From a virus, in the IMG/VR virus record IMGVR_UViG_3300044511_000090, positions 1 through 64,000 of that record: DNA of 64,000 nt. One strand, given 5' to 3'. Of this stretch, positions 1 to 64,000 are shown piece after piece; position 1 is the stretch's first letter, and each line of letters begins with the position of its first letter. The translations under genes and the position numbers were made by a program. The notes beneath the pieces are model-generated. The model saw only the letters and a program-made list of their open reading frames with translations. It ran no database searches and was not told where the DNA came from.

Positions 1-2
1 TA

Positions 3-74
3 CTGGCGATTCGTATGACAACAAACAAATTCATGGCCTTCAGGACTCGCGGAGAAAACCCGTTCAGATATTGA
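3..74 (+). CDS. Possible 3' end of an upstream gene (partial)
   Basis: Frame 3 is open from the window edge to a TGA at 72-74, giving a tail ending RTRGENPFRY. The first 105 bases hold nothing else I recognise. It may be the end of a gene lying outside the window, but a run this short can be open by chance. Confidence 0.25.
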   Translation: MAIRMTTNKFMAFRTRGENPFRY

Positions 75-105
75 CCAATTGCAGCCGCAACGATAGCCTG
101 CAACC

Positions 106-3100
106 ATGTTAAGCTCCTCAGACATTGCAGAACTTGAAGCCTATCTGCCGCACGCTACCGACGAAGAGAAGCGGCAAATCAATCAGCACCTTCTCTCGAT
201 CCGCAAAGTCGAAAAGAACTTCCCTTGGGCCGCTTACAGATACGACCCCATCGGCTACGCATACAACGTCCTCGGCCTCTCGATGCTCACCGAAGATCAA
301 AAGACGGCATTGAGAGCCGCCGTAACTCCGCCGTACATGGTCAAGATCGATTCAGGAAACTCGTGCGGCAAAACGCTGATTTGCGCCGTGCTCGTGAACT
401 GGCAATATGACTCCTACAATCCAGGATGCGTTTACACAACGGCCCCGTCGTCGTCGCACGTCAAGCGCGTGCTCTGGGCTCAAATACGAGACCTCAGAGC
501 CAATGCAAAGATCAATCTGCCGCAAGACTTCATTGGCCCGGCAGCGCCGGAAATGCGAAGCGACCCCAACCATTTCGCCATTGGCCTGACCGCAGATAAA
601 GGAGAAGCGATAGCTAACAGCGAAATCATCTACACACCTTCTGGTAAGAAAAAATTCGGAGACATTGCCATAGGAGACATGGTTTTCGCCTGCGATGGCT
701 CTCAAACAAAAGTGACGCATGTTTTTAAGCACTATGGAAGAAAAATTTACAAAGTAACCCTAGTAGATGGTAGGTGTGTTCGTACTGACGGGGACCACCT
801 GTGGAGCGTTATCAACCACAACTACGGCAAATACAAAACTTTCAGGCTGATGTCAACCAAAGAGATGCTGGAAACTGGCGTAACATATGGGGCAACAAAT
901 AGGCCGAAGTATTATTTGCCAACATGCGGGGCGCTGTCGTACAAGCACAAAGAAACAACAATTCCAGCATACACTATGGGGGTATGGCTTGGAGATGGGA
1001 GCTCCAGCGACAGTTCAATAACTTCTGGAGACGCTCAAATGATAGAGCTTCTCAAAAATGACAATCCGAATTGTGGCATGACGGTCAGGACTCCTAAAAA
1101 CAGGAACGCCAGCTTGATACGAATTCTTGGAATGCGTTCAAAGCTGAAATCCATTGGTATGCTTACTTCAAAATGCCGAACTAAAAGAGTCCCAACAGAA
1201 TACATGGACAACTCCACAGATGTCAGGCTAGGAGTGATCCAGGGGCTGATGGACACAGATGGGTACATAAGCCCAAATGGGACAACAAGTTTTACGTCAA
1301 CAAGCCCAGGCTTGATTGAAGACATGATGTGGCTTGTCAGATCACTTGGCGGCAGAGCATCATTAAACAACCTAGTTGACATTAAAAACGAACGATCACA
1401 CCCTTGCTACACAATGAACTTTATTCTTCCTGGATTCAGTTGCTTTAGGCTAGACAGGAAAAAACGCAGGGAAGTAAACAGAGACCGCCGAAGGGCCGCT
1501 ATTAAATCGATAGAAGAATGCGGGGTTGAAGATACTACGTGCATAAGAATCGAGCACGAAAGCAGTCTTTTTGTTATCGGAGATGGGATCGTCACCCACA
1601 ACTCCCTCAAGGGCTCTCACTTGGCGCACATGGGGTTCATTTTTGACGAAGACGAAGGATTGGGGCAGATGTATTGGGACTCGGTGCGAACCATGTTCAA
1701 GCCGACTCCAGGAATGTTCTGGCTCACGGTAGGCAACCCGTCAACAGTAAGCAGCCCTGCCTATCTCGAATCCATTCGCACGACGGACGACGGCAAGCCG
1801 ATGTGGCGCAACCTTCGCATGAGCGTGCTCGATCACCCAAACATCATTGCCGCCAGCAAGGGGCTTCCGCCTCCAATCCCCAAAGCTGTGACGGCAGAAC
1901 AGGTCGATGTCTGGGTCAAACGCCTATGCACTCCGCTTGAAGACGACGAAGAACATCGTGTCACAGACTTCCAGTGGAGAGGCAAATGGCATCGGCCAAG
2001 CGGCGAAGGCGAAACAGTCATCCTTGGTCGTCGCCCATCAACAGGAGCTTCCGGCGTCTGGTCGGACGCCCTCTGGGATGCCTGCTGCCGCCTCGAATTG
2101 CCCTTCCCAATCGACGAAATGCCCGAACTTGGCTGTGACGTGGCCAGAGTGCTTGGCGGCGATAATTGCGACATACATGCCCAATGGGGCGGCAACTCCA
2201 TCGCCCATGACTCAGCAAATGGCCGATCCATACCTGCTACAATCGCTCGGCTCAAGGAAATGGCCGAAGAGGTCTGCGAGTTTGCAAATGCCAAACGCAT
2301 CGAAATCATCAAGAACAGCAACTTAGAGCCTGAAGAAATCGCACGCGCCATGATGCACAAGCCGTGGATTCCCAAACAAATCCCCATCAAGATCGACGAT
2401 TGCGGCATCGGCAACGTCATCAGCGACTTCAAGGACGGCTGGAACTTCATCCCGGTCAATCCAGGCTGGGCCGCAAAGATGGACCTTCGCTATCCGAACG
2501 TCAGAAGCGAACTATGGTTCGAGACTATGGAAAAGGCCGTCCTCGGCGGCTTGAGTCTGCTCTACTTGCCGGAAGACGAACGGCAGATGCTCCGCATCCA
2601 GGCTTTCGCGCCAACATGGAAGCAGAACGAACGCCGAATGCGAGTTGTCGAGTCCAAAGAAGACACGAAGAAAAGACTTGGCCGATCACCGGACTGTTTT
2701 GTTGCTGGGACAAAAATCAAAACAATCAACGGAAACAAGCCAATCGAAGAAATTATGCTTGGCGAACTCGTATACACACGAAACGGATGGCATCCGGTTA
2801 TTGGGCATGGGCAAACTGAAGAAACCTCTGAAACCGTAATTGCGTCATTTTCAAACGGAGAAACGCTTGAAGCATCTCCAAACCACCCTGTTTTTGTTGA
2901 CAATAAAGGGTGGGTTCGTATCGACGCATTGGCACTGTCTGATAACATAGTCGAATGCCACAACCACAAGTTACTGTCGTGTTCAACGGGATCACTTTCA
3001 TCAGGTTCCCTGAAAGCAAAAGCGAATCTTCTCGAAAGTATTTTTACCCGTTTGCTAACAACCGAAGACTCAGTGGAATTGGCGCTCTTCATCAGGCTGT

Positions 3101-3876
3101 TTGGCGGCATCACCACGGCGAAATACCACCAAAACACGATATTCACCACGTTGATGGAAACCCTCTCAACAACGATATTTCCAACCTTGAGTGCCTCACA
3201 AAGAAAGATCATGCTGAAAGACACAGAGGCACATGCTCAGAAAGGAAGAAAGCGAACCTCGACAGGATACGCCATCTTACCAAAGAATGGCACTCAAGCG
3301 ATGAGGGAAGAAAATGGCATTCTGAGCACGCTAGGAAATCTTATGAGTCCAGAGTTCCTGTCGTCAAAACATGCGACCAGTGCAGCAAAGAATACAAAAA
3401 CTTTTCTCGCAGGGAAACAGACAGGTTTTGCTCATCTAAATGCGCTCAAAAATGGTATTACAGACATAAAACAATGTTTGTTGAATCTTCTTGCCCTGAG
3501 TGCGGAATCAAAACTAAAAAGCAGCCTGGGCGCGGCAAGAAGTGCTGCTCTCAATCATGTGGTGCGCGTAGAAGGTGGAGGCTCAAAAAAGAAGGTGTTC
3601 AATCTGACAGTTGATTCTGAGCATGAGTATTTTGCAAACGGAATACTCGTACACAATTGCATGGACGCCTTCAACTTGGCCCATTTTCACGCCAATTTCG
3701 GCTCTCCAAAGCTCATATCTATCGAGACCGGCGTATCTCGCGCAAGCAAAACGATGGGCGCTCGCATCGGCATCGGTGGCATCGGCCAGCGCGGGTCACA
3801 ACCAGCTGCTGACCGAGGCGAAGAACCGCCGCGAAGGGAAGAAAAGCGATCACTTTGGGGAAAGAACAGGCGGTGA
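106..3876 (+). CDS. terL: Terminase large subunit (TerL) precursor with two inteins
   Basis: ATP-driven DNA-packaging motor and headful or cos nuclease. The 1256-residue product is about 603 residues after removal of two inteins, a normal TerL size. Walker A is DSGNSCGKT near residues 82-90. Walker B is GFIFDEDEG near residue 510. The RNase H-like nuclease acidic sites are ELGCDVA, KIDDCG and GRSPD followed by CMDAF. Intein 1 sits between GLTADKGE and SLKGSH, just before Walker B. Intein 2 sits at the last nuclease motif, between GRSPD and CMDAF. Both are conserved active-site positions, as expected for intein insertion sites. ATG 106 is the first start after an in-frame TAG; no good ribosome-binding site is visible. 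It is the only plus-strand gene at this end and faces the minus-strand cluster that carries the small subunit. Confidence 0.93.
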   Translation: MLSSSDIAELEAYLPHATDEEKRQINQHLLSIRKVEKNFPWAAYRYDPIGYAYNVLGLSMLTEDQKTALRAAVTPPYMVKIDSGNSCGKTLICAVLVNWQYDSYNPGCVYTTAPSSSHVKRVLWAQIRDLRANAKINLPQDFIGPAAPEMRSDPNHFAIGLTADKGEAIANSEIIYTPSGKKKFGDIAIGDMVFACDGSQTKVTHVFKHYGRKIYKVTLVDGRCVRTDGDHLWSVINHNYGKYKTFRLMSTKEMLETGVTYGATNRPKYYLPTCGALSYKHKETTIPAYTMGVWLGDGSSSDSSITSGDAQMIELLKNDNPNCGMTVRTPKNRNASLIRILGMRSKLKSIGMLTSKCRTKRVPTEYMDNSTDVRLGVIQGLMDTDGYISPNGTTSFTSTSPGLIEDMMWLVRSLGGRASLNNLVDIKNERSHPCYTMNFILPGFSCFRLDRKKRREVNRDRRRAAIKSIEECGVEDTTCIRIEHESSLFVIGDGIVTHNSLKGSHLAHMGFIFDEDEGLGQMYWDSVRTMFKPTPGMFWLTVGNPSTVSSPAYLESIRTTDDGKPMWRNLRMSVLDHPNIIAASKGLPPPIPKAVTAEQVDVWVKRLCTPLEDDEEHRVTDFQWRGKWHRPSGEGETVILGRRPSTGASGVWSDALWDACCRLELPFPIDEMPELGCDVARVLGGDNCDIHAQWGGNSIAHDSANGRSIPATIARLKEMAEEVCEFANAKRIEIIKNSNLEPEEIARAMMHKPWIPKQIPIKIDDCGIGNVISDFKDGWNFIPVNPGWAAKMDLRYPNVRSELWFETMEKAVLGGLSLLYLPEDERQMLRIQAFAPTWKQNERRMRVVESKEDTKKRLGRSPDCFVAGTKIKTINGNKPIEEIMLGELVYTRNGWHPVIGHGQTEETSETVIASFSNGETLEASPNHPVFVDNKGWVRIDALALSDNIVECHNHKLLSCSTGSLSSGSLKAKANLLESIFTRLLTTEDSVELALFIRLFGGITTAKYHQNTIFTTLMETLSTTIFPTLSASQRKIMLKDTEAHAQKGRKRTSTGYAILPKNGTQAMREENGILSTLGNLMSPEFLSSKHATSAAKNTKTFLAGKQTGFAHLNALKNGITDIKQCLLNLLALSAESKLKSSLGAARSAALNHVVRVEGGGSKKKVFNLTVDSEHEYFANGILVHNCMDAFNLAHFHANFGSPKLISIETGVSRASKTMGARIGIGGIGQRGSQPAADRGEEPPRREEKRSLWGKNRR
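607..1602 (+). other. Intein 1 in TerL, with LAGLIDADG endonuclease domain
   Basis: 332-residue intein. The N-terminal splice block starts with Ala (AIANSEIIYTPSG) rather than Cys or Ser, so this belongs to the Ala1 class, which splices by direct attack from the +1 residue. Block B is RTDGDHLW. The C-terminal block ends VIGDGIVTHN with Ser as +1. Two LAGLIDADG helices are visible: YTMGVWLGDGSS at about precursor residues 289-300 and LGVIQGLMDTDGY at about 375-387. The homing domain therefore looks intact. Removing the intein rejoins GLTADKGE to SLKGSH, which matches TerL sequences. Confidence 0.9.
2695..3657 (+). other. Intein 2 in TerL; middle segment overlaps an out-of-frame HNH gene
   Basis: 321-residue intein starting CFVAGTKIKTINGNKPIEEI and ending EYFANGILVHN with Cys as +1. 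Block B is SPNHPVFV. The splice blocks are standard, about 85 residues at the N side and 35 at the C side. The roughly 200 residues between them, rich in L, S, T and K, show no LAGLIDADG or HNH motif in this frame. Instead the same DNA encodes an HNH endonuclease in another frame (2955-3614). The intein frame stays open through that whole stretch, as splicing requires. Confidence 0.9.
2955..3614 (+). CDS. HNH homing endonuclease nested out of frame in TerL intein 2
   Basis: 219 residues, read two bases out of phase with the terminase. The HNH core is clear: LHQAVWRHHHGEIPPKHDIH followed by HVDGNPLNNDISNLE and LTKKDHAERH. This matches phage HNH_3-type homing endonucleases, including the preceding strand VTVVFNGITFIRFP. 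The C-terminal half carries paired-cysteine zinc knuckles (CDQCSKEY, FCSSKCAQKW, CPECG, CCSQSCG) like those of the HNH protein at 9406-9921. The start is the first ATG of the frame; no strong Shine-Dalgarno is visible. The stop falls just inside the C-terminal splice block. It could be translated independently from the terL mRNA. I have no evidence for how it is expressed. Confidence 0.85.
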   Translation: MPQPQVTVVFNGITFIRFPESKSESSRKYFYPFANNRRLSGIGALHQAVWRHHHGEIPPKHDIHHVDGNPLNNDISNLECLTKKDHAERHRGTCSERKKANLDRIRHLTKEWHSSDEGRKWHSEHARKSYESRVPVVKTCDQCSKEYKNFSRRETDRFCSSKCAQKWYYRHKTMFVESSCPECGIKTKKQPGRGKKCCSQSCGARRRWRLKKEGVQSDS

Positions 3877-4032
3877 TACTCGCTTGTTCTTTGCAATTCG
3901 GCCACATCCAGAACAGAAAAAACACTTCGGGCAAACCTTGTCAAAGTTTGTGAATGAATATGGCTTTTTGTAAGTGCCATGCCCGCAATTCTTACAAACA
4001 ATCGGGCACGTAGGAGCAGCACCGTTCGGCAT
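3850..4032 (-). CDS. Small multi-cysteine zinc-ribbon protein
   Basis: 60 residues with cysteine pairs (CPIVCKNCG, VCPKCFFCSGCG) that suggest one or two zinc sites. It is last in the minus-strand cluster and overlaps the 3' end of terL. The frame upstream of this ATG stays open back to the TAG stop of the preceding gene and there contains DYCPRSGCG, another cysteine pair. No start codon lies in that upstream stretch. Either the protein starts at this ATG or it is a read-through extension of the previous product. Function unknown. Confidence 0.5.
   Translation of the reverse strand: MPNGAAPTCPIVCKNCGHGTYKKPYSFTNFDKVCPKCFFCSGCGRIAKNKRVSPPVLSPK
3861..3892. terminator. Bidirectional hairpin between convergent genes
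   Basis: An 11-of-12 base-pair stem (arms AAAGAACAGGCG and CGCTTGTTCTTT, 8-base loop) spans the terL stop codon. The outer A and T bases give a short U tract in either direction. It sits exactly where the plus-strand terL and the minus-strand cluster meet. Confidence 0.55.
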
Positions 4033-4071
4033 TCCACATCCGCTCCGTGGACAATAATCAGCACGCCGCGC

Positions 4072-4752
4072 CTATTTTTGACTTCTTGCAGCGACCTTGT
4101 CAGCCAGCATCCCGGCCAGCCGTTCTTTGATCTTTTGATAACGCTCTTTCATGGCATCATCGAAAGCCGCTAATTCATGCTTGGAGTTGAACAACGAGTG
4201 GCTAAATGAAACCTCGACCACTCCAAGACGACCATTGGAATCCCTGTAGCAAATATCTTTGTCAGTAATCGCAACCAGAATTAGTTTTTCTAACGAAAAT
4301 CCAAACGATCCTGGACTGCCAAATGCCCTAAAAAACTCTTGGCCGATTCCAGGAATGACAAACTGATTTTTAACCGGCTTCGGTAGCTCCTTCTCCAATC
4401 TCCAATAGTCAGAAGAAGAAAGCGACACTTCCGAAGTGTACTCGTCAAGAATGATCGTTGACAACTTGCCGTCAGATAACACTGCTTTGTACGACACGAA
4501 CTCGTCATCCTCCCCATCGCGCGTGAATGAATAGCCATTCGCGTACATAACGGTGTTGCTGTCGTAGAAATCGATTTCGCTGGGGTGATTCTCGATCTTC
4601 CCATCAGGCCCAAACAAGCCTTCCTGCCTGATTTCGTAACTGCTGCAATCGCAGTCCAGGTCTTTCGTCTGGTACTCGTGGTCGTCAGACTTCACGAAGT
4701 TGGCCTTCTTCGGCAATTTGACATTGCACTTGATGTGGTCAAACATTCCCAT
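4072..4752 (-). CDS. Conserved phage protein of the MGMFDxIKC type
   Basis: 226 residues starting MGMFDHIKCNVKLPKKANF, followed by YQTKDLDCDCSSYEIRQEG. This is a widespread phage and plasmid family of unknown function (MFDxIxC...QTKDLDC...Y.I...G). ATG 4752 was chosen because GGAGG lies 7-8 bases upstream and the family starts here; the longer frame adds 21 unrelated residues. The C-terminal part is charged and helical. The stop TAG lies in a degraded copy of the AATAGGCGC hairpin motif seen elsewhere in this genome. Confidence 0.8.
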   Translation of the reverse strand: MGMFDHIKCNVKLPKKANFVKSDDHEYQTKDLDCDCSSYEIRQEGLFGPDGKIENHPSEIDFYDSNTVMYANGYSFTRDGEDDEFVSYKAVLSDGKLSTIILDEYTSEVSLSSSDYWRLEKELPKPVKNQFVIPGIGQEFFRAFGSPGSFGFSLEKLILVAITDKDICYRDSNGRLGVVEVSFSHSLFNSKHELAAFDDAMKERYQKIKERLAGMLADKVAARSQK

Positions 4753-4771
4753 TCTTTCGGCCTCCAATCTG

Positions 4772-5068
4772 CTAAACAGCAGAATCAATAGATAAGGCTT
4801 CCAGTTTCGATTCAACTTCTTTCAGTTCGGCGCGAAGCTGCAACAATGTTTCATCTCGTATCTTGCTGTGAAAATCGTCCGACATGCAAATCGGAACGCG
4901 CTGAGCGCTGGCGTTCCCAGGCTTAGATGCGCCTCGATCAAATGCCAGGAACAATTGTTCGCAGTTTTTAAGCCACGAGATTCGCTCCCTCAAGATCGCC
5001 AAATCACCAAGTAACTGTTTGCCAACATTGGCAATCTTTTCAATCCTATGAATTTCTTCTGGCGTCAC
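4772..5068 (-). CDS. Small coiled-coil protein, function unknown
   Basis: 98 residues, GTG start with GGAGG five bases upstream. The N-terminus (EEIHRIEKIANVGKQLLGDL) and C-terminus (LLQLRAELKEVESKLEAL) are predicted helical with heptad-like leucines. It is the first gene after the promoter at 5113-5140 and is co-oriented with the two genes downstream. No family recognised. Confidence 0.65.
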   Translation of the reverse strand: MTPEEIHRIEKIANVGKQLLGDLAILRERISWLKNCEQLFLAFDRGASKPGNASAQRVPICMSDDFHSKIRDETLLQLRAELKEVESKLEALSIDSAV

Positions 5069-5112
5069 ATATGCCTCCGGTAAATGGTCAAAAACAACAC
5101 ATGATTACCGTA

Positions 5113-5140
5113 ATTGTAGTGCATATGCCAGACACGTCAA
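5113..5140 (-). promoter_or_regulatory. Sigma70-type promoter for the 5068-3850 minus-strand genes
   Basis: On the minus strand TTGACG and TACAAT are separated by 16 bases, about 45 bases upstream of the GTG at 5068. Both hexamers are one base off consensus. Confidence 0.6.
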
Positions 5141-5186
5141 CCGCACAGACTCTTGCGGCGACAGATTCTTCCAGGCTGAAATGGTT

Positions 5187-5226
5187 GATAGAAAAGGCTG
5201 GCCACAAGTGACGCCGGTGGCCAGCC
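5187..5226 (-). terminator. Rho-independent terminator, minus strand
   Basis: A perfect 10-base-pair stem (GGCTGGCCAC and GTGGCCAGCC) with an 11-base loop, followed on the minus strand by TTTTC. No convincing minus-strand gene precedes it, so it may end an untranslated RNA from 5227-5714. Confidence 0.6.
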
Positions 5227-5714
5227 CAAAGGTGAACAAACCCCGACAGCCGATTCACCGATCAGGGTTCGATATTCAAGATAGCAAGACACAAGAACAT
5301 TGGCAATACGAAAACAAGACACATTGATGCCGGTATGGGTTGGGTTCGCGCACCGACCCCGTTGAAAAGGCCGGTCGTCGTGTGCCGTATAAGGGCGGGA
5401 CGCTTCCGTTGGAGATGATTGATTTTCGTGGTACTCCTAATTCCCCCGTCACCACGTCTGAAGGCTTTCGCGGACCAAGGCCGTGTTTCGGATACCTTAC
5501 CTTGCATCAGATTTACGCCAGTGGATGAAACCATGCCGCTGGCAAAAGACGCACTTCCTAACTGCGGCGTCTGAGTCGCATTCCCTTGTGTACCCGCAGG
5601 TCGGCAAAGGGGGCCGGTCTCTCAACATGGAGTTTTTGAAAGTTTTTCTGTTGCTGTGTCAGGCAAGATATGCTAGGCTAACCTAGTTCTCTGCTGCTGC
5701 TACAGCGAGACACC
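5227..5714. other. Non-coding region, candidate structured RNA
   Basis: About 490 bases bounded by two strong hairpins (5196-5226 and 5715-5744). The short open frames on either strand lack ribosome-binding sites and protein-like composition. The stretch is GC-rich with many local inverted repeats, for example CTAGG and CCTAG around 5680. It ends in a minus-strand terminator. It could be a minus-strand non-coding RNA or a long regulatory leader. No known RNA family is recognised. Confidence 0.35.
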
Positions 5715-5744
5715 GGCCATCAGTAGTTTGTGCTGCTGATGGCC
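5715..5744. other. Strong hairpin downstream of the sigma gene
   Basis: GGCCATCAGTAG and CTGCTGATGGCC pair over 11 of 12 positions around a TTTGTG loop. A weak T-rich tract (ACTTTCTTT) follows on the plus strand only. It could be a plus-strand terminator, or an mRNA 3'-end structure for the minus-strand sigma gene. Confidence 0.5.
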
Positions 5745-5792
5745 ACTTTCTTTGGCGTCGTTTCATACTCTACCACATCGCCAATCGGCGTG

Positions 5793-6536
5793 TCAACTGG
5801 CAATCGTTCCGGTTTCTGGAAACAGCCTGGAATCCCACATGCGCTTGTTCTTTTCCACTGTATTCCAGAGGAAATTGACAATTTGCTTGGCCTCTCCAGC
5901 CCTCTCAATCGCTTTGGCCTCGACTTGCCGAACCCGCTCTTTGCTAACTCCCCAATCGTCAGCTATCTGCTGAAGGGTCTCGCCTTTCTCGAATCGTCGC
6001 ACGAGGACTTCGACATGCTTCGGCTTGAGCAAGAGAGACAGGATGCACTTGGTCTCAGGCATCATGGTCTCGCGTGGTTCTTCGTACTCTGGCCGATCCA
6101 AAACGTCGAACTGCAAATTCTCTCGACAGTCTTTTGTTTCTGAAAACTTATCCGACAACGAGATAACGCCATACTTTCTTGAGAACGAATTGAACACTTG
6201 GCCAATTCTTGATGTCAAAACAAGTGCCGCTCTTTGGACCCGATGCCTGATCCTGAACGTGGCATGTGTTGACCTTTTGGTGTTGTAAGATGGGTCAAAC
6301 GACAGGCACGACTCGCAAAGGCCAATGACGGCGGCTTGCGCCAAGTCTTCTGCAAATTGGCCTACTAATTTGTAAGGCTTGATGTTGTTTGTTACCATCG
6401 CCAAGAAGCGAGCATACCTGTTAGCGATTTTGAACGCTAGGCCGAGATTCTCGACCACCCATTCCCGTTCTTCTGGCGTGAGTTGCCTTGACTTCGGCTG
6501 TTCGGCAGAGATTATGCCCTGAGTCGATTGCTGCAT
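5793..6536 (-). CDS. Sigma-70 family RNA polymerase sigma factor
   Basis: 247 residues. Region 2 is seen in AFKIANRYARFLAMV and in EDLAQAAVIGLCESCLSFDP followed by HATFRIRHRVQRAAL. Region 4 is a helix-turn-helix, LQQIADDWGVSKERVRQVEA. It should bind host core RNA polymerase and redirect it to phage promoters. There is no region 1.1. ATG 6536 was chosen because ACGGAGC lies seven bases upstream; the longer frame adds 20 residues without family support. A second, more diverged sigma-like protein lies at 14782-15534. Which promoters it reads is not shown by the sequence. The CCCTATAAAT promoters at 59.4 and 63.8 kb are candidates. Confidence 0.85.
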   Translation of the reverse strand: MQQSTQGIISAEQPKSRQLTPEEREWVVENLGLAFKIANRYARFLAMVTNNIKPYKLVGQFAEDLAQAAVIGLCESCLSFDPSYNTKRSTHATFRIRHRVQRAALVLTSRIGQVFNSFSRKYGVISLSDKFSETKDCRENLQFDVLDRPEYEEPRETMMPETKCILSLLLKPKHVEVLVRRFEKGETLQQIADDWGVSKERVRQVEAKAIERAGEAKQIVNFLWNTVEKNKRMWDSRLFPETGTIAS

Positions 6537-6610
6537 TGTCGTGCTCCGTAATCGGCCAGGGCGGACTGTGTGAGAGCAGTGCCGCCCATTTTTCATTCAC
6601 CATTGCTTGT

Positions 6611-6639
6611 TGTATCAGATGAAGCCGGGTCTGTCTCAA
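6611..6639 (-). promoter_or_regulatory. Possible promoter for the sigma gene
   Basis: On the minus strand TTGAGA is followed after 16 bases by TGATAC (or after 19 by TACAAC), 75-100 bases upstream of the sigma start. The match is weak at -10. Confidence 0.3.
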
Positions 6640-6689
6640 GCAGGCACTTCTGGCAAATCATCTGATTCCACATTTAGAGAGTGTACGTG

Positions 6690-7010
6690 TTATGGCCTCA
6701 TGTGATCCGTGACGAGATAATCAAGTTCACCGTAAACGAATTCAACGTCATACCATCCTGGCTGGAAACCGTCTTTTTTATCGCCGTTTTTTTGGATCAG
6801 TGCGATGGACTTGATTTCAGTTGCGTACATCCACGGATAGATTTGATGCTTCAGAGGCATGATTCTTGGCCCATCGTAGCCGATTGTAGGCAAACGATGC
6901 GATTTCTTACCACCAAGCATTCCATCCGAAGGAACATCGCCAAGAATCAGCCTGATGGCAGAACATATGCCTCTTGGTGTTCTACACAGGAAAGGGATTG
7001 TTTGTGTCAT
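6690..7010 (-). CDS. Hypothetical protein
   Basis: 106 residues; the C-terminal half (PGWYDVEFVYGELDYLVTDH) looks like an ordered beta segment. ATG 7010 lies seven bases after the TAA of the displaced 3' end at 7018-7077, so it was originally coupled to the gene now at 7735-8196. No family recognised. Confidence 0.55.
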   Translation of the reverse strand: MTQTIPFLCRTPRGICSAIRLILGDVPSDGMLGGKKSHRLPTIGYDGPRIMPLKHQIYPWMYATEIKSIALIQKNGDKKDGFQPGWYDVEFVYGELDYLVTDHMRP

Positions 7011-7017
7011 TGATCAC

Positions 7018-7077
7018 TTAATCGAACAAGAACAGCTTCACGTTGGCGGTCGAGCCAGAGTAGTTGCCGATGGCGAT
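7018..7077 (-). pseudogene. Orphaned 3' end of the 7735-8196 gene
   Basis: Nineteen codons plus TAA encode IAIGNYSGSTANVKLFLFD, exactly the last 19 residues of the intact gene at 7735-8196. The piece has no start of its own and lies on the far side of the endonuclease gene. Fifteen of the 19 codons differ from the intact copy and every difference is silent. This is the original gene end, cut off when the endonuclease inserted. Confidence 0.85.
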
Positions 7078-7727
7078 GACAGAGACTTTTCGACTGACCA
7101 CCCTCTTTTTATTCTCTTTGAAATCGTCAGCCTAGATATTCCGGTAATTTCAGCCCATTCCGATAAGCACATCGTTCTGCCAAAGCACGATATAATCCTA
7201 TTGGACCTCTTATTCCTTTGCTGCTCAATTTGAGTAGCCCATCTTACATTTCCAGGCTTGTAGTCTCCGTCATTATCAGGGAACCTGTCAAGCGAATGGG
7301 AGGGAGACGGCCTGTATCCAACATCCAGCAAGAAATTGCTGAAAGAGTTTGCCCACCTTTCGCAAACTCTTATGCCCCTGCCACCATAGTCTTTGAAGTC
7401 ATGCGACGTTTTTCTTGTGCATCTCTTTTTGATTGCGGCCCACGCCGCGTATTCTGGAGATTGCTTTCTTGTCTTAGATTTACTGCATCCGTGGACAAAT
7501 CTTCGACTCTTGGTGGAATCTCTAGTAGCACATCCGCAGCTTGAATTCCCTGCTAAAAGAGTTGAAGAACTTACAATATCGACATTACCACAATCGCACC
7601 GGCACTTCCAAGAGCACAATGTTTTAGACCCGAACTTTCTTTTGCCTTCGTATGAAATAACAACCCGTCTGCCAATTCGATCACCTGTAAGGTTTTTGAA
7701 CTTTTTACTTTTTGGGAAATCAAACAT
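7038..7727 (-). CDS. Homing endonuclease of the phage YGGRGI / NVRWAT family
   Basis: 229 residues. The motifs follow a well-known phage endonuclease family, often annotated HNH or VSR-like: CSWKCRCDCGN, SPEYAAWAAIKKRC, DYGGRGIRVCERW, HSLDRFPDNDGDY, PGNVRWATQIEQQRNKR and a terminal helix-turn-helix (LSEWAEITGISRLTISKRI). It should cut a target in homologous phages lacking the insertion. ATG 7727 was chosen for the upstream GAGG. The gene is more AT-rich than its neighbours. It sits between an intact gene with a recoded 3' end (7735-7794) and the orphaned original end (7018-7077); its last codons overlap the latter in another frame. Confidence 0.85.
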   Translation of the reverse strand: MFDFPKSKKFKNLTGDRIGRRVVISYEGKRKFGSKTLCSWKCRCDCGNVDIVSSSTLLAGNSSCGCATRDSTKSRRFVHGCSKSKTRKQSPEYAAWAAIKKRCTRKTSHDFKDYGGRGIRVCERWANSFSNFLLDVGYRPSPSHSLDRFPDNDGDYKPGNVRWATQIEQQRNKRSNRIISCFGRTMCLSEWAEITGISRLTISKRIKRGWSVEKSLSSPSATTLARPPT

Positions 7728-7734
7728 GGTAGCC

Positions 7735-8196
7735 TCAATCAAAGAGGAACAATTTGACATTCGCAGTAGAACCAGAATAATTTCCAATAGCGATACTGTC
7801 TATCTCCTCCATTGAAGGTTCTGACGATCCAGTTATCAACGCTGTGCTTGCCACAGGACGAATCGAGCCGTAGCCAGAGAGCTTGAACGGCGCATACTTC
7901 CTGACCTTGACCGTCTCGCTTCCGGTCTGGCCGATGAGTTGGAGATAGACCGTCTGATCGGCCCAAAACCACAAGTAGTCGAAGTCTGTCGGGAAGTTGG
8001 AGTCTTCATCCCATGCCGTGCGAACAGTGGCCGTTGGAATCTGGCCGATGTACGTGTATATGAGCCCGGTGACAGTAGGCGACTCAGAAAATGCGTAAAA
8101 CTCGCTGGCCAAAGTGTCGGATTCGCCGTGGTTGGCGGCGAATGTCGTGCCGTTGACCTCGATTGAGAATCGGTCGATGATGTTCAGGTTTGCCAT
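7735..8196 (-). CDS. Beta-rich probable virion protein with replaced 3' end
   Basis: 153 residues, mostly alternating hydrophobic and polar beta segments (DRFSIEVNGTTF, DYLWFWADQTVYLQLIGQTG) like small phage head or tail decoration proteins. No precise family. GAGG precedes ATG 8196. Its final 19 codons (7735-7794) duplicate the protein end found at 7018-7077 but use different synonymous codons, so the protein stays unchanged despite the endonuclease insertion next to it. Confidence 0.7.
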   Translation of the reverse strand: MANLNIIDRFSIEVNGTTFAANHGESDTLASEFYAFSESPTVTGLIYTYIGQIPTATVRTAWDEDSNFPTDFDYLWFWADQTVYLQLIGQTGSETVKVRKYAPFKLSGYGSIRPVASTALITGSSEPSMEEIDSIAIGNYSGSTANVKLFLFD

Positions 8197-8242
8197 TGCA
8201 GTGCCTCATGGTTGTGGGATGAAACAGTCGATCCGATTGGCC

Positions 8243-8461
8243 TCAGATCGTGTCGATGAAGCCGTGCGTATGCGACATCTTGATAAGATCGTCAGCAGCC
8301 TGCAACGCTTCGATGCGGCTGTATCTGCGGGAATAGAATTCGTTGCCAAGATAAACGTCATAACTTCCGTCATCGCGTTCGAGGACAAGAACTTTCTTTC
8401 TGACCATCACTTGTCCGGCCTTCCATCGCTCCAGTTGCTTTTTCTTCTTCGATTTTTCCAT
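8243..8461 (-). CDS. Small basic protein, function unknown
   Basis: 72 residues starting MEKSKKKKQLERWKAGQV, then a compact beta-alpha segment (VLVLERDDGSYDVYLG). ATG 8461 was preferred to an upstream start because GGGG lies six bases before it and the upstream residues do not look coding. No family recognised. Confidence 0.6.
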   Translation of the reverse strand: MEKSKKKKQLERWKAGQVMVRKKVLVLERDDGSYDVYLGNEFYSRRYSRIEALQAADDLIKMSHTHGFIDTI

Positions 8462-8504
8462 GTCATCCCCTTTTGGTTCGTGATCAGATTGGCCACTTGT
8501 TCTC

Positions 8505-8720
8505 CTACCTTTCGTCGTGATCGGTCTCTCCTCTGAAATGCTTGCCAAGACCTGGACTTGATGCTTGGCCAAGTTCTCGCTGGAATTTCCATCCGCACAG
8601 TTTGCTGCCAGAGCTAATCGGCAGAGGCACTCCGTTAGCGTCTGAGTTGCACATCACTATATCACGCTCGGCGTCAGTTTCAAAAGACCATCCGCCACAT
8701 TTCGGGCAAGCGAAGTCCAT
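8505..8720 (-). CDS. Zinc-ribbon protein, paralogue of 11330-11515
   Basis: 71 residues starting MDFACPKCGGWSF and continuing CNSDANGVPLPISSGSKLCGW. The paralogue has GFKCPKCGG, then CNSDIRGVPLSISSGSRICGW, so the cysteine spacing and GVPL.ISSGS..CGW core are shared. GGAG lies five bases before the ATG. Probably a structural zinc fold; partner unknown. Confidence 0.7.
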   Translation of the reverse strand: MDFACPKCGGWSFETDAERDIVMCNSDANGVPLPISSGSKLCGWKFQRELGQASSPGLGKHFRGETDHDER

Positions 8721-8793
8721 TTCTTCTCCAGTTTGATCACAACCATACGGGAACTGATCGGAGTCGGGTCAGTGCGGCGCTGGGCTGGGTTGT

Positions 8794-8988
8794 TCATGTT
8801 TCTTCTCGGATGTACTTGGCGACCTGTTCCAGTTGGTCAGGCGTCAAATACTCTCCAACAAACAAAGCGAACTTCCCTTTTGACACAAGACCGACCTCTT
8901 GGCCACGCAACGAGACTGTCCAGTACGTCCAGTCGTTAGGACGGCGGCACTTCTTGAACTCAAGCTGTTCTGTTGTTGTGCTGCTCAC
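8794..8988 (-). CDS. Small duplicated protein, copy B
   Basis: 64 residues, GTG start at 8988 with AGGAG about eight bases upstream, lying inside the EWKR codons of the previous gene. The core (LEFK.CRRP..W.YWTVSLRG, G.F..FVGEYLTPDQLEQV) matches the neighbour at 8960-9256. A tandem duplication is likely. Function unknown. Confidence 0.6.
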   Translation of the reverse strand: MSSTTTEQLEFKKCRRPNDWTYWTVSLRGQEVGLVSKGKFALFVGEYLTPDQLEQVAKYIREET

Positions 8989-9256
8989 GCTTCCACTCCT
9001 TGATAAACTCAACGACTTGTTCCAAATGCTCCTGTGTCAGCCATTGTCCGGCATAGGCCACGAACAAGCCCTGTGACGCCGTGCCGACAGGTTCGCCGCG
9101 AAGCAATACCGTCCAGGACATCAAACCGTCATGACGGCGATTCGGCTTGAATTCGAGAGACGGGGCTTTTATTGGTTCTGGCATACGAGACTCCCTCTGG
9201 CCGTTACTATACACACCCAAGTCGGCAAGCACGGCATTCACCAGCGCCGGATTCAT
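8960..9256 (-). CDS. Small duplicated protein, copy A
   Basis: 98 residues from ATG 9256 (GGGG five bases upstream, 11 bases after the orphaned methyltransferase stop), or 74 residues from ATG 9184 (GGGAG upstream). The shared core is LEFKPNRRHDGLMSWTVLLRG and GQWLTQEHLEQVVEFI. The spacing to 9268 shows that it once followed the methyltransferase directly. Function unknown. Confidence 0.6.
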   Translation of the reverse strand: MNPALVNAVLADLGVYSNGQRESRMPEPIKAPSLEFKPNRRHDGLMSWTVLLRGEPVGTASQGLFVAYAGQWLTQEHLEQVVEFIKEWKREQHNNRTA

Positions 9257-9267
9257 CCACGCCCCTG

Positions 9268-9372
9268 TTACGAAAACATCTCAGCTTGAGCCGGTTCAAC
9301 ATCCTCAAACAAGCTGCCCTTGCCGTTCGCTTCTTCGATTCGGCGGCAGGCAATGTCGAAATATTTCAGCTC
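9268..9372 (-). pseudogene. Orphaned 3' end of the methyltransferase gene
   Basis: Thirty-four codons and a TAA encode ELKYFDIACRRIEEANGKGS followed by LFED and AEMFS. This is the usual C-terminus of small phage DNA methyltransferases (YFDIACRRIEEA). It aligns with the intact gene's end, EKYFAAAVKRIEEAWGKYSLF, at 9862-10563. It has no start and is separated from its gene by the HNH gene at 9406-9921. Confidence 0.75.
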
Positions 9373-9393
9373 ACTGCATGTCCTATGAATTGT

Positions 9394-9399
9394 TATAAT
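9394..9399 (+). promoter_or_regulatory. Extended -10 element before the HNH gene
   Basis: TGTTATAAT is a consensus extended -10. The ATG at 9406 would lie at about the transcription start, so the mRNA may be almost leaderless. No good -35 is visible. Confidence 0.45.
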
Positions 9400-9405
9400 A
9401 CAGGA

Positions 9406-9921
9406 ATGAGAACAAAACCAACCATCATTGTCTGTAAGAACTGCGGGAAAACGGCATCCATACATTCCTATCGACTTCGGAATGGAACAGGAAAGTATTG
9501 CAGTTCGACTTGCTATTTTGCCAACCGGTGGAAACATGACGGGAATTGCCGCCAATGCCAAAAAAAATCCAAGACACGATTCTGTAATTCTGTTTGTCGA
9601 AAAGCATATTGGAATCGTGAGAGTTATCGACAGCATAAAACTAAGCGTAATTGGGAACGTAAACTGGCATTGATTAACGAGCTTGGCGGAAAATGCTGCA
9701 AATGCGGAATAAACGATCCCCGCGTATTGGACATCGACCATATTGACAGCACACAAAAAAAACGGCCTAAAAAACGCCAATGGACTTGGCATCGTCGTTT
9801 TGCTGATTGGGCAGCTAACAAAGGAAACCTCAGACTGTTGTGTGCAAATTGTCATCGTGTATTAACCTGGAAACAACGTCGATTCGGCCTTGTCAATGGC
9901 AAGTCTGTCCTCATCGAATAG
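9406..9921 (+). CDS. HNH homing endonuclease inserted in methyltransferase 3' end
   Basis: 171 residues, the only plus-strand gene in this minus-strand block. The N-terminal zinc knuckles are CKNCGKTASIHSY, YCSSTCYFANRW and FCNSVCRKAYW. The HNH core is LGGKCCKCGINDPRVLDIDH followed by IDSTQKKRP and NLRLLCANCHRVLTWK. It is AT-rich compared with the surrounding GC-rich genes, which suggests recent arrival. The last 60 bases overlap, tail to tail, the end of the methyltransferase gene, whose original 3' end is stranded at 9268-9372 on the other side. ATG 9406 was chosen because TATAAT lies just upstream and the zinc motif begins here. Confidence 0.85.
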   Translation: MRTKPTIIVCKNCGKTASIHSYRLRNGTGKYCSSTCYFANRWKHDGNCRQCQKKSKTRFCNSVCRKAYWNRESYRQHKTKRNWERKLALINELGGKCCKCGINDPRVLDIDHIDSTQKKRPKKRQWTWHRRFADWAANKGNLRLLCANCHRVLTWKQRRFGLVNGKSVLIE

Positions 9922-10563
9922 CGAATATTTTCCCCACGCCTCTTCAATTCTTTTCACAGCAGCAGCAAAGTATTTCTCGCATATTTCGATGCCGATGAAG
10001 CGACGACCGGTACGGACGCAGGCAACGCCGGTGGAACCGCTTCCGCAGTATGGATCGAGAATCGTGTCGGCATCCGGTATAAAGCCGAGACACCATTGCA
10101 TCAAGGCGACGGGCTTTTGGGTGGGGTGGACTCGCTCTATATCCTGTTCGCTGGCGCGAATCATTCCCATCCATCTGTGAGAAAACAATCGCGCTGGCTG
10201 GCGCAAGTTTGTCCATGCCATCTCACAATCGGCCATGTCATTACTTCTGCCTCCTTCCCTCTTGTCCCATATCAACCAAGAATCCATCGCGGGAAGGCGA
10301 TTGCTGTAATGATTCCCACCCCAGAGGATTAGAAACTTGAAATCCAGAAGCGGTCTTGGGTCAAACGGGTGGCAATCATCAATAATCCGCTCAAACTTAC
10401 CGCGAGCAGCTGAACAGTCTCCACCAGAAGGATTGTAACTAATCCCATACGGCGGGTCCGTCACTACCGCGTCCACGCTGCCAGCCGCCAGCGTCGGCAG
10501 CACTTCCAGGCAATCGCCGCGATACAGCACATGCTCGCCAATCTGGACACGCTCGAAGCTCAT
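9862..10563 (-). CDS. Site-specific DNA methyltransferase (DPPY type) with replaced 3' end
   Basis: 233 residues. The catalytic motif IV is VVTDPPYGISYN. The SAM-binding motif I is ILDPYCGSGSTGVACV, with the fold continuing GRRFIGIEICEKYF. The order IV then I is the beta class (N4-cytosine or N6-adenine). A target-recognition region with many W and H residues lies between. It probably protects phage DNA from restriction. ATG 10563 was chosen because AGGAGC is six bases upstream; the longer frame adds 43 unrelated residues. The C-terminal 30-40 residues come from sequence brought in with the HNH gene and differ from the orphaned end at 9268-9372. No cognate restriction enzyme is seen. Confidence 0.88.
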   Translation of the reverse strand: MSFERVQIGEHVLYRGDCLEVLPTLAAGSVDAVVTDPPYGISYNPSGGDCSAARGKFERIIDDCHPFDPRPLLDFKFLILWGGNHYSNRLPAMDSWLIWDKREGGRSNDMADCEMAWTNLRQPARLFSHRWMGMIRASEQDIERVHPTQKPVALMQWCLGFIPDADTILDPYCGSGSTGVACVRTGRRFIGIEICEKYFAAAVKRIEEAWGKYSLFDEDRLAIDKAESTLFPG

Positions 10564-10649
10564 CCCCCGCTCCTGTAGGTGGCCCCGCTGCCGCGCTTTC
10601 CCCCGCAGCAGCGCCCGCCGCAAGTCCCAAACGGCGAGTTGGGCCATGT

Positions 10650-10898
10650 TCAGCATTCTCTCCAGACGCCACGTTCCAAAAATCCGTGCCATTTTTCTTC
10701 ATGCGTCGAAATCAAAATCGACGGCGAAACAGTTATCGTGCGGTCATCATGCTCAGTAATTTTGTGGTGCCGAACGCCGTCACCTAAGTTGCCGAGAAAA
10801 TCCCCGCGCGGAGCCCTGCAATACCAGAGCCCTTGCCACTGGCCGTAATCGCCCGGCTCGTACAAGTGCGGGGAAACATCGGTTCGACGACCCATCAT
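10650..10898 (-). CDS. Small conserved phage protein (SPSIL...HGFL type)
   Basis: 82 residues. The ending, ITVSPSILISTHEEKWHGFL then GVWREC, resembles a common small phage family in which ITVSPSIL precedes a His-rich HGFL.G.W segment. That family is sometimes grouped near DUF6527; I am not certain of the name. AGGAAG lies eight bases before ATG 10898. It is co-oriented with the methyltransferase. Confidence 0.65.
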   Translation of the reverse strand: MMGRRTDVSPHLYEPGDYGQWQGLWYCRAPRGDFLGNLGDGVRHHKITEHDDRTITVSPSILISTHEEKWHGFLERGVWREC

Positions 10899-10912
10899 CG
10901 GTTGACTTCCTT

Positions 10913-11323
10913 TCACCTATACACCGCCATCGGAACCAAGTCCCGATGCGACATTGCACCAAGCGGCACTTCCCTGAACCGATCCAGCGGAATCGGGCAC
11001 GGCATTCGTGCCGCGTAATAGTTCCACGGTCCAATCCAGACACGCAACCGCTCCAGCCACATGACCGTCGCAAATGATCGGCTTGTTTTGCTCACGGTTC
11101 CGTATGCGTAATGCGCTTCGTGCAACAAGTTCCATGCCCAGCGCCGTTCACAAGCATCCATCTCCCATGCGCAGCTACGTCTTGGCTGGCGACTGAGCCA
11201 TAGCAAGTGCGAGTCGGCGATGAGTCGTTGCTGGTGTGCCACTTGGCGCGGCGGAAACTGCGCAAGGTCTTCAGGACTGACTGGCAGCAGCAAGAGATGG
11301 ACAGTGATAGCGATTATGGTCAT
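10913..11323 (-). CDS. Hypothetical protein
   Basis: 136 residues, rich in W, R and H (EMDACERRWAWNLLHEAHYA). The start follows the stop of 11330-11515 by six bases and 15 bases separate its end from the next gene, so it fits an operon. No family recognised, and some R-rich stretches leave room for doubt. Confidence 0.5.
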   Translation of the reverse strand: MTIIAITVHLLLLPVSPEDLAQFPPRQVAHQQRLIADSHLLWLSRQPRRSCAWEMDACERRWAWNLLHEAHYAYGTVSKTSRSFATVMWLERLRVWIGPWNYYAARMPCPIPLDRFREVPLGAMSHRDLVPMAVYR

Positions 11324-11329
11324 TCCAGT

Positions 11330-11515
11330 TTACCCGGCATCAGAAGCATCACCCTTGTCGGCCTCGTTGCACTCTTCGCCGCTCCCCATCCAGCCACAGA
11401 TACGACTGCCTGAGCTAATGGATAGCGGCACGCCGCGTATGTCCGAATTGCACCAGAAGGCATCGCCCTCTCTGCCGAACACCGAGCCACCACACTTTGG
11501 ACACTTGAAACCCAT
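11330..11515 (-). CDS. Zinc-ribbon protein, paralogue of 8505-8720
   Basis: 61 residues starting MGFKCPKCGGSVFGREGD. GGAGGG lies five bases upstream, which decides this start over an ATG 39 bases earlier. It shares the CNSD..GVPL.ISSGS..CGW core with the protein at 8505-8720. One of several duplicated small genes in this cluster. Confidence 0.7.
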   Translation of the reverse strand: MGFKCPKCGGSVFGREGDAFWCNSDIRGVPLSISSGSRICGWMGSGEECNEADKGDASDAG

Positions 11516-11529
11516 GTCGCCCTCCCTGG

Positions 11530-11607
11530 AATCAAAAAACAGTGTCAGTCTCAATAAGGCGGATATAACCCCGTGTTTTGGGACACTTTTGGCCCTTATT
11601 GAGACTG
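11530..11607 (-). terminator. Long inverted repeat with T tract
   Basis: Perfect 14-base arms, CAGTCTCAATAAGG (11546-11559) and CCTTATTGAGACTG (11594-11607). On the minus strand they are followed by ACACTG and six T residues. It lies between genes 11636-11899 and 11330-11515 and probably ends or attenuates transcription. Confidence 0.5.
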
Positions 11608-11635
11608 ATAGCCGTCAATCTGGGCAAAATGGCCT

Positions 11636-11899
11636 CTATTTCTCCGTTGGCACTACACTGATCACTTTGCCACCAATTCCGACCGATACAAGCCAATCAT
11701 GCCCGATTTCTCTAACCCCAGATGCGTAAAGTCTGGCTATTTCGTCGGTGTATGGCACAACGCCGAAGGTATCGCTAAACTTGTCCTGGTCGTGCCACCA
11801 AGCCATACAAACACCATGATCTTCGCTACGAAAGGTGAAAACCTTCGGGCCGTCAAAATAGCAAAAGACCTCAACAGGATTGACAATGCCATCAAACAT
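11636..11899 (-). CDS. Small conserved protein (MFDGI...FTFRS type)
   Basis: 87 residues starting MFDGIVNPVEVFCYFDGPKV. A FTFRSEDHGVCMAWWHDQDK segment follows and then a beta-rich C-terminus. Similar small proteins with an FDG..P..F..F motif occur widely in phages and bacteria without known function. ATG 11899 has GGGAG eight bases upstream. Its start overlaps the stop of terS by eight bases. Confidence 0.65.
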   Translation of the reverse strand: MFDGIVNPVEVFCYFDGPKVFTFRSEDHGVCMAWWHDQDKFSDTFGVVPYTDEIARLYASGVREIGHDWLVSVGIGGKVISVVPTEK

Positions 11900-12602
11900 G
11901 GCCATTGCTCCCGTTCGTGCTCGGCCCAAGCGTAGGACCGTGGTACGCACCATTTGACTCAGGCACGACGATCTCGGCTTCAGGCAGGGGCAACGTCACT
12001 CTTGCCTTAATCGCCGCTAGGATGGCCAATAGGCTCTCCCGCTGGTCATCGGCCACAGACAATGCCATTCCGCCGCTGGTAACATCGACCTTTTGCACTG
12101 GCCGCTGGTTATCCGGCATGACGGAATACTTGTCTTCCAGTGCCTCCAAATGCGGGTCTTTCGAGGCCATACGGTACTTGACACGCTTGGCCGTCTTGCC
12201 GTCGTCGGCCAGTTCGATGTCTACCGACGATATGGCTCTGAGAGCCTGCTTGGGTATCTTGTTCGCTGGCCGATGTGACGGAGCGCCATCGCCAGAGAAG
12301 TCGAGGATGTCGTCTATGGAGGAGTAAGCGAGAGCCCGTCTTTCGTCTCTGGCCTTCTTCCACTCTTCGGCCATCTCGCGTTCGACGAGTTGCCGTAACT
12401 CCTGTTGTATTTGGGAGATACGGAGTTGGACTTCCGGCCTGTTAAGTATTTCCCAGGCAAGTCGAGAGCCGTGTGTTTTGTTTTTGGGTTTTTTGTAACC
12501 TGCCTCTTCATAAGCAGTTGCGGAGCAGCCTGTGCGCACATAGGCCAGCGCAAACTTCTCATATCTTTGTGAGCAGGAGTTGATTTTCAAGCTGACGCCC
12601 AT
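11892..12602 (-). CDS. terS: Terminase small subunit (TerS)
   Basis: 236 residues; DNA recognition subunit of the packaging machine. The N-terminus, RYEKFALAYVRTGCSATAYE, continues with AWEILNRPEVQLRISQIQ. This is the Terminase_2 pattern: a helix-turn-helix with repeated A-Y-x-x-A-G-Y, then a long helix. The C-terminus is low complexity (GPSTNGSNGHV), as often seen. It lies on the strand opposite to terL and about 8 kb away, which is unusual because the two normally sit side by side. Confidence 0.82.
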   Translation of the reverse strand: MGVSLKINSCSQRYEKFALAYVRTGCSATAYEEAGYKKPKNKTHGSRLAWEILNRPEVQLRISQIQQELRQLVEREMAEEWKKARDERRALAYSSIDDILDFSGDGAPSHRPANKIPKQALRAISSVDIELADDGKTAKRVKYRMASKDPHLEALEDKYSVMPDNQRPVQKVDVTSGGMALSVADDQRESLLAILAAIKARVTLPLPEAEIVVPESNGAYHGPTLGPSTNGSNGHV

Positions 12603-12684
12603 AGGTGTTAATCCGGTGTTGGTTTCGTGGCCTGGGGTTCAGGTTCATGGTCGATTTTGGCGTTGATTGGGACGTGGTTTGCGA

Positions 12685-13107
12685 TCATGTTGTGATCCTC
12701 ATTCTTTTGACACATTCTTCCATTTTGTCGAACGTCTTGTGGCCGACTAGACGGCGCAGGCTTGTGGCGTCTGCCCTTGACCGTGAGTTTGAGTGCCTGA
12801 ACGCTTCCTCAAGGTCTTTGGAGAACGGGCCGTGGTCAGTGCCTTCAAGTTTAACCGGGCTCAGGTATTCAAGCAGAACGTCGAACAGGAAAGAAGACAG
12901 GTTTGGCCTGTCGCCATCGTGATCCGTGAGGAATAGCTTGGTCCACACGCGCCCACGGCAGAGTATCCGAGTGACATACTTGTGCTTGAACCCCTCTGCC
13001 CAGCATGGGATTTGGTCGAAGCGTCTGGCCGGTCGATAGGCAATGGCCATCCGGCAATTCATTGCAATCTTGTGCAAATTCACCATGCACTCGTTAATCG
13101 AACACAT
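12685..13107 (-). CDS. Hypothetical protein
   Basis: 140 residues, Cys- and Arg-containing (MCSINECMVNLHKIAMNCRM; LLEYLSPVKLEGTDHGPFSK). GGAG precedes the ATG by about seven bases and its start nearly abuts the stop of the next gene upstream. The motif FDQIPCWAEGFKHKYVTRIL looks structured. No family recognised. Confidence 0.6.
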   Translation of the reverse strand: MCSINECMVNLHKIAMNCRMAIAYRPARRFDQIPCWAEGFKHKYVTRILCRGRVWTKLFLTDHDGDRPNLSSFLFDVLLEYLSPVKLEGTDHGPFSKDLEEAFRHSNSRSRADATSLRRLVGHKTFDKMEECVKRMRITT

Positions 13108-13109
13108 GA

Positions 13110-13340
13110 TTAAACTCCGTTTTTTTCGTCCTCTTCGTCTTCCTCATCCAAGGACTGAGAAAATTCAGCCACCGCCGATACTAGGTATTGTTTGGGGACA
13201 ACTTCATCGCCAGTTATCGGGTCAAGAACTGGCTCTACGGCAAGAACAACATTGCCAACTCCTTCAACAACATTTTCCGAAACCCATTCAGATAGGATGC
13301 GAACGATGTCGGCCTCGTATAACACCACCTTCGTTTTCAT
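13110..13340 (-). CDS. Small acidic protein, function unknown
   Basis: 76 residues ending in a highly acidic tail (SLDEEDEEDEKNGV). The body (VVLYEADIVRILSEWVSENV) is helical. AGG lies five bases upstream of the ATG. Acidic tails occur in DNA mimics and single-strand-binding proteins, but nothing else supports such a role. Confidence 0.6.
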   Translation of the reverse strand: MKTKVVLYEADIVRILSEWVSENVVEGVGNVVLAVEPVLDPITGDEVVPKQYLVSAVAEFSQSLDEEDEEDEKNGV

Positions 13341-13346
13341 GACCTG

Positions 13347-13544
13347 TCACTTTCTGGAAACATAGACAGATGCTTCGCATTGCGGGCAAATGACAAACTG
13401 TACGCCAGGGGAACTGGTGGAATCGCCGTAACTAGAGAAAGTCCTGACCTCGTTGGGCTCAGCCGTCAGTTCGGCCTCACAATTCTGGCACTTACCGACG
13501 TACTTGATTCTTTGGCTGAGTATTTTTCCGAGCTTTACTTGCAC
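13347..13544 (-). CDS. Small zinc-ribbon protein, duplicated (copy B)
   Basis: 65 residues, GTG start at 13544 with GGAG seven bases upstream. It has a CQNCEAELTAEPNEV and CPQCEASVYV zinc ribbon. The upstream neighbour has CLQCEAELIAEPNEV and CPICGSVV, so the two are tandem duplicates. As with 8794-8988, the Shine-Dalgarno lies in the EWKR codons of the preceding gene. Confidence 0.65.
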   Translation of the reverse strand: MQVKLGKILSQRIKYVGKCQNCEAELTAEPNEVRTFSSYGDSTSSPGVQFVICPQCEASVYVSRK

Positions 13545-13752
13545 GTTTCCACTCCATAGGTTCGTAATGAAAAACAACAATAACAACACTACCGCATATT
13601 GGACAAAGAACATCTCCTTGTTCCCCGTCTGGGAAACGGCTTATGCAGTTGACCTCGTTCGGCTCGGCAATCAGTTCCGCCTCGCATTGCAGGCATTTCC
13701 CTGTGTACTGGACGATAGGGTTGGCGACCTTGCCGAGTTTTGCAATTCTCAC
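13492..13752 (-). CDS. Small zinc-ribbon protein, duplicated (copy A)
   Basis: 86 residues, GTG start with GGAG six bases upstream. GKCLQCEAELIAEPNEV and CPICG form a zinc ribbon. The basic tail (EWKRASKARKN) overlaps the start of copy B by 53 bases. Confidence 0.65.
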   Translation of the reverse strand: MRIAKLGKVANPIVQYTGKCLQCEAELIAEPNEVNCISRFPDGEQGDVLCPICGSVVIVVFHYEPMEWKRASKARKNTQPKNQVRR

Positions 13753-13755
13753 TTG

Positions 13756-14376
13756 TCACTCCACAAAAATTCGCCGATTCCCTTGTTTCGGAACAGGCTT
13801 GGTATCGGGCTTTTTCTTCTCTGGCTTGAATGAAAGTCCGGCCAGCTTCAAAATCGCCTGAACGAGAATGCGCAAAATCTCCCTCTTGTCGTCGCCAGCC
13901 TGCACAATTTCTTTGTGTGAGATAATGGCTTTGGCAAGATTGTTGTCAGCGCCGAAAGTGGTTGGCGATCCCAACGTAATGACAACTTGCCCGCTTATCA
14001 TGTCGTTGTAGAAGTTGATGTCAATGTTCTTGAACTCGTCTGGAAGAACGGAGTAAATCAGGTTGGCATCGACGCCATAGAAATATTTTTCGGAATCCTT
14101 CTTGGCCTCTGATAACTTTGCAAGCTCCTTCTTGGCCGAGGACAATTCGTACCTCAGCCTCTCGTGTTCTTCCTTCTCGCGCTTGTAAAATTCGTAAGAT
14201 TCTTTTTTTCTCATTTCTTCCCAATGCTCCTCAAGCTGCCGCCAAGAAACATAAACATTGGCATCACCAGATGTTGAACCAATTGGGTAGTAAGTTACAT
14301 ACCCATTCGCACCGGCTGTTGTCGTTGAGGCATAGTGAACGATTTGTGCGGTTCCATCGGTCGAGTACGTTTTCAT
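13756..14376 (-). CDS. Coiled-coil protein, function unknown
   Basis: 207 residues. A Thr/Tyr-rich beta N-terminus is followed by a charged coiled coil at about residues 46-100 (KKESYEFYKREKEEHERLRY), a mixed domain and a basic tail (FKPEKKKPDTKPVPKQG). GGAGG lies seven bases before ATG 14376, which overlaps the preceding TGA (TGATG). Possibly a virion or assembly factor; this is a guess from composition. Confidence 0.6.
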   Translation of the reverse strand: MKTYSTDGTAQIVHYASTTTAGANGYVTYYPIGSTSGDANVYVSWRQLEEHWEEMRKKESYEFYKREKEEHERLRYELSSAKKELAKLSEAKKDSEKYFYGVDANLIYSVLPDEFKNIDINFYNDMISGQVVITLGSPTTFGADNNLAKAIISHKEIVQAGDDKREILRILVQAILKLAGLSFKPEKKKPDTKPVPKQGNRRIFVE

Positions 14377-14771
14377 CAAACAACCTCCGCTTCCACTCCG
14401 ACCGGAAGCACAAAGTAAGGGGCTGGCGGCGTCCGAACAAGCTGGTCCTTTACGTCCTTGATGACTTGCTCTAGGTCGATGGACTCATGGGCCGAAAGCT
14501 GAATGATCTTCCCTCCCTGGATCAAAACGAAGCCTTTCCGCATTCGCCCGGCATGAGCAGTTTCGGTAATAGGCGCTGCGCGCGACGATTTATCCACTAC
14601 GTTTTCCAAGGATTTTTCATCCTGCTTTGCATCAGGCTTCGCCGAATTCGCCGGTTTCTGATCCGCCTTGGCTGGCGTTTTGTCTGGGGCTTTTTCGGTA
14701 ATAGTCGCTGCGCGCGCCGATTTATCGCCTGTGTTTTCTAGGGATTTTTCTTGGGACACTTCGTTTGCCAC
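14376..14771 (-). CDS. Hypothetical protein with an internal duplication
   Basis: 131 residues, GTG start at 14771 with AGGAG seven bases upstream and directly after the preceding stop. A 20-25-residue unit occurs twice: QEKSLENTGDKSARAATITE and DEKSLENVVDKSSRAAPITE. They are joined by a Pro/Ala/Lys-rich disordered linker. The C-terminal part (GFVLIQGGKIIQLSAHESID) is a compact beta domain. The repeat unit looks like a short binding motif. Confidence 0.6.
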   Translation of the reverse strand: MANEVSQEKSLENTGDKSARAATITEKAPDKTPAKADQKPANSAKPDAKQDEKSLENVVDKSSRAAPITETAHAGRMRKGFVLIQGGKIIQLSAHESIDLEQVIKDVKDQLVRTPPAPYFVLPVGVEAEVV

Positions 14772-14781
14772 GCCTTCGCTC

Positions 14782-15534
14782 CTATCCGGCCAACGCTTGT
14801 TTGGCCTCTTGGAAATACTGCTGAACAAGTTCTACCGTTGCGCTGCTGCCAAGGAAACGCTTGATGTCTTCAACCCGCTTGGCTGATCGGCCATGAAGAC
14901 CTCCAATCCATTCTATAACAAATCGGCCTGGACCGCGCATAGAAAGGAATCTATCGACCAAAGTTTCTGTGTCTTTCACGCCATCAAACGAGGATAGTGT
15001 CTCAATGATAAATGTTCGGGATGTGTCGTTCGCGTAGAAGTGGCCTTCTTTGATCAATTGCCTGCGTTTCCTGGCAAAAGCACGACGAAAAGCAGTCTTC
15101 ACTCCGCCATAGGCATAAGAAGTCCATGAAAGCTTTTTGCCAATCTTTTGTGGGTTCCAAAACCGGGCAGAATTGATCATCGCATCATGGGCTATCGTGA
15201 GCAGTTCTTCTTCTGACAGGACGCTGTTGGCCAGCTTCTTCGCCAATTTCATGGCAATCGGATATGCTTTGCTAATCAACTCAGACTGTTCTGGCGTCAT
15301 CTTCTTTGGGTTCGGCTTTTTGGTGAACTCGCTGACCGCGATGAGATGGACGCCGTTGGCACATGGCCTCTCGACTTTATCCATGAAAATGTTGTAGTCT
15401 TGCCGAAGACGCCTGACAGTATCCCTGCCTATTCCAAGCATCTTGGCGGCTCTGCCATGACCCTTATGCTTGAATTCGTCGCTTCTCAACAACGCGACAA
15501 AGGAATCAATCTGTTCCCGTGAAAACGCGGCCAC
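14782..15534 (-). CDS. Sigma-like factor with an N-terminal helix-turn-helix
   Basis: 250 residues, GTG start with GGGGG five bases upstream. The N-terminus (HGRAAKMLGIGRDTVRRLRQ) is a helix-turn-helix. The middle resembles sigma-70 region 2: AYPIAMKLAKKLANSV, EEELLTIAHDAMINSARFWN and SWTSYAYGGVKTAFRRAFAR, comparable to the L..IA..AL..A...F......SYA......A.R.A pattern. The C-terminal part could hold a region-4 equivalent but is not clear. It is less certain than the sigma factor at 5793-6536. It may direct transcription of a phage gene class or act in its regulation. Confidence 0.6.
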   Translation of the reverse strand: MAAFSREQIDSFVALLRSDEFKHKGHGRAAKMLGIGRDTVRRLRQDYNIFMDKVERPCANGVHLIAVSEFTKKPNPKKMTPEQSELISKAYPIAMKLAKKLANSVLSEEELLTIAHDAMINSARFWNPQKIGKKLSWTSYAYGGVKTAFRRAFARKRRQLIKEGHFYANDTSRTFIIETLSSFDGVKDTETLVDRFLSMRGPGRFVIEWIGGLHGRSAKRVEDIKRFLGSSATVELVQQYFQEAKQALAG

Positions 15535-15751
15535 GCATCCCCCATGCCTTTATTGTTAGTGATTTGGCCTCTTCAAACGCCTTCCCAATGTCTTTTGAAC
15601 CAAAGTGCCAGTGCCTCATGGCGGCTGCTCGCATGAATGCGTCTATCGAGGATTCCAAGGCTTCTATGTACTTTTCGCTTTCGGCGCGAACATCGTGCAG
15701 CTTGTGCCGCAGGGCCACGCACTCCGAACATGGCAATCCAGGCTCGATCAT
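15506..15751 (-). CDS. Hypothetical helical protein
   Basis: 81 residues, largely helical (ALRHKLHDVRAESEKYIEAL) with CSEC near the N-terminus. It is the first gene of the minus-strand cluster, divergent from 15863, and overlaps the start of the sigma-like gene by 29 bases. No family recognised. Confidence 0.6.
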   Translation of the reverse strand: MIEPGLPCSECVALRHKLHDVRAESEKYIEALESSIDAFMRAAAMRHWHFGSKDIGKAFEEAKSLTIKAWGMRGRVFTGTD

Positions 15752-15804
15752 GCCAAGAGTTTACTGTACGCTACCAGTCGTGTCCAGTGGAATTTAATTT
15801 GCCC

Positions 15805-15832
15805 TAGACGGCGCGAGCACTGGTGGTATACT
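15805..15832 (+). promoter_or_regulatory. Probable promoter at the divergent junction
   Basis: TAGACG and TATACT separated by 16 bases, about 30 bases before the ATG at 15863 (GAGG seven bases upstream of that ATG). It would drive the long plus-strand block. Confidence 0.5.
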
Positions 15833-15862
15833 ATTGAATAACACAACTTTCGAGGTGCAATC

Positions 15863-16225
15863 ATGCTTGGTAGTTACACAGAGTCGGCAGTTGACATGCT
15901 TGATTTTTTTGAACGGCAGAGGGAGTGGTCCTACGAAACCTTTGGGCCACCGGAGATTCGAGGTCCAGTCGGGCCGCTGAAACACCTTGAGAAAGAGGCA
16001 AAAGAAGCCTACCAAGAACAAGACCTGGAAAAGAGAAAAGAGGAAATCATAGATTGTTTGTTTTTGTCCTTCGACGCCGCCCACCGTGCCGGAATGGGAT
16101 ACAGTGAAATTTCCAGAATCGCTATGGCCAAGCTGAAAAAGAACAAGGGAAGGAAGTGGCCGGACTGGCGCGATGCCAAGCCGGAAGAGGCAGTCGAGCA
16201 CGACCGAAGCGGAGAAGCAAAATGA
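15863..16225 (+). CDS. DUF550 / MazZ-like dATP-dGTP pyrophosphohydrolase
   Basis: 120 residues. FERQREWSYETFGP, then PLKHLEKEAKEAYQ, EEIIDCLFLSFDAAHRAGM and RKWPDWRDAKPEEAVEHD follow the DUF550 pattern throughout. The family is MazG-like, with the Glu/Asp metal ligands in the E..EA.EA and EEIID..FL..D helices, and is now described as a dATP/dGTP diphosphohydrolase. MazZ of this type helps make 2-aminoadenine genomes. No PurZ or DatZ is visible here, so this copy may only shape nucleotide pools. It is the first gene of the plus-strand block, overlapping the next by four bases. Confidence 0.85.
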   Translation: MLGSYTESAVDMLDFFERQREWSYETFGPPEIRGPVGPLKHLEKEAKEAYQEQDLEKRKEEIIDCLFLSFDAAHRAGMGYSEISRIAMAKLKKNKGRKWPDWRDAKPEEAVEHDRSGEAK

Positions 16226-16503
16226 AACGAGTCTGGAAAACAAGGATCGAGCCTAATTCGATCAAAGACGACGTATACAGAATCTCTGTGCCTTCAAAGG
16301 CAGGCGCTATTCCTAGATTCATAGCAATCCAGGAAGGCGATATTTGCATATGGCACGAAATTGATGAAGAAGCCGATGATGGCAGTCTGTCGATTATTTG
16401 TGTTGGGACGGGGTTTGGCAGAGTGCCTGATGACTGCCCGTACATCGGTTCTGTGATTCATTTGGGGTTCGTGTGGCACTTTTATTGGGAGAAGGCAAAA
16501 TGA
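16222..16503 (+). CDS. DUF7352-like small protein
   Basis: 93 residues. The pattern fits a common phage family of unknown function (GA.P.....Q.G...W...D....GT......Y.G......VWH.....). Visible pieces are GAIPRFIAIQEGDICIWHEI, IICVGTGFGRVP and HLGFVWHFYWE. ATG 16222 overlaps the previous stop and GGAG lies upstream. The next gene overlaps its end by four bases. Confidence 0.75.
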   Translation: MKRVWKTRIEPNSIKDDVYRISVPSKAGAIPRFIAIQEGDICIWHEIDEEADDGSLSIICVGTGFGRVPDDCPYIGSVIHLGFVWHFYWEKAK

Positions 16504-16754
16504 CAAATCCAAAGCCATGCCCTCGATGTGGCTACCCCATAAGTGTCTTTTCATGATACACAAGATGTGATGCGTGCCGTAGGGAATGGAGGCTTAATAA
16601 TGTTGACACTATAAATGACGTAATAATCACTTGGAATGCGACATCAGAACTGCTCAATGAGAAAGACGACCTTGAACGACGCCTCGAAGATGTTGCGGCC
16701 AAGATCAGGCTTGAAATTTCCAAGATCAACGCCAATAGGAATCTGAACACATGA
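16500..16754 (+). pseudogene. Zinc-ribbon plus coiled-coil gene split by an in-frame TGA
   Basis: Translation from ATG 16500 gives MTNPKPCPRCGYPISVFS and then a TGA at 16554-16556. The same frame continues for 65 codons, completing the zinc ribbon (YTRCDACRREWRLNN) and adding a charged coiled coil (NEKDDLERRLEDVAAKIRLE). It ends in a TGA that overlaps the ATG of the next gene. No start codon lies between the TGA and the second half. The TGA sits where Trp or another aromatic residue would fit. It may be a point mutation (TGG to TGA), a sequencing error or genuine recoding; other genes here do use TGA as a stop. Confidence 0.6.
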
Positions 16755-18232
16755 TCCTCTCAAAACAAGGCTTCCTTGACTGCATATCCGCCAATCCAGA
16801 AGAGGATGCGCCGTCGCTTGTCTACGCAGACTACCTTGAAGAAAAAGGCGACACTCAGGAATCTGAGGCGTTCAGACTCCTCGTGAGCGACCCGGAGATG
16901 TTTGGCATCAAGAACAGAACCAAGATCGATAAGCTGACAGACGTGGAGACGGCCAGATTCAAAACTTGGGTTGACTACTGGAAGGCAGTTGGATTATCGA
17001 CGAAGCCGATTGACAGGGCGAAAGCCAAAAAAGCCGTGTGCTTGGCATACCAAAAAGCTGGCATGAATCCCACGTCCTTGTTCATTTTCCTTGATTCTCC
17101 TCTTGGCGGCGCGATTGCGGCGAGATTGTTCAGCCAGCCACTACTGATTTCTACAGTTTTGGAGAATGTCGCCACTAAGGTTCGTAATCAGGTTTTTGGC
17201 AAGGTTGAGCAGCAGGTTGTGGGTCAGGTTGGGCAGCAGGTTAGGTATGATGTTATGAATCAGGTTTGGTTTAAGGTTGGTGAGCAGGTTTGTGATCAAG
17301 TTTGGGCCAAGGTTAATGCTCAGTCTGGCGATCAGGTTCGTGCCCATGTCCGTAATCAGGTCGGCGATCAGGCTTGGAATCAAGTTGTTGGACAGGTGCG
17401 TGATCAGGCTCGTGGCCGGGTTGGTTATGGGGCTGGGTCTCAGGCTTGGGATCAAATTTCCGATCAGGTTAGCGATCAGGTCTGGAAGGATGTCGGCGGG
17501 CAGGTTTGGAATCAGATTCGTGAGCAGGTGCTAGATCATGTTGGGCGTCAGGTTGATGATCAGATTTTTAATCAGATTAGCCAGCAGGTTTGGCCACAAG
17601 TTTCTCGTCAGGTTTCAAATCAGATTGCAACTAAGGTTGCTAAACAGGTTGGGCGTCAGGTGCTAGATCATATTGGGCTTCAGGTTGAGAAGCAGGCTGG
17701 TGATTGGGCTTGGGATAAGGTTGTTGATCAGCCTTGCGATCAGGTCTGGATTAGTGCTCGTGATCAGGTTAGCGATCAAGTATGGAGGCAGGTTGGCTAC
17801 AAGGTTCTGGATAAGGTCGGCGAGCAGGCTGGCGAGCAGCTTCGGGATGAGGTTAGGTATGGTGTTTTGAGTCAGGTTGAGAATGAGGTTTGGAATCAGG
17901 CTTGGAGTCAAGTTCTGAGCCGTGTTCGGTTTAATGTTGATGATCAGGCCGATGATCAGAACTGGACCGGCATTGGCAAATGCGGATATGGTAGCCACGA
18001 CGCCTCCTGGCTGTCGTTCTACAGCTACTTGTGGAAGCATGGGCTGGAGTGCTGCAACAAGCTGGAAGGGCTTTTCGAGGTCGCAAGAACGTGCGGCTGG
18101 TGGTGGCCATTCGAGAACGCCGTCATCATAACCGACCGGCCAACGAAAATCTGCTTCAATGATCGTGGCTATCTGCACGGCTCACCGGCCATCTTGTACA
18201 AAGACGGCTTCTGCGTGAACGCAAACAACTGA
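16751..18232 (+). CDS. Repeat-companion (TIGR02996) protein with about 65 four-residue xxQV repeats, DUF6745-like ends
   Basis: 493 residues. Residues 1-60 match the planctomycete repeat-companion domain (DCISANPEEDAPSLVYADYL). A DUF6745-like N segment follows (PIDRAKAKKAVCLAYQKAG and LDSPLGGAIAA). Residues from about 140 to 398 are an unbroken array with an exact period of four: RNQV FGKV EQQV VGQV and so on, about 65 units. The fourth position is nearly always V, I or A and the third is usually Q. In the DNA this is a 12-base period around GATCAGGTT. The C-terminus (FEVARTCGWWWPFENAVIIT, DRPTKICFNDRGYLHGSPA) is the DUF6745 end domain. It is related to 42846-44864. Function unknown; perhaps an elongated helical or solenoid rod. 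Confidence 0.85.
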   Translation: MILSKQGFLDCISANPEEDAPSLVYADYLEEKGDTQESEAFRLLVSDPEMFGIKNRTKIDKLTDVETARFKTWVDYWKAVGLSTKPIDRAKAKKAVCLAYQKAGMNPTSLFIFLDSPLGGAIAARLFSQPLLISTVLENVATKVRNQVFGKVEQQVVGQVGQQVRYDVMNQVWFKVGEQVCDQVWAKVNAQSGDQVRAHVRNQVGDQAWNQVVGQVRDQARGRVGYGAGSQAWDQISDQVSDQVWKDVGGQVWNQIREQVLDHVGRQVDDQIFNQISQQVWPQVSRQVSNQIATKVAKQVGRQVLDHIGLQVEKQAGDWAWDKVVDQPCDQVWISARDQVSDQVWRQVGYKVLDKVGEQAGEQLRDEVRYGVLSQVENEVWNQAWSQVLSRVRFNVDDQADDQNWTGIGKCGYGSHDASWLSFYSYLWKHGLECCNKLEGLFEVARTCGWWWPFENAVIITDRPTKICFNDRGYLHGSPAILYKDGFCVNANN

Positions 18233-18262
18233 AAAAATCTCCTAGTACCAGTGAGGCAGGCA

Positions 18263-18859
18263 ATGAAAATCGACATCTGCAAGGCGTACCAAATGGTCAT
18301 GGACGCCGTTCTTCTGTTGAAGAACTCAGGCATCAAAACTGAAATCACAGACTCAAGAGGCCGTGCGAATCCGCCACAACAGTACGTCGGTGACGGCTTC
18401 CTCAGCGTCGATAAGTGGGTCCATGTATCGTTCACGTTTAACAACGAAGCAGAACGTCGGTCTGTGGCAGACTCCAAGCGAATGCTTGGCAAGTGGGGCA
18501 TCACGTTCGACAGTGGCGGCGCAGGGAACCAGAGAGACTGGGAAATAGACTGGTCGCTTCGTATCCAAGAAGACCCAGACAAACAACCACTCCAAGAAAC
18601 TGTCGAAGAAGTCCTACTAGAACTAGGCGATCAAAAAGAATCGCCAGACGCAATAATCCCTGTTTTCCCGACGCCAGCCAAAGTGTTTTTCGACGGCCTC
18701 CAGTTGTGCATGAAAAACGACCATGACTTGGCCAGATCGTGGCACGACAACATAGCCATGTGCGCACAAGACGAAGGAATGCCGCACGAGGCCGCGAATC
18801 GCGCGGCCGCAAGATTCATGAAACTCTGCTTCGGCGTTGACACCGGCAAGAAGTCCTAG
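18263..18859 (+). CDS. Hypothetical protein, two domains
   Basis: 198 residues from ATG 18263 (GAGG seven bases upstream). The first half (DSRGRANPPQQYVGDGFLSV) is a mixed alpha/beta domain; the second half is helical (HDLARSWHDNIAMCAQDEGM, ANRAAARFMKLCFGVD). No family recognised. Confidence 0.65.
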   Translation: MKIDICKAYQMVMDAVLLLKNSGIKTEITDSRGRANPPQQYVGDGFLSVDKWVHVSFTFNNEAERRSVADSKRMLGKWGITFDSGGAGNQRDWEIDWSLRIQEDPDKQPLQETVEEVLLELGDQKESPDAIIPVFPTPAKVFFDGLQLCMKNDHDLARSWHDNIAMCAQDEGMPHEAANRAAARFMKLCFGVDTGKKS

Positions 18860-18883
18860 TCCTCGGCAATGAAAGGCAAGCCA

Positions 18884-19237
18884 ATGACAGAAATCCTAAA
18901 CGCCAGAATCAAGTCAACCAAACTCGGAATCCAAGAAGGACTTTTCACCGCATGGCTATCCTTTGAAGGCCGATCATGGGGATGCGTATTCGGCGGCATC
19001 TCATTCGACCGCTATTGCCCATACAAAGATGAAAGAGAGCCGGTTGCTATCGGCGCTAAGTGGATTGCGGCAGTCTTGAAAACACTTGGCGTCAATCTAT
19101 GGGAAGACCTCGACGGCAAATACTGCCGGGTCGAGATTGACAGCGAAGGCAATATAAAAAGAATCGGCCACATCATCGAAGACCAGTGGTTCGATCAGAC
19201 TTCCCTCTTAATTAACCAATTGCAAAAAACACCATGA
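18884..19237 (+). CDS. Conserved phage protein (FGG / WEDLDGKYCRV type)
   Basis: 117 residues. LGIQEGLFTAWLSFEGRSWG and CVFGGISFDRYC precede AVLKTLGVNLWEDLDGKYCR and VEIDSEG. Proteins with this order of motifs are common in phages and have no known function. ATG 18884 was chosen for AAGGC upstream. A 17-residue frame (19234-19287) overlaps its stop by ATGA but has no recognisable content. Confidence 0.7.
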   Translation: MTEILNARIKSTKLGIQEGLFTAWLSFEGRSWGCVFGGISFDRYCPYKDEREPVAIGAKWIAAVLKTLGVNLWEDLDGKYCRVEIDSEGNIKRIGHIIEDQWFDQTSLLINQLQKTP

Positions 19238-19298
19238 GGCTAAAAGAAGTCCTGCCTCTAGTCAACAACGTCGGCATCAACCGCTGAGGATTTAACCA

Positions 19299-19526
19299 AT
19301 GGCCAAGCAAAAAGACTCCTTCGCCTCTCGGCTAAAACTGCTCATCAAAACTCGCGGCATCTCGCAACGAGAACTAGCCCGCAAGTCGGGCCTCGGCCAC
19401 GCGGACATCAACCAGTACGTCAATGGCCGCAAACTCCCATCAATCCCGTCGCTACTCAAAATCGCACAAGCACTAGAAGTCCTACCAGGAACCATGATCG
19501 ACAGACTGGGGGTGGGGTGGGCCTAG
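19299..19526 (+). CDS. XRE/Cro-CI family transcriptional regulator
   Basis: 75 residues, essentially one HTH_3 domain: FASRLKLLIKTRGISQRELA, RKSGLGHADINQYVNGRKLP, SIPSLLKIAQALEVLP. It is too short for a cleavable repressor. The palindrome-rich region directly downstream (19527-20010) offers candidate operators, so it may control the genes from 20011 on, or itself. Confidence 0.85.
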   Translation: MAKQKDSFASRLKLLIKTRGISQRELARKSGLGHADINQYVNGRKLPSIPSLLKIAQALEVLPGTMIDRLGVGWA

Positions 19527-19601
19527 TAGTCCCCTACCACGAAACACCCCACTTTCCGTAGTGTACACCAGTCCAGTATACCCCACCCCGCCACCCAGCC
19601 G

Positions 19602-19617
19602 GTGTACATATGTACAC
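19602..19617. promoter_or_regulatory. Perfect 16-base palindrome, candidate operator
   Basis: GTGTACATATGTACAC is perfectly self-complementary. A related site, TGTACATCCGTACA, lies at 19647-19660, and GTACGTAACATATGTACA near 19940. Repeated TGTAC...GTACA half sites suggest binding by a dimeric regulator such as the XRE protein just upstream. Confidence 0.55.
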
Positions 19618-19667
19618 AAAAAAGGCATCTCAAATCGGCCCGAAAATGTACATCCGTACAGTATGTT

Positions 19668-19702
19668 CAATAACGATACATACGTTGTGCAATAACGATA
19701 CA
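19668..19702 (+). repeat. Two CAATAACGATACA direct repeats, 22 bases apart
   Basis: Identical 13-base units start at 19668 and 19690, two helical turns apart. Iteron-like repeats next to palindromes could mark a replication origin or a regulator site. Confidence 0.55.
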
Positions 19703-19764
19703 CTGTCGGCAAGCGCGCACGGTCGCTATTCTAATTCCCATTAGTCAAACAAGAATGATAGAAT

Positions 19765-19793
19765 CGTAAGTCTATATGCCATATAGACTTACG
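19765..19793. promoter_or_regulatory. Perfect inverted repeat with 13-base arms
   Basis: The arms CGTAAGTCTATAT and ATATAGACTTACG surround a GCC spacer and are followed by GGCATTTTGCC. There is no T tract, so it is more likely an operator or origin element than a terminator. Confidence 0.55.
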
Positions 19794-20010
19794 GCATTTT
19801 GCCGGAATTATTAGACGTTTTGGCATGGGTATTGCATTGTCTTTCCGTCAGAACGCATGGCACAATGCCCAGCGTTCACCGTCGCTGCCGGTTCACGGAG
19901 CGCGCAGTCCGGTCGAACGTTCGACCTAGTTTCGCACAATGTACGTAACATATGTACACTGCGATTCGATTGTGATACTGCGCGCTTCAAGTTGCAGCAT
20001 GGGGTTTATC

Positions 20011-20364
20011 ATGGCCAAGCTACTGGTTACCGAATTGTTCCCTACTGGAGCATCGACCGACACATTCAGCGTACACACGGACAAAGGGTTGTGCCCTGTG
20101 ACAATGCCAGCGTCTCATGCCGAAAGCGCAGAACAGCTGGCAGCTGAATATGACGGGCGCGATGGGAAGGCGTCTATCATCGTCAACGCTCCGGGTCTCA
20201 TGTTTGTGAAGGGCGATAAATGCTTTCGAGATGCCAAGCAACAGAAAACAGCCGGGAAACATGTCGGTTCGATGATAGCAAAGTATTTGCGCGATGTGTC
20301 TAAAGAGCGTCAATCGGCTGCCCAGAAAATGGTTGAAGGCATCGATGCCGTCAACGAACAGTAG
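20011..20364 (+). CDS. Hypothetical protein
   Basis: 117 residues from ATG 20011 (GGGG six bases upstream). The N-terminus (LLVTELFPTGASTDTFSVHT) is beta-rich; the C-terminus (MIAKYLRDVSKERQSAAQKM) is helical. It is followed by a strong terminator, so it forms a short transcription unit. No family recognised. Confidence 0.6.
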   Translation: MAKLLVTELFPTGASTDTFSVHTDKGLCPVTMPASHAESAEQLAAEYDGRDGKASIIVNAPGLMFVKGDKCFRDAKQQKTAGKHVGSMIAKYLRDVSKERQSAAQKMVEGIDAVNEQ

Positions 20365-20379
20365 GGAAAACATCGTCCA

Positions 20380-20408
20380 AACGCTGGGCATTTTGCCCAG
20401 CGTTTTTT
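20380..20408 (+). terminator. Rho-independent terminator
   Basis: AACGCTGGGCA and TGCCCAGCGTT form a perfect 11-base-pair stem followed by a run of T. Confidence 0.9.
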
Positions 20409-20422
20409 TTGGAGTGTACACA

Positions 20423-20833
20423 ATGTCACGATACATTCGTACATGGCGGCGCTTTCACGATACTGTACGTGGACTAGTCAAGAGGAAATACGAGAGCGCT
20501 TTTGAGACTATACGCGCTACTGTACGTTTGTCTATACTGCCTCACGATCTGAGCAGTGTACGCGGGTTCACTGACATAATCAAGGCGTTCGGCATGTACT
20601 GTACAGAATTCCCTGTACAGGTTGAGAAAGACGAAAAAGGGCGAATAGCTTTTGCGTATTTCATTGTCGAAACCGTTCAACAGGGAATCGACGAGATGCG
20701 CAAAAAACCATACCTTGACGTTGACGAGCGCGAGCTGCGCGTTTCGATAATCGGCCAGGGCGCTTGTAATGCCGATGATGCCGCACGAGCGCAAAAGATG
20801 ATACGCAGGGAAAACCAGCTACGATACACGTAA
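20423..20833 (+). CDS. Hypothetical protein
   Basis: 136 residues from ATG 20423 (GGAG seven bases upstream, just after a terminator). It starts with a basic segment (MSRYIRTWRRFHDTVRGLVK) followed by an alpha/beta domain (FPVQVEKDEKGRIAFAYFIV). It is bracketed by two nearly identical terminators, so it is transcribed on its own. No family recognised. Confidence 0.6.
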   Translation: MSRYIRTWRRFHDTVRGLVKRKYESAFETIRATVRLSILPHDLSSVRGFTDIIKAFGMYCTEFPVQVEKDEKGRIAFAYFIVETVQQGIDEMRKKPYLDVDERELRVSIIGQGACNADDAARAQKMIRRENQLRYT

Positions 20834-20837
20834 TGCA

Positions 20838-20868
20838 AACGCTGGGCGTTTTGCCCAGCGTTTTTTTT
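20838..20868 (+). terminator. Rho-independent terminator, near copy of 20380-20408
   Basis: AACGCTGGGCG.TT.TTGCCCAGCGTT stem and eight T residues. It differs by one base from the preceding terminator, so the hairpin was duplicated together with, or around, a gene. Confidence 0.9.
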
Positions 20869-20914
20869 GCGCGCATTTTCTCGATTTCTCCCATCACCGT
20901 ATAGGAGTAGTACG

Positions 20915-21388
20915 ATGTTTCGCGTTTGGGCAGTAGTTGATACTGCCTCTTTTGCCGTTGCGCTTTTCCCGTTTTCGATGCAGGACGAGGCCAACGGTCT
21001 GGCGTCTTTTATCGGCAAGGGGCACTACGTCGTGCCTCACAATGTTGAGGCACGACTAGATGAGCCGGTCGAATGCGAGAAGCTGGACTTGCGGCCATAC
21101 ATCCTTAGACGTAGTGATTTCACTAGGTCTAAGAGTGCATTCGGCAGGGTTGACATCAACCGGAAGAAACTGCGTCAGGCATGGAAGCAAGGGATCAACG
21201 CCGCCACTGAGCTGGCTGTTGAGATGAATACTCACAAGCGAGCAGAAGTACATCCGGCGTCGATTCGCCGCTCGTGCTTCGATGAGCCAACGATCACGGG
21301 CCTCCACTACCAGCATTATGCCTACAACCTTCACCCGTTCCCTATCGTCATCCGTGAGCAATACGCTTTCTGCGGCGATTGCATCTAG
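20915..21388 (+). CDS. Hypothetical protein
   Basis: 157 residues. It starts after the leader AGGAGTAGTACG, which recurs before the genes at 21639 and 21802 and in shortened form before 21411. It contains VVPHNVEARLDEPVECEKLD and a basic segment KKLRQAWKQGINAATELAVE. No family recognised. Confidence 0.6.
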   Translation: MFRVWAVVDTASFAVALFPFSMQDEANGLASFIGKGHYVVPHNVEARLDEPVECEKLDLRPYILRRSDFTRSKSAFGRVDINRKKLRQAWKQGINAATELAVEMNTHKRAEVHPASIRRSCFDEPTITGLHYQHYAYNLHPFPIVIREQYAFCGDCI

Positions 21389-21410
21389 CCGCCATATTGG
21401 GAGTAGTAAC

Positions 21411-21623
21411 ATGATCACCGCTTGCATTGCTTTGTTTCCCGAATTTTCTCCACTTTGCGCCATCAGGGCCGCGAGGGATTGCGGTCTCATAACAAAGGAC
21501 GAATACAGCGAGTTCATGACATCCTACGCAGATGGAGATTTTGCCGAAGTGTGCGCACGTTGCGGCACATACTTCTCGATGCTCAACCAGCCGCAACTGT
21601 GCAACAGGTGCAGAAGGGTTTGA
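21411..21623 (+). CDS. Small zinc-ribbon protein
   Basis: 70 residues from ATG 21411 (GGGAG upstream). A helical N-terminus (ALFPEFSPLCAIRAARDCGL) leads to CARCGTYFSMLNQPQLCNRC, a four-cysteine zinc ribbon. Function unknown. Confidence 0.65.
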   Translation: MITACIALFPEFSPLCAIRAARDCGLITKDEYSEFMTSYADGDFAEVCARCGTYFSMLNQPQLCNRCRRV

Positions 21624-21638
21624 TCTAGGAGCAGTACG

Positions 21639-21797
21639 ATGAAATTGGAATTCATTACCGTTGTGCGACCGCATAAGCGGTCTTACAAGTGGGAAGTTTT
21701 TTGCAGCGATGGCCGCAGTTTGTTCGGCTACGGCACTGAAAAGACTTGCCACATCCGATGCGAGCAAGCAATTGCCTTGCTTTTGTCCAAGGAGTAG
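21639..21797 (+). CDS. Small protein, function unknown
   Basis: 52 residues starting MKLEFITVVRPHKRSYKWEV. It follows the AGGAGCAGTACG leader. A short beta N-terminus precedes a C-terminal helix (CEQAIALLLSKE). Its stop codon lies within the leader of the next gene. Confidence 0.55.
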   Translation: MKLEFITVVRPHKRSYKWEVFCSDGRSLFGYGTEKTCHIRCEQAIALLLSKE

Positions 21798-21801
21798 TAC
21801 G

Positions 21802-21963
21802 ATGCCATTCCAGTTAGAAGTTTCGGCCATTCGCATCGAGCGCCTTCGCCGGGCGCAAGTAGGAGTACGGGCATTGCCGCGCCCGTGCAATCGGCCTCTG
21901 CTGAGGCCGAACCCTAAGCCGAAAGCGGCTATCATTTCTACTTTGTTCAAGAAAGTAGGATAG
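21802..21963 (+). CDS. Small basic protein, function unknown
   Basis: 53 residues, rich in Arg, Pro and Lys (RIERLRRAQVGVRALPRPCN). It follows the AGGAGTAGTACG leader. Possibly nucleic-acid binding by charge alone. Confidence 0.5.
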   Translation: MPFQLEVSAIRIERLRRAQVGVRALPRPCNRPLLRPNPKPKAAIISTLFKKVG

Positions 21964-21965
21964 CA

Positions 21966-22766
21966 ATGAAGATCAAAGACCTTGCATGGGAATTACATCC
22001 AGTCGCCATTGGTGGATACGTGTCTGTAGTAAACTTCCAGAACGGGTACGGAGCAAGCGTTTTGAAAGGCGGGCGGGGGTTGTATACCAAAAACCGCACA
22101 TACGAAATAGGTGTGCTCCACAACGGCGAACTGGATTACGACAATCCAGTTACTCCCGTCGATGTTCTCGGATTCTTGACCGAAAAAGAGGCCGACAAAG
22201 TGTTGGCGGCAATTGAAGCATTGCCGCCGAAAGAGGGGATGAGCAGGTTCATTAAAAGAATCTGCGAAAACCCGAAAGACGACTTCGCCTTCTTGGTTTA
22301 TGCGGAATGGCTTGAGGACAACGGGAAAGAGGCGGAAGCCTTAGAAATAAGGCGAAACATCGGACGAGAAACGGAGTTCTGCGAAGACAGATTCTCGCCA
22401 AGCAGAAATATTAGCGAAATACTTGGCAAGACAATTGTTTCGATTGACGGTAAGAGGGGCGACAAGGAAATCGAGATAAGGCTGCTCACCGGCGAAATAT
22501 ACATGCTCCAGCACTTTCAAGATTGCTGCGAGCACGTCTACGTCGAAGACATAGCCGGGAATTTTGAAGATTTGATTGGCCGGGTGGTAACAATGGCGGA
22601 AGAAAGTTCAAACCGCGAATTGCCCACAGATATGTACGGCTACAGCGACTCGCAAACCTGGACATTCTATCGTCTTGCATCCGTGAGGGGATATGTGACG
22701 ATCAGATTCCTTGGAACATCCAACGGTTATTATTCGGAGCGGGTATCATTCACAAGGACTCGATAA
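21966..22766 (+). CDS. Three-part protein with repeat-companion and DUF7448-like domains
   Basis: 266 residues. The first 85 (NGYGASVLKGGRGLYTKNRT, GFLTEKEADKVLAAIEALPP) match a common phage family of unknown function. Residues 93-125 are a repeat-companion motif (ENPKDDFAFLVYAEWLEDNG). The rest fits DUF7448: EILGKTIVSID, LQHFQDCCEHVYVEDIAGNF, DLIG, then TWTFYRLASVRGYVTIRFLG and SNGYYSERVSF. I know of no function for the combination. The repeat-companion motif points to planctomycete ancestry. The start is ATG 21966, two bases after the preceding stop. Confidence 0.8.
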   Translation: MKIKDLAWELHPVAIGGYVSVVNFQNGYGASVLKGGRGLYTKNRTYEIGVLHNGELDYDNPVTPVDVLGFLTEKEADKVLAAIEALPPKEGMSRFIKRICENPKDDFAFLVYAEWLEDNGKEAEALEIRRNIGRETEFCEDRFSPSRNISEILGKTIVSIDGKRGDKEIEIRLLTGEIYMLQHFQDCCEHVYVEDIAGNFEDLIGRVVTMAEESSNRELPTDMYGYSDSQTWTFYRLASVRGYVTIRFLGTSNGYYSERVSFTRTR

Positions 22767-22843
22767 CGAGGTCTTTGCCGATCATGGGTCGAGCGTCGTT
22801 TTTACCCCTTTGTTTTTTGCCCGATGGCGGGCAGGAGGTTATC

Positions 22844-22852
22844 ATGAAGTAA
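22844..22852 (+). other. Two-codon minigene (ATG AAG TAA) with a consensus Shine-Dalgarno
   Basis: AGGAGG at 22833-22838 is followed after five bases by ATG AAG TAA. It lies in a 379-base gap (22767-23145) with no larger gene. The hairpins GCCCG-CGGGC just upstream and CCGCTAGG-CCTAGCGG (22876-22900) flank it. It may be a chance match or a regulatory minigene. Confidence 0.35.
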
Positions 22853-22923
22853 CTTTTCCATGCCATCTATACTCGCCGCTAGGAGTAGCGTCCCTAGCGG
22901 CCAATGGGCTTCCCGCATGGCGC

Positions 22924-22974
22924 GGACTTGCCGCTTGCAACGGCGATGATTGGGTTCGATTCCCTGGGGGTCCA
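22924..22974 (+). other. tRNA-like fold without a D arm
   Basis: GGACTTG pairs with the 3' GGGGTCC over six positions (two G-U). TGCCG and CGGCG enclose CTTGCAA, a proper seven-base anticodon loop reading TGC. GGGTTCGATTCCC then gives a T arm with a short three-pair stem. The total is only 51 bases with no D arm and no CCA, so it is not a normal tRNA. It could be a tRNA remnant, an integration-site fragment or part of a structured RNA. Confidence 0.35.
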
Positions 22975-23040
22975 CTAGCGATTGGGCCGGGATGCGAAAG
23001 CAAGTGAACGACTATCGGCCATTGGCCGTAAACAATCGCG

Positions 23041-23122
23041 GCAGCAGCAACCGGGTATTGCCTTTGCCGATGATCGGCGCGTACGAGCCGTGAAGCGGCA
23101 ACTGCCGGTGCTGCTGTCTTTT
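23041..23122 (+). terminator. Large branched hairpin with T tract
   Basis: GCAGCAGCAACCGG and CCGGTGCTGCTG pair with one bulge, enclosing a smaller hairpin (GCCGATGATCGGC), and are followed by TCTTTTC. It would end a transcript of the 22767-23122 region just before gene 23146. Confidence 0.45.
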
Positions 23123-23145
23123 CAAACACAATTCGAGGAGCGTCA

Positions 23146-23652
23146 ATGCTGAGACAAACTAAACAGTACGCCGTCGTGATCGCTGGAAAGGATGATTACT
23201 TCGGGGAAATTGACACAAGCAGTCGGATGGTCAATCACGACATTGCCCGCTTGTGTGAGGAAGCGGTACGGAAGCATGGATTCACTTCACCACGAAAGAC
23301 TCCGACTCCGGTAGCTTGCGAAGTATTCGCCTTGGAAATCAAGGCTGGCAAGTTGGAACGTAGGAGAGTAGGGCTCAAGAGCATCATGCCGCCGTTGGAA
23401 CAAATGACGAGCGATGAATATCATCAGGAACTCTCCGAAATTCTCGAATCGTTGCCAGTAGAGTTTCGGAGCTACGTCAGTGGCGCAGCGTGGGATAGCG
23501 GTCATAGCGCCGGGCATGAGGAAGTCATCGGAATCGCACGGGGTATGGCCTTAAACCTGCGGCCATGCATCGAGCAATACACCAAACGACTCAAGTATCA
23601 AACACAAAAGGAGATAAAGTGGAAATCGAAAAATTCATCGAGCGTCTTATGA
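23146..23652 (+). CDS. Hypothetical protein
   Basis: 168 residues; GAGGAG lies eight bases upstream. An N-terminal beta segment (QYAVVIAGKDDYFGEIDTSS) is followed by helices (MTSDEYHQELSEILESLPVE; AAWDSGHSAGHEEVIGIARG). The end overlaps the next gene by 34 bases. No family recognised. Confidence 0.6.
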   Translation: MLRQTKQYAVVIAGKDDYFGEIDTSSRMVNHDIARLCEEAVRKHGFTSPRKTPTPVACEVFALEIKAGKLERRRVGLKSIMPPLEQMTSDEYHQELSEILESLPVEFRSYVSGAAWDSGHSAGHEEVIGIARGMALNLRPCIEQYTKRLKYQTQKEIKWKSKNSSSVL

Positions 23653-24020
23653 GTTGTGACAAGATCGATTACGAAACTCAGTCAACGAAAGACGGCTGCA
23701 CCGTGCGCAGAATGTTCTACTCAAGCGACAGATACATTGTTGATTATGCCGAAGATTTCAAAAGCGAAGGGTGGCTACAATTCGACACCGATCAGGATGC
23801 CTCTTATTTCGGATTCTGGGTCAATCCGAAAAAGTTCATGACTCTCTCGTACTGTGAGGGCGATTGGACTCTTGTTGAGTGCCACAGCCGGGAAAATTAT
23901 GTGGAAGCAATCAAGAGAGCAATCGACTTCTACGGCGAGGGATTCGTTGCCAAATCAATTGACATGGACGGGACTGTGACGGTCTACAGACAAAATCGAT
24001 CAGAATTCCTGGAGGTCTGA
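23619..24020 (+). CDS. Hypothetical phage protein
   Basis: 133 residues, GTG start at 23619 with AGGAG six bases upstream. It contains RMFYSSDRYIVDYAEDFKSE and YFGFWVNPKKFMTLSYCEGD, then a helix ENYVEAIKRAIDFYGEGF. It looks like a compact globular alpha/beta protein. No named family. Confidence 0.65.
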   Translation: MEIEKFIERLMSCDKIDYETQSTKDGCTVRRMFYSSDRYIVDYAEDFKSEGWLQFDTDQDASYFGFWVNPKKFMTLSYCEGDWTLVECHSRENYVEAIKRAIDFYGEGFVAKSIDMDGTVTVYRQNRSEFLEV

Positions 24021-24021
24021 T

Positions 24022-24354
24022 ATGGCCAAGAACGCACGGTTTTGGGTATGGCATGGCGAGGGCTACGTCAAGTTGACGCTGAAGCCGGGCCAGTCGCTTT
24101 CGGTTTCCAGAGGAGGCCCAACCGATGAGGGATATTACTACAGAAGCACCACTTGGACCCATGAGGGCGAAACGGTAGAGAGAGCAGATTACTCCGAAGC
24201 GAGTGATTGCGATGGACGACTCGATTCACATTGTACTTGCGTTTGTCCAATTGAGAAACTGCGCGAGCCGTCAGACATTTCTGTTCCGTTACCTGAATGG
24301 GAACGGGTAAATGCCGGTCAGCGCGATTACGCTGCGGAAGCAGCAGGATACTAA
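24022..24354 (+). CDS. Conserved phage protein (W.WHGEGYVKLTL type)
   Basis: 110 residues. FWVWHGEGYVKLTLKPGQSL, SVSRGGPTDEGYYYRSTTWT, SEASDCDGRLDSHCTCVCPI and PEWERV follow a conserved small-phage-protein pattern. The double Cys-Cys-His cluster could bind a metal. Function unknown. One base separates it from the preceding stop. Confidence 0.7.
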   Translation: MAKNARFWVWHGEGYVKLTLKPGQSLSVSRGGPTDEGYYYRSTTWTHEGETVERADYSEASDCDGRLDSHCTCVCPIEKLREPSDISVPLPEWERVNAGQRDYAAEAAGY

Positions 24355-24355
24355 C

Positions 24356-24496
24356 ATGAAACGGATTCGTGGAATGTGCTGGTGTTGTTCGACACCGGCC
24401 AAGGTGAGACTGCGCAAATTCTGGACGAGCGGCCTACTTCGATACCTGTGCAGGGTATGCGAGAGGTCGCTTCCTCTTTGCAAGGAGCGTAAATGA
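24356..24496 (+). CDS. Very small zinc-ribbon protein
   Basis: 46 residues: MCWCCSTPAKVRLRKF and YLCRVCERSLPLCKER give a CxxC...CxxC zinc ribbon with basic residues. ATG 24356 follows the previous stop by one base and its end overlaps the next gene by four bases. Confidence 0.6.
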   Translation: MKRIRGMCWCCSTPAKVRLRKFWTSGLLRYLCRVCERSLPLCKERK

Positions 24497-24744
24497 CTGC
24501 CGTTGAAATTGCAAAACACTACGCCAAGAACAATCCTGGCATCCGATTCGCTGCCTCCAAATGTGGGTCGGCAGTCGGCATCTACGTCCCAGAAAAAGGG
24601 CGATTCGTCGAGTTCGTAATGAAGACCATATCGCCCACTGTGCCTTGGGTCAACTTGATGGACGAAAGCGGGTCCATCAGGACTACGACTTGCAACGGGA
24701 AGCCGCTTTACAATCCAGAAGACTGGGAGGAATGCAATGGTTGA
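24493..24744 (+). CDS. Hypothetical protein
   Basis: 83 residues; GGAG lies upstream and its ATG overlaps the previous stop (ATGA). A helical N-terminus (VEIAKHYAKNNPGIRFAASK) precedes a beta segment (GRFVEFVMKTISPTVPWVNL). No family recognised. Confidence 0.6.
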   Translation: MTAVEIAKHYAKNNPGIRFAASKCGSAVGIYVPEKGRFVEFVMKTISPTVPWVNLMDESGSIRTTTCNGKPLYNPEDWEECNG

Positions 24745-24946
24745 GCCCAAATTCAGATACGCGCCAGTCCGCCGCACTTCTGACTCAGGCAAAGAATGGA
24801 TTGATTTAGGAGACATGGCGATTAACCCACATGAGGCCATGAATAAAGCGGAGGCTACCAACAAAATGCTCGCCCCTAATTGGGATGCCGTCCATCCAGT
24901 AGTTCGCATTGCCAGAGTGAAGATTGAGGAGGTTGCCGATGGATGA
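24737..24946 (+). CDS. Small conserved phage protein
   Basis: 69 residues. The pattern EWIDLGDMAINPHEAMNKAE ... RIARVKIEE (a short strand, a helix starting at a Pro, a final strand) is common in small phage genes without known function. GGAGG precedes the ATG. Confidence 0.65.
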   Translation: MVEPKFRYAPVRRTSDSGKEWIDLGDMAINPHEAMNKAEATNKMLAPNWDAVHPVVRIARVKIEEVADG

Positions 24947-25160
24947 CTTCGACGCCAAAGAATCTGCAGACCATTGCCTGAATCCTGTCGCCAGATTCTC
25001 CGATCTTTCACCAGGAGAACGATTTAGATTCCCTGGCCAGAAGGTAATCCTTCTCCGAACCAAAACCGGCTACAAGTATTTGGACAACCGTGCCAAACGC
25101 ACATTCAGAACTGGGGCGAAGACTGCTGTTATTCCTGTCCAATTCGAGGGCCAAACATGA
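24939..25160 (+). CDS. Small conserved phage protein (FSDLSPGERFRFPG type)
   Basis: 73 residues from ATG 24939, with GAGGAGG upstream. FSDLSPGERFRFPGQKVILL followed by KTGYKYLD is a frequent small beta-barrel-like phage family. Function unknown. It overlaps the next gene by four bases. Confidence 0.65.
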   Translation: MDDFDAKESADHCLNPVARFSDLSPGERFRFPGQKVILLRTKTGYKYLDNRAKRTFRTGAKTAVIPVQFEGQT

Positions 25161-25702
25161 TTGAGCACAGCATTTGGGAACCGGAGTACAGGGACGGAGT
25201 TAAAACCGGCTACTCCAAATTAGTCCGCATGAAGCGGCTCAAAGAAGTCTTTGACGAACTGTACGCCGAACTTGACGTTCTTATTTGCGACAAGTGCGGC
25301 CATGAGCGGAAGCGGAGGAATTCTTCGGCTGGGACTGACTATGGTGGCGACAAGTGCAAGAAGTGTGGCGAAGGCGAGTACGACGGGCTTATTGACGAAT
25401 ACTTCAGCGGGCCAGATTCGGACATAAAGACAGTGCCGAAGAACTTCCGATGGATTGCCTGCTATGCCGTCACTGGAGGTAATGAAGGACATTATGTCCA
25501 TATCGGGTATCTGTCCGAAGTGGACAAGATCAAGATTCCAGACCCGGCAGACCAGACTGGATGGGGCGCGGCAAAGGATGTCTATCCTTGCCGTGACCAC
25601 AACTTGCTTCATTACGTCCGCCTTGCACTAGGCAAGACATTCCGTGGCATGGGACACGCGCAGGAAATTGCCAACCGTTGTGCGCGGCTTCTAGGAGCGT
25701 GA
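25157..25702 (+). CDS. Zinc-ribbon protein, function unknown
   Basis: 181 residues. After a helical N-terminus, CDKCGHERKRRNSSAG and CKKCGEGEYDGLIDEYF form a four-cysteine zinc site. The second half (RWIACYAVTGGNEGHYVHIG) is beta-rich and ends with helices. No family recognised. Confidence 0.65.
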   Translation: MIEHSIWEPEYRDGVKTGYSKLVRMKRLKEVFDELYAELDVLICDKCGHERKRRNSSAGTDYGGDKCKKCGEGEYDGLIDEYFSGPDSDIKTVPKNFRWIACYAVTGGNEGHYVHIGYLSEVDKIKIPDPADQTGWGAAKDVYPCRDHNLLHYVRLALGKTFRGMGHAQEIANRCARLLGA

Positions 25703-25703
25703 T

Positions 25704-26030
25704 ATGACACTATCTGAACTTACAAACGATCCGAAAGCGATGTCGAAGTTCATGGGCTGGGAATGGGAAGGATCAACAATCACATATTCGCATACACGCA
25801 CAGTTTACGAGTTGAGCGCTGAAGAGATTTTTGCCCAGCGGTGGAGCACGTACATCGAGTCGATCAAAAAACCGGCCAAGGCGCAAACGCATTTGCAAAT
25901 GCGCCACGAGTGCCTAGTGAAAGGGTTGGGGCTGAAAGGCAAGCCATCTGTTGCCTCTGTTGCAGAGCGGATCAAGAAGGCGATTGAAACTCGGCCAGAC
26001 CTGTACTCAGAATTCGAGGCTAAGAAATGA
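25704..26030 (+). CDS. Hypothetical protein
   Basis: 108 residues, helical and charged (EEIFAQRWSTYIESIKKPAK; VASVAERIKKAIETRPDLYS). One base follows the previous stop and GGAG lies upstream. No family recognised. Confidence 0.6.
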   Translation: MTLSELTNDPKAMSKFMGWEWEGSTITYSHTRTVYELSAEEIFAQRWSTYIESIKKPAKAQTHLQMRHECLVKGLGLKGKPSVASVAERIKKAIETRPDLYSEFEAKK

Positions 26031-26245
26031 CACTGCAAAGATATAGCGACGTTCGATGCCACGAATGCGGCCAAGGCTTGACCTTCATAGAGGTTGCATT
26101 CGGGCGATCCGACGATCAGGTTTGCGGCCATTGCTTGATGAATCGCATTCAACAATCGTGCGACCACAACGAAATGGTCGCAAACAACAGCCAAACTCAT
26201 GCGTGGCGCTGTGCCAAGTGTGGGTACGTCTACGGAGGCCAATAA
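26027..26245 (+). CDS. Double zinc-finger small protein
   Basis: 72 residues with three cysteine or His/Cys sites: CHECGQGLTFIEV, CGHC and, at the end, CDHNEMVANNSQTHAWRC followed by AKCGYVYGG. The last part is typical of phage zinc ribbons. The stop overlaps the next ATG (TAATG). Confidence 0.65.
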   Translation: MTLQRYSDVRCHECGQGLTFIEVAFGRSDDQVCGHCLMNRIQQSCDHNEMVANNSQTHAWRCAKCGYVYGGQ

Positions 26246-26604
26246 TGAGATTCCAACTGTATGGCGCAGCAATCATGTCGATGGACTTTGCCGACATTAT
26301 GAAGTTGGCAAGAGAAACGATGGACATGCACGCCAGAGTTGAAGATTGCAATGGCGTGTATGTCGAAGTAGCGAGGTGGAAGCACCTACGAGAAGACTAC
26401 GACGGCAAGCAAGGAGTATGGATGCGGTTTGCCTACCTTCATGTCGAAGGCGGCGAGCATCTTTCACGCGAAATTCAAGAGTTATCGACGCCGGACATGG
26501 TTTCTGCGTATGAAACCGCCGAGCATATTGCCGGTATGATCAACGCGGCGTCTAAGAACAGGTATACCAGGATCATTCACGGTATGCCAAACTGGAAGGA
26601 TTGA
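26245..26604 (+). CDS. Hypothetical protein
   Basis: 119 residues from ATG 26245 (GGAGG upstream). It contains FADIMKLARETMDMHARVED and a beta segment VWMRFAYLHVEGGEH. No family recognised. Confidence 0.6.
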   Translation: MRFQLYGAAIMSMDFADIMKLARETMDMHARVEDCNGVYVEVARWKHLREDYDGKQGVWMRFAYLHVEGGEHLSREIQELSTPDMVSAYETAEHIAGMINAASKNRYTRIIHGMPNWKD

Positions 26605-26606
26605 TC

Positions 26607-27101
26607 ATGCTGACACTGAAGTATTACGGAATGGAAGGGACCGGGCGCAACGTGACCGAGGCCAAGAAGAATGCTGGCCACAAGATCGAGAAGGCGTTGT
26701 CCGGCGACTACACCCCTTTAATCCTCGTTTGGCGCGACCATGCTTACCTAGTCTACCGCGATCCAGAATCTGGCTGGCGGTCGAGACTCATCGCCGATGA
26801 TGAAAGCGGTATCTGCGCCGGACCCGTTTGGGGAACAATTTCGCCTGACGGAGACGACAAAAACAAGATTGTTGCGGATTGCAAGTTGCATCTGGCTCAA
26901 CTCGGCTGGGAGGAAAATGATGGGAAAGAGCCGCCGACGATACTGCCAAATAGCCACCACGGGGATTTCATCGAATGGGCCGAGTTCCAGTTGCGATACA
27001 AAGAAGCACGCAGACGCGGCATGAGCGACAACGATGCCCACAGCTACGCACTCAGGAATCCACAACGGCCTGAATTGTGGAAAGAGGAGGAAAAAGTATG
27101 A
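26607..27101 (+). CDS. Hypothetical protein
   Basis: 164 residues from ATG 26607 (AAGGA upstream). The first half (TPLILVWRDHAYLVYRDPES) looks like a small beta domain. The C-terminus (RYKEARRRGMSDNDAHSYAL) is helical. No family recognised. Confidence 0.6.
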   Translation: MLTLKYYGMEGTGRNVTEAKKNAGHKIEKALSGDYTPLILVWRDHAYLVYRDPESGWRSRLIADDESGICAGPVWGTISPDGDDKNKIVADCKLHLAQLGWEENDGKEPPTILPNSHHGDFIEWAEFQLRYKEARRRGMSDNDAHSYALRNPQRPELWKEEEKV

Positions 27102-27352
27102 TTTCTGACACTCTATCCGATGCGTGCCACGGCATCATCGGCTACGTTCGCCATAGCGCAACTAAACTTTGCTATGAAGGCATCGAACGAGAGGTTCGCG
27201 GCCTTGTGACAATCATGGACCACGCCAGAGCGTGCCTGGATTCACCAATGCCGCCAAGAAGATCGTTTCTTTCGGCGGACCTTCTACGGAAAGTTGCCGA
27301 AGCATTGGACAATCCAGAACTGCCGATGCCGACCGTTGACTATTGGGAATAG
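27098..27352 (+). CDS. Hypothetical protein
   Basis: 84 residues from ATG 27098 (GAGGAGG upstream). Mostly helical (GIEREVRGLVTIMDHARACL; SADLLRKVAEALDN). Its TAG stop is part of the left arm of the hairpin at 27348-27370. Confidence 0.6.
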   Translation: MISDTLSDACHGIIGYVRHSATKLCYEGIEREVRGLVTIMDHARACLDSPMPPRRSFLSADLLRKVAEALDNPELPMPTVDYWE

Positions 27353-27370
27353 GCGCGACGTGCGCCTATT
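27348..27370 (+). terminator. AATAGGCGC hairpin fused to a stop codon, copy 1
   Basis: AATAGGCGC and GCGCCTATT pair perfectly around GACGT. The TAG stop of the preceding gene is inside the left arm. Followed by ATTCTTCTCTT. One of four intact copies in the window. Confidence 0.65.
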
Positions 27371-27394
27371 ATTCTTCTCTTAATGGAGCAAGCA

Positions 27395-27598
27395 ATGACA
27401 AAAGTATCTCTGTTCAAAGGCAATCCAACCATCACGCTGAACCCAGACGACAAGTGGCCGTTCAGTTTCGGCTTGCAGAAGGCCAGACTGGTTCTGGCCA
27501 ACATCGAAGCAATCAAGAAGTTCGTGGCCGATTTTGAAAGCAAGAAACAATTTCCAGGAGAGCAAAATGATTCAGTGGAACAAAACAACGGAAGCTGA
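27395..27598 (+). CDS. Hypothetical protein
   Basis: 67 residues from ATG 27395 (GGAG six bases upstream). A helical C-terminal segment, LQKARLVLANIEAIKKFVAD, resembles small helical phage proteins. It overlaps the next gene by 32 bases. Confidence 0.6.
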   Translation: MTKVSLFKGNPTITLNPDDKWPFSFGLQKARLVLANIEAIKKFVADFESKKQFPGEQNDSVEQNNGS

Positions 27599-27809
27599 GT
27601 ACAGCCGCTCGCTTGGAGTGTTGCCGCCAGCTTCATACGGCGCAAATGGATCATTCCAAGTTGGCGAACCGTTCAGCCATCGCAACGGAGAGCCAACATT
27701 TGCCAGCTTCAAAGTGATGTTCGGCGAATACTACCAGTCGGATGAGCCGCTTACCTTCGATGAGTTCCGCGAAGAAGTCGGCGATGCCGAGTATTACTAC
27801 GAGGGCTGA
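27567..27809 (+). CDS. Hypothetical protein
   Basis: 80 residues from ATG 27567 (AGGAGAG upstream). Rich in aromatic residues (YSRSLGVLPPASYGANGSFQ; FGEYYQSDEPLTFDEFREEV). No family recognised. Confidence 0.6.
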   Translation: MIQWNKTTEAEYSRSLGVLPPASYGANGSFQVGEPFSHRNGEPTFASFKVMFGEYYQSDEPLTFDEFREEVGDAEYYYEG

Positions 27810-27810
27810 C

Positions 27811-27993
27811 GTGACATTCGCTCACCAAAAAGGCGACAAATACTTGATCACCGGCTACTACTACAACACCGGGATCAAGTTTCGGCTAGTGCGGTTCAAC
27901 CCATATGCCGCACTCTCAATCAACCTGTGGCGAGGCAAGGTGTGGCATGTTCGCGGCAAGAAGCGAACCCTTGTCAAAGAGGTTTATAACTAA
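27811..27993 (+). CDS. Small basic protein
   Basis: 60 residues, GTG start at 27811, one base after the previous TGA. Beta-rich (KYLITGYYYNTGIKFRLVRF) with a basic C-terminus (WHVRGKKRTLVKEVY). No family recognised. Confidence 0.55.
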   Translation: MTFAHQKGDKYLITGYYYNTGIKFRLVRFNPYAALSINLWRGKVWHVRGKKRTLVKEVYN

Positions 27994-28002
27994 GGAGCAT
28001 CA

Positions 28003-28704
28003 ATGATCGCTGTCGAGATTCCAAAACTTCAAAGTTTCGCAACTCTTGCCGAAACAATGGCAAGAGCCGAAGAGTTGATTGTCGAACTGTCAAAGAAAGG
28101 AGAAGAAGTCGTGGCTTCGGCAATTTACGAAGACTTTTTGACAAAGCCGAAGTCAAGAATGATCAAAGTGCTTGGCGTGTCTTCCCAGGCATCGAGGGAA
28201 GCTAACTCGGTCGCTCCAGGCGGGAAATGGTGTCTTCACCATGAAATGGTCGGCGGTGGCAGACATCGATTCATGGCGTGGTACTCCAGATACCTTATCT
28301 ACGCTTGGGCAATGTTCCAATGCGAAGACGGTTTTGTGGCGATAGGGGTAGATTTTGAATCGATCAACGCTTACTACCGAACATGCCAAGGCTTCAACTA
28401 CCTTGGACAAGGCGACATAGAAGGACTGTTTTCGGAGGAGTCTGACCTTCAACTGTATGAGGAAATTTACGACGCATCGATGAAGATCAGGCCGCCAAGT
28501 CTGCCATTTGACGAAGCGTACCAACCGGCATTCTGCTTTGTGGCATATCAGAGGCCGGACCTGTTCCACGAGGCAATCATGAAGTGCCGTGGAACGAAGG
28601 AAGGATACTTGGCTGATTGGCGAGTCAAGCATCTGTCCAAGGTTTCGGAAATGATCGGGCGTCCGGTCCCAGGTTTCGTAACAATCAGAACACAAGGAGC
28701 ATGA
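28003..28704 (+). CDS. Hypothetical protein
   Basis: 233 residues; AAGGAG lies upstream. A helical N-terminus (LAETMARAEELIVELSKKGE) leads into a globular part with many aromatic residues (MAWYSRYLIYAWAMFQCEDG). It ends four bases into the AAA+ gene's leader, so the two may be co-translated. No family recognised. Confidence 0.6.
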   Translation: MIAVEIPKLQSFATLAETMARAEELIVELSKKGEEVVASAIYEDFLTKPKSRMIKVLGVSSQASREANSVAPGGKWCLHHEMVGGGRHRFMAWYSRYLIYAWAMFQCEDGFVAIGVDFESINAYYRTCQGFNYLGQGDIEGLFSEESDLQLYEEIYDASMKIRPPSLPFDEAYQPAFCFVAYQRPDLFHEAIMKCRGTKEGYLADWRVKHLSKVSEMIGRPVPGFVTIRTQGA

Positions 28705-28706
28705 CA

Positions 28707-30248
28707 ATGTCGTTGATGATCGAAAAATTCAAGGCAGCACGGAAAGCCTCTGTGCCGCTTATCGCAATCACCACGCCGGACTATCCGGCAACAGTCAAGG
28801 CAGTGTCAGAGGCGATGAAAGAATATCCACTGATTCAGCATGACCTGATTCGTGGGTACACAGCAGTCAATGAGGCTGGCCAAATGGCAATGGATGACCT
28901 TGGGCTGGACAAGCCAATTGATGAAAATGAACCAGAAATCACAAACACAATCTCCAAAACTGGGAACCCGGCTGAGGCATTGTCGTTTGCGTTGCAATTG
29001 CCGGGAGACTCTATTTTGTTCTTCCACAATGCACAGAGATACATCGGCAACGAAGCCGTGTGCCAAGCCATAATGAACCTGAGAAACCCATTCACAAATC
29101 CTCGCAGAACTCTGGTCATGCTGGCGACATCCATTGAACTGCCGCCAGAACTAATGCAAGATGTTCTGGTGCTTGATGAGCCGCTGCCGGACTCAAAACA
29201 ACTGGCAGAGGTTACAAAAACCTGCTACACATCATTCAACAAGGAGCTTGCGAGCAAAGGGATGCCGACCCTCAAAATACCAGAGGGCCGAGACATGGAA
29301 GCAATCACAGACGCTCTGACAAGTCTGGCGGCGTTCCCGTGCGAGCAAGTCGTGTCAATGAGTCTGTCAAAAGATGGCATCGACACAAAATCCCTATGGG
29401 AGAGAAAATACAAGACAATCGAGCAGACTGATGGCTTGTTTGTCTACAGGGGGAATGAGACATTCGACGACATCGGCGGCGCTGAACAGATCAAGAAGCG
29501 TCTCACTCGGATTATGACCGGCAAGAAGCGATGGAGGTGCGTTGCTTGGGTTGACGAAATCGAGAAGTCGATTGCTGGTGCGACTGGTCCTGTAGGAGAT
29601 AGCTCAGGAACTTCACAGTACGCACTTGGCAAAACTCTGACCGAGATGCAGGAGAATATGTGGGATGGGTTTTTCGGAGTTGGCCCAGGCGGAAGCGGCA
29701 AGAGCCTAATTGCCAAGGCTATCGGCAACACATTCGGCATCCCAACTTTCATTATTGACTACGGCGCTATGCAGGCATCGCTTGTTGGCCAAAGCCAGCA
29801 GCGAGTTTCTGCCGTAATGAAAATACTCAAGGCTGTCGGCGGGGACGGTGTGTTTTGGGTTGCGACGTGCAACAAGATCAAGGCCATTCCGCCAGAACTG
29901 AAGCGGCGATTCACGAAGGGCATCTACTACTTTGACCTTGCATCCGAAGAAGAGAAGAAAATGTTGTGGTCGATGTACTTGAAGAAGTACAACCTCGAAG
30001 AACAGAAGATGCCATGCGACGACGGGTGGACCGGGGCCAATATCGCCGCCTGTTGCCGCAACTCGTGTGAAGAAGGTGTCAGTATCTTGGAAGCCGCCGA
30101 GTCCATCGTGCCAATCACCAAGAGCGACCCTGAAGGACTCACAGAGCTTCGGACGATGGCAAATGGCAGATTCCTGAGCACAACGCATCCTGGAGCGTAT
30201 GTGATTCCGAAAGTGGAGAAGAGGTCTTCCAGAAAAATGGAGGTTTAA
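28707..30248 (+). CDS. AAA+ ATPase with permuted Walker motifs
   Basis: 513 residues. Walker A is GVGPGGSGKSLIAKAIGN. The sensor/arginine region is VFWVATCNKIKAIPPELKRR. The acidic Walker B-like segment, CVAWVDEIEKSIAGATGPVG, comes before Walker A instead of after it; after Walker A the chain passes straight to the sensor strand. The N-terminal 250 residues form a separate domain ending in FDDIGGAEQIKKRL. A related phage ATPase family shares the SG.SQ..LG..LTEMQ segment between the motifs, here SGTSQYALGKTLTEMQENMW. Probable role in DNA replication or remodelling. AAGGAG lies seven bases before ATG 28707. Confidence 0.82.
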   Translation: MSLMIEKFKAARKASVPLIAITTPDYPATVKAVSEAMKEYPLIQHDLIRGYTAVNEAGQMAMDDLGLDKPIDENEPEITNTISKTGNPAEALSFALQLPGDSILFFHNAQRYIGNEAVCQAIMNLRNPFTNPRRTLVMLATSIELPPELMQDVLVLDEPLPDSKQLAEVTKTCYTSFNKELASKGMPTLKIPEGRDMEAITDALTSLAAFPCEQVVSMSLSKDGIDTKSLWERKYKTIEQTDGLFVYRGNETFDDIGGAEQIKKRLTRIMTGKKRWRCVAWVDEIEKSIAGATGPVGDSSGTSQYALGKTLTEMQENMWDGFFGVGPGGSGKSLIAKAIGNTFGIPTFIIDYGAMQASLVGQSQQRVSAVMKILKAVGGDGVFWVATCNKIKAIPPELKRRFTKGIYYFDLASEEEKKMLWSMYLKKYNLEEQKMPCDDGWTGANIAACCRNSCEEGVSILEAAESIVPITKSDPEGLTELRTMANGRFLSTTHPGAYVIPKVEKRSSRKMEV

Positions 30249-30250
30249 CA

Positions 30251-30565
30251 ATGCCTTGCGATACGATTCAACTGAACAAGGTTTCCATCAAGGCCGCAAA
30301 TCGCGGTCTACTTGGGAAAGCGATTGAGGCGCTTGGCTACAATGCCAAGATGCTGAACGACGGCACTATTGTCTTCACTCACAAGGGGAGGCAAGTCAAA
30401 GTCACCGATTCGGGAGTCATTGTACCTGTTGGCGAAGAGGCATTGGCCGACAAAATCAAGACTGCGTATTCGGCAGAAGTGCTGAAGGTTGCAACTCAGA
30501 AATTCAGTTGGGGAATGCTGAAAGGCAAGAAAGCCAACACCTATACACTTGTAAGGAGATTCTAA
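30251..30565 (+). CDS. Small conserved phage protein (MPCDT type)
   Basis: 104 residues starting MPCDTIQLNKVSIKAANRGL, with a helix and then strands (GTIVFTHKGRQVKVTDSGVI). It follows the AAA+ gene by two bases and has a similar-sized partner after it; both may work with the ATPase. Family name not certain. Confidence 0.6.
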   Translation: MPCDTIQLNKVSIKAANRGLLGKAIEALGYNAKMLNDGTIVFTHKGRQVKVTDSGVIVPVGEEALADKIKTAYSAEVLKVATQKFSWGMLKGKKANTYTLVRRF

Positions 30566-30777
30566 TGTTTGGCAAAGCTGACAAAATTGAAGTCGAAATT
30601 CTTGCCGATGGTACAATCAAGATCACAACCGATCCAATCTCGCCAGCAAACCACCGAAGCGCTGACGAGTTGCTTGAATTTATTTCAAATCTGACTGGTG
30701 GAGAAATGACGAGAACGAGACGGCCAGACAAGAAGGGGCATCTGCACAAGCACGGCAATCATTGGCATTCGCACTGA
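30565..30777 (+). CDS. Small protein with a His-rich tail
   Basis: 70 residues. KIEVEILADGTIKITTDPIS followed by SADELLEFISNLTGGE is a common small-phage-protein fold. The tail HLHKHGNHWHSH holds seven histidines in 13 residues and could bind metal. AAGGAG precedes the ATG. The stop/start overlap with 30251-30565 is TAATG. Confidence 0.6.
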   Translation: MFGKADKIEVEILADGTIKITTDPISPANHRSADELLEFISNLTGGEMTRTRRPDKKGHLHKHGNHWHSH

Positions 30778-30822
30778 TATGGTGTCAGTGCGGTTTCTTG
30801 TTTCTTTCCGGGGAGTATCGAA

Positions 30823-31722
30823 ATGCAGTACCAGACTCTGTTGAACGTATTCATTGTTTTCTTGGAATCGGCAAAGTCTGAAGACAAGCCGACCGTCGAG
30901 GGGGTGAAAAAGTCTTTGAGAGAAAACGGATTCAAAGACGAACACGCAGAACCAATTCCACGCGGCACAGCGTTTGGCCGGGTCGTCCAGTCAATGGCTG
31001 GCAAGGACGATGATGGCAATGTCATCAAGGCGTCCAGTTTGAAGGCCAAGGAAGAAGGCATTGTCCGATGGCAATTGAATCTTCTATCGGCAGAAGAGAA
31101 CGAGAAGATTCGCGCGACGTGGACTGCTGGCTGGTTCATGCGAGACGATGAGACCATTCAGGCAATCGATGGATCGCCAGACATCAACGCCGCTGTCTCA
31201 CGCGCAGAGATGGAGTATGAGCCCGGCGACATCACCAGCATATTTCGTTCAGTTCTCAAGGACGAAGGCGATGGGTCGTATCCGATGCGTGACGCAGTTT
31301 GGTGTGTCCCAACTCGCGGGAGCAATCTTCTTGAGAGGCTTGGCAAGGTGGTCGGCAATGCCGGTAGGACTCTTATGGTTTGCCCGATCTTCGACACCGG
31401 CGATGGCAAAGAAAAGTTCGCTGTCCTCAAGGCAATCTCAACCGGCATCGACCAAGAGATTGAGGCCCACAAGAATGCTATTGAGTCCTACGTTGCTTCG
31501 ACAAAGCCGGGCATCATCGAGAACCGCAAAGACGCAATCAAAAACACCAGGAATCTTATCGGCAACCTGACAGAGCACATCGGCGAATCGAAAGTCAAAG
31601 AGTTCAACACTGTTCTTGATGGCCTCGATAGCATGTGCAACACGGCAATCAGCGTGGCGGAATCGGCACGTAAGGCCGGTCTTGCTGGAGCAGGCCGAGG
31701 ACGGCAAATCAAGATCGACTGA
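30823..31722 (+). CDS. Hypothetical phage protein, 299 residues
   Basis: The N-terminal two thirds are mixed alpha/beta with motifs SMAGKDDDGNVIKASSLKAK and MRDAVWCVPTRGSNLLERLG. The last 90 residues form a long helix (EIEAHKNAIESYVASTKPGI). It ends in a basic GAGRGRQIKID tail. It lies near the AAA+ ATPase and may serve the same process. No certain family. Confidence 0.65.
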   Translation: MQYQTLLNVFIVFLESAKSEDKPTVEGVKKSLRENGFKDEHAEPIPRGTAFGRVVQSMAGKDDDGNVIKASSLKAKEEGIVRWQLNLLSAEENEKIRATWTAGWFMRDDETIQAIDGSPDINAAVSRAEMEYEPGDITSIFRSVLKDEGDGSYPMRDAVWCVPTRGSNLLERLGKVVGNAGRTLMVCPIFDTGDGKEKFAVLKAISTGIDQEIEAHKNAIESYVASTKPGIIENRKDAIKNTRNLIGNLTEHIGESKVKEFNTVLDGLDSMCNTAISVAESARKAGLAGAGRGRQIKID

Positions 31723-31769
31723 AATGTGGCGTTGCAACAAATTGTGCCGATCACAACAGGAGAACAGAA

Positions 31770-31814
31770 ATGAAAACAATCAAGTCACAATCACGGAGTA
31801 TAAGCGATGATTGA
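31770..31814 (+). CDS. Possible 14-residue leader peptide
   Basis: ATG 31770 with AGGAGAAC upstream opens a 14-codon frame (MKTIKSQSRSISDD) that overlaps the next gene by eight bases. It may only couple translation to 31807. Confidence 0.3.
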   Translation: MKTIKSQSRSISDD

Positions 31815-31989
31815 AGTCACACTCAATTCGTGCTGGACCATCGTGTTCTTGAACAAGAGCCACAATAAACCCACGCCAACGGTGTGGGTCTGTACGAACC
31901 ATGATGCTTGGACCCGTGGCATTCAGATGCTGGAGAAGATGAAGCACATTGAAATCATTCAGCAAGGGGCATCACACGTCAAATCGTGA
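31807..31989 (+). CDS. Small hypothetical protein
   Basis: 60 residues with GGAG upstream. WTIVFLNKSHNKPTPTVWVC and a C-terminal helix (AWTRGIQMLEKMKHIEII). No family recognised. Confidence 0.55.
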   Translation: MIEVTLNSCWTIVFLNKSHNKPTPTVWVCTNHDAWTRGIQMLEKMKHIEIIQQGASHVKS

Positions 31990-32005
31990 GCAGGGGAGAA
32001 CTGAC

Positions 32006-32128
32006 ATGAGCGAACACACTGCCAGTTTTGACGCGCTAATCGGCCACTGGAACGGCGCATGTTACGAGACAAGCGAACGCACCAGAGACGAACTAGAAGC
32101 CGAAGTAATCAAGAATCAGAAAGGGTAG
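32006..32128 (+). CDS. Very small protein
   Basis: 40 residues (MSEHTASFDALIGHWNGACY, then a charged helix ELEAEVIKNQKG). GGGGAG lies six bases before the ATG. The next gene begins three bases after its TAG. Confidence 0.5.
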   Translation: MSEHTASFDALIGHWNGACYETSERTRDELEAEVIKNQKG

Positions 32129-32131
32129 GTC

Positions 32132-32383
32132 ATGAAGATAGTTATTAAGCCAGAACTATTGGCGCAAAGCAAACTCCGTAAATGCACGCTTTCGGAGTGG
32201 ATGCAAAGCCAACTTGGGGAAATCGCCGCCCTGAATGGCGACGCGCTGCTTTATTACTACGAGGATGCTTTGTGGGACATAATCGGCTGGTCCCGTGACC
32301 TGTCAGCCGTCATTGTTGAACTCGGCTTGGGGGAAACCAAGACATTCCCAATACAACCCGGCGAGACATTATACTACAGGTGA
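32132..32383 (+). CDS. Hypothetical protein
   Basis: 83 residues with a helical middle (LSEWMQSQLGEIAALNGDAL) and a beta C-terminus (AVIVELGLGETKTFPIQPGE). No family recognised. Confidence 0.6.
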   Translation: MKIVIKPELLAQSKLRKCTLSEWMQSQLGEIAALNGDALLYYYEDALWDIIGWSRDLSAVIVELGLGETKTFPIQPGETLYYR

Positions 32384-32394
32384 ATGAGAGCCCC

Positions 32395-32631
32395 ATGAAA
32401 CGGACGTGGATTGTTATTGTTGAGCAAGGGTTTGGTCACGAGTTGCACAACAGTATCAGCGACTCGGAATGGTATGGCCCATTTACCGAGACTCAGGCAA
32501 AAAATCTTTCCAAAAAGCTGAACAAAATCTTGGCCGATCCAAATGACCGAGAACACCCAGTTGCTCAAGCAATGCCGCTCAAGGGCAGGCTAATCAGGAG
32601 CATCATAAAGGAATACTACAAGGAGATATAA
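32395..32631 (+). CDS. Hypothetical protein
   Basis: 78 residues from ATG 32395. WIVIVEQGFGHELHNSISDS followed by WYGPFTETQAKNLSKKLNKI is a small strand-helix arrangement seen in many phage proteins of unknown function. A GTG 15 bases earlier is an alternative start. Confidence 0.6.
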   Translation: MKRTWIVIVEQGFGHELHNSISDSEWYGPFTETQAKNLSKKLNKILADPNDREHPVAQAMPLKGRLIRSIIKEYYKEI

Positions 32632-32685
32632 ATCGATTACTGAGATACAATCGCTTCTGGTTCTGGAACAAATTTTGGAGCAACC

Positions 32686-33186
32686 ATGCCATATGCAACC
32701 GAAGCTCGTGAATGCCGGACTCCAAGCAACGGCGCTGTTTGCAGAAAATGCAAACAGGTTTTCCATCAAATGATGTTCATTCATTTCAGGAGGTCAACAG
32801 ACGATGCACAATGGGTCTGCACCGGATGGGAATGCTTTGACTGCGAGAGGAAGACTGACAATCAGGGAACTGCTGGCATCCGAAACGCTCGTGGAGGCGT
32901 CGAGAAAAGCCGCAAGAATGGCAGCAGATGCAGCCAACTGGTGGGAAGTGTCCGATATGCTCGGTCACATGGACGCCATCGAACTGATTCCGAACAGGAC
33001 ACAATTCGACGACGCGCCGAGCCTAGTTTCAAAGAAACGGATTGCAGACTTGCTGATAATCAGATGGAAGGGGCGACAGGATCGGCGAGCTATGGATGCT
33101 GCCAGAGAATCGGCACGCGAAGGATACATGGCACACATGAGAAAATGCGGAATGTCTGCCAGCAAAGCGCAGTTGCGGCAAATTGA
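32686..33186 (+). CDS. Zinc-finger ORF whose 3' two thirds overlap the next gene
   Basis: GGAG lies five bases before ATG 32686. The first 55 residues look real: NGAVCRKCKQVFHQMMFIHF and CTGWECFDCERK make a zinc site. From residue 58 on, the composition (Arg, Ser, Cys, Gly) is that of a shadow frame of 32804-33226, with which it overlaps for 383 bases. Either a frameshift removed its original stop or the long overlap is real. Only the N-terminal part is well supported. Confidence 0.45.
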   Translation: MPYATEARECRTPSNGAVCRKCKQVFHQMMFIHFRRSTDDAQWVCTGWECFDCERKTDNQGTAGIRNARGGVEKSRKNGSRCSQLVGSVRYARSHGRHRTDSEQDTIRRRAEPSFKETDCRLADNQMEGATGSASYGCCQRIGTRRIHGTHEKMRNVCQQSAVAAN

Positions 33187-33226
33187 CTTGTACCTGCAAA
33201 GTAAGTTTGAGATTCCGGCAATCTAG
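32804..33226 (+). CDS. Hypothetical helical protein
   Basis: 140 residues with AGGAGG nine bases before ATG 32804. Helical and charged (TIRELLASETLVEASRKAAR; KKRIADLLIIRWKGRQDRRA), probably all-alpha. No family recognised. Confidence 0.65.
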   Translation: MHNGSAPDGNALTARGRLTIRELLASETLVEASRKAARMAADAANWWEVSDMLGHMDAIELIPNRTQFDDAPSLVSKKRIADLLIIRWKGRQDRRAMDAARESAREGYMAHMRKCGMSASKAQLRQIDLYLQSKFEIPAI

Positions 33227-33262
33227 TGGCAGTGATTCGATTTTTCACAGTGGAGAACTGAC

Positions 33263-33727
33263 ATGAACGAGAGCTTAGATGCAAAAGTCAAGGCGATAAA
33301 CGACGCCCACCAATATGCGATGGAACTGTACGACAAACTGTTTCCGATCTTTTCCAGGCAGCTAGGCAACAAGATTATCAAAGCCGATGGATCGCTATTG
33401 GCAAAGGTTGAGAAGCTACTGCCAGAACTTCCGTTTTCAAAAACTCTCGAAGTCTACTACGTCAAAAGATACCATTTGGTTCAATGGGGAATCAAGACAT
33501 CCGAGGCGGTCAAAGGTAACTACTGGGAAACAGTCGATTACTCAACCAATTGTACTGTCGGAGAACTAAAGGGGAACGTCTTGACGAAGATTCGCATCCG
33601 TCCCCAACTCCGCTCAGACTACACAACTGCGGAAGTTCTGGCGAACCGCAAGGCATACGAAGAATCTGTGGAAGCCACAGAAAAGGCGAAGGATAAGCTG
33701 TGGCCATTCGGCGAGTATGACCACTAA
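33263..33727 (+). CDS. Hypothetical protein
   Basis: 154 residues; GGAG lies upstream. An N-terminal helix (VKAINDAHQYAMELYDKLFP), a beta middle (LEVYYVKRYHLVQWGIKTSE) and a C-terminal helix. No family recognised. Confidence 0.6.
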   Translation: MNESLDAKVKAINDAHQYAMELYDKLFPIFSRQLGNKIIKADGSLLAKVEKLLPELPFSKTLEVYYVKRYHLVQWGIKTSEAVKGNYWETVDYSTNCTVGELKGNVLTKIRIRPQLRSDYTTAEVLANRKAYEESVEATEKAKDKLWPFGEYDH

Positions 33728-33788
33728 GCGACGGCTGACCAGCACGTTGCCGAGCGTCCTGTCTGGAACTGATTACAGGAGACAATCT

Positions 33789-34151
33789 GTGAAGATTCGC
33801 AACGAACTGGTAGAAGTCTACATTCGCCGCGCTCGAATCCAATTCGAGGATTGCGACCACGAACACAGTACCGGGAAAGAAGTGCGAGAGCACGCAAACG
33901 CATGGGCGGCGGAATGCACGAAGATTCTGGCAGGCAAAGGATTCGTTTGCGATGTGGAAGCAGATTATAGCAAGGACTGTGACAAGTTTTTCATCTGCGT
34001 CTCCGTAGGTGATCTGGAAATCTTCTGCAACTGGCGCGGGTCGCTGAAGCAGCTGACACCGGCACAATCGCGGTTCATCACGACGATCCTGGAATCGATC
34101 AACGAGGCTGATGATGCGGGCCGCGAAACTGCGCGGGCGTGCTGCTACTAA
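33789..34151 (+). CDS. Hypothetical protein
   Basis: 120 residues from GTG 33789 (CAGGAGA upstream). It contains CDHEHSTGKEVREHANAWAA and a beta segment KFFICVSVGDLEIFCNWRGS. The ATG at 33717 overlapping the previous gene is possible but lacks a good Shine-Dalgarno. Confidence 0.6.
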   Translation: MKIRNELVEVYIRRARIQFEDCDHEHSTGKEVREHANAWAAECTKILAGKGFVCDVEADYSKDCDKFFICVSVGDLEIFCNWRGSLKQLTPAQSRFITTILESINEADDAGRETARACCY

Positions 34152-34183
34152 GGACTATTCGGAATGCATAGGAGCAACGAAAC

Positions 34184-34399
34184 ATGAAAAGGCTATATGT
34201 TGGATTGTTCGATGACGGCAAGCGAGAAGTGTTCCGATCAACCGCCACGCCTACGGCTGAATCGCATGGTGAGAAGTATGTTGCCGTGATCGGACCATTC
34301 CGCACGGTTCGAGGCGCTAACTTCATGCGCGATCATGGGCAAGGGAATCCGCACTGCCAATGCGTGTCCGATGCCGAACGACTCGCCATTGTTCGATAA
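34184..34399 (+). CDS. Small conserved phage protein (GPFRTVRGA..GNPHCQ type)
   Basis: 71 residues. YVAVIGPFRTVRGANFMRDH followed by GNPHCQCVSDAERLA matches a small phage family in which GPF.T.RGA..M..YG.GNPHC...AE is conserved. Function unknown. Confidence 0.7.
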   Translation: MKRLYVGLFDDGKREVFRSTATPTAESHGEKYVAVIGPFRTVRGANFMRDHGQGNPHCQCVSDAERLAIVR

Positions 34400-34469
34400 A
34401 CTGATCGTCTTTCGCTCCTGGCATTGTGCCGGGAGCTTGTTCTGGAGCGGATTACTAAGGGGAAATGAA

Positions 34470-35453
34470 ATGAGCACGAAGTCACCAGCAAACAAGCTCC
34501 GAAAAATCGCATCGGGGATGCCTGAAAAGGTCGCGCACCTTCTCAGGCCGATGACACAAAACTCAACGCCAAAGCGACAAAGAGAGTACGCCAGCAGGTG
34601 CATCGACGGCAACAACATGGAAAGGTGCAGGCTGGCAATGCTGGCGCTCGCGGACGCATGGGACAAGGGGACATTGCCGCCGATATTGACAGATGTGAAG
34701 ACCAAAGACCAGATTTATACTCTCGTCAGGCACGGCACGAATTCAGCAGGCCATTACAACATCTACTCGACGAACGAATTCGTTGACAAGTCGGAGGCGG
34801 GCAAAGCGCTCCAAGAATTGTTCACATCGTTCATGGGAGAGGCGGATAAAAAGCGGCAAGAGGAATCCAAGAAACAACAGGAACTCGACCGCCTTCTCGA
34901 CCGTGTTCGGTACGCACAAATACCAGGATTCTTCCCAACGCCAGCAGGACTTGCCGACAAGTTGATTAAGGCGGCTAAGATCGAGGCAGGAAACACGATC
35001 CTTGAACCGTCTGCTGGAATCGGATCGCTTCTGGATGCGTTGCAGCGATTCCCGCTGGATTACATGGGCGGCTTGACAATCGTGGAAGTCAACCGGACTC
35101 TTGCCGACATTCTCCAGGCCAAAGGGTACACGGTAAACTGTGTCGATTTCCTTGAATTCACAGGCCAGACGTTCGACCGGATCATTATGAATCCGCCTTT
35201 TGAGAACATGCAGGATGTGGATCATGTTCGGCACGCCTACGAGTTGCTGAATGATGGAGGCGTACTGGTGGCCATAACCTCGATGTCGTGGACATTCAGG
35301 AGCGACAACAAGGCGCAGCAATTCAGGGAGTTCCTGTCGTTCGTTGGCGCTGAAGTTGAGAACATTCCGGCAGGGGCATTCAGCGGCGCAGCGGCGTTCA
35401 GGTCTACTGGAGTTGTGAGCAACATGGTCACTATTAGGAAAGGTACAACATAA
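34470..35453 (+). CDS. N6-adenine-type DNA methyltransferase
   Basis: 327 residues from ATG 34470 (AAGGGG upstream). The N-terminal 160 residues are helical with a coiled coil (EADKKRQEESKKQQELDRLL). The catalytic domain follows: FFPTPAGLADKLIKAAKI (Phe/Pro motif X), TILEPSAGIGSLLDAL (motif I, SAM), GLTIVEVNRTLADILQAKGY (motif II) and RIIMNPPFENMQDVDHV (motif IV, NPPF). The order X-I-IV is that of gamma-class adenine methylases. A likely role is modification of phage DNA against restriction. It shares a TAATG junction with the next gene. Confidence 0.87.
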   Translation: MSTKSPANKLRKIASGMPEKVAHLLRPMTQNSTPKRQREYASRCIDGNNMERCRLAMLALADAWDKGTLPPILTDVKTKDQIYTLVRHGTNSAGHYNIYSTNEFVDKSEAGKALQELFTSFMGEADKKRQEESKKQQELDRLLDRVRYAQIPGFFPTPAGLADKLIKAAKIEAGNTILEPSAGIGSLLDALQRFPLDYMGGLTIVEVNRTLADILQAKGYTVNCVDFLEFTGQTFDRIIMNPPFENMQDVDHVRHAYELLNDGGVLVAITSMSWTFRSDNKAQQFREFLSFVGAEVENIPAGAFSGAAAFRSTGVVSNMVTIRKGTT

Positions 35454-35662
35454 TGAACGGAATCTGCATCTGTCATGGTTGTGGCAAAAACATCACTGAA
35501 AATTTGAAGAACCACAAGTGCGACGACAAACGGCTTCGCCAGATAGCTGGAAGCCAAAAGGCTCATGAAGAGACAGGGATCGAGAGAACGCCTTCTGAAT
35601 ACGAACGTATCAAGGAAGGGTTCGAGATGATGTCAGATGAGTATGGTTTTGAAAGACGATAG
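35453..35662 (+). CDS. Small Cys-rich protein
   Basis: 69 residues: CICHGCGKNITENLKNHKC gives a CxxC plus HxC zinc-like cluster, followed by a charged helix (SEYERIKEGFEMMSDEYGFE). GGAAAGG lies upstream. It overlaps the methyltransferase stop by one base. Confidence 0.55.
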   Translation: MNGICICHGCGKNITENLKNHKCDDKRLRQIAGSQKAHEETGIERTPSEYERIKEGFEMMSDEYGFERR

Positions 35663-35708
35663 CCGAAAGGCACAGCGCCAGACTGATTTCTGGCATTGGA
35701 GAACGATA

Positions 35709-36371
35709 ATGCACTTATTACCAACGAACCTTGGCCCTCTTGCGGACATTACTGCCGACAATACAAGATACGCATTGTCTGGCGTCAAAATCACTCTGAA
35801 GGATGATACATATGAGGCGTGCGCAACCGACGCGAAAATCTTGGCCATAATTGAAGGCGGCTGTGAAAACGAAAAGGATTACCCATCGATTCCGGCATTC
35901 GACAACGCGCCGAATGGGAAGTCTGAATGCCTTGTACCAGCAGAACTTTGGCGCTCGGCATTTGCCGAGGCCAAGAAAATCACGAAGAAAAGATTCTTGC
36001 CACCGATTCTCAAGCATACTGCCATCAAGATCGGCGATAACGAAGTCACGCTCGCTTCAACGAATCTCGAAGAGTCTCCAGTGAAATTCGGGAAGCAACT
36101 GGAAGGCAGATTCCCGTCAGTTAATGAGGTATTACCCAAAAAAGAACTGAAGCCGTTGGTGTCGTTCCAGGTCGATGTCGATCTGATGATCAACTTGCTG
36201 AAAACAGCAAAAATCGTTGGCGAATCCGTAACAATATCGGTGTTCGACCCAAAAGAATACAAGCTAGTCTCATTGAACTCGAAAGGCGAAAACCAAGTGT
36301 TCAAAGGGGTCATCTTCCCGCTCAATGTCACGTTGCCAAAACCAGAAGAAGAGTGTATTACAACAGAATAA
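35709..36371 (+). CDS. Sliding-clamp (DnaN beta)-like protein
   Basis: 220 residues from ATG 35709 (GGAG upstream). Motifs typical of clamp-fold proteins are LSGVKITLKDDTYEACATDA, AFAEAKKITKKRF, VTLASTNLEESPVKFGKQLE and VSFQVDVDLMINLLKTAKIV followed by VTISVFDPKEYKLV. It is shorter than bacterial DnaN (about 370 residues), consistent with a two-domain phage clamp. It would hold polymerase or repair enzymes on DNA, but no polymerase is seen in the window. Assignment is by pattern only. Confidence 0.6.
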   Translation: MHLLPTNLGPLADITADNTRYALSGVKITLKDDTYEACATDAKILAIIEGGCENEKDYPSIPAFDNAPNGKSECLVPAELWRSAFAEAKKITKKRFLPPILKHTAIKIGDNEVTLASTNLEESPVKFGKQLEGRFPSVNEVLPKKELKPLVSFQVDVDLMINLLKTAKIVGESVTISVFDPKEYKLVSLNSKGENQVFKGVIFPLNVTLPKPEEECITTE

Positions 36372-36392
36372 CACTTCTTCAAGGAGAATGCC

Positions 36393-36593
36393 GTGGAAGA
36401 ACTTCTGAAACAGGTAATGACGCTTGTATCTTCTGGTCGGCAAGAATCGCAGACGATATATGTCCACCAGCCTGATATGGAACCGCAAACAGAATCTAAC
36501 AGGGTCTGGTTTGCGGCTGGAGCAATTGCAGCCGGTGCAATCTGCGTTGGACTGTTCGGCTTGGCCCTGTGCGCCTTTACTGAGAAGGAATAA
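36393..36593 (+). CDS. Small single-pass membrane protein
   Basis: 66 residues, GTG start with AAGGAG upstream. One membrane segment (WFAAGAIAAGAICVGLFGLA) near the C-terminus. Its stop lies one base before the next ATG. Function unknown. Confidence 0.6.
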   Translation: MEELLKQVMTLVSSGRQESQTIYVHQPDMEPQTESNRVWFAAGAIAAGAICVGLFGLALCAFTEKE

Positions 36594-36594
36594 C

Positions 36595-37188
36595 ATGCGT
36601 CTTGAACTACTTGAATCTCGTGAAACTCCGTCGTTCGTGATGACTCATGAAGGCGGCGATTCGTATGGCCGAATCACCATCCAAGGAGATGCGGCCAATG
36701 ATCGAATCATTCTTTCTGACTACGGGAATGGCCGATTCGTGCTCAATGGGGTGCGACACGATTATGGCACTCCACTGGAATTCCACATTTTCGGCGGGCG
36801 CGGGAACGACTACATCCGCGTCTCTTCTCGTGCGTCCTGCATGATCCACGGCAATGAGGGGAACGACACTATCTATGCCGGGTCTGGAGACGACATTATT
36901 CAAGGCGGAAGTGGCCGAGACTTTCTCTACGGCGGATATGGCAACGACTATATCCAAGGAGGAGACGACAACGATTATCTGAACGGCGGGGCTGGAGATG
37001 ACTATCTCAGCGGCGGTCGCGGTTCTGATGTGCTCTACGGCGGACACGGGAACGACACATTTGCCATTTGGGTTGGCCAAGAAGGACCGGCAGACAAGTT
37101 CTACGCCTCACTTGGCGACTCTTGGCTGTGGTTCCGAAAAGACGGATCATCGACTTCGCCGTTCCACCTGATGACGGCGTTTGAATAA
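36595..37188 (+). CDS. RTX/hemolysin-type calcium-binding repeat protein with a planctomycete LLESRETPS start
   Basis: 197 residues from ATG 36595 (AAGGAA upstream). It begins MRLELLESRETPSFVM, the LExLExRxTP motif found near the N-termini of planctomycete extracellular proteins. Residues 75-155 are RTX nonapeptides (GGRGNDYIRV, GNEGNDTIYAGSGDDIIQGG, GGYGNDYIQGGDDNDYLNGG, GGAGDDYLSGGRGSDVLYGG), which fold as a calcium-loaded beta roll. The function could be virion decoration or host-surface binding. Its stop and the following TAG sit in a hairpin. Confidence 0.85.
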   Translation: MRLELLESRETPSFVMTHEGGDSYGRITIQGDAANDRIILSDYGNGRFVLNGVRHDYGTPLEFHIFGGRGNDYIRVSSRASCMIHGNEGNDTIYAGSGDDIIQGGSGRDFLYGGYGNDYIQGGDDNDYLNGGAGDDYLSGGRGSDVLYGGHGNDTFAIWVGQEGPADKFYASLGDSWLWFRKDGSSTSPFHLMTAFE

Positions 37189-37209
37189 TAGGCGCGGCGC
37201 GCGCCTATT
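37187..37209 (+). terminator. AATAGGCGC hairpin fused to a stop codon, copy 2
   Basis: AATAGGCGC and GCGCCTATT around GGCGC, followed by TTCCTT. The preceding TAA and the TAG of the stem follow each other. Confidence 0.65.
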
Positions 37210-37230
37210 TTCCTTACTGGGGAATGAGCC

Positions 37231-37413
37231 ATGTTCTTCGTGATAGTCAGTTTTCACAACGACAATTCAGAAACCATCTGGAACAAACTGGCCAAGAAAC
37301 TTGGCCGCGATCCAACGAGCGACGAATGCAAGGCTGAGGTGTTTCGCATTCTCGATGAGGCTAAGGCAGAAAGGATTGAAAATGAGAACCGACCAGTCTC
37401 AAAGGAGCAATAA
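37231..37413 (+). CDS. Small helical protein
   Basis: 60 residues: a beta start (FFVIVSFHNDNSETIWNKLA) and a charged helix (CKAEVFRILDEAKAERIENE). It directly precedes the SMC-like gene. GGGGAATG lies upstream. Confidence 0.55.
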   Translation: MFFVIVSFHNDNSETIWNKLAKKLGRDPTSDECKAEVFRILDEAKAERIENENRPVSKEQ

Positions 37414-37414
37414 A

Positions 37415-38920
37415 ATGAAGTCGATTGAAGTGACGAACAGCAAGGCCGTGCAAAGCCTCACTTTGCCGTGGCCGGAAGAAGGCGGGCTTATCGAACTCCA
37501 AGGCTTCAATGGCGCTGGAAAGAGCGACACACTTGAAGCAATCGATGCCTTGTTTGGCCGCGATGTGGGCAAACTTGAGCGAACTGACGGCAAGGCGAAC
37601 GGGAAGATCGAAGGACTTGGCAAGTCAATCAAGATTACTGCCGCTGGTGGTCGGAAATCTGGCGCTCTTGAGGTCGTTTCGCTTGAGGACGGAATCGGAC
37701 TTGGCGATGTAATCGATCCAAAGGAAAAGTCTTTGGCCGCAGCAGACAGGAAGGCCGCAAAATCCCTGCTGAGAATCATCGGCGCAAAAGTTGACATGGC
37801 AAAGTTCTTTGAATTGGTTGGCAGCGAAGAAGAATTCAGAAAACTGGTCAACTCCGAAGTGTTCTTGGAATCCGATCTTGTCTCAGCCGCAGGCATGGTG
37901 AAGCGAGACATGGAGCAGGCGGCAAGACGGGCAGAGGCAACGGAGAAGAACTACAGCCAAGATGCTGCTGCTGAACTCAAGGCGGCAAATGGGACCGATT
38001 TGACTCTGCCAGACAACTCCAAAGAACTGAACGAGGAACTCGAAAGAGCAACTCGACGCCGAGAAGAGTTGCAGCAGAAATTGAAGGCGGCGATTCGATC
38101 AAAAGAAGACCATGAGCGTGCGAAAAACGAGCTACAGGCAGCAAAGTCGGCCTACTCTGGCCCTGAAGTCGAACACGCAAAGATCGAGGCAGAGAAGGCA
38201 AAATCCGCATTCCTTGTGGCAAAACAAAAGGTCGAAGATGCCCAGAAAGCACTGGAAGAGGCCAAGCTGTCTCTTGCATACGCAAATTCTGCACAATCGG
38301 AGGCAACTCAGGCACACAGGAGCGCCGAAGAATACGAGAAGCTGATCCAGAAGTGGAGTTCGGCGCTCGAAAGTACACTGGTCGTAGAGCCGCCATCGGA
38401 TGCTGATTTGGCTGGCTCTTTGCTGCTTCTCGAAAAGGCACGAGAGGCCGTTGAAACTGGAGTTAAGGTGAGGATGGCCAAGCAGCATAAAGCCAAGGCC
38501 GACGAACTCACACAAAAGGCGTCGGAAGCATCGAAGCAAGGGGCTATGTACAGGGATGCAGCCAAGGGGGTTGAGAAGATACTTTCGGACGCACTCCAAG
38601 CATCTGGCGGTCCAATCAAGGTGACTTCCGACGATAAGGACGAGCTTCGCCTTGTGTACACTGGCCACAAGCGCGGAGAGGTCTTCCTTTCTGACCTGTC
38701 GCACGGCGAAAGAGCCAAGCTGGTCATCCCGATGGTCATCGAGGCAATCAAAAAGACCGGACAGCCCGGTGGATTCACTTTGCCTCAGACGTACTGGGAA
38801 GGACTGACGCCAAACAGCCGAACAGAGATTGTGAAGATGCTGACCGGAAGCGGGGTCTGCTGCTATACGGCCAGAGCAGAAGACTGCGACATCAAGGCCG
38901 TTGTTCTTGGGAAGGAGTGA
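37415..38920 (+). CDS. Rad50/SbcC/SMC-like ATPase
   Basis: 501 residues from ATG 37415 (AAAGGAGC upstream). Walker A is LQGFNGAGKSDTLEAIDALF near the N-terminus. A long coiled coil covers about residues 160-400 (ELNEELERATRRREELQQKL; AKIEAEKAKSAFLVAKQKVE). The ABC signature is VFLSDLSHGERAKLVIPMVI near residue 430. A clear Walker B is not seen. DNA-end or recombination ATPase. No Mre11/SbcD nuclease partner is recognised, although ERF and YqaJ lie 4-8 kb downstream. Confidence 0.82.
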   Translation: MKSIEVTNSKAVQSLTLPWPEEGGLIELQGFNGAGKSDTLEAIDALFGRDVGKLERTDGKANGKIEGLGKSIKITAAGGRKSGALEVVSLEDGIGLGDVIDPKEKSLAAADRKAAKSLLRIIGAKVDMAKFFELVGSEEEFRKLVNSEVFLESDLVSAAGMVKRDMEQAARRAEATEKNYSQDAAAELKAANGTDLTLPDNSKELNEELERATRRREELQQKLKAAIRSKEDHERAKNELQAAKSAYSGPEVEHAKIEAEKAKSAFLVAKQKVEDAQKALEEAKLSLAYANSAQSEATQAHRSAEEYEKLIQKWSSALESTLVVEPPSDADLAGSLLLLEKAREAVETGVKVRMAKQHKAKADELTQKASEASKQGAMYRDAAKGVEKILSDALQASGGPIKVTSDDKDELRLVYTGHKRGEVFLSDLSHGERAKLVIPMVIEAIKKTGQPGGFTLPQTYWEGLTPNSRTEIVKMLTGSGVCCYTARAEDCDIKAVVLGKE

Positions 38921-38924
38921 TTTA

Positions 38925-39509
38925 ATGGGAACTCGTAATCTGACAATGGTTGTTTCTGGCGGGAAAACAAAAGTTGCCCAATATGGCCAATGGGACGGAT
39001 ACCCAGAAGGCCAGGGTCTAACGGCTCTCTTTTTCCTCAAGAGTACAAACCTTGAAAGGTTCAAGCTAAAACTTGATCAATGCAGGTTCGGAACCACAGA
39101 TGAACTCAAAAAGATTTACCTCCAGTTTACAGATAACGATTATCTGACTGAGGAGCAGCACAAAAGATTCATGTCTTCAGAATATGGCCATCTTAGTAGA
39201 GACCACGGGGCAAAAATCTTGGGGCTAATCTTAGATTCCCCAAGCGGTCTTATACTAAGTGACCAAAGCGATTTCGCTGCTGATTCGCTTTTTTGCGAAT
39301 GGTGCTATGTCATCGATTTTGACAAAAACACATTTGAAGTGTTCAAAGGCTGCAATCATGAGCCACTTGCAAAAGGAGAAAGGTTCTTCAATCTCAATCC
39401 GAGCGAACCAAGCAAGTATTATCCAGTCAAAAAAGTCGCCGAATTCAAACTTGGTTCTCTTCCGAATAAGAAAAAGTTTTTGAAGGTTTGCAGACCAGAT
39501 TCAGAGTAA
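38925..39509 (+). CDS. Conserved protein of the MGTRNLTMVVxxGKxKVAQYGQWDGYPxGQG family
   Basis: 194 residues. The start (MGTRNLTMVVSGGKTKVAQY followed by GQWDGYPEGQG) matches a large family in phages and bacteria of unknown function. The middle region and SLFCEWCYVIDFDKNTFEVF are also typical. GGAG lies eight bases before the ATG. Confidence 0.8.
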   Translation: MGTRNLTMVVSGGKTKVAQYGQWDGYPEGQGLTALFFLKSTNLERFKLKLDQCRFGTTDELKKIYLQFTDNDYLTEEQHKRFMSSEYGHLSRDHGAKILGLILDSPSGLILSDQSDFAADSLFCEWCYVIDFDKNTFEVFKGCNHEPLAKGERFFNLNPSEPSKYYPVKKVAEFKLGSLPNKKKFLKVCRPDSE

Positions 39510-39522
39510 AAAAGGAGGCAAC

Positions 39523-39864
39523 ATGCAACGATGGCGCAATGTTCCAGGATCGCTGACTATCGAATGCTACCGAGACCAGTTGGGCGTTCCGTTTGCCTTA
39601 ATGCCTGGGCCAGACAAAAGACTGCCAGACGAAATTGCGGCTTTCATTCCGTCTTGGGATGAATGTGAAGAGTCTGGCGAAAGCACAAATCTGGTTCTGG
39701 AGTTTGTATCGGCTGGCTGTGATATGCCGCCCGACTGGTGCGACGACAGGGATGTGATTTACGCGACATGCGGGAAGAAGGTTTTGCCGGATACTCTTCG
39801 CAACAAACTGGCAGAGATGTTCTCTGATCAGATTGACGAGTGTGAACTTGACCACGGAGAATGA
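39523..39864 (+). CDS. Hypothetical protein
   Basis: 113 residues, acidic, with Cys-containing segments (SWDECEESGESTNLVLEFVS; SAGCDMPPDWCDDRDVIYAT). AGGAGG precedes the ATG. No family recognised. Confidence 0.6.
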   Translation: MQRWRNVPGSLTIECYRDQLGVPFALMPGPDKRLPDEIAAFIPSWDECEESGESTNLVLEFVSAGCDMPPDWCDDRDVIYATCGKKVLPDTLRNKLAEMFSDQIDECELDHGE

Positions 39865-39871
39865 AAGACAC

Positions 39872-40063
39872 ATGAAAACAGAGTTGCAGATAATGTGCTC
39901 CGAATGCAAAGGCATTTTGTTTCCAGTCCAGACATCTCGGCTTGAGGACTACCTTGGGCACAGGGTCTACGAATGCGAAAAATGTCACCAACAGTGGAAA
40001 TTTGTTCGAGAAGACGAGCCGTTCAAAACAGAAACAATACCACATATGCCATTTGGCAGATAG
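39872..40063 (+). CDS. Small zinc-ribbon protein
   Basis: 63 residues. CSECKGILFPVQTS and YECEKCHQQWKFV form a CxxC...CxxC zinc ribbon similar to transcription zinc ribbons. GGAG lies upstream. Confidence 0.65.
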   Translation: MKTELQIMCSECKGILFPVQTSRLEDYLGHRVYECEKCHQQWKFVREDEPFKTETIPHMPFGR

Positions 40064-40073
40064 GAGAATGAGA

Positions 40074-41192
40074 ATGTCATCGTGGTTTGAAATCGACAAG
40101 AACGGGCTTGCGGCAATCCTTGAGAGGCGCGGCAAAGCATGGGCCATCTTTGAGTTGATCCAGAACGCATGGGACTCTGGCGCTACTGAAGTCAAGATTT
40201 GGCTCAACCAATCTGAACGGCATCAACGTGAGGCTTTGCTAGTTGTTCAAGACAACGGCGAAGGTTTTGACAATCTTGACGACTCATTCACCATGTTTGG
40301 GAAGTCTCGTAGGGCAAGCGACCCTACAAAACGCGGCAGGTATTCTTTGGGAGAAAAACTCGTTCTTTCTATATGCAAAGAAGCGAGCATCGCAACCAGA
40401 ACGGGTATGGTTGTGTTCTCGGAAAACAATAAGCGAAAGAAGTCAGAAACTTTCGATGGGACCAAGTTCTCATGTGTCATCAAAATGACTCACGCAGAGT
40501 ATGAAGAAGTGTGCGAGCGAATGAAAGAACTGATTCCGCCAATCGTGACTTTCTTCAACGAACAGAGGATTGATGGAGGCACATTCGTTGCATCATTTGA
40601 GGCATCTTTGCCAACGGTGACTTGGGATGTCGAAGGCAATCCTGGGAAAAGCATTCGCAAGACGGAAATCGGCCTGTTTGAGATGCTGGCAGACGGCCAA
40701 GGCATGATCCTCGAAATGGGCATCCCCGTGGTCGAGTGCGAAATACCGTATCGCGTGAATGTGCTACAGAAAGTGCCGCTCAACATGGACAGAGACAATG
40801 TGACACCGGCATTTCTCAAAGCTGTCCAAGTTGCCGTCATGAACAACATGGCATCGAAACTCCAAGAAGAAGATATTCGACAGCCTTGGGCACAGGAGGC
40901 ACTTGGAGATGCCAGGGCAACTCCAGAGGCAGTCAAGGTATCGCTTGTCAAGCGATTCGGCGAACGAGCCGTTGTCGCAACACCCGGCGACCCGATTGCA
41001 AACGCAACAGCGTCTCAGGCTGGGTTCACGGTTATTCCTGGAGGCTCGTTGCCGCCAGGAATGTGGGCCAATGTTCGCAAGCACGAGCTGCTTCAGTCAT
41101 CTGGCAAAGTTTTCCCGACTCCATCACCAGAGAAACTTGCAAAAGCGGCTGAAGAAGCTGGCGCTTGCCCGTCTTGTGGAAGAAGATTTTAA
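40074..41192 (+). CDS. GHKL (HSP90/MutL-type) ATPase
   Basis: 372 residues. The Bergerat fold is clear: WAIFELIQNAWDSGATEVKI (N box), LLVVQDNGEGFDNLDDSFTM (G1, DxGxG) and RGRYSLGEKLVLSICKEASI (G2/G3). A second domain follows (EMGIPVVECEIPYRVNVLQK; MDRDNVTPAF), as in MutL or type II topoisomerase-like GHKL proteins. The C-terminus ends in a CPSCGRRF zinc knuckle. It may act in mismatch repair, DNA topology or defence. No partner nuclease or kinase is next to it. AGGAG lies eight bases before ATG 40074. Confidence 0.8.
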   Translation: MSSWFEIDKNGLAAILERRGKAWAIFELIQNAWDSGATEVKIWLNQSERHQREALLVVQDNGEGFDNLDDSFTMFGKSRRASDPTKRGRYSLGEKLVLSICKEASIATRTGMVVFSENNKRKKSETFDGTKFSCVIKMTHAEYEEVCERMKELIPPIVTFFNEQRIDGGTFVASFEASLPTVTWDVEGNPGKSIRKTEIGLFEMLADGQGMILEMGIPVVECEIPYRVNVLQKVPLNMDRDNVTPAFLKAVQVAVMNNMASKLQEEDIRQPWAQEALGDARATPEAVKVSLVKRFGERAVVATPGDPIANATASQAGFTVIPGGSLPPGMWANVRKHELLQSSGKVFPTPSPEKLAKAAEEAGACPSCGRRF

Positions 41193-41320
41193 TGAGCAAA
41201 GCAGACACCGAAGTATTACGGAACGCACAAACATGCCTCGGATGTTTCGTACTGTCCGTAATTGCAATCATCTTTTCGATCAGCGCCGCTGTGGCGTTGG
41301 TTTGGTTGGTTGTCAAGTAA
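41192..41320 (+). CDS. Very small membrane protein
   Basis: 42 residues. One membrane helix (CFVLSVIAIIFSISAAVALV) with CLGC at its start. The ATG overlaps the previous TAA by one base. Confidence 0.55.
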   Translation: MSKADTEVLRNAQTCLGCFVLSVIAIIFSISAAVALVWLVVK

Positions 41321-41333
41321 CTCAGGAGAAAGC

Positions 41334-41543
41334 ATGAATCCGATTCTTGAAAGCACGCTGAAGCAAATTGACCGCCTTGAGTCAAGCGCCACTGCCGAAG
41401 GAGCACCGGCGCTGCTGGTATCAAGCGGCGAACACAAAATGGGCGGCAAAGAACGAGCCGCATTCTGCAAAGGAGTTGCTTTCGGCCTCGGCATGATCCG
41501 AGAGCACATCGAAACGCTGCTCAAAGTGGCAGGAGCTCAATGA
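41334..41543 (+). CDS. Small helical protein
   Basis: 69 residues from ATG 41334 (AGGAGA upstream). Helix-loop-helix with GGKERAAFCKGVAFGLGMIR. Its end overlaps the next gene by four bases. No family recognised. Confidence 0.6.
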   Translation: MNPILESTLKQIDRLESSATAEGAPALLVSSGEHKMGGKERAAFCKGVAFGLGMIREHIETLLKVAGAQ

Positions 41544-41878
41544 TGCACACAAAAGAAGCGTGGCTTTTGCACTGTCTTTCAAAAGATGATGACGAGTGGC
41601 TTGTGTACACAAAAGACGAGCACACGGACAGTAGCGACATCCAGAACACAATGGATAAAAGTATTTGCGTGGTCAGCGGAGGTCTTGGCTGTTTGGAAGA
41701 AGGCGGATGCCATGAATCAAGAGCAAACGCAAGGCTGATAGCTGCGTCTCCATTACTTCTTGAAGCCTGCGAGTTCGTTCTTGCGTTTGTTTCTTCGCAA
41801 TTGGAAGCCGGTCTTGATTGCAAATATGAGAAGGAACTTCTCACAGAGACAATCAAAAAAGCCAAAGGTGAGCCATGA
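41540..41878 (+). CDS. Conserved phage protein with an ANARLIAASPLLLEAC motif
   Basis: 112 residues. The C-terminal third carries SRANARLIAASPLLLEACEF, a recurrent motif in small phage proteins of unknown function. GGAG lies upstream. Confidence 0.7.
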   Translation: MMHTKEAWLLHCLSKDDDEWLVYTKDEHTDSSDIQNTMDKSICVVSGGLGCLEEGGCHESRANARLIAASPLLLEACEFVLAFVSSQLEAGLDCKYEKELLTETIKKAKGEP

Positions 41879-42123
41879 CCAAAAAAGAAGAATACAGCCT
41901 TGAGAGGAACATCTACCGAATCTTGCTTGCCGCAAGAGAGTTAGAAGCTCTTGCCGATACCAAATACTCAGAATTCTGGCCTGATGACGGATACGAAACA
42001 ATCAGGAATTCGGCAGACAGACTCCAATCTCTTATGAACACTATCCTCGCGGCCAAGGGTCAAAGGAGTCTGGAACTGAGCTACACCGACAAAAGCGGCA
42101 AAACATGGGAACCAATACTTTAG
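41875..42123 (+). CDS. Small helical protein
   Basis: 82 residues, all helical (YSLERNIYRILLAARELEAL; TIRNSADRLQSLMNTILAAK). ATGA overlap with the previous gene. No family recognised. Confidence 0.6.
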   Translation: MTKKEEYSLERNIYRILLAARELEALADTKYSEFWPDDGYETIRNSADRLQSLMNTILAAKGQRSLELSYTDKSGKTWEPIL

Positions 42124-42132
42124 GAGAAACAA

Positions 42133-42843
42133 ATGAGCGATTCATCGCAACTGGCAACGAACCCGATGACACTCCTTCAGATGGCAATCGAGAAGGGGAT
42201 AGACGCCGGGCAACTTGAGAAACTGATGGGTCTTCATGAACGATGGGAAGCAAGCCGAGCCGCCGAAGCGTTTGGCAACGCTCTTGCTGCATTCCAGTCA
42301 GAATGCGGCCCGGTGTTCAAATCCAGGTCTGCAAAGACAGACAAATTCGGCTACAAGTTTGCATCTCTTGACGACGTGATGGAAATTGCAGGGCCGATCT
42401 TGGCAAAGAACAAGATCAGCATTTCTTTTGACACGGAGCACAAAGAGATTTCATCCGATAATAAGAAGGACCACTTCCTGACGGTGATTTGCCGTATCAG
42501 AGTCGGCTCTTACTTCGAGGACCACAAGTTCACTTCGCCGGTTCCGTCAAGCCTTCGAGCATCCGAGCCGCAACAATATGGTGCAGCTTTGCAATACCTT
42601 AAACGGTACTGCTTGTGTGCGGCGCTAAACATCGTAACGACAGACAAAGACACAGATGCGGCCAGCGTTGTTGAATTTGTCTCTCAGGGGAATGTTGAGC
42701 AGATGAAGAGGATTATTGAAGAAGCCAATGTTGACATCGGCAGATTCCTTGCCTGGGCACAGATAGATTCCCTTGAACAGATGGCCGCAAAAGACTTCCC
42801 CAAAGCAATGGACCTTCTCAACAGAAAACGCAAAGGAGATTAA
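42133..42843 (+). CDS. erf: ERF-family single-strand annealing protein
   Basis: 236 residues; AGGAG lies upstream. The ERF pattern is complete: SAKTDKFGYKFASLDDVMEI, then AGPILAKNKISISFDTE, LTVICRIRVGSYFEDHKFTS, PQQYGAALQYLKRYCLCAAL, NIVTTDKDTDAAS. It should bind single strands and pair homologous DNA, working with the YqaJ exonuclease at 45346-45960. Confidence 0.9.
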   Translation: MSDSSQLATNPMTLLQMAIEKGIDAGQLEKLMGLHERWEASRAAEAFGNALAAFQSECGPVFKSRSAKTDKFGYKFASLDDVMEIAGPILAKNKISISFDTEHKEISSDNKKDHFLTVICRIRVGSYFEDHKFTSPVPSSLRASEPQQYGAALQYLKRYCLCAALNIVTTDKDTDAASVVEFVSQGNVEQMKRIIEEANVDIGRFLAWAQIDSLEQMAAKDFPKAMDLLNRKRKGD

Positions 42844-42845
42844 CG

Positions 42846-44864
42846 ATGGGCAAGATTGTCAGACAGAAAAACAAAGCCGAAGGCGGAGTAACCGCACAAG
42901 AGAAACGGCTTTTTGCAAAGCACGTTCAATTGTGGACAGAACGCGCCTTCCGCACCGATCCAATCGACAGAGACAAGATAATCGAGGCGATTCATGGAAT
43001 CTACGAATCTGCTGGCCTGAAAAGGCCACGAGTCGTTATTGTTCCAAGTCCGATTGTGATGGCTTTTGCTGGAGGCTTTGCATCTGTAATTTGGAAACAC
43101 AAGAAAAACAGCCTTTCAGCCGTTGCCGCTACCGAATCTGTTGACCTCAATGCAACACGAAATGCAACAAGAGACGCAACAAGAGACGCAACAAGAGAAG
43201 CAGCCGACTCCGAAACACTTGAAACTGCGATGAACGAGACAGACTCTGAATCATTCTATGTTACACTAACTGCTGCCCGCGCCGCAACCGATGCCGCGAC
43301 ACGCGCCGTAGCCGACGATGCTGACCGTGATGAAATACGCAATGCAACAAGCGATGCGATACACTATGCGACCCGCTCCGAGGCCATCGCTGCAATCTAC
43401 AATGCAGCCGACTCCGATACCACAGCCGCGACACGCAGAGCTACTCGCATAGCGGCTATAAGTGCAATCCACGATGATACCGCCTCTGTGACACAGGATG
43501 CTGTCAGTGCCGCAACCGATGCCGCGATCCGAGATGCATCCGATGATGAAATCAAAAATTCGACCGACCGCAAAACACGAGCCGAGGTACAAGCTGCTAC
43601 CCTTTATTCGGTCTCATCTGCGACACGCGCTTCGACATACGCAGCGGCAGACGAGGCGATCAGCGATTTGACGCGCAAAGCAACCAGATATGCGGCCTAC
43701 GAGCAAACACGATCAGCGACAGACGAGGTAACCCACACTTCGACATTCGTTGCGACCATAGGTGCTACCAGCGTTGCAACAGTCTTAGCGACATCCGATG
43801 TGACACGCAACGCGATCAATTCTTCTGTCCAAGGAGCGGCAGATGCCGCGACACGCGCTGCCGCTGACGCAGCGACACAGGAGGCGATCTTTGTCACTAC
43901 CAAATCCGCAACCCGCAATGAGATAAGCGCTGCGATCCGCACTGCAACATCACTTGAGACAGCTGCTGCGACCGACAAGGCGACCCGCGATGCGATCAGC
44001 AATGCAACCTATAAGGCGACCTTTGCTGAAACCGCTTCTAAGACATTTGATTTGGCAGACAACAAGACGCGATATGCTACTCACGATTATACCCGCAATG
44101 CGGCGAGCGAGGCGGCAGAAAAGACCATCATTGCGGCCTCCGTTGCTATCATCGATACTACCAAATCCGATGCCAGCGATTTTATCTCATTGGCAAAAGA
44201 TATTCTTGGTGAAAACTGGAACGAAGGGATCAAAGAAGCGTCCAGATGGCAAGAATACTACCAAGGCGGCAATATGTGGTCATCATATGAATGCTACCTG
44301 ACCGCCTGCCGAGACATCATTGGTCTTGATCTTGAAATACACAAAAAGTACACTCACTGGGAACAAGCAGCAATCAATGGCGGCTTCCGATTCATGCACA
44401 GCGAATTCTGCATGGTCTGTGATTTCCCAGAAATCTTGAAAGTCGAAAACAACGTGCCTCATTGTACAGATGGCCCATCCCATAGGTGGCGAGACGGCTT
44501 TTCTCTTTGGCACATTGGCGGAATCTTGGTTGATGAGCAAATTGTTATGCGGCCAGAAACGCAGACTGTTTCTCAAATCAACAATGAGCAAAATGCCGAT
44601 GTCAAAGCAATCCGAATTCAAAGATACGGATGGGTTAGGTATCTTGAAGATATTGGGGCCAAGTGCATCCATCGCAGGCGAAATCTGGTAGAAGGAACAG
44701 TTGAAGCGTTGTTCGATGCTGGAGAGTTCGGGCGGAGGCTTGTGGCCACATGCCCGACATGGAGAGTGTTTTCTATGGGTGTTCCATCAAGTGTTGATGA
44801 TTGTGAGCAAGCTCAAAATTGGCTTGCTGGCGAAAAACCGTTTCGAGTGTTGGCAAGAACCTAA
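42846..44864 (+). CDS. Giant four-residue repeat (xxxA / TRxA) protein with DUF6745-like ends
   Basis: 672 residues. The N-segment (PIDRDKIIEAIHGIYESAGL, VPSPIVMAFAG) is homologous to that of 16751-18232. Residues from about 98 to 445 are four-residue units (ATRD ATRD ATRE, ARAA TDAA TRAV, TRKA TRYA) that hold a four-residue register almost throughout. Ala, Thr, Arg and Asp replace the Gln/Val of the other protein. The C-terminal domain (residues 460-672) has W, H and D motifs such as GGFRFMHSEFCMVCDFPEIL and HRWRDGFSLWHIGGILVDEQ, as in DUF6745. It sits inside the recombination cluster. Function unknown. Confidence 0.85.
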   Translation: MGKIVRQKNKAEGGVTAQEKRLFAKHVQLWTERAFRTDPIDRDKIIEAIHGIYESAGLKRPRVVIVPSPIVMAFAGGFASVIWKHKKNSLSAVAATESVDLNATRNATRDATRDATREAADSETLETAMNETDSESFYVTLTAARAATDAATRAVADDADRDEIRNATSDAIHYATRSEAIAAIYNAADSDTTAATRRATRIAAISAIHDDTASVTQDAVSAATDAAIRDASDDEIKNSTDRKTRAEVQAATLYSVSSATRASTYAAADEAISDLTRKATRYAAYEQTRSATDEVTHTSTFVATIGATSVATVLATSDVTRNAINSSVQGAADAATRAAADAATQEAIFVTTKSATRNEISAAIRTATSLETAAATDKATRDAISNATYKATFAETASKTFDLADNKTRYATHDYTRNAASEAAEKTIIAASVAIIDTTKSDASDFISLAKDILGENWNEGIKEASRWQEYYQGGNMWSSYECYLTACRDIIGLDLEIHKKYTHWEQAAINGGFRFMHSEFCMVCDFPEILKVENNVPHCTDGPSHRWRDGFSLWHIGGILVDEQIVMRPETQTVSQINNEQNADVKAIRIQRYGWVRYLEDIGAKCIHRRRNLVEGTVEALFDAGEFGRRLVATCPTWRVFSMGVPSSVDDCEQAQNWLAGEKPFRVLART

Positions 44865-44876
44865 CAAGGAGATGCT

Positions 44877-45332
44877 ATGTCAAGCGTGAAAGAAGTAATT
44901 CGGGAAATCCAACAACACGCCAAAGTCCTGAAAGAGCGTGTGAGTCCTGGGCAACCGGCTGTCTTGAATGAAGCCTGCTCTGTTGGTGACGGCGTATGGC
45001 AAGGAGACCTCGGAATCGAAATCGTTTCCGCAGTCCCTGAAGGATACGTCCTCGTCAAGAAGCCAAAGGAAGATGACAAGCAGATTGTTCCCGGCAACAC
45101 ACAAGGGAGCAAGCACGTTCTGCGAAGCATTGTCGGCGTATCGATTTGGAGGCCGAAGAATTGGCCAAGCGAGATTGGTATTTTCGGGCCTTGCATTGTC
45201 GCAGAATCCGAAGCAGTTATCGATCACCCAACACACGGGGAGGTTACAATTTCTGCCGGTCACACCATCCTGTGCAGATACCAGCGTGAATGGGATCAAG
45301 AGCAAAAGAAAGCCCGCAGGAATGCCGACTAA
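44877..45332 (+). CDS. Conserved phage protein (QGD...GS.H...HPxHG type)
   Basis: 151 residues; AAGGAG lies upstream. VWQGDLGIEIVSAVPEGYVL, QIVPGNTQGSKHVL and VIDHPTHGEVTISAGHTILC followed by YQREWDQE match a common phage family of unknown function. It lies between the repeat protein and the exonuclease. Confidence 0.7.
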   Translation: MSSVKEVIREIQQHAKVLKERVSPGQPAVLNEACSVGDGVWQGDLGIEIVSAVPEGYVLVKKPKEDDKQIVPGNTQGSKHVLRSIVGVSIWRPKNWPSEIGIFGPCIVAESEAVIDHPTHGEVTISAGHTILCRYQREWDQEQKKARRNAD

Positions 45333-45345
45333 CCAAGGAGTACAA

Positions 45346-45960
45346 ATGAAGATCATCGAATGCGCCCAGATTTCTCCAGAATGGTGGGAAGCACGCAGAG
45401 GGATTCCAACGGCGTCGAATTTCAGCAAAATCATGACGCCGAAGACCATGAAGCTGTCTTCTCAATGCGAAGAGTACATTGCTGAGCTCATTGCCGAACA
45501 GATATGCCTGACGCCGAACTATTTCACGGAACAAGGCAGGCCAATAACCAAGGCTATGACAGACGGCATCGACAATGAGCCAGAAGCCAGACGATTCTAC
45601 GAAATGGAGAAGAATTCAACTGTCCAGCAAGTCGGATTTATCACAACTGATGACGGGAGATTTGGGTGCTCTCCAGATGGGCTTGTTGGCGAAGACGGTG
45701 GCCTTGAACTCAAATGCCCGATGCTTAAAACCCAGGTAAGGTATTATCTGAATGGTGGCATTCCTGACGAATACATAACTCAGGTTCACGGCAGCTTGAT
45801 TGTCACAGGACGGAAGTGGTGGGACTTTTTAAGCTACTGTCCAGGATCGCCGCCAGTGATGATTCGGACTGTGCCTAATGCGTACACCGAGAACCTGAAG
45901 AAGTGTCTTGAACAGTTTTGGACACTGTATCAAGAGTCTTTGGACAAGTTCCGTAAATAG
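45346..45960 (+). CDS. YqaJ / lambda-type exonuclease
   Basis: 204 residues from ATG 45346 (AAGGAG upstream). ISPEWWEARRGIPTASNFSK, DNEPEARRFYEM, FGCSPDGLVGEDGGLELKCP and ITQVHGSLIVTGRKWWDFLS match the YqaJ viral recombinase family. The catalytic D and E-x-K are visible in SPDGL and ELKCP. A 5'-3' exonuclease that makes tails for ERF. Its TAG stop is embedded in the hairpin at 45956-45978. Confidence 0.92.
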   Translation: MKIIECAQISPEWWEARRGIPTASNFSKIMTPKTMKLSSQCEEYIAELIAEQICLTPNYFTEQGRPITKAMTDGIDNEPEARRFYEMEKNSTVQQVGFITTDDGRFGCSPDGLVGEDGGLELKCPMLKTQVRYYLNGGIPDEYITQVHGSLIVTGRKWWDFLSYCPGSPPVMIRTVPNAYTENLKKCLEQFWTLYQESLDKFRK

Positions 45961-45978
45961 GCGCACGTCGCGCCTATT
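45956..45978 (+). terminator. AATAGGCGC hairpin fused to a stop codon, copy 3
   Basis: AATAGGCGC and GCGCCTATT around ACGTC, followed by ATTTCCC. The exonuclease stop TAG is in the left arm. Confidence 0.65.
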
Positions 45979-46007
45979 ATTTCCCTAGCAATAATGGAGA
46001 AGATCAA

Positions 46008-46235
46008 ATGCCGCGTCTTACGTTTGATGATGAACTTGACCTGCTGAAGCAAATCGACGAACAGTTTTCAGGCGTTCGTGTATCACTTGGATTCACTTGC
46101 CCATGCTGCAAACAGCCTTGTCCTGACAACGAGTATCACACTTACGGGCGACACGAAGATTGCACCTACATCGTGAGGCTTCCTGCGACCAACACTTGCA
46201 CGAGAGCCGAAATCCCGCTCAGGGTCGGCAGATAG
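46008..46235 (+). CDS. Small Cys-containing protein
   Basis: 75 residues: DDELDLLKQIDEQFSGVRVS, then CPCCKQPCPDNEYHTYGRHE with DCTYI, a cysteine/histidine cluster that could bind zinc. GGAG lies upstream. Confidence 0.55.
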   Translation: MPRLTFDDELDLLKQIDEQFSGVRVSLGFTCPCCKQPCPDNEYHTYGRHEDCTYIVRLPATNTCTRAEIPLRVGR

Positions 46236-46265
46236 TTGTTGACTGGCAAGACGGCTTGGTATACA
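46236..46265 (+). promoter_or_regulatory. Sigma70-type promoter, TTGACTGGC ... TATACACT family
   Basis: TTGTTG with an 18-base spacer, or TTGACT with 15, before TATACA. TTGACTGGC and TATACACT recur at 53735-53764. It precedes the ParB-like and helicase genes. Confidence 0.6.
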
Positions 46266-46379
46266 CTCACCATTCTCCTGCCCGGAGATCAACACAAATT
46301 AGCTATGCCGACCCGATGGTTTTTCGCCGGGCAGGGGGAATTTACCAAAGGGTCGGCAGTTTTGTAACAAGGATCAAGG

Positions 46380-47306
46380 ATGCCAACAGAGGCCCATGAA
46401 TACGCAGAACTGTTCCCGCTTCACGAGGGGCAAACACTTGTCGATCTTTCTGAAGACATCAAAAAGAACGGGGTCATTGAGGCCATTGTGATGTACGAAG
46501 GGAAGATTCTTGATGGACGAAGGCGAGAGCTTGCTTGCGAGTCGGTAAACGTCAAGCCAAGATACAGAGCGTTCGGAAGCCTTGAATCAGATGGTGACGA
46601 TCCTCTTGCTTTTGTTTGGTCAAAGAACTTTCACCGAAGGCATCTGAATCCGAATGAGAAAGCACTTTCAGCGGCTCAATATGTCACAGCAAGCGCTGGC
46701 AGGCCAAAGCAATCAACTGACGAATCAGAGAAAAAGCCGATCACGAGAGTCGAGGCGGCAGAAAAATTCGACGTTTCCATAGATGCCCTGAAAAGGGCAA
46801 GGACGATTTCTGAAGGAGGGTCACAATCACTTGTTGACGCCGTCCAGAAAGAAGAATTGAGCATCAGCGATGCTGCATCGGTAGCGGGCCTTCCCAAGAG
46901 TATCCAAAACAAGGCCGTCAGCCGAGTCAGATCAGGCGATGCGTCAACGGTTAGAGAAGCAGCGAGGCAACTGTCTGACGAAACATCTGAAGCTGCTTTG
47001 GAAGAAGAGGCCAACCCGACAGACGAGACCATTGGCGATCAAATCAAGCGTGTAAACGCAGAAATCGAGTCTTTCTGCCGCAAGATGCTGAAGATGTTTG
47101 ATGACGAGTGCCCGCGAGACCCGTGGATTGTCGAAGAGGGGACCATAGATGGGGCCAGAAAGAAGGTTCAGAACGCTTGCCAAACACTGAGAACTGCCAA
47201 GTGTGAAGCGGAGTGTCCAAAGTGCGACGGCACTGGCTGTGCGAAGTGTTTCAAGACCGGACGTATGCCAAAGTTTGTTTTAGATCAACTTGGCACTTCA
47301 AAGTAG
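46380..47306 (+). CDS. ParB-like nuclease-domain protein with a C-terminal zinc motif
   Basis: 308 residues. The ParB N-terminal fold is recognisable: LVDLSEDIKKNGVIEAIVMY, EGKILDGRRRELACES, then SKNFHRRHLNPNEKALSAAQ. A helix-turn-helix region follows (RVEAAEKFDVSIDALKRART, LSISDAASVAGLPKS). The end is a DnaJ-like CPKCDGTGCAKCFKTG knuckle. Such phage proteins bind DNA or act as nucleases, and some have a CTPase core. It may serve partition, replication or recombination. Confidence 0.78.
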   Translation: MPTEAHEYAELFPLHEGQTLVDLSEDIKKNGVIEAIVMYEGKILDGRRRELACESVNVKPRYRAFGSLESDGDDPLAFVWSKNFHRRHLNPNEKALSAAQYVTASAGRPKQSTDESEKKPITRVEAAEKFDVSIDALKRARTISEGGSQSLVDAVQKEELSISDAASVAGLPKSIQNKAVSRVRSGDASTVREAARQLSDETSEAALEEEANPTDETIGDQIKRVNAEIESFCRKMLKMFDDECPRDPWIVEEGTIDGARKKVQNACQTLRTAKCEAECPKCDGTGCAKCFKTGRMPKFVLDQLGTSK

Positions 47307-47315
47307 GAGATACAC

Positions 47316-49970
47316 ATGGCAGATGTGACCCTTTTTGAAGAAAAAGCGCCAATGCTTCTTGGTATCACTCCAAGAGAATACCAAATAGAGGCTCACGACA
47401 ATTCGCTTCGTCTTTTTGGCGAAGGAATTCCAGGCGTACTTCTCAGGATGGCAACCGGGTCTGGCAAAACACTAACCGCGTCAATGCTGGCAAGGACATG
47501 GCTTGGAAGAGGCGACGATTACCGCGTGATGGTCATCAGTTATGAGACTCAGCTTGTTTGGCAGTTTGCCAAAGAAATCGAGAGTTTCATCGGTGTCCAG
47601 CCTGGAATAGAAATGGAGAAGAACAGAGCGGATTCGTCTAACAAAATCGTCGTTGCTTCTCGCCAGTCGCTTTTGCAGCACCCTGGGCCGACAAAAGAAC
47701 AGGCCGATGAGTTGAAATCACTCGGCGTCACCGAACTCGGATGCTCAACGAAGAAGATGGCAGAATCGTACTTGAAGTATCTCAGGAAGGGGATAAGCGT
47801 TGATGATGTTTTGGCCGACATAGAGACAAAGAATCAACAACCAGAGGCATCGAACGGGAAATGGAGCAGGGTCCACAAGTTCGATTGGCGGCTCAACTGG
47901 CTTATATTTTCCGATGAATGCCACAGGTTCGCGTATCATCTCAAATCGGTCAATCATTGGGTCGAATGGTTCGAGCAGAACCCAAACTCGAAGCGAGCAG
48001 GGCTTTCAGCCACACCTAAAAGATCAGATGGCGTGTCTATCGGAAGCCGGATGTTCCCCGGCATCGCAATAGACTACCCACTGTTCAGCAGAGAAGGCAG
48101 ATGCGCACTGAGAGACGGATACGCCGTGCCGTATGTCCAAAAATACATCGAACTTGAAGGCGTTGATTTCAAGCAAATCAAGAGGGTGACAGAAGGAGGC
48201 GACTTCGATGAATCAGCGCTTGAAAAAGCCCTCATGGAAGACAAAGAACTTGCCGGGCTCGTTGATCCGCTTCTTGACATGGTTGGCGATAGGCCGACTT
48301 TGATTTTCAATCCAGGCGTTGAGATGGCAAAGAAGGTTGCCAGATTCATCAATGCCAGATGCGAAGCAAAATGCGAATGCGGACAAATACGCTGGTATCC
48401 CAAGCAACTTGTCGGGGACGGCGCAACTTGCGAGTGCGGAAGATTCATCATCCAAGAAAACATCACAAAGAGCGGCGATCAGGCCGTCGAATTGGATGGC
48501 GAAGTCCCACACCAAGTCAGAGATGAGTATTACAGAAAGTTTGAAGAAAAGAAGTTCCAGTTTTTGTCAGTATGTGGCCTGTGCATTGCTGAAGGAACTT
48601 TGATATTGACAGATGTTGGCGATGTTCCAATTGAAGACGTTACAACCCACATGAAGGTTTGGGACGGGGTTGAGTTTGTTTCCCATGATGGTGTCATATT
48701 CAATGGATTTAAGCCGGTCATAGAATATGCCGGATTAAGAGCCACTGAAAACCACAAAGTATTGACAAAAAGCGGGTGGGAAACAATAGCAGAATGCAAA
48801 AAAAATGGAACGCCGATTGTTATTGGGCAGCTTATGAAGTTGCCAGTCCAGTACAGCAAGGAATCCGATTTTGTATTCAGAGACCCAGAACAACATGAAC
48901 AACAGCCTGAACATGCTACAGAACAATCGAACGTCTATGACATCTTGAACGCTGGTCCTAGACATCGTTTTACAGCCAATGGGCTTCTTGTATCAAATTG
49001 CAGAGAAGGCTTTGATGTCCCATCAATCGCTTGCGTAGCCGTCTTCAGGCCAGTCAGCAAGAAGGCGTCATCACTTGCAGAGCAAATGAAGGGGCGAAGT
49101 TGCAGGCCGCTCAGGGAAATAGCGAGAATCCTTCACACTCTTCCAACGCCAGAAGACAGAAGGAAGCTGATCGAAGAAAGTGAAAAGCCCAATGCGCTTA
49201 TAGTTGACTTAGTAGGAATAACCGGCCTTGCAGACTGTGCTTCGACTGTTGAAATCTATGCCGAAGGTCTTCCAGACGAAGTAATCAAACGTGCAGAAGA
49301 CATTCTATCCGAGAAGGGGAAAGACGAAGAATTCGATGTTCAAGAGGCAATTGATCAGGCAGAAAAGGAAGACCGAGAGGCCAAAGAGAAAATTCGGAAA
49401 GAACGAGAAGAGTCTGAGCGACGGGCCAAAGAAGAATTCGAGAGAAGGGCTCAAGCGGACCCGCGTGCCAAATACACGACCTATGACAAGGGTATTGGCT
49501 CTCAGTACGATCCAAACGAGGCAAGCGAAGGCCAATACAACTTAATCAAGTCTCTTGGGATGGAAATAGGCGACGTTATCAGCAAGCGGAAGGCCGGAAG
49601 AATAATCAATATGCTCAAACAGCGGACAAACCCATCAGAAGTTGCGTACAAGAACGGCATTTCTTCATGGGAACCGACTCCGCCTAGCCCTAAGCAATCA
49701 TACGCCTGCAAAAGACTTGGATACGATGTATCGACTTCATACGAAGCCAGCCAGATACTATCAGCGGCAAGGAAGCCGCAAGAATTCAAAGCCAAGAAAC
49801 TGGCTGATATCCAGAATGCCAAGAACGACGGCGATCTAACAGCGGTCGGCATGGATATGAAACTCGTCAGGAGAATATGCCCGCCAGATGTGTGGGCTGA
49901 GGTTGTTTCGGCTGGCGCAAGAAAGAGGCAAGAACTCAAGAGTATTAATTCTGACGATATTCCAGAATAA
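47316..49970 (+). CDS. SF2 DEAD/DEAH-type helicase with a mini-intein
   Basis: 884 residues, about 745 after intein removal. Walker A is MATGSGKTLTASMLARTW near residue 48. Motif II is LIFSDECHRFAYHL near residue 200. Motif III is GLSATPKR. A zinc-like CECGQIRWYP...CECGR insert precedes the C-terminal RecA domain. The intein splits FLSVCGL from CREGFDVPSI, a conserved motif. Motif VI is LAEQMKGRSCRPL. A charged coiled coil lies near residues 670-710 (AEKEDREAKEKIRKEREESE). It unwinds or translocates on DNA in replication or recombination. GGAG lies upstream; it ends in the fourth stop-codon hairpin. Confidence 0.88.
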   Translation: MADVTLFEEKAPMLLGITPREYQIEAHDNSLRLFGEGIPGVLLRMATGSGKTLTASMLARTWLGRGDDYRVMVISYETQLVWQFAKEIESFIGVQPGIEMEKNRADSSNKIVVASRQSLLQHPGPTKEQADELKSLGVTELGCSTKKMAESYLKYLRKGISVDDVLADIETKNQQPEASNGKWSRVHKFDWRLNWLIFSDECHRFAYHLKSVNHWVEWFEQNPNSKRAGLSATPKRSDGVSIGSRMFPGIAIDYPLFSREGRCALRDGYAVPYVQKYIELEGVDFKQIKRVTEGGDFDESALEKALMEDKELAGLVDPLLDMVGDRPTLIFNPGVEMAKKVARFINARCEAKCECGQIRWYPKQLVGDGATCECGRFIIQENITKSGDQAVELDGEVPHQVRDEYYRKFEEKKFQFLSVCGLCIAEGTLILTDVGDVPIEDVTTHMKVWDGVEFVSHDGVIFNGFKPVIEYAGLRATENHKVLTKSGWETIAECKKNGTPIVIGQLMKLPVQYSKESDFVFRDPEQHEQQPEHATEQSNVYDILNAGPRHRFTANGLLVSNCREGFDVPSIACVAVFRPVSKKASSLAEQMKGRSCRPLREIARILHTLPTPEDRRKLIEESEKPNALIVDLVGITGLADCASTVEIYAEGLPDEVIKRAEDILSEKGKDEEFDVQEAIDQAEKEDREAKEKIRKEREESERRAKEEFERRAQADPRAKYTTYDKGIGSQYDPNEASEGQYNLIKSLGMEIGDVISKRKAGRIINMLKQRTNPSEVAYKNGISSWEPTPPSPKQSYACKRLGYDVSTSYEASQILSAARKPQEFKAKKLADIQNAKNDGDLTAVGMDMKLVRRICPPDVWAEVVSAGARKRQELKSINSDDIPE
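48582..48998 (+). other. Mini-intein in the helicase, penultimate Ser
   Basis: 139 residues starting CIAEGTLILTDVGDVPIEDV and ending ANGLLVSN with Cys as +1. Block B is ATENHKVLTKSGW. There is no room for an endonuclease domain. The residue before the final Asn is Ser instead of the usual His. It should still splice if the last Asn can cyclise with another catalytic residue, but the substitution is uncommon. Confidence 0.85.
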
Positions 49971-49991
49971 TAGGCGCGCGCAGCGCCTATT
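49969..49991 (+). terminator. AATAGGCGC hairpin fused to a stop codon, copy 4
   Basis: AATAGGCGC and GCGCCTATT around GCGCA, followed by TTGAGG. The TAA of the helicase gene falls at the start of the stem. Confidence 0.65.
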
Positions 49992-50004
49992 TTGAGGGCA
50001 ACCG

Positions 50005-50211
50005 ATGAAAAGCAGAGAAGAGTTTGTGAAAACGTGGAAATTCCACATAACAGGGCTGTCGCTTTTTGGGTATGTGAGCGAGTCACGCGACGGCCAAATG
50101 GAACGATTGAAAAGGGTCCACGAAATGCCAGTCGAGTCGGAAAAACTTCTGGCAAGCATGTACGATTGGCTAACAGGAGCGAAAAATGGGAAAGACTCAA
50201 AACCAGCGTGA
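50005..50211 (+). CDS. Small hypothetical protein
   Basis: 68 residues: FVKTWKFHITGLSLFGYVSE and a helix (ERLKRVHEMPVESEKLLASM). It overlaps the next gene by 26 bases. No family recognised. Confidence 0.55.
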   Translation: MKSREEFVKTWKFHITGLSLFGYVSESRDGQMERLKRVHEMPVESEKLLASMYDWLTGAKNGKDSKPA

Positions 50212-50377
50212 AATCATTATCATCGCTATGAAGGACAGAGCGCCTTTTGTTGACGGGGTGTATTTGGGCAAGAACTTCGAGAGAGTCGAATTGTCTGTTG
50301 TCTGTCGAGCATCTGAGCCGACCGATCTTCAGGGATTTGAGTTCATAAGCCAATCAAGACTTGGCGATAATGTGTAG
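50186..50377 (+). CDS. Small hypothetical protein
   Basis: 63 residues starting MGKTQNQREIIIIAMKDRAP, then a short beta region. AGGAG lies upstream. No family recognised. Confidence 0.55.
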   Translation: MGKTQNQREIIIIAMKDRAPFVDGVYLGKNFERVELSVVCRASEPTDLQGFEFISQSRLGDNV

Positions 50378-50403
50378 TTTGGATAACCCATTGGAGGTTC
50401 ATA

Positions 50404-50982
50404 ATGACTTTTATTTTGAAGCCAACTCGTCGAGAGGTCATAAATTTCCTTGTGGATCGTTTTGTGAAAAAATTGGAAGCAGACGCCGATGCTGCACAAT
50501 TGATTGCGGTTCAGCAGGACAAACGAACTCGGAACTTGATAGAAAAACAAAAAAACATCACTCTCAAAGCCGGTCGAAAAGCATTAGCCAGAAAAATCGG
50601 CATGATCAAAAAAGCTATCGGCGAACGATTTACCGTCCATGAGAAGATTGATGAAATCGAAAACCAGAGGTTGTACACAATCTCGTTCTATTGCCATCTA
50701 ACAAAGACGATTTCTCATTCTGCCTCATGCCGCAAGGAGATTGATGAAATTGATGCCGAAATTGCCCAATCGAACAAGAAATACCAAGAACTGCAAAACC
50801 ATGCTGCTTCCATTAAAAGACGAGCAAGCAGACTAGCGTATTGTGACGAAAAAAGCAGGATCGATTTGTTGAGGCTCTTGATAGAAAAACTACCGGACAA
50901 AGCTGAGCCACTTGTTGATAGCCTAATAAACATGATCCAAAAATGCTCAGAAACTGAACAAGCGAGTCAGTCTGGGCAATGA
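50404..50982 (+). CDS. Coiled-coil protein, function unknown
   Basis: 192 residues, nearly all helical and charged (KRTRNLIEKQKNITLKAGRK; IDEIDAEIAQSNKKYQELQN). GGAGG precedes the ATG. The tail, from LPDKAEPLVDSLINMIQK on, resembles a small oligomerisation helix. No family recognised. Confidence 0.65.
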   Translation: MTFILKPTRREVINFLVDRFVKKLEADADAAQLIAVQQDKRTRNLIEKQKNITLKAGRKALARKIGMIKKAIGERFTVHEKIDEIENQRLYTISFYCHLTKTISHSASCRKEIDEIDAEIAQSNKKYQELQNHAASIKRRASRLAYCDEKSRIDLLRLLIEKLPDKAEPLVDSLINMIQKCSETEQASQSGQ

Positions 50983-51039
50983 AGTTATCCTGACGAACCA
51001 ACGAAACCGAGTAGCATAACCAATGACTGGAGCGGACAG

Positions 51040-51306
51040 ATGGAGAAGTACATCGATTTCATCGACGCCGGTTCCAGCGAAAGCGGCAAGACAAAGCTAT
51101 GGCATGTCGTGCCGAAACAAGGCGACGGCTCGCCAATCGGCTTGATCCACTGGTACGGTCCATGGCGCAAGTATTGCTTCAGCCCGCACCATGACACGAT
51201 CTACGAACAGGTTTGTTTGCGTGACATCGCGGACTTCTGCGAACAGCAAACAACGACCCAAAAGAACGGCAACAGCAGATTCCCAATTAGCAGCAGGAGC
51301 TTGTAA
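51040..51306 (+). CDS. Conserved small phage protein (GKTKLWHVVPK...YGPWRKYCF type)
   Basis: 88 residues. YIDFIDAGSSESGKTKLWHV, then IHWYGPWRKYCFSPHHDTIY and CLRDIADFCEQQ match a common phage and actinobacterial family of unknown function. It begins a GC-rich block (51.0-53.1 kb) that differs in base use from its neighbours. Confidence 0.75.
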   Translation: MEKYIDFIDAGSSESGKTKLWHVVPKQGDGSPIGLIHWYGPWRKYCFSPHHDTIYEQVCLRDIADFCEQQTTTQKNGNSRFPISSRSL

Positions 51307-51554
51307 TGCCCACGACCTGCACGCGCTGCAACCGCCGCACGCGGAACTTGAGCCGGGCCGGGAACGCATACTACTGCCCAGAATGCCGGATCGAGTGGCG
51401 GCAGAAGCTAGTCGAGGGCGGACGCAGGGCGGCGAAGAAACGGGCGGCTGCACCAGAGCCGACGATGGCCGAACTGGACGCGCTGATTGCGAGGCAGATG
51501 CGGAATCTGCCCCGGTGGTGGAGCAAGTGCAGAGCGTTTGCGAAAGGGGACTGA
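51306..51554 (+). CDS. Zinc-ribbon protein
   Basis: 82 residues: MPTTCTRCNRRTRNLSRAGN and YYCPECRIEWRQ form a zinc ribbon, followed by a basic Ala-rich helix and TMAELDALIARQMRNLPRWW. It overlaps the previous stop (TAATG) and precedes a methyltransferase gene by about 60 bases. Confidence 0.65.
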   Translation: MPTTCTRCNRRTRNLSRAGNAYYCPECRIEWRQKLVEGGRRAAKKRAAAPEPTMAELDALIARQMRNLPRWWSKCRAFAKGD

Positions 51555-51611
51555 CCCAGGCCCAGCGTTTGGGCATCACGGCGGCGGGACTGACACGAAA
51601 GGAGATGGGGG

Positions 51612-52502
51612 ATGACCCAGCGCATCGGCCCCCACGAGTTGCACTGCGGCGATGCCATCACGGTCCTGCGCCAGATGCCGGAACGGTATGTGTCGCTGAC
51701 CGTGACGAGCCCGCCGTATGAAGATGCCCGCACCTACGGCGTCGGGTTCCGACTCAAAGGACAGGATTGGGTCGATTGGCTTATCCCGATCATTGTCGAA
51801 TGCTGCCGTGTAACTGACGGGCTTGTGCTTGTGAACGCAGCCGGGAAGGTGAACGACTTCCAGTACACGCCGGTCATGGAATGGCTTGTCACAGACTTGA
51901 CCCGTCAGCATGGGATCGTATGCGGACCGGCCCCATACGTTTACCGGCGCGTCGGCATCCCTGGCAGCGGCGGTCAGCATTACCACCGGCGCGATTGGGA
52001 ACCAGTCTATGCGTTCGCGTTGCCGGATCGACTGCCGTTGAGGTGGAGCGATAACACGGCAACCGGCCACGCGATCCCGGCTCGTATCGCTGCGGTGTCA
52101 CCACGAGGGACAAACGGGGCAAGAAATCATGGCTTTTATTCGTCACCGGATATTGCCAACGCCGGGAACGTAATCAATGAAACGTACACTGCCGCGCAGG
52201 TCCAGACCATACTTGACGGCGGCGACGTAATCGACTGCAAGGTTGGCGGCGGGCTCATGGGGCATCCGTTGGCAAGCGAGAACGAAGCGCCAATGTCGCT
52301 CACGCTCGCTACATGGCTCGTGCGCAGTTACGCGCCACCGGGCGGGCGTGTGCTCGATCCGTTCATGGGCAGCGGGACTACGCTTCATGCGTGCATGGAC
52401 ACCGGCCGGATCGGTGTAGGGATTGACTTACGCGAATCGCAAATCGAACTAACCCGGCGACGGCTACAGTCCGTGACGCCGACGATGTTCGATGAGGCTT
52501 GA
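51612..52502 (+). CDS. DNA methyltransferase (TSPPY type, N4-cytosine or N6-adenine)
   Basis: 296 residues; GGAGATGGGGG lies upstream. The catalytic motif is LTVTSPPYEDARTYGVGFRL. The SAM motif I lies near the C-terminus, GGRVLDPFMGSGTTLHACMD followed by GRIGVGIDLRESQIELTRRR. In between, ENEAPMSLTLATWLVRSYAP is a typical pre-motif I helix. Beta-class order. It probably protects phage DNA. No restriction enzyme is next to it. Codon use is GC-rich, suggesting separate acquisition from the surrounding genes. Confidence 0.88.
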   Translation: MTQRIGPHELHCGDAITVLRQMPERYVSLTVTSPPYEDARTYGVGFRLKGQDWVDWLIPIIVECCRVTDGLVLVNAAGKVNDFQYTPVMEWLVTDLTRQHGIVCGPAPYVYRRVGIPGSGGQHYHRRDWEPVYAFALPDRLPLRWSDNTATGHAIPARIAAVSPRGTNGARNHGFYSSPDIANAGNVINETYTAAQVQTILDGGDVIDCKVGGGLMGHPLASENEAPMSLTLATWLVRSYAPPGGRVLDPFMGSGTTLHACMDTGRIGVGIDLRESQIELTRRRLQSVTPTMFDEA

Positions 52503-52523
52503 CAATGAAAGGACGGTGACGGG

Positions 52524-52709
52524 ATGGCGAAACCAACAACAGAATTCGTGCCAGACCAATTGCGAACTGTTGCCACGACCAGGACGACTGGCTTTCTCGA
52601 TCTACGATACGCGCCAAGACGGTTCGTTCCGAAGTTGTCAACCGACGACGATTTGTCATGGCTGAAACCAAACAGACTTCGATTGACGGCATCAAAGAAA
52701 GGACGGTGA
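52524..52709 (+). CDS. Small basic protein
   Basis: 61 residues, Arg- and Thr-rich (FLDLRYAPRRFVPKLSTDDD). The leader GAAAGGACGGTGACGGG precedes its ATG and an identical leader precedes the next gene. No family recognised. Confidence 0.5.
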   Translation: MAKPTTEFVPDQLRTVATTRTTGFLDLRYAPRRFVPKLSTDDDLSWLKPNRLRLTASKKGR

Positions 52710-52713
52710 CGGG

Positions 52714-53043
52714 ATGAATCTTGCAGATGAGATTGTAGGTGGTTTTCGCGGGCTTGCGGATGCATTGAAAGCCAGCTGCGCCGCCTTTGAATCCCGCGTC
52801 ATGCGCTGGCCAGCGCCGGGCGTGGACAGCACGCCGACTGAGCCGGGATGGTATCGGCTGCGGAATGGGGCTCACAATCACGGGGAAAAAATTAACGACG
52901 GCATTTACTTGATTGAGATGCGAAACAATCATTTGTCTGTTTGGGACGGCAGGTGTTGGGCATGGCACGCTTCTAATATTCGCGGTGAGTGGGTTCGTAT
53001 CCCGTTCCCGCTGGAACCGGAGGCCGCGAACGATGCTAAGTGA
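52714..53043 (+). CDS. Hypothetical protein
   Basis: 109 residues: a helical start (LADEIVGGFRGLADALKASC), then EPGWYRLRNGAHNHGEKIND and HLSVWDGRCWAWHASNIRGE. The PGWY...W.G..W pattern is seen in small phage proteins. Leader as in the previous gene. Confidence 0.6.
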   Translation: MNLADEIVGGFRGLADALKASCAAFESRVMRWPAPGVDSTPTEPGWYRLRNGAHNHGEKINDGIYLIEMRNNHLSVWDGRCWAWHASNIRGEWVRIPFPLEPEAANDAK

Positions 53044-53695
53044 CCGTCCACTCCTTGACGCGATTATAGCCGCCCCGGACCAGGACGCGCCGCGACTGGT
53101 GTACGCAGACTGGCTTGAAGAGAACGGCGGTGGGGAACGCGCTGAGCTGATCCGGTTGCAGATTGAGGCCGAGAATCGGGGATGTCTGTGCTCGCGCAAA
53201 ATCATTAGATTCGCTGGACGAGTCCTTAATCGTGTCCAAATCCTAATGCAAAGAAGGACTACGTGCAGATCGTGCCAACTTCAATTGCAAATCAAAGACT
53301 TGATAAACAAATTGATGACAAAAGGCGATGAAGAATTCGTCATTCAAAAATCAAGCCATTACGACCTGATCATCTCGCGCGGCTTCATCGAGGCCGTCGA
53401 ATGCGACTGGCGCTGGTTCGCGGACAACGCCGACAAGATGCTGGCGCAGAACCCGGTACGGCAGGTCCGGCTTACGAGTTGGCCATCGTTGCAGCTTTGT
53501 AGACTACCATTTACGTACTGGTTTACTGGCATGCCTTTTGATCGTGAAAAAGCTGGAGAAGTGGCAATAAAAATGTTGCGCAGTGGTGGACAGTGGCCGG
53601 GAACCAGATGGAACTACACTCTCCTATTCACATTCCTTTTACTTCGCGCCTGCTGGCCAACCGTCAAAGCGTGGAAGTTCCCTGCCAGCCGATGA
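53033..53695 (+). CDS. Repeat-companion (TIGR02996) protein
   Basis: 220 residues from ATG 53033, overlapping the previous stop. LLDAIIAAPDQDAPRLVYAD followed by WLEENGGGERAELIRLQIE is a textbook repeat-companion domain, typical of Gemmata and relatives. The rest has Cys pairs (TCRSCQLQ) and a segment (FIEAVECDWRWFADNADKML) as found after this domain in planctomycete proteins. Function unknown. Confidence 0.85.
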   Translation: MLSDRPLLDAIIAAPDQDAPRLVYADWLEENGGGERAELIRLQIEAENRGCLCSRKIIRFAGRVLNRVQILMQRRTTCRSCQLQLQIKDLINKLMTKGDEEFVIQKSSHYDLIISRGFIEAVECDWRWFADNADKMLAQNPVRQVRLTSWPSLQLCRLPFTYWFTGMPFDREKAGEVAIKMLRSGGQWPGTRWNYTLLFTFLLLRACWPTVKAWKFPASR

Positions 53696-53734
53696 CCAAC
53701 CAACGCAACAAACAAAAACGGACGAAAAATTTCC

Positions 53735-53762
53735 TTGACTGGCTATTGGCTTTTGCTATACA
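53735..53762 (+). promoter_or_regulatory. Sigma70-type promoter, TTGACTGGC ... TATACACT family
   Basis: TTGACT and TATACA with a 16-base spacer, 25 bases before ATG 53787. It shares TTGACTGGC and TATACACT with the promoter at 46236-46265. Confidence 0.7.
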
Positions 53763-53786
53763 CTAACCCAAACTAGAGGCAGACAC

Positions 53787-54098
53787 ATGAAACTGCGAGA
53801 CGCCGCAATTCGCATCCTTGACCGTGGCCATTCAAAATTCCCAAGACTTGCACAGCACGCACTGGCAAGAAACGTTGTTTCCGAGTACATCCACTCAAAT
53901 CCAGACATTTGGACCGATGACATCGGTGATGCGCCGGACGCGCTTAAGGATGTTCTACGGGCCGCGTTTGATGCCGTCGAAGACCGGCTTGAGTCAAATG
54001 GGAAAGCGATACTTCTTTCAATTGTCCAGGCAGCGGAATACGTTCTGCTCGACACTGGGCTGATTGATGTTCTTTGGGATGCTTGGTTCAAGAAGTAA
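53787..54098 (+). CDS. Hypothetical helical protein
   Basis: 103 residues, all helical (KLRDAAIRILDRGHSKFPRL; DALKDVLRAAFDAVEDRLES). First gene after the promoter at 53735-53762. No family recognised. Confidence 0.6.
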   Translation: MKLRDAAIRILDRGHSKFPRLAQHALARNVVSEYIHSNPDIWTDDIGDAPDALKDVLRAAFDAVEDRLESNGKAILLSIVQAAEYVLLDTGLIDVLWDAWFKK

Positions 54099-54118
54099 TT
54101 TTTCAAAGGAGATGGCCA

Positions 54119-54301
54119 ATGAAACTTGATGCCGAACAGGTCCGCAGCGGCCTAAACCTCATCGCAGACCTTGGCGCTTGGGTCGCCAAGTTCACTCCGA
54201 CAAGCAAAGACGATCAGGCATTCGAGTTTTTGAAACTCATTGCCAACACCCCTGGCGCAATCGAAAAGGTTCTCGAAATTGTTCAAAAGAAGTCCGAGTA
54301 G
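54119..54301 (+). CDS. Small helical protein
   Basis: 60 residues from ATG 54119 (AAAGGAG upstream): LNLIADLGAWVAKFTPTSKD, FEFLKLIANTPGAIEKVLEI. No family recognised. Confidence 0.6.
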   Translation: MKLDAEQVRSGLNLIADLGAWVAKFTPTSKDDQAFEFLKLIANTPGAIEKVLEIVQKKSE

Positions 54302-54323
54302 TCACAACTCACAAGGGACGCAA

Positions 54324-54887
54324 ATGGTCCGATATTTCTCTGCGCTGATTCTGTTCCTTTGTCCTGCTGCCTACGGACAAGAGAAGTCAATCGAGGCCGA
54401 GCTTGCAGAACATGCAAAGTTGAAGGCCGAAGTCGAGGCCAAGCAGAAACAGCTTTCTGACAGCGCCGAAAGAATCAAGGCATTGCTTGCCGAATTGCAA
54501 CGGAAGGCAAACGAACTTGGGATCGACGGCAAGCCACCGAAACCAGACGAACTAAAGACGTTCGTTGACTCGCTCAAGGCCGCATACGCCAAGGAAGGCG
54601 ACAAATCAAAGTTCCCGGCTCTTATGAGCCTTTGGAAAGCGGCAGCGTCTCTGGCTTCAGAGGCCAAGACATGGGGTGCTCTGTGGTCGGCTATGGCAGA
54701 CACGGCAAAAGCACTTGGGCTGTCTGGCCAGTTGATAGAGATTCAGCGCGCAGTCAGTCGAGAGCTTTCGTCTCGGCTTCCTGTCAACCCATCCGAGAAG
54801 CCAGACGAGCCAATCACTGCCGACCATGCGAAACTTATCAAGGCCGAGTTTGAACGAGTTGTCAAAGCACTGGAGCAAGTCAAATGA
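54324..54887 (+). CDS. Secreted helical protein with a signal peptide
   Basis: 187 residues from ATG 54324 (AAGGGACG upstream). The signal peptide is MVRYFSALILFLCPAAYGQE, likely cleaved after AYG. The mature part is a coiled coil (LAEHAKLKAEVEAKQKQLSD; KAAASLASEAKTWGALWSAM). It overlaps the peptidase gene by four bases. It could act in the periplasm during lysis or serve as a partner of the peptidase. Confidence 0.7.
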   Translation: MVRYFSALILFLCPAAYGQEKSIEAELAEHAKLKAEVEAKQKQLSDSAERIKALLAELQRKANELGIDGKPPKPDELKTFVDSLKAAYAKEGDKSKFPALMSLWKAAASLASEAKTWGALWSAMADTAKALGLSGQLIEIQRAVSRELSSRLPVNPSEKPDEPITADHAKLIKAEFERVVKALEQVK

Positions 54888-55876
54888 GTTGGGATTTTTC
54901 GCAATTCGGCGGCGTTCCGATGATCGAAGGCAAGTTGCTGTGCGACAGCGGCTTGACCGACGTTAATCCAGACGATCTTGCCTGGAACTTTGGCGTACAA
55001 CACAACCTGTCAGAACTCACCACGACCGAGCCGATTCCTCCAATCAAGACTCTTTACGAAGCATTCCCAAATCTACAGGGCAAGTGGGACGGCAAGACCA
55101 CGATCAATCACCATGAAGCAGTGAGGAAAGTTCTTGGCCGAGACTTGTCCCCACATGCGCAGGTTGCAGGAACATGCGGATCACATGCTGGAAGCCGTGG
55201 TCTTGAATTGCTTCAGTGCTCTCTTATCGCCAACGGGAAGCGTGCAAAGTATCATGACGTTTCGCACGCATGGCTTTACTACTTGGCCAGAAAAATGTAC
55301 GGCATGTTGGGAGGCGGAGACGGTGTTGCCGGTGGTTCCATACCAGAAGCGATGGCCAAGTTTGGCGCTCTGCATCGCGTTGAAGCGGATGATCTAAACC
55401 AGAACAGTGACAACCTTGCCGTTCGTTGGGGGCGAGGGCAGATGTCTGCTGCTGAGTACAAGCGTCTGTCAGAGCTCGCCAGAGACAACATCGTGACTGC
55501 TAAGGTCCGTTGCAGATCGGCATCTGAACTTGCTGACGGGCTTGCCGCTGGCGGAGTCGGAATCGTATCTGACGGTCGTGGATTCACCATGACCCGCGAC
55601 AAATATGGGTTCTGTGATCCAAAGGGGACATGGTGGCACTACCATGTCCGATCAGGCGTCAGAATCGCCAAGAATGGGCGTCGTGGCTTCGTTTACGACC
55701 AGAGTTGGGGAGAAAACGTACCAAATGGCGATTTGGTCGATGGATGCCCGTCAAACTGCTTTCTTGTCGATTGGGACGTTATGGACGCAAGCTGTAGGAA
55801 CGGGGAAGCAGACTGCGTGTTTGCTTTCGACCTGTGGGATTTGGAGCAAGGCAACCTTGACCCGTGGGTGTTCTAG
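54884..55876 (+). CDS. Papain-like (C1) cysteine peptidase
   Basis: 330 residues. AQVAGTCGSHAGSRGLELLQ fits the papain active-site stretch: Gln for the oxyanion hole, then GTCGSHA with the nucleophile Cys. WWHYHVRSGVRIAKNGRRGF offers the catalytic His, and VYDQSWGENVPNGDLVDG resembles the NSWG strand with an Asn/Gln partner. No signal peptide is visible. Roles could be virion-protein maturation or host-protein cleavage. The neighbours on both sides are exported, so a cell-envelope target is possible. The fold assignment rests on these motifs. Confidence 0.7.
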   Translation: MSWDFSQFGGVPMIEGKLLCDSGLTDVNPDDLAWNFGVQHNLSELTTTEPIPPIKTLYEAFPNLQGKWDGKTTINHHEAVRKVLGRDLSPHAQVAGTCGSHAGSRGLELLQCSLIANGKRAKYHDVSHAWLYYLARKMYGMLGGGDGVAGGSIPEAMAKFGALHRVEADDLNQNSDNLAVRWGRGQMSAAEYKRLSELARDNIVTAKVRCRSASELADGLAAGGVGIVSDGRGFTMTRDKYGFCDPKGTWWHYHVRSGVRIAKNGRRGFVYDQSWGENVPNGDLVDGCPSNCFLVDWDVMDASCRNGEADCVFAFDLWDLEQGNLDPWVF

Positions 55877-56232
55877 TGCGCTTAATCATTGCAATTGTGG
55901 CTTCGGTCTCGTTCGCGTCAATTTCATTCGCCGACACGGACACAGACGCACGGGCAATCATGCTCATGCGCCTGGCTTTGCACAATCAAAAAACAGTCAG
56001 GTCACAAAAAATGGCCGACCTTCCGACTGTTCCATCGCACTTTCATTACCACCATTGCGGCAATTGCAATTCTTACTTTGCACATGCAAATGACGGAACG
56101 CAATCGCACTATTGTCCGCGATGCAAAGCCGGTCCTTGGCTATTACAGGTTCAGCCGCCTCCTGGCGGAACACAAGTTTGGCTGCATAAGCCACTGAAAG
56201 CGTCCTCGTCGAAAGACGACTGCCCAGAGTGA
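55876..56232 (+). CDS. Secreted zinc-ribbon protein
   Basis: 118 residues from GTG 55876 (TAGTG overlap with the peptidase stop); GTG 55864 is an alternative. The signal peptide is VRLIIAIVASVSFASISFA. The mature part has HYHHCGNCNSYF and HYCPRCKAGPW, a four-Cys zinc ribbon. Exported zinc ribbons of this kind are unusual in phages. Confidence 0.65.
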   Translation: MRLIIAIVASVSFASISFADTDTDARAIMLMRLALHNQKTVRSQKMADLPTVPSHFHYHHCGNCNSYFAHANDGTQSHYCPRCKAGPWLLQVQPPPGGTQVWLHKPLKASSSKDDCPE

Positions 56233-56484
56233 CTTAGGAGATGAGTCCGCCGTGAGCGGGATGATTTGGATTCACAAGACGACTGCGCAGCACGGATCGC
56301 CTCGTGCTCAGAAAGAGTCGGGTTGTTTAGGAACCGGATTAGAACGGTGTCGTCCATACATACATGACACCATAAACGCCTAAACGGTTCAAGGTCGATA
56401 TTCATGTGTGCTGTCCCGCTCGTTGCGGGTCAGTAAAGAACCGCTGCTCAGGTAGGAAGTGTGGTGAGTAGCGGACTTTGCTCT
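56233..56484. other. Intergenic region without a convincing gene
   Basis: About 250 bases. A minus-strand frame (56151-56405) reads MNIDLEPFRRLWCHVCMDDT and so on but has no Shine-Dalgarno and runs into the plus-strand gene. GCCGTGAGCGG and CCCGCTCGTTGCGGG form small hairpins. I see no RNA gene that I can name. Confidence 0.4.
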
Positions 56485-56519
56485 CGCCCGGATTGGCGCT
56501 GACCAATCCGGGCGTTTTT
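56485..56519 (+). terminator. Rho-independent terminator
   Basis: CGCCCGGATTGG and CCAATCCGGGCG form a perfect 12-base-pair stem with a CGCTGA loop, followed by TTTTT. Confidence 0.9.
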
Positions 56520-56527
56520 GATACAAT
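56499..56527 (+). promoter_or_regulatory. Promoter embedded in the terminator
   Basis: CTGACC and TACAAT are 17 bases apart, 36 bases before ATG 56563. The -35 element is inside the right half of the hairpin. Confidence 0.4.
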
Positions 56528-56562
56528 GATGGCTGTTGTTTTTCTACAAAGGAGTGTTTGCT

Positions 56563-56910
56563 ATGCGATTTGTACTCTGTCTGATTGCTCTGATGGTGTT
56601 TTGCATGATTGCTGGCGCTGCTGAAAAAGCACCGGCTGCAAAGGCTGTTGCCGCTGCTCCGTGCGGCCCAAACGGTTGCCCGATTCGGTCTCGGTCTCTA
56701 TCACTTCACATCGAAAGTCATGGCGCATGGGCATTTGACGGCCATCGCGTTTCCGGCGTATTTTCCCGTGTTAGGGGATTTGTTCATGACGCCGCTTTTC
56801 GAGCATTTCATTTCGTATCTGCGGTTCGGCACAACATTTCCGGGGTTTTTGTCAACCGGCCTCGGCTTGTTTCGATGACTCGGCATGTGGTATTCGTGAG
56901 GCGGCGATAA
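56563..56910 (+). CDS. Small secreted protein
   Basis: 115 residues from ATG 56563 (AAAGGAG upstream). The signal peptide is MRFVLCLIALMVFCMIAGAA. Then AAPCGPNGCPIRSRS, a Cys pair with the CxxNGCPxR pattern common in planctomycete secreted proteins, and an Arg/His/Phe-rich tail ending RHVVFVRRR. It is flanked by terminators on both sides, so it is its own transcription unit. Confidence 0.6.
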   Translation: MRFVLCLIALMVFCMIAGAAEKAPAAKAVAAAPCGPNGCPIRSRSLSLHIESHGAWAFDGHRVSGVFSRVRGFVHDAAFRAFHFVSAVRHNISGVFVNRPRLVSMTRHVVFVRRR

Positions 56911-56937
56911 TTTCGCGTATCGCTGAGTCTCACGCAC

Positions 56938-56966
56938 GGGAAGGCTTCGGCCTTCCCATTTTTATT
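56938..56966 (+). terminator. Rho-independent terminator
   Basis: GGGAAGGC and GCCTTCCC around TTCG, followed by ATTTTTATT. Confidence 0.85.
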
Positions 56967-56975
56967 GGAGGGCTT

Positions 56976-57176
56976 ATGTTCGTTCTAACCAGGAAAAAGT
57001 CCGTGATGACTGAAACAGGATGGAAAAAACTCGGCCCAAACACCAAAGTTCTTTCATGGGACAGAGAAATTGATGCGCTGTCATACATGGTTGGCCTACC
57101 GCTTACTCACGACAAGAAACGAGGGGTTCTTGGGGCGGTGGTCACGCCTGTAATTACAAAGGAGAAGTCCAAATGA
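56976..57176 (+). CDS. Small hypothetical protein
   Basis: 66 residues starting MFVLTRKKSVMTETGWKKLG; GGAGGG lies upstream. It overlaps the next gene by four bases. No family recognised. Confidence 0.5.
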   Translation: MFVLTRKKSVMTETGWKKLGPNTKVLSWDREIDALSYMVGLPLTHDKKRGVLGAVVTPVITKEKSK

Positions 57177-57376
57177 AGCCGACTTGGGAAATGATTGGAG
57201 ATGTTGGTGCTTACAACTACTCAAAAGGAGAAAAGGCTGGATACCAATCTGGCCTTGACGACGGGATCAAGTCGATAGGAACAATCATAGGGACAGCCCT
57301 TGTTGGGGCTCTGTGCATTGTTGGGATCGCAACGCTAAATTCGTGGCTCAGCGGCGAATCAGAAGAAGCACGATAG
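57173..57376 (+). CDS. Small membrane protein
   Basis: 67 residues; one membrane helix (IGTIIGTALVGALCIVGIAT) after an amphipathic N-terminus. Last plus-strand gene; its end overlaps the convergent gene 57348-57752 by 29 bases. Confidence 0.6.
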   Translation: MKPTWEMIGDVGAYNYSKGEKAGYQSGLDDGIKSIGTIIGTALVGALCIVGIATLNSWLSGESEEAR

Positions 57377-57752
57377 TCGCCGCAAACGATACGCCAACCA
57401 GTAGGCCGAACAGGATTCGCCACTGGTTGGCGATTACATCTCTGATCTTTGAATCAGTCGCGGAAATGAACTCTCTGCACATCAGTTCGCTTCGCAGATC
57501 GCTCAATATCACGTCCATGTCTACTTCGCTGAACGACACAGCCGGGATTCCTATTCGGTTCAGTTCATTGACAGTGGCATTGTGGAACAGCTTGCAAGAC
57601 AGGATCACCGCGTCTGGTTTTTTTATTCGCGCGAACTCAACAGCTTCAGAGGCATTGTCAAAGTTGCCGTCAACTCCATACCCAAGATCAATGAGTTGCC
57701 GAACAAGCTGAAGCCTCTTTTTGTCATCACGCTCTGCAACAACCAGCTTCAT
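57348..57752 (-). CDS. CheY-like receiver domain fused to a C-terminal membrane anchor
   Basis: 134 residues. LVVAERDDKKRLQLVRQLID, NASEAVEFARIKKPDAVILS and GIPAVSFSEVDMDVILSDLR follow the receiver order of strand and helix: an acidic patch ERDD after strand 1, PDAVILS where strand 3 with the phospho-acceptor would be. The Asp at the acceptor position appears replaced by Ser/Cys (ILSCK). The last 25 residues form a membrane helix (LFGLLVGVSFAATIVLLLIR). A pseudo-receiver is likely. The role in a phage is unknown. Confidence 0.5.
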   Translation of the reverse strand: MKLVVAERDDKKRLQLVRQLIDLGYGVDGNFDNASEAVEFARIKKPDAVILSCKLFHNATVNELNRIGIPAVSFSEVDMDVILSDLRSELMCREFISATDSKIRDVIANQWRILFGLLVGVSFAATIVLLLIRR

Positions 57753-57949
57753 CGTGTCCTCGCAAACTTTGGCTCGTCGGAATCATCTTTGATTTTCTTC
57801 GTGAATGGAATGTACCCGTTATTGGTCCGATTTTTTTTTTGGCGCTTCTTGGAAAGTTCTGAGAATATCTCGAACACCATCAGGATACTGCCCATGATGG
57901 TGAACGAGATGAGGAACAGTTTTATCGGGATGACAAGATCGGAGCTCAT
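57749..57949 (-). CDS. Small membrane protein
   Basis: 66 residues: an N-terminal membrane helix (VIPIKLFLISFTIMGSILMV), then a basic cytoplasmic tail (ELSKKRQKKNRTNNG). Overlaps 57348-57752 by four bases. Part of a cassette of small membrane proteins. Confidence 0.6.
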   Translation of the reverse strand: MSSDLVIPIKLFLISFTIMGSILMVFEIFSELSKKRQKKNRTNNGYIPFTKKIKDDSDEPKFARTR

Positions 57950-57960
57950 TTGCGTGCGCC

Positions 57961-58200
57961 TTATTTGGCAGGAATTTTGTGCGCAGACCCGTTCTTGTCA
58001 GAAGAGAGAGACGATCCCCAGGAATGCTGCCTCTTTTCCTGGACCTCATACAGAACCGACTTCGCAAGCTCTTTGATTTTGAAAGACTTCTCTTTTTGAA
58101 TGCGAGAATACTTGATCCATTGGAACATCCAGATTGCAGCAACGATTCCCAGAATAATCCAGGACAAAAGATTAACGACTGTCGAGAAATCAGGATTCAT
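57961..58200 (-). CDS. Small membrane protein
   Basis: 79 residues: a membrane helix (VVNLLSWIILGIVAAIWMFQ) and a basic helical tail (KEKSFKIKELAKSVLYEVQE). It overlaps the upstream gene by four bases. A holin-like or spanin-like role in lysis is possible. Confidence 0.6.
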   Translation of the reverse strand: MNPDFSTVVNLLSWIILGIVAAIWMFQWIKYSRIQKEKSFKIKELAKSVLYEVQEKRQHSWGSSLSSDKNGSAHKIPAK

Positions 58201-58505
58201 TTTCCACCGTCAGTTTTGAGGATGTCATGGATCACTTTCCAGTATGCTTCAACGCTTTTGACTTCCAGCCGCATTTGATTTATTGAGTCGGAGACCTTTC
58301 CGCCAGTGTCTTCGATTCCAGAAGCAACTTCTTTGATCGCATCTGCCATATCCGAGATAGCTTCTCCGTGCTTCTCCTCTTGATGCCGATGATGCCTGAG
58401 AATCAGGTACAAACACACGATCCCAAACACGGCAGCAGCGCCTGACGGACCAAGCGCGAGCAGCTTTTCTAGGATGTCCATGATTTGTGACACTGATTCA
58501 CTCAC
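58197..58505 (-). CDS. Membrane-anchored coiled-coil protein, candidate holin
   Basis: 102 residues from GTG 58505, translationally coupled to the preceding stop (8-base overlap); ATG 58481 is an alternative. A membrane helix (PSGAAAVFGIVCLYLILRHH) is followed by a charged coiled coil (ISDMADAIKEVASGIEDTGG). One short membrane segment plus coiled coil fits phage holin or hemolysin XhlA-like proteins, but this is only topology. Confidence 0.55.
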   Translation of the reverse strand: MSESVSQIMDILEKLLALGPSGAAAVFGIVCLYLILRHHRHQEEKHGEAISDMADAIKEVASGIEDTGGKVSDSINQMRLEVKSVEAYWKVIHDILKTDGGK

Positions 58506-58644
58506 ACGGGGTTTGTGCTGGTTCGTACAGATAGTTGCCAGGGACAGAAGGAGGAACACATGATGTTCCAACAGGGCAAGCGTGCGGCCTCATTGGATCA
58601 ACCGACCACTCTTCTCCGTCCCAAAACCATTCGCACTGGATCAT
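58498..58644 (-). CDS. Very small Trp- and Cys-rich protein
   Basis: 48 residues starting MIQCEWFWDGEEWSVDPMRP, then CPVGTSCVPPSVPGNY and TPC. The ATG overlaps the preceding stop by four bases. It looks like a small structured protein. Confidence 0.6.
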   Translation of the reverse strand: MIQCEWFWDGEEWSVDPMRPHACPVGTSCVPPSVPGNYLYEPAQTPCE

Positions 58645-59120
58645 TTTTGCCTCTTGAGCTTATCGACGTGTACTGAGCAGGCCATGTCTCCGCCTCGTTG
58701 ACCGGCAATAAACTCGCCCATAGCGCCTTCTGTGTCGCCACGCTTTTTCAGTATCAGGCCGCGAATCAGATGGGCGCGATTGCGAGATGCTGAATCCAAC
58801 AACAGAGGCCGTCGAGTGTAAAAGAATGCGCCTTCGTCGTCTCCAAGGTGCATACAGCATTCTGCCGAATCGAGGTCTCTGGAATGGTGCTTGAAGATTT
58901 TCAATGCTTCGGCGTATTCCCGCTTTGACATATGCAGGTTTGCCTTGCCTATGTCAGAAACCTTGACCTGTTCCATGCTTTGCACCAGTGGAAGTAGAAC
59001 CACAAACGAAAGAAGCGATGCAGCAATGACTGCGGATCGCTTAGCTCTTATCGCAAGCCCGCACACGATGGCGGCAAATGCGATTCCGGCAACGATAACG
59101 GCGTGCTGCATGTCGAACAT
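58641..59120 (-). CDS. Membrane protein with a TPR-like soluble part
   Basis: 159 residues. Two membrane helices (VIVAGIAFAAIVCGLAI; SAVIAASLLSFVVLLPLV) precede TPR-like helices (ANLHMSKREYAEALKIFKHH; CCMHLGDDEGAFFYTRR). GGGG lies upstream. It may scaffold the membrane cassette. Confidence 0.6.
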   Translation of the reverse strand: MFDMQHAVIVAGIAFAAIVCGLAIRAKRSAVIAASLLSFVVLLPLVQSMEQVKVSDIGKANLHMSKREYAEALKIFKHHSRDLDSAECCMHLGDDEGAFFYTRRPLLLDSASRNRAHLIRGLILKKRGDTEGAMGEFIAGQRGGDMACSVHVDKLKRQK

Positions 59121-59248
59121 TCGCCCCTGCTTATCGAGTCAGTGTCGGACAGTGGCTTGTAGCACTTCTTGCACTTCGGCTTGTTAGCACAGTCACAAGG
59201 CCAAGTGTTGAAGCAGTACAAACACACTGTCGGCGAAGGATCGTGCAT
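59048..59248 (-). CDS. Small Cys-rich zinc protein
   Basis: 66 residues. CLYCFNTWPCDCANKPKCKK and ECSTCSTPLS give several cysteine pairs. ATG 59248 is only two bases after the 3' end of the tRNA, so it may be translated from a tRNA-mRNA transcript. No Shine-Dalgarno separate from the tRNA. Confidence 0.55.
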   Translation of the reverse strand: MHDPSPTVCLYCFNTWPCDCANKPKCKKCYKPLSDTDSISRGECSTCSTPLSLPESHLPPSCAGLR

Positions 59249-59250
59249 AA

Positions 59251-59322
59251 TCGCAGAGGTGGGAATCGAACCCACTATCTGCTGGTTATGAGCCAGCCGA
59301 GATGCCAATTCTCTACTCTGCT
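59251..59322 (-). tRNA. tRNA-Met (anticodon CAT)
   Basis: 72 bases, complete cloverleaf on the minus strand. Six acceptor pairs are intact (GCAGAG with CTCTGC), with an A-G mismatch at 1-72. The D stem is GAGA/TCTC. The anticodon stem GCTGG/CCAGC encloses CTCATAA. The T arm is GTGGG-TTCGATT-CCCAC. CCA is not encoded. The anticodon stem lacks the three G-C pairs of initiator tRNAs, so it is elongator Met or an Ile2-type CAT. It starts the operon after the promoter at 59401-59430. Confidence 0.9.
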
Positions 59323-59400
59323 ACAGGCTTCTGGCCACTTCATTTCCTTTAAGCCAAGCGGCACTACTTCGGCGGTTCAAGACGAAGCTGAAGCCTGCAA

Positions 59401-59430
59401 TTTATAGGGATAAAATCAAGCAACTGTCAA
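59401..59430 (-). promoter_or_regulatory. Promoter (TTGACA - 18 - TATAAA) for the tRNA and membrane-protein operon
   Basis: A perfect -35 TTGACA and TATAAA on the minus strand. The -10 context is CCCTATAAAT, identical to the promoter at 63803-63832. Confidence 0.75.
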
Positions 59431-59442
59431 AGATAGGTAGGA

Positions 59443-59775
59443 CTAAGAGCCAAATGGCCCAACGTGCGGATAGTTCGGTTTGACTTGCTCGTGAAGGAAT
59501 GCACCCTTGCTGCTGGCCTTCATCATTTCCTTGTACACTTCAAAAGGCGCAGATGTGTAAAAGTAAACGCTGCCACTGCCGTCTTTCGACTTGAACCAAA
59601 CACCAAGTCCGTGCTTTACTTGGTCCTCTTCCTCAGACTTCCAGCAGATGTGCCCGATGTTGGAAGAACTAACCGGAGTCCAACTCGATGCCTGCTGCAT
59701 CTGTTGGGCCTTGAACTTGGTTATCGAGTCCTTTCGGACGAGGCGACCGCCACGGAAAAATGGCTTCGTTGCCAC
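59443..59775 (-). CDS. KTSC-like domain protein
   Basis: 110 residues from GTG 59775 (AGGAG eight bases upstream). The C-terminal third (VYFYTSAPFEVYKEMMKASS, then GAFLHEQVKPNYPH) follows the KTSC pattern. A small virion-region gene of unknown function. Confidence 0.65.
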   Translation of the reverse strand: MATKPFFRGGRLVRKDSITKFKAQQMQQASSWTPVSSSNIGHICWKSEEEDQVKHGLGVWFKSKDGSGSVYFYTSAPFEVYKEMMKASSKGAFLHEQVKPNYPHVGPFGS

Positions 59776-60227
59776 TATCGGATGCTCCTGACGTAGAACG
59801 AGTAATCGCCATAGGTCACAGTAGTTGAACCGTCCGTTACTTTCCAGTAACGACGCCACATTCCATCGGTGTCAAGATCGCTTGCCGATGTCGTGAATCC
59901 CCAAACATACGTCGATATGCTTGAGCCTGTCTTTGGGATGACAGTACCATCTGGCTTAACGAGGTACAAAGTCGCGGCAGTCAACACCCATGCCACGCCT
60001 CCCTTTGTGGTATTCGTCACCCGGAATCGCTTGATGTCGCCAACGAAGTAAACACGAGAGTCTTTGATCATTCTGGCCCCCGTCTCCGTGTCTCCAACAT
60101 TGAACGTATCGTCAATGTCGTAGTCAACGTCGAAAGTGTCGTCGATGACCGGAATATCATCGGCCTCTTCGGTGTCCCAAGAGGAGCCCCATGACGAGCC
60201 CCAAGAGCTTCCCCATGTCGATGGCAC
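59775..60227 (-). CDS. Small virion-like protein with a WGSSWGSSW repeat
   Basis: 150 residues starting MPSTWGSSWGSSWGSSWDTE. The WG-SS-WG motif is frequent at the start of small phage structural proteins. Acidic and beta-rich parts follow (VYFVGDIKRFRVTNTTKGGV; WRRYWKVTDGSTTVTYGDYS). It lies directly after the fibre-like gene. Confidence 0.65.
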   Translation of the reverse strand: MPSTWGSSWGSSWGSSWDTEEADDIPVIDDTFDVDYDIDDTFNVGDTETGARMIKDSRVYFVGDIKRFRVTNTTKGGVAWVLTAATLYLVKPDGTVIPKTGSSISTYVWGFTTSASDLDTDGMWRRYWKVTDGSTTVTYGDYSFYVRSIR

Positions 60228-60230
60228 GTT

Positions 60231-63026
60231 TTACCCTGGACCCCAATAATTTCCAGACTGGCCATTCCCAGTTACGAGAACATCGTTACACCTTTGGATA
60301 TTTGCGTCCACATGGCCTGCAACTGTGAACGTCAGGCTGTCTGTTTTGGCCTTGATTGCCACAATGCTCGAATTGGCCGTCAGAGCATCGTCGCATTCGC
60401 TCTGGACCTCGGCATCCCAACTTGGATTCCATGCCATCGAGTTCGAGGTAACAGTAAGCGTGTTGACCTGGAACGCGGCCGATGCCCCGCCATGCGAGAC
60501 ATTGGCCAACTGGACTGTCGGATTGCCGCTTGAAAGGGCATTTGGCGTCGAACCGACCCAAGAGCCGATGTCAACTCTTCCGAACGGCACAACGGCAAAT
60601 GTGCTCGACGAATCAGGGTTTGTAGCCCAGTTCGGCTCAATGGTAGCAACTTTCGTTGAACCGACGTAATCGCTTACCCTTCGGCACTGCCCAGCGCCAG
60701 TTCCACCAGTGATGTAAACCCATGCGTCGTTGTAGTAGTCATCGGTCGAACTTGCCGAAGCATCCAGCGTGATTGTGCCAGCAGACCCGGTTTGAGCAGT
60801 GCTGCTCCTGATTGTCTGCAATCCGGTATCTGCCGCAAACGTAGCACGATCAATAGCCCCGTCTGCGATAGACGCAGCAGTGATTGCACCGGCAGCAAAT
60901 GTGCCGACGTAGCAATCGACTCTTCCGCTTTGGAGAGAGTTCGGCGTAGTGCCAAGCCATGAGCCAACATCCACTCTTCCGAATGCTTTGATTGCAAACG
61001 TGCTGGTATTGTCTGGGTTGGTTGTCCAGTTCGGCTCAATCGTGGCAACTTTGGTAGAGCCGACGTAATCTGAGATTCGTCGAATCTGCCCAACTCCGGT
61101 GTTGGCCGTGATGTAGACCCACGTATCGTTGTAGTAATCGTCCGTAGAAGACGCACTTGCATCAAGCGTGATCGTACCAGCAGCGCCAGCCTGTGCTGTG
61201 TTGCTTCTCACGGTCTGCAAACCAGTGTCGGCAGCGAATGTGGCCCGGTCGATTGCGCCATCGGCAATCTCTGACGCACCAATTGCGTTGGCTGCAATTT
61301 GAGAAGCGCCGATGCAATCTGCTGCCAAAACGCTTGACGTGATGACATTGTTTGCAGCCGCCTGCATGTTGCTGTCCATTCGGCCAGAAACCAGCGCCGC
61401 TGGCAACCTGCTCTGAATGTCTTGGGTATCGGTTTCGATGTCGATTTCTTTGTCTCTGACCGCCTCAAGGCTGTCGGTCGTGTTGTCGTAGCTGCTGTAA
61501 GCCGGTGTTGCCGACTTGCTGTGCAGTTTCGCCCACAGCGAAGAGTTGGCAACAATGCTGCCAGGATCAGCCACTTGGATCAGGTGGTCAAGCTGAATAT
61601 CGGACAAAGCAGTATCAACAGTGGCATTGATTTCCGCAATCGCATCTGCTGCCAGAGCGTCGGCATCGATTGCGTCTGTTGCGATAGAAGCAGCCGTGAT
61701 GCCTCCAGATGAAACAGAGCCGATAGAACCAGAAAGATTTCCGGTTATGTTTCCAGTGATGTTAGCTGTCATCGTATCATCAACAACAACCGTCGTTGTT
61801 CTAACTCCCTTGCCAGTTCCAGGTCCACCAGCACCACAAATTTGCAACCCATAAACACTTGCTGTGCCACCAAAAATATTTATCCCAACACCACCAGAAC
61901 TTCCGCCTTGGAATAGAGCGCCTATTCCTGTTCCAGATGATGTCACTTGCAAACCAGCAGTTCCACCACTAGCTGTAGATGAAATCGTCAATCCAGGAGT
62001 GGTGGTACTTGAAAATGTTGTCCCACCTGTTATCGCCAAAGAATGGAGAGTAATAAGACCAGAAGAGACAACATTGTTGAAGTCCAATCCTGCCTCACCA
62101 GTCGAGGCCACATCCAGCGTCCTGTTCATTACAGTCGGCTTCAGTGCCCGATCAGCAATGATCGTCACGATGTCAGTCGTGGCCATCGTGAACACTGCCG
62201 GGTCTGTGCGAAGTGTGACAGTCTTCGTCGAGCCAGTGTAGTCATCGACCACGGCGACAGCCTTCTGCGCGGCCGTGCTCGCGTCCTCGATCACGATGAT
62301 GCAATCGTTGTAGGCGTCGTTGTCTGACGATCCCTCCGTGAGAGTGAACGACGTTTGACTTGCCAGCGTTGCAATCGTTGTTCGCTGCAAGACTTGGCCA
62401 TATCCCGTACCGTCAAATTGCTTTTCAAGATTATCGGCAGCGGCTGTGTCTCCAGAGATAGCCGTCGCGTCCGAATCCATCTTGCCACTGACAAGCGCAG
62501 CAGGAAGCCTGGACTGAATATCCTGCGTGTCGGTTTCAACATCTGTTGCCGTCTTGACAGTTGTGCCGCTAAGAGTAACAGTCGTTGTCGGACTTCCAAC
62601 ATTTGCCCAATCGACACCGGCTTCACCGCCTGAAGAAACATCCAACTTGCGGCCAGCAGTCGTTGGCCTCAGCGAATATCCAAGAGCAAGGTAGTACGTG
62701 AATCGAACAGTCTGTCCGTCCACTGTGATCGAATTGATATTCACCCAGTATTGCGCGCCATCAGCCCAAAACCCGGCATCAGAATTATCCGACGTATCGA
62801 TGCTGAATCCGTGAAGGCCAACCGTGCCATCAAAGTCGATGCCGTAAGTATCGAGAAGCGTGTATCCGTTGTCGCTGGTACGCTGAGTAGTTGAACCGTT
62901 TTTATAGCATTCTATGTCAGTTACAGCGAAATTTGTTATTGTAACAGACGCACCGCTGCTGTCATAGGCATCAAACGGGAAATAGATTGTATCGCCTGAA
63001 TTGAAGCAGGCTGGCATTACAAACAT
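60231..63026 (-). CDS. Large repeat-rich tail fibre or virion protein
   Basis: 931 residues, Ala/Thr/Ser/Gly/Asp-rich with almost no Cys, as in phage fibres. A unit of about 110 residues occurs twice nearly unchanged (GAIDRATFAADTGLQTVRSN, TITLDASASSTDDYYNDTWV, DYVGSTKVATIEPNW, GRVDVGSWLGTTPN). DTQDIQSRLPAALVSGKMDS also occurs twice. Gly/Thr-rich segments in the middle (GNITGNLSGSIGSVSSGGIT) resemble collagen-like or beta-helix stalks. No pectate-lyase or chaperone end domain is seen. It is preceded by small virion genes at 63030-63781. Confidence 0.75.
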   Translation of the reverse strand: MFVMPACFNSGDTIYFPFDAYDSSGASVTITNFAVTDIECYKNGSTTQRTSDNGYTLLDTYGIDFDGTVGLHGFSIDTSDNSDAGFWADGAQYWVNINSITVDGQTVRFTYYLALGYSLRPTTAGRKLDVSSGGEAGVDWANVGSPTTTVTLSGTTVKTATDVETDTQDIQSRLPAALVSGKMDSDATAISGDTAAADNLEKQFDGTGYGQVLQRTTIATLASQTSFTLTEGSSDNDAYNDCIIVIEDASTAAQKAVAVVDDYTGSTKTVTLRTDPAVFTMATTDIVTIIADRALKPTVMNRTLDVASTGEAGLDFNNVVSSGLITLHSLAITGGTTFSSTTTPGLTISSTASGGTAGLQVTSSGTGIGALFQGGSSGGVGINIFGGTASVYGLQICGAGGPGTGKGVRTTTVVVDDTMTANITGNITGNLSGSIGSVSSGGITAASIATDAIDADALAADAIAEINATVDTALSDIQLDHLIQVADPGSIVANSSLWAKLHSKSATPAYSSYDNTTDSLEAVRDKEIDIETDTQDIQSRLPAALVSGRMDSNMQAAANNVITSSVLAADCIGASQIAANAIGASEIADGAIDRATFAADTGLQTVRSNTAQAGAAGTITLDASASSTDDYYNDTWVYITANTGVGQIRRISDYVGSTKVATIEPNWTTNPDNTSTFAIKAFGRVDVGSWLGTTPNSLQSGRVDCYVGTFAAGAITAASIADGAIDRATFAADTGLQTIRSSTAQTGSAGTITLDASASSTDDYYNDAWVYITGGTGAGQCRRVSDYVGSTKVATIEPNWATNPDSSSTFAVVPFGRVDIGSWVGSTPNALSSGNPTVQLANVSHGGASAAFQVNTLTVTSNSMAWNPSWDAEVQSECDDALTANSSIVAIKAKTDSLTFTVAGHVDANIQRCNDVLVTGNGQSGNYWGPG

Positions 63027-63029
63027 TGC

Positions 63030-63227
63030 TTACCTCTGCTTCTGAAGCTCAGTGATCAGTTTGCCCTGTTCAGCAAGTTTCTCGTCTCGCATCTTTGCGT
63101 CTTGCCGAGCCTGAAGGTATCTGGCGGCAAGTTCGTCATGATCAGCCGACTTTAGCAATTCAAGGTTCTTGGCCCTGTTTGCCTTGAGTTCTGCAAAAGT
63201 CTGGTTCTCAATCTCTACAAAGTTCAT
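63030..63227 (-). CDS. Small coiled-coil protein
   Basis: 65 residues, helical throughout (FAELKANRAKNLELLKSADH; LAARYLQARQDAKMRDEKLA). Located between two virion-type genes. No family recognised. Confidence 0.6.
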   Translation of the reverse strand: MNFVEIENQTFAELKANRAKNLELLKSADHDELAARYLQARQDAKMRDEKLAEQGKLITELQKQR

Positions 63228-63238
63228 CGCTGCTCCAA

Positions 63239-63781
63239 TCAGATTTTTCCACCTAACTTGCCAGCGAACTTGCCAACAGTCTTCAAGACTCCGCCACCCG
63301 TGTAGTACACAGTCATCTGGACGTAATCGACCTTGGCAAGAAACGCAAAACTATCGTAGAACATGCCGTATCCGACCTTGATTCCGTTAATCGTCGATCC
63401 TGAAGGAATCACACTGAAGTCGAAGTTCGTTGCCTTCAAGTATTCGGATGCGTTTACCCCGTCCCACACAGCAAGCACGCAGCCAAAGTTGCTTGCTTTC
63501 ACCTGCGCCGCAGTAGGAGTAAGCCCCCAAAGAATCGCCGCTCCTCCGTAATTCAATAGCGTTTCGCTGCCCGGCAAAGCAGCCGCATTGTCAGATGCTC
63601 TGTTGTCTCCAGACACCGACCCGGAAACAACCAGTTTCACCACTTCTACGTCTGTCATCAGTGAAACAGTGGCATAAGAGCCATCGTCTGACGTAGCGTT
63701 GGTAGGGTTCGACCATGCGCTCGAACCGTGGCTGTTGTCACTTGCAAGTGTTCCTGGCGCTACTGTTCCAGTGTCAGCCAT
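63239..63781 (-). CDS. Probable virion protein
   Basis: 180 residues starting MADTGTVAPGTLASDNSHGS. It is Gly/Ser/Ala-rich and beta-type, with IPSGSTINGIKVGYGMFYD and YVQMTVYYTGGGVLKTVGKF near the end. This layout is common in small phage tail or decoration proteins. GGAATG start region; the promoter at 63803-63832 lies upstream. Confidence 0.65.
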   Translation of the reverse strand: MADTGTVAPGTLASDNSHGSSAWSNPTNATSDDGSYATVSLMTDVEVVKLVVSGSVSGDNRASDNAAALPGSETLLNYGGAAILWGLTPTAAQVKASNFGCVLAVWDGVNASEYLKATNFDFSVIPSGSTINGIKVGYGMFYDSFAFLAKVDYVQMTVYYTGGGVLKTVGKFAGKLGGKI

Positions 63782-63802
63782 TCCAAGCCCTCGTCGTTAC
63801 CA

Positions 63803-63832
63803 TTTATAGGGCTAAGAAGAATACAACTGCAA
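63803..63832 (-). promoter_or_regulatory. Promoter (TTGCAG - 18 - TATAAA) for the virion genes
   Basis: On the minus strand TTGCAG and TATAAA are 18 bases apart, about 30 bases before ATG 63781. It shares CCCTATAAAT with the promoter at 59401-59430. Confidence 0.65.
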
Positions 63833-63848
63833 TTTGGGTACGATCAGC

Positions 63849-63983
63849 CTAGTACGCCGTTGTCACAGAAAAACAAACGCCAATCAACACAGCCGATCCA
63901 TCGGCAGCGCCAAGCAAAACACGGTTTTCAACTTCCCGATCTGTCGTATCGGCGATGCCATCAGGAACAATCGTGATGATCAC
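63849..63983 (-). CDS. Small virion-region protein
   Basis: 44 residues from GTG 63983 (AGAGG upstream): VIITIVPDGIADTTDREVEN, RVLLGAADGSAVLIGVCFSV, then TTAY and TAG. Its beginning is close to the window edge, so a longer form with a start outside the window is possible. No family recognised. Confidence 0.45.
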   Translation of the reverse strand: MIITIVPDGIADTTDREVENRVLLGAADGSAVLIGVCFSVTTAY

Positions 63984-64000
63984 GGCCTATTACCTCTTCT

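What the first reader, a model, noticed from the sequence alone, without database searches (positions are those of the whole stretch)
2695..3657. An HNH endonuclease gene lies out of frame inside a terminase intein, leaving 660 bases open in two frames
The intein frame is open from splice block A to block G, which splicing requires, but its middle 200 residues carry no endonuclease motif. The same bases in another frame encode a complete HNH protein (H-H in HDIHHVDGN, N in NLE, then zinc knuckles). A free-standing homing gene may have landed in a mini-intein and been kept because the intein frame happened to stay open, or the two frames were selected together. A mobile element hosted inside another, with a real overlap, is rare; I know of no described case of this exact layout.
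Basis: partly seen in the sequence, partly recalled or inferred. Interest (0 to 1): 0.86.

Follow-up and report, generated by a model that had tools for sequence, protein, structure and literature searches.

The report
Inteins hiding an out-of-frame homing gene
A self-splicing insert in a phage DNA-packaging gene carries its DNA-cutting "homing" enzyme in a second, overlapping reading frame, and the same two-frame layout recurs in more than 140 distinct phage and prophage sequences across bacteria and archaea, so it is a widespread and long-kept kind of selfish element and not a chance oddity.

Summary
The window's TerL-like ORF (106-3876) holds a class-1-type intein at 2695-3657. A complete HNH endonuclease gene (2955-3614) lies inside it in the -1 phase. 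The layout is not rare. In IMG/VR, GTDB genomes and isolate phages I found 166 such inteins, the window included (144 distinct HNH genes), with the HNH in the same phase and the intein frame open. There were no in-frame cases and none in the other phase. An HNH-blind scan gave 79 of 80. Across the 144 HNH genes the intein frame has 0 stops, against 282 expected after shuffling synonymous codons; free-standing relatives have many. AlphaFold2 folds the HNH frame (pLDDT 94) and the two intein ends (about 97), but not the intein-frame middle (about 42). HNH starts often carry Shine-Dalgarno sites and mostly sit just after stops in their own frame, so internal initiation is likelier than frameshifting. 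Identical inteins in diverged TerLs show recent mobility. Related forms include fractured (split) inteins, free-standing HNH genes and mini-inteins. A second family carries a NUMOD4-HNH antisense inside another TerL intein. The closest published case, ShiLan, is not in an intein. Splicing, translation and cleavage are untested.

The parts
106..3876 (+). TerL-like host ORF (1256 aa) with two inteins
   Evidence: Open ORF. Walker A SGNSCGKT and Walker B FIFDEDE read directly. Spliced exteins match only phrog_5902 (unknown function) at 1.9e-7, so TerL identity in the window rests on motifs, on the insertion site and on relatives with Pfam terminase domains.
2695..3657 (+). Intein 2, 321 aa, class-1-type residues (Cys1, block B His, His-Asn, Cys+1)
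   Evidence: insertion at the TerL nuclease motif shared by relatives.
2695..2958 (+). N-terminal splicing domain (blocks A and B)
   Evidence: HMM match 7e-40; AlphaFold2 pLDDT about 97 for residues 1-80 and 88 for 81-90.
2940..2945 (+). TGA TAA stops in the HNH frame just before its ATG
   Evidence: Sequence; argues against a -1 frameshift entry upstream.
2955..3614 (+). HNH homing-endonuclease gene, 219 aa, in the -1 phase of the intein frame; two zinc-finger cysteine sets towards its C-terminus; 3' end overlaps intein block F
   Evidence: PF13392 1.6e-16, phrog_15471 9.7e-27, AlphaFold2 pLDDT 94.
2962..3549 (+). Intein-frame linker: open, not conserved, predicted disordered (about intein residues 90-285)
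   Evidence: pLDDT about 42; low conservation.
3556..3660 (+). C-terminal splicing domain (blocks F and G) plus Cys+1
   Evidence: HMM match 8e-21; TIGR01443; pLDDT about 90-97.

Best explanation
This is a mobile intein of the TerL nuclease-domain site whose homing endonuclease is encoded not as an in-frame domain but as a separate, nested gene in the -1 phase. Two products come from one stretch of DNA. (a) Ribosomes reading terL make a precursor in which two well-folded Hint halves flank a ~190-residue unconserved, probably disordered linker; the intein excises itself and restores TerL [inferred from intact catalytic residues and fold]. (b) Other ribosomes start inside the mRNA at the HNH ATG (in most relatives with a Shine-Dalgarno site) and make a free HNH zinc-finger endonuclease [inferred]. 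The nuclease cuts intein-less terL at the conserved nuclease-motif codons, and repair copies intein plus HNH in as one unit [inferred; recent transfer of the whole unit is shown by sequence]. Selection keeps the HNH protein and forbids stops in the intein frame; the linker's amino acids hardly matter [shown]. The constant phase follows because only that frame is nearly stop-free for these proteins (about 2 vs 17 expected stops per gene), helped by common ancestry.
For: Same phase and open intein frame in 166 loci, 0 in-frame, 0 in the third frame. 0 stops vs 282 expected in 144 distinct HNH genes; free-standing relatives: 78 stops in 11 genes. HNH-frame purifying selection: position differences 1167/971/2064 over 27 independent pairs; HNH pN 0.17, pS 0.49 in the 14 pairs with alignable flanks. 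AlphaFold2: HNH 94, Hint halves about 97, linker about 42. SD cores of 4 or more bases at 63% of HNH starts vs 18% in controls, 5 or more at 21.5% vs 0.4%; 70 of 79 starts ATG; HNH frame closed within 60 nt upstream in 62 of 79. Mobility: intein DNA 100% identical between TerLs whose N-exteins are 85% or 88% identical (L070/L071, L163/L164), 98-100% vs 84% (L220/L221), 81-93% vs 45% (L180/L195). HNH-deleted mini-intein and shortened derivatives keep the splicing blocks (L174, L168, L224).
Against: No experiment on splicing, translation or cleavage. The window's own HNH start has no visible SD, and about a third of relatives also lack one. The two IMG/VR scans keep only the best 80 hits and seed from this family, so 'universal' applies to this family only. 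Joint probabilities ignore shared ancestry. Taking the start with the best SD biases upwards, although the control was given the same number of choices. Weak extra constraint on the intein-frame residues (mean z 0.58, P 0.011) leaves room for some linker function.
Confidence: 0.86

Rival explanations
1. Programmed -1 ribosomal frameshifting from the intein frame makes a TerL-IntN-HNH fusion; internal initiation is not used.
For: HNH is always in the -1 phase, the phase a -1 shift would reach; some loci have a long upstream open HNH frame (L004, L021, L031).
Against: In 62 of 79 loci a stop lies within 60 nt upstream of the HNH start, in the window at 2940-2945; starts are mostly ATG with enriched SD sites; the phase is explained by stop statistics.
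Confidence: 0.06
2. Chance open frame: the HNH gene landed in the intein and its second frame is open only because of composition.
For: For the window alone P(no stop) is 0.125 after synonymous shuffling.
Against: 0 vs 282 stops across the family; free-standing relatives have 3-13 stops in the same frame.
Confidence: 0.01
3. The intein-frame linker is a functional domain (for example DNA binding or a splicing regulator) and the two proteins are truly co-selected.
For: HNH synonymous divergence is lower than in the flanks (0.49 vs 0.585, P 0.04, 14 pairs) and synonymous differences slightly favour similar intein-frame residues (P 0.011).
Against: 47% vs 69% identity; no predicted structure; linker deleted or shortened in L174, L168/L170, L224 and L216 while splicing blocks persist.
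Confidence: 0.05
4. The HNH frame is a decaying relic and the element is a splicing-only intein.
For: A few shortened derivatives exist.
Against: Catalytic H, N and H and zinc ligands invariant or nearly so in 36-40 aligned sequences; pN/pS about 0.35; signs of recent transfer.
Confidence: 0.02

Closest known systems
ShiLan domain: out-of-frame HNH insert in an actinobacteriophage DNA methylase (Arsenault, Gosselin, Gogarten 2025, PMC11855218), also Pacc40 gp60
   Same: HNH gene nested out of frame in a phage gene whose own frame stays open through it; mobile distribution; mode of translation unknown.
   Different: ShiLan has no splicing domain and is neither intein nor intron, so it is thought to stay in a dispensable methylase. 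Here the HNH sits inside a complete intein in a packaging gene, across phages of many host phyla, with SD sites and statistical proof of two-frame maintenance.
Canonical mobile inteins with in-frame LAGLIDADG or HNH domain, e.g. mycobacteriophage TerL inteins (PMC5050341)
   Same: Hint splicing domain, insertion in TerL, mobility.
   Different: There the endonuclease is an in-frame domain excised with the intein, and all insertions are in the ATPase domain. Here it is a separate product from another frame and the site is the nuclease-domain acidic motif.
Fractured genes / naturally split inteins with a free-standing endonuclease gene between the halves (Dassa et al. 2009; from my knowledge, paper not held)
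   Same: Endonuclease gene as its own ORF between IntN and IntC. Relatives in this family are in exactly that state (L104, L106, L107, L121, L109). The intein profile's best solved relatives include gp41-1 and NrdJ-1, which I recall as split inteins.
   Different: In the window and the other nested loci the host and intein frame is unbroken, giving one precursor and cis-splicing.
Group I introns with nested HNH genes (I-HmuI type)
   Same: Homing gene as a separate ORF within a self-removing element; weak structural similarity of HNH to I-HmuI (E 0.26).
   Different: Removal here would be at protein level; no Rfam intron match at 2400-3900.

Membership tests
Intein (class 1) | Hint fold with Cys/Ser1, block B His, C-terminal Asn, Cys/Ser/Thr+1, frame open between exteins | tested here: met
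Intein (class 1) | Protein splicing occurs | not testable with these tools
   Needs expression of the precursor.
Canonical intein with in-frame endonuclease domain | Endonuclease domain in the intein reading frame | tested here: not met
   No nuclease family in the intein frame of intein 2; HNH in the -1 phase.
HNH homing endonuclease (PF13392) | HNH_3 domain with conserved H, N, H and zinc-binding residues | tested here: met
HNH homing endonuclease (PF13392) | Cuts the insert-less allele and promotes its own copying | tested here: inconclusive
   Indirect: near-identical inteins in diverged TerLs; cleavage not tested.
ShiLan-type hidden HNH | HNH ORF out of frame in an open host gene, with no splicing domain | tested here: not met
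   Splicing domains present.
Fractured gene with split intein | Host and intein frame interrupted by stops; IntN and IntC made separately | tested here: not met
   Window frame unbroken; met in L104, L106, L107, L121, L109.
Group I intron | Conserved intron RNA core | tested here: not met
   No Rfam match, E up to 1.

The most novel reading that the evidence does not exclude
A major, previously unrecognised architecture of mobile inteins in which the homing endonuclease is a separate gene overprinted on the intein. It has arisen at least twice in phage terminases (sense -1 phase with HNH and zinc fingers at the nuclease site; antisense codon-aligned NUMOD4-HNH at the Walker B site) and may be an intermediate between mini-inteins, free-standing homing genes and naturally split inteins.
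Probability: 0.7. Interest if true: 0.9.

Novelty: new variant of a known kind. Interest (0 to 1): 0.86.

Why it matters
Gene callers keep the long terL ORF and tend to miss the nested nuclease: in Highwayman, TJE1 and LS06 only the terminase is annotated over it. The family is a large natural set of long (roughly 400-660 bp) overlapping coding regions in phages of bacteria and archaea with clear controls: free-standing relatives, deletion derivatives and fractured forms. It makes testable how a homing gene enters an intein without breaking the host protein, how overlapping genes persist, and how split inteins, useful tools in biotechnology, may originate. New split and mini-inteins can be mined from it.

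Tried and rejected
DNA-level search for the window's insert in phages found nothing, so the work relied on protein searches. IntN-only alignment A3 was too variable to scan with; replaced by IntC alignment A6. In-frame HNH, frameshift error and group I intron were considered and rejected. Hydropathy of the intein-frame peptide was checked for selection towards hydrophilic linkers; it is slightly the other way (mean z +0.52), so no 'solubility selection' is claimed. The HNH model has no confident PDB match. Spliced window exteins gave no PDB or named terminase hit. The preprint on actinobacteriophage inteins with 'non-canonical architecture' (10.1101/2025.01.02.630785) and Dassa 2009 are not held, so prior description there cannot be excluded.

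Full report
OBSERVATION. The window (G000, a 74,144-base virus record) begins with a 1256-aa TerL-like ORF at 106-3876. Two inteins interrupt it: a LAGLIDADG one near residues 168-500 and a second at 2695-3657, the one in the finding. Within the second, an ORF at 2955-3614, in the -1 phase relative to terL, encodes a 219-aa HNH protein (PF13392, 1.6e-16). Its ATG closely follows TGA TAA in its own frame.

IS IT CHANCE? For this locus alone, shuffling synonymous codons of the HNH gene leaves 1.4 intein-frame stops on average and P(none) = 0.125. A single case would be only suggestive; the family decides it.

THE FAMILY. tblastn against isolate phages showed HNH relatives lying out of frame in annotated terL genes of Acinetobacter phage Highwayman, Tetrasphaera phage TJE1 and Rhodobacteraceae phage LS06. 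An IMG/VR scan with an HNH alignment gave 80 loci (529 relatives passed). With profiles for the intein halves and HNH, 76 of the 80 loci, plus the three isolate phages and the window, have both intein halves in one open ORF with HNH in the same phase. A scan seeded only with the intein's C-terminal block and TerL flank, blind to HNH, gave the same layout in 79 of 80 (in four of these the contig is cut before the N-terminal half), with one HNH-less mini-intein of 127 aa (L174) and several shortened derivatives. A scan of GTDB genomes added 10 more, in contigs binned to Bacteroidota, Myxococcota, Acidobacteriota, Pseudomonadota and candidate phyla. In all, 166 such loci, the window counted once, were classified, with none in frame and none in the third frame. 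Some contigs were fetched twice; 144 have distinct HNH sequences.

SELECTION ON TWO FRAMES. In 144 distinct HNH genes the intein frame has no stop, against 282 expected from synonymous shuffling (log10 P about -182 if independent, which they are not). Eleven free-standing relatives have 78 stops in that frame. Amino-acid choice is also adapted: 2.5 vs 3.5 expected stops per 100 codons under uniform codon use, P 5e-5. The remaining frame has about 17 stops per gene, which explains why only one phase occurs. In 27 independent pairs HNH residues are 69% identical and intein-frame residues 47%; HNH codon-position differences are 1167/971/2064. HNH synonymous divergence is slightly below that of the flanks (0.49 vs 0.585, P 0.04), and synonymous differences slightly favour similar intein-frame residues (P 0.011). 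So the HNH protein is selected, stops are forbidden in the intein frame, and the linker's residues matter little.

STRUCTURE. AlphaFold2 with a 37-row alignment gives the intein frame two confident ends (residues 1-89 and 285-321, about 97) and a structureless middle (about 42); the ends match gp41-1, DnaB and NrdJ-1 inteins. The HNH frame folds at 94. Splicing residues and HNH/zinc residues are invariant or nearly so.

EXPRESSION. Of 79 loci with a usable start, 70 use ATG. An SD core of 4 or more bases precedes 63% (18% in matched controls), and of 5 or more 21.5% (0.4%). In 62 of 79 the HNH frame is closed within 60 nt upstream. Internal initiation is therefore favoured over -1 frameshifting. 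The window's own start lacks an SD.

MOBILITY. Inteins are identical while N-exteins are 85% (L070/L071) or 88% (L163/L164) identical; 98-100% vs 84% (L220/L221); 81-93% vs 45% (L180/L195). L159/L160 share HNH (98%) and IntC (100%) but IntN only 73%, a recombination join. The insertion point is a conserved acidic motif of the TerL nuclease domain, typically (D/N)H^C followed by DA-RY, with small shifts. Of ten hosts tested, seven have Pfam terminase matches above the cut-off or nearly so and one more a weaker one. The window's own exteins match no named terminase family, so there the TerL assignment is inferred from motifs and site.

RELATED STATES. Five loci show the fractured arrangement: TerL-IntN ending in a stop, HNH, then IntC-TerL as its own ORF (L104, L106, L107, L121, L109; two more incomplete, L100 and L122), and Vibrio phage 1.245.O looks alike. 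Other relatives are free-standing, several beside terminase genes. On an HNH tree the nested state is widespread and free-standing forms are scattered in it, with weak deep support. One reading is that nested, fractured and free-standing forms interconvert; direction is not resolved.

A SECOND INVENTION. In Escherichia phage BUCT618 and IMG/VR loci L229, L230, L231, L233, L235 (and L234, partial), a TerL intein at the Walker B site carries a NUMOD4-HNH gene on the opposite strand, codon-aligned, with no TTA, CTA or TCA codon (the codons that would put stops in terL).

NOVELTY. The only held paper close to this is ShiLan (PMC11855218), an out-of-frame HNH in a methylase without splicing domains. 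Mycobacteriophage TerL inteins in PMC5050341 lie in the ATPase domain. Nothing listed in ten searches describes an out-of-frame or antisense endonuclease inside an intein, but subscription papers and one relevant 2025 preprint are not held. I therefore call it a new variant of a known kind.

WHAT IS SHOWN AND WHAT IS INFERRED. Shown by sequence: the layout, its breadth, stop avoidance, HNH purifying selection, whole-unit transfer. Inferred: splicing, internal initiation, cleavage and homing.

Noticed in passing
L008 (BUCT618) 1001-1672 +; L229 3462-4151; L230 2618-3319; L231 514-1263; L233 3453-4175; L235 3198-3929: A second hidden-endonuclease family: NUMOD4-HNH gene antisense and codon-aligned inside a TerL intein at the Walker B site, with zero TTA/CTA/TCA codons.
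   Followed up: partly
L104, L106, L107, L121, L109: Prophage-like loci with TerL split between IntN and IntC ORFs and the same HNH family between them: candidate new natural split inteins.
   Followed up: partly
L096 around 3982-3984: In a Candidatus Methanimicrococcus contig the intein frame is open except for one TAG; related archaea that I know of decode TAG as pyrrolysine, so the frame may be read through.
   Followed up: no
L085 2233-3999: One TerL ORF carries two inteins, each with its own out-of-frame HNH.
   Followed up: no
window about 607-1610: First intein of the same TerL-like ORF, LAGLIDADG type, apparently starting with Ala rather than Cys or Ser.
   Followed up: no
L095 3411-3445 and L137 3090-3115: Two bacterial-genome loci with a single frame break between IntN and the rest of an otherwise intact nested element; sequencing error or real break unknown.
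   Followed up: no
L174 3695-4075; L168 and L170 3641-4084: Short inteins of about 127 and 148 aa at the same TerL site that lost all or most of the HNH: compact splicing domains.
   Followed up: partly

Follow-up and report, generated by a model that had tools for sequence, protein, structure and literature searches.

By the usual view, a selfish endonuclease depends on a site where it does no harm, such as an intron, an intein, or an intergenic gap. The closest described parallels to the phage element reported here are the mobile endonuclease ORFs (mORFs) of fungal mitochondria, which occur in atp6, atp9, cox2, and nad3 of Glomus sp. (PMC3630166), with a further atp6 mORF from Allomyces macrogynus cited in the same article. 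In these elements, the endonuclease ORF lies in the 3' part of a gene, a foreign C terminus is supplied in frame, and the native C terminus is left stranded and clusters with the host lineage (PMC3630166). A second parallel is offered by the free-standing homing endonucleases of the seg and mob groups of phage T4, which are described as spreading between phages by repair of a cut empty site with co-conversion of the flanks and as being encoded between the ends of neighboring genes or overlapping them (PMC2988022). The third is engineered; in HomeR, a synthetic CRISPR-based drive in flies, the nuclease is directed against the end of a gene's coding sequence, a re-coded 3' end keeps that gene working, and the targeting of the 3' end limits the amount of re-coding needed (PMC7968924).

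The locus described here, an HNH endonuclease gene at the 3' end of a phage DNA methyltransferase (MTase) gene, combines, as the mORFs do, an ORF for an endonuclease within the 3' part of a gene with a foreign C terminus in frame and a stranded native C terminus, which likewise clusters with the host lineage at two of the loci that we found (L173 and L172). The atp6 mORF encodes an endonuclease of the LAGLIDADG type, is read in the direction of its host gene, and resides in an organelle (PMC3630166), whereas the nuclease found here is an HNH protein whose gene is convergent with its host gene, overlaps it on the opposite strand, and resides in phages. Because it belongs to an HNH family in phages and not to a LAGLIDADG-type family in a mitochondrial genome, the phage element works like a mORF but is not one by descent. 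Spread by repair of a cut empty site with co-conversion, as described for the T4 enzymes, would probably apply here too; a carried 3' end and a stranded native end are not described for the T4 enzymes. In contrast to HomeR, it is natural and found in phages. The available excerpts of the nuclease literature on T4, ICP1, and Skunavirus (PMC2988022, PMC10448857, and PMC12724721) do not describe this layout, and among the phage articles that turned up in searches of the open-licence part of PMC, no title or opening of an abstract tells of a carried replacement 3' end.

A hybrid methyltransferase and its stranded tail

The window, i.e., the whole 64,000-nucleotide stretch of DNA that was analyzed, comes from a 74,144-base IMG/VR virus record, IMGVR_UViG_3300044511_000090; when its first 25 kb were compared with 50,697 phage records, no near relative came to light. 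On its minus strand it encodes a DNA MTase of the N6/N4 type (9862-10563; PF01555, E = 3.2e-20) that probably consists of a native body and a replacement 3' end. The replacement tail (9862-9984, minus strand), recognized by its G+C composition and by the tail profile described below, ends in EKYFAAAVKRIEEAWGKYSLFDEDRLAIDKAESTLFPG and a stop codon and is of the AAAVKRIEEAWGKYSLF type; its upstream limit is uncertain and lies at about 9975-9995. The attached tail has a G+C content of 43.7% (over 9862-9987) versus 55.4% in the MTase body. Convergent with the MTase is the gene for a 171-aa HNH endonuclease (9406-9921, plus strand), identified through the PHROG HNH families. The original prediction held that the two genes overlap tail to tail, and the junction sequences bear this out; 60 nt (9862-9921) are used on both strands, the last 19 codons of the MTase together with its stop lying across from the 3' end of the HNH gene on the other strand and the stop codon TAA of the MTase being a TTA codon of the HNH gene. 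At the other end of the nuclease gene, a gap of 39 nt on the plus strand (9367-9405, counted from the MRTKP start of the HNH), which holds TGTTATAAT, separates the HNH start from the KYF codons of a stranded MTase tail on the minus strand (9268-9372). This tail has 33 residues from its L codon, reads LKYFDIACRRIEEANGKGSLFEDVEPAQAEMFS followed by a stop, and has no MTase body ahead of it on the minus strand. The next gene of the operon (8960-9256, minus strand) has its ATG 12 nt past the stop of the stranded tail.

The C terminus of this MTase family usually takes the form of GIE, then xxxKYFDIACxRIxxA, and then a short variable end. A profile was derived from the C-terminal tails of 84 MTase relatives, the window being excluded, and every reading frame of the window and of 169 loci was scored with it; the frame with the window's stranded tail scored 38.3 bits (E = 1.9e-9), and only one other non-MTase frame was comparable (in L072; E = 5e-10), the next best having an E value of 1.2. 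Scored alone, the stranded tail gave 43.3 bits and the attached tail 35.0 bits. Both fit the family profile. The similarity of the two tails taken by itself was rejected as proof, its score of 57 in a blind paired-C-terminus scan of the 74,144-base record being matched by that of the reversed-sequence control (58). Because this score is not above chance, the tail pair is established by the family profile and the other loci. A wider scan of the same kind, over 1.09 Mb, was unspecific and not usable as proof; its match in L203 consists of two tandem MTases with no nuclease and was discarded.

The HNH protein matches the PHROG HNH endonuclease families (best E = 6.8e-14), and a Pfam HNH match appears only below the Pfam cut-off. 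Its motif is intact, with D111/H112, N148, and H150 invariant in all four members of the family described below, and its N-terminal part is Cys rich; a sequence search of the PDB returned only a zinc-finger match (E = 0.033). The fold model is moderate (pLDDT of 73), and its structural matches, led by HNH/Endo VII nucleases, are weak (all E > 0.2). Among phage records, the window HNH found 2 at 28% and the HNH of L072 found 109 at <60%, while plasmids yielded no match to the HNH, and relatives were present in 2 of 369, 0 of 385, and 0 of 392 bacterial genomes. Two distant bacterial HNH relatives (L258:1471-1854 and L259:1399-1863) are both convergent directly behind rpoD, and no stranded rpoD tail was found behind rpoD at either locus.

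Four phages with the same layout and the origin of the tails

The second locus with this arrangement, L072, was found by means of the tail profile; it has an MTase with its tail, a convergent HNH gene overlapping the MTase, and a stranded KYFDIAC tail, and its HNH protein is 57% identical to that of the window. A scan of IMG/VR with these two HNH proteins retrieved three contigs, i.e., the L072 contig, L172, and L173, and a rescan with all four HNH proteins returned the same three and no further one. All four contigs with this HNH family possess a hybrid MTase, a convergent and intact HNH gene, and a stranded tail that begins at the KYFDIAC codons; in the window and at the other loci alike, the endonuclease ORF sits within the 3' part of a gene for a protein. 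The MTase/HNH overlap measures 60 nt in the window, 57 nt in L072, -2 nt in L172, and 45 nt in L173, and the stranded KYF codons are separated from the HNH start by 39 nt in the window and by 30 nt in each of the other three. Upstream of the HNH start, all four loci have a short -10-like box (TGTTATAAT, TGATATACT, CGATATACT, and TGATAAACT). The first of these, which resembles an extended -10 element, ends 6 nt ahead of the window's HNH ATG; a two-hexamer promoter scan of the window found no full promoter for the gene.

The same site, nuclease family, and layout hence recur in four phages that are otherwise nearly unrelated; in the parts compared, each pair has only 0 to 5 proteins in common besides the MTases, and these are at most about 52% identical. 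The three further loci also lend support to the prediction that the HNH gene was inserted at the EKYF codons and came with a replacement C terminus. Phage genomes are mosaic, and tandem MTases with shared tails and no nuclease do occur (L203, L043, and L073), both of which would fit an ordinary exchange of the MTase 3' end with the adjoining HNH gene by illegitimate recombination, in which the nuclease is not the driving agent. Nevertheless, the site is the same at the codon level in all four cases, the spacing is near constant, and the HNH is intact each time, and a random exchange would not preserve identical start codons of the stranded tail. Mosaicism of this kind is accordingly an improbable explanation of the layout.

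L072 and L017 are the two ends of a single record (IMGVR_UViG_3300037524_000256), with different MTase bodies and identical tail DNA. The identity extends from the GRKFIGIE codons to the contig end and measures exactly 127 bp. Because this figure is a common word length of assemblers, we read the two loci only as two bodies joining one tail; the bodies may be alternative alleles or the result of a graph join. Only one HNH copy is present in G006.

The relatives that lack the element point to which tail is native. Among the 80 loci collected with the L173 MTase (L173 itself among them), the L173 body is nearest to those of the element-free L175 (77%) and L176 (74%). The tails of the element-free L175, L176, and L202 are KYFDIACERIENAQRQQRMFP, KYFDIACERIDQAQRQQRMFA, and KYFDIACERIEQAQKQVRLFE, respectively, and it is these three (L202, L176, and L175) that best match the stranded tail of L173, KYFDIACQRIEQAQKQVRMFE; its replacement tail best matches the attached tails of L072/L017. 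The body nearest to that of L172 (L269; 57%) is likewise element free and has a tail, RYFDIACERIAAAVGQGKLFAPEPVKQEQGALL, identical to the stranded tail of L172 at 28 of 33 positions. The site is thus polymorphic for the element, with L175, L176, L202, and L269 having no HNH gene. In scans for stranded tails, L173's own contig and L192 emerged from the 80 loci and L172's own contig from 79. In both L173 and L172, the tail found on the closest element-free MTases is the stranded one, which indicates that it is native there and that the attached tail came in. The ancestral tail, for which the original prediction proposed a search among MTase homologues, was found on the element-free relatives of these two.

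The prediction would have failed if the 9268-9372 fragment belonged to a different MTase gene brought in separately. Such an origin is unlikely for the fragments of L173 and L172, since their nearest element-free homologues carry the stranded tail; for the window, the point is argued by analogy only, as its best relatives have a body identity of just 54 to 55% and none is both close and empty. For L072, as for the window, no relative is close enough to tell the native tail. A related proposal is that the fragment is all that decay has left of a second MTase gene, either foreign or derived by tandem duplication, next to which an HNH gene lies; the tandem members of this MTase family provide a precedent. 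Against this, the remnant starts at the same codons at all four loci, the gap of 30 to 39 nt contains no further MTase remnant, and the empty relatives of L173 and L172 have the stranded type of tail on their MTase, which together make decay a very improbable account.

Probable mobility of the nuclease among methyltransferases

The MTase bodies of the four carriers are 47 to 53% identical and their HNH proteins 53 to 74% identical; between L173 and L072, the HNH proteins are 74% identical versus 53% for the MTase bodies. In a 33-row tree, a hand-chosen subset of nearest relatives and others, grouping of the four MTase bodies as one clade was rejected (p-AU = 1.6e-12, at a cost of 110 log-likelihood units), while L072 and L173 alone as a pair were not rejected (p = 0.118). 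Five changes are required on a 145-row MTase tree to account for the five labelled carriers, among them L017, for which no HNH gene is seen. The carriers are scattered over the MTase tree.

This scatter bears on a further reading of the gene pair. Restriction-modification systems commonly have a nuclease gene adjoining and convergent with an N6/N4 MTase gene, and the HNH and MTase could be taken for such a pair. However, IMG/VR has at least 591 stretches with relatives of the MTase, yet the HNH family is found in only three contigs besides the window. The nuclease is not co-inherited with a cognate MTase in the manner of a type II system but occurs only with four scattered MTase bodies; it tracks the 3' end of the MTase and not the body, whose variable part would set the specificity. 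Moreover, the stranded tail would be left unexplained, and we regard a restriction-modification pair as an exceedingly improbable interpretation.

The replacement tails of L072 and L173 are identical at 51 of their first 57 nt, whereas 4,690 element-free pairs with 50 to 65% identical bodies, a null comparison that left out L173 (the L072-L173 value being computed separately), have a mean of 38.5 of 57 nt, with 26 pairs reaching at least 50. The window's replacement tail matches those of L072 and L172 at only 33 and 35 of 57 nt, values reached by 91% and 81% of the null pairs, respectively. As it is no closer to them than background, it has either undergone extensive divergence or been acquired anew. 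YF is followed by D in 81 of 140 element-free tails, in all four stranded tails, and in none of the four element-borne tails (the latter being the independent ones among six element rows that contained duplicates), which is weakly suggestive of a substitution that renders the site immune.

We consider it highly probable that the replacement tail and the HNH gene up to its start codon, about 600 bp in all, together form a free-standing homing element that supplies its host gene with a new 3' end. In such an element, the HNH nuclease is predicted to recognize the conserved MTase 3' codons GIExxxKYFDIACxRI, the last strongly conserved motif of the enzyme, and to cut or nick the element-free allele. 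Repair would then copy the element in via homology to the MTase gene, using the GRxFIGIE codons upstream and the KYFDIAC tail downstream, a use that would fit the retention of the latter by every carrier. The element would bring its own version of the last 35 to 45 MTase codons, and the native tail would be pushed downstream. The MTase would stay whole because the element carries its own last codons, and the hybrid enzyme is thus predicted to work; with the nuclease striking at the final conserved motif, only a few codons would need carrying. As the replacement tail differs from the native DNA, it may also spare the element's own copy.

Other insertions at gene 3' ends and the antisense bridge frame

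In L192 (IMGVR_UViG_3300046093_000079), whose MTase is related to that of L173, a co-directional nuclease gene lies in the MTase 3' end, with a replacement tail attached and the native tail, HKRIEQAYAQGQLFEPVQAKQEQMSLEVAL, stranded behind the nuclease gene. Its insertion point is 6 to 7 codons downstream of the HNH-family site. The nuclease gene matches Endonuclease VII and endonuclease families and could not be convincingly aligned with the HNH of the window, a comparison of the two sequences giving E = 0.075 at best. L192 is thus like the HNH element in having replacement and stranded tails in the same MTase family but differs in its unrelated, co-directional nuclease. Within L192:679-1303, a 42-codon ORF with its ATG at 1175 overlaps the end of the nuclease gene and carries the stranded tail to the old stop.

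The window itself has another such arrangement at 7018-8196 (minus strand), where an HNH gene (7038-7727; PHROG HNH, E = 3e-57) lies between the gene at 7735-8196 and a stranded copy of the last 19 residues of that gene. The two copies are identical at the protein level (19/19) and differ at 16 of 57 nt, with all differences synonymous (17 of 60 nt with the stop). In this respect, the tail of 7735-8196 resembles a naturally re-coded rescue tail. Three types of nuclease, i.e., the HNH family of the four loci, the HNH of 7038-7727, and the Endonuclease-VII-like protein of L192, hence appear to be associated with replacement of a 3' end, and the latter two strengthen the earlier view that this is a repeated process rather than chance.

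Other loci bear a partial likeness to these. A LAGLIDADG-type endonuclease gene (PF14528, above the cut-off) at L254:10706-11752, which corresponds to about 70705-71751 of the record and lies outside the window, is convergent with and overlaps the 3' end of L254:11705-12196; no stranded tail was recognized there. Tandem MTases that differ in their bodies but have identical or almost identical final residues, with no nuclease between them, are found at L069:3923-4675 and 5566-6381 and at L203:2902-4399, and their shared tails may have arisen by gene conversion. L069 had been considered as an insertion and was rejected, the two MTases with identical last residues being a tandem pair.

All four copies of the HNH gene have, codon aligned on the antisense strand, a frame that is open from the MTase stop into the stranded tail, with which it is in frame, and that ends at the native stop of that tail. 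In the window, this bridge ORF has 195 aa (9268-9855, minus strand). Its ATG stands at +7 nt relative to the MTase stop in the window, at +4 nt in L072 and L173, and at -3 nt in L172, where the two overlap as ATGA; at its far end, the native stop of the stranded tail overlaps the next ATG or stands 12 nt ahead of it in the four loci. HNH codons that would close the frame number exactly one in three of the four genes, this being the MTase stop itself, and none in L172, as against eight for the HNH of 7038-7727 and seven for the L192 nuclease. With the codon usage of the respective genome taken into account, the frame is expected to be open with a probability of 0.055, 0.33, 0.14, and 0.035 (product, 8.5e-5), and open 145-codon windows in other genes number 40/506, 97/327, 5/126, and 4/232 (product, 1.6e-5); because the HNH genes are homologous, the four frames are not fully independent. 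A null based on third-position G+C only (0.0006 to 0.028) was replaced by real codon usage, as it overstates the rarity of an open frame.

The openness of these frames suggests that they may be translated. Ribosomes finishing the hybrid MTase would restart beside its stop, at an ATG located at -3 to +7 nt, and would read the HNH antisense and the stranded tail as far as the ancestral stop. This reading would keep the ribosomes coupled to the next gene, and the operon would be spared polarity. We offer as a tentative and still somewhat doubtful generalization that home-and-rescue elements arose in phages on three or more occasions, involving different types of nuclease, and that the antisense strand of the convergent HNH gene is kept open as a translational bridge.

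The homing element proposed here would settle in conserved coding sequence because it comes with a spare part, and owing to this spare part it could live in many different MTases. It would thus be a natural counterpart of the engineered home-and-rescue drives, and it would account for chimeric gene termini and for the small orphan tails seen in phage genomes. If the antisense bridge is real, it would allow an operon to accommodate an opposing gene without loss of expression.
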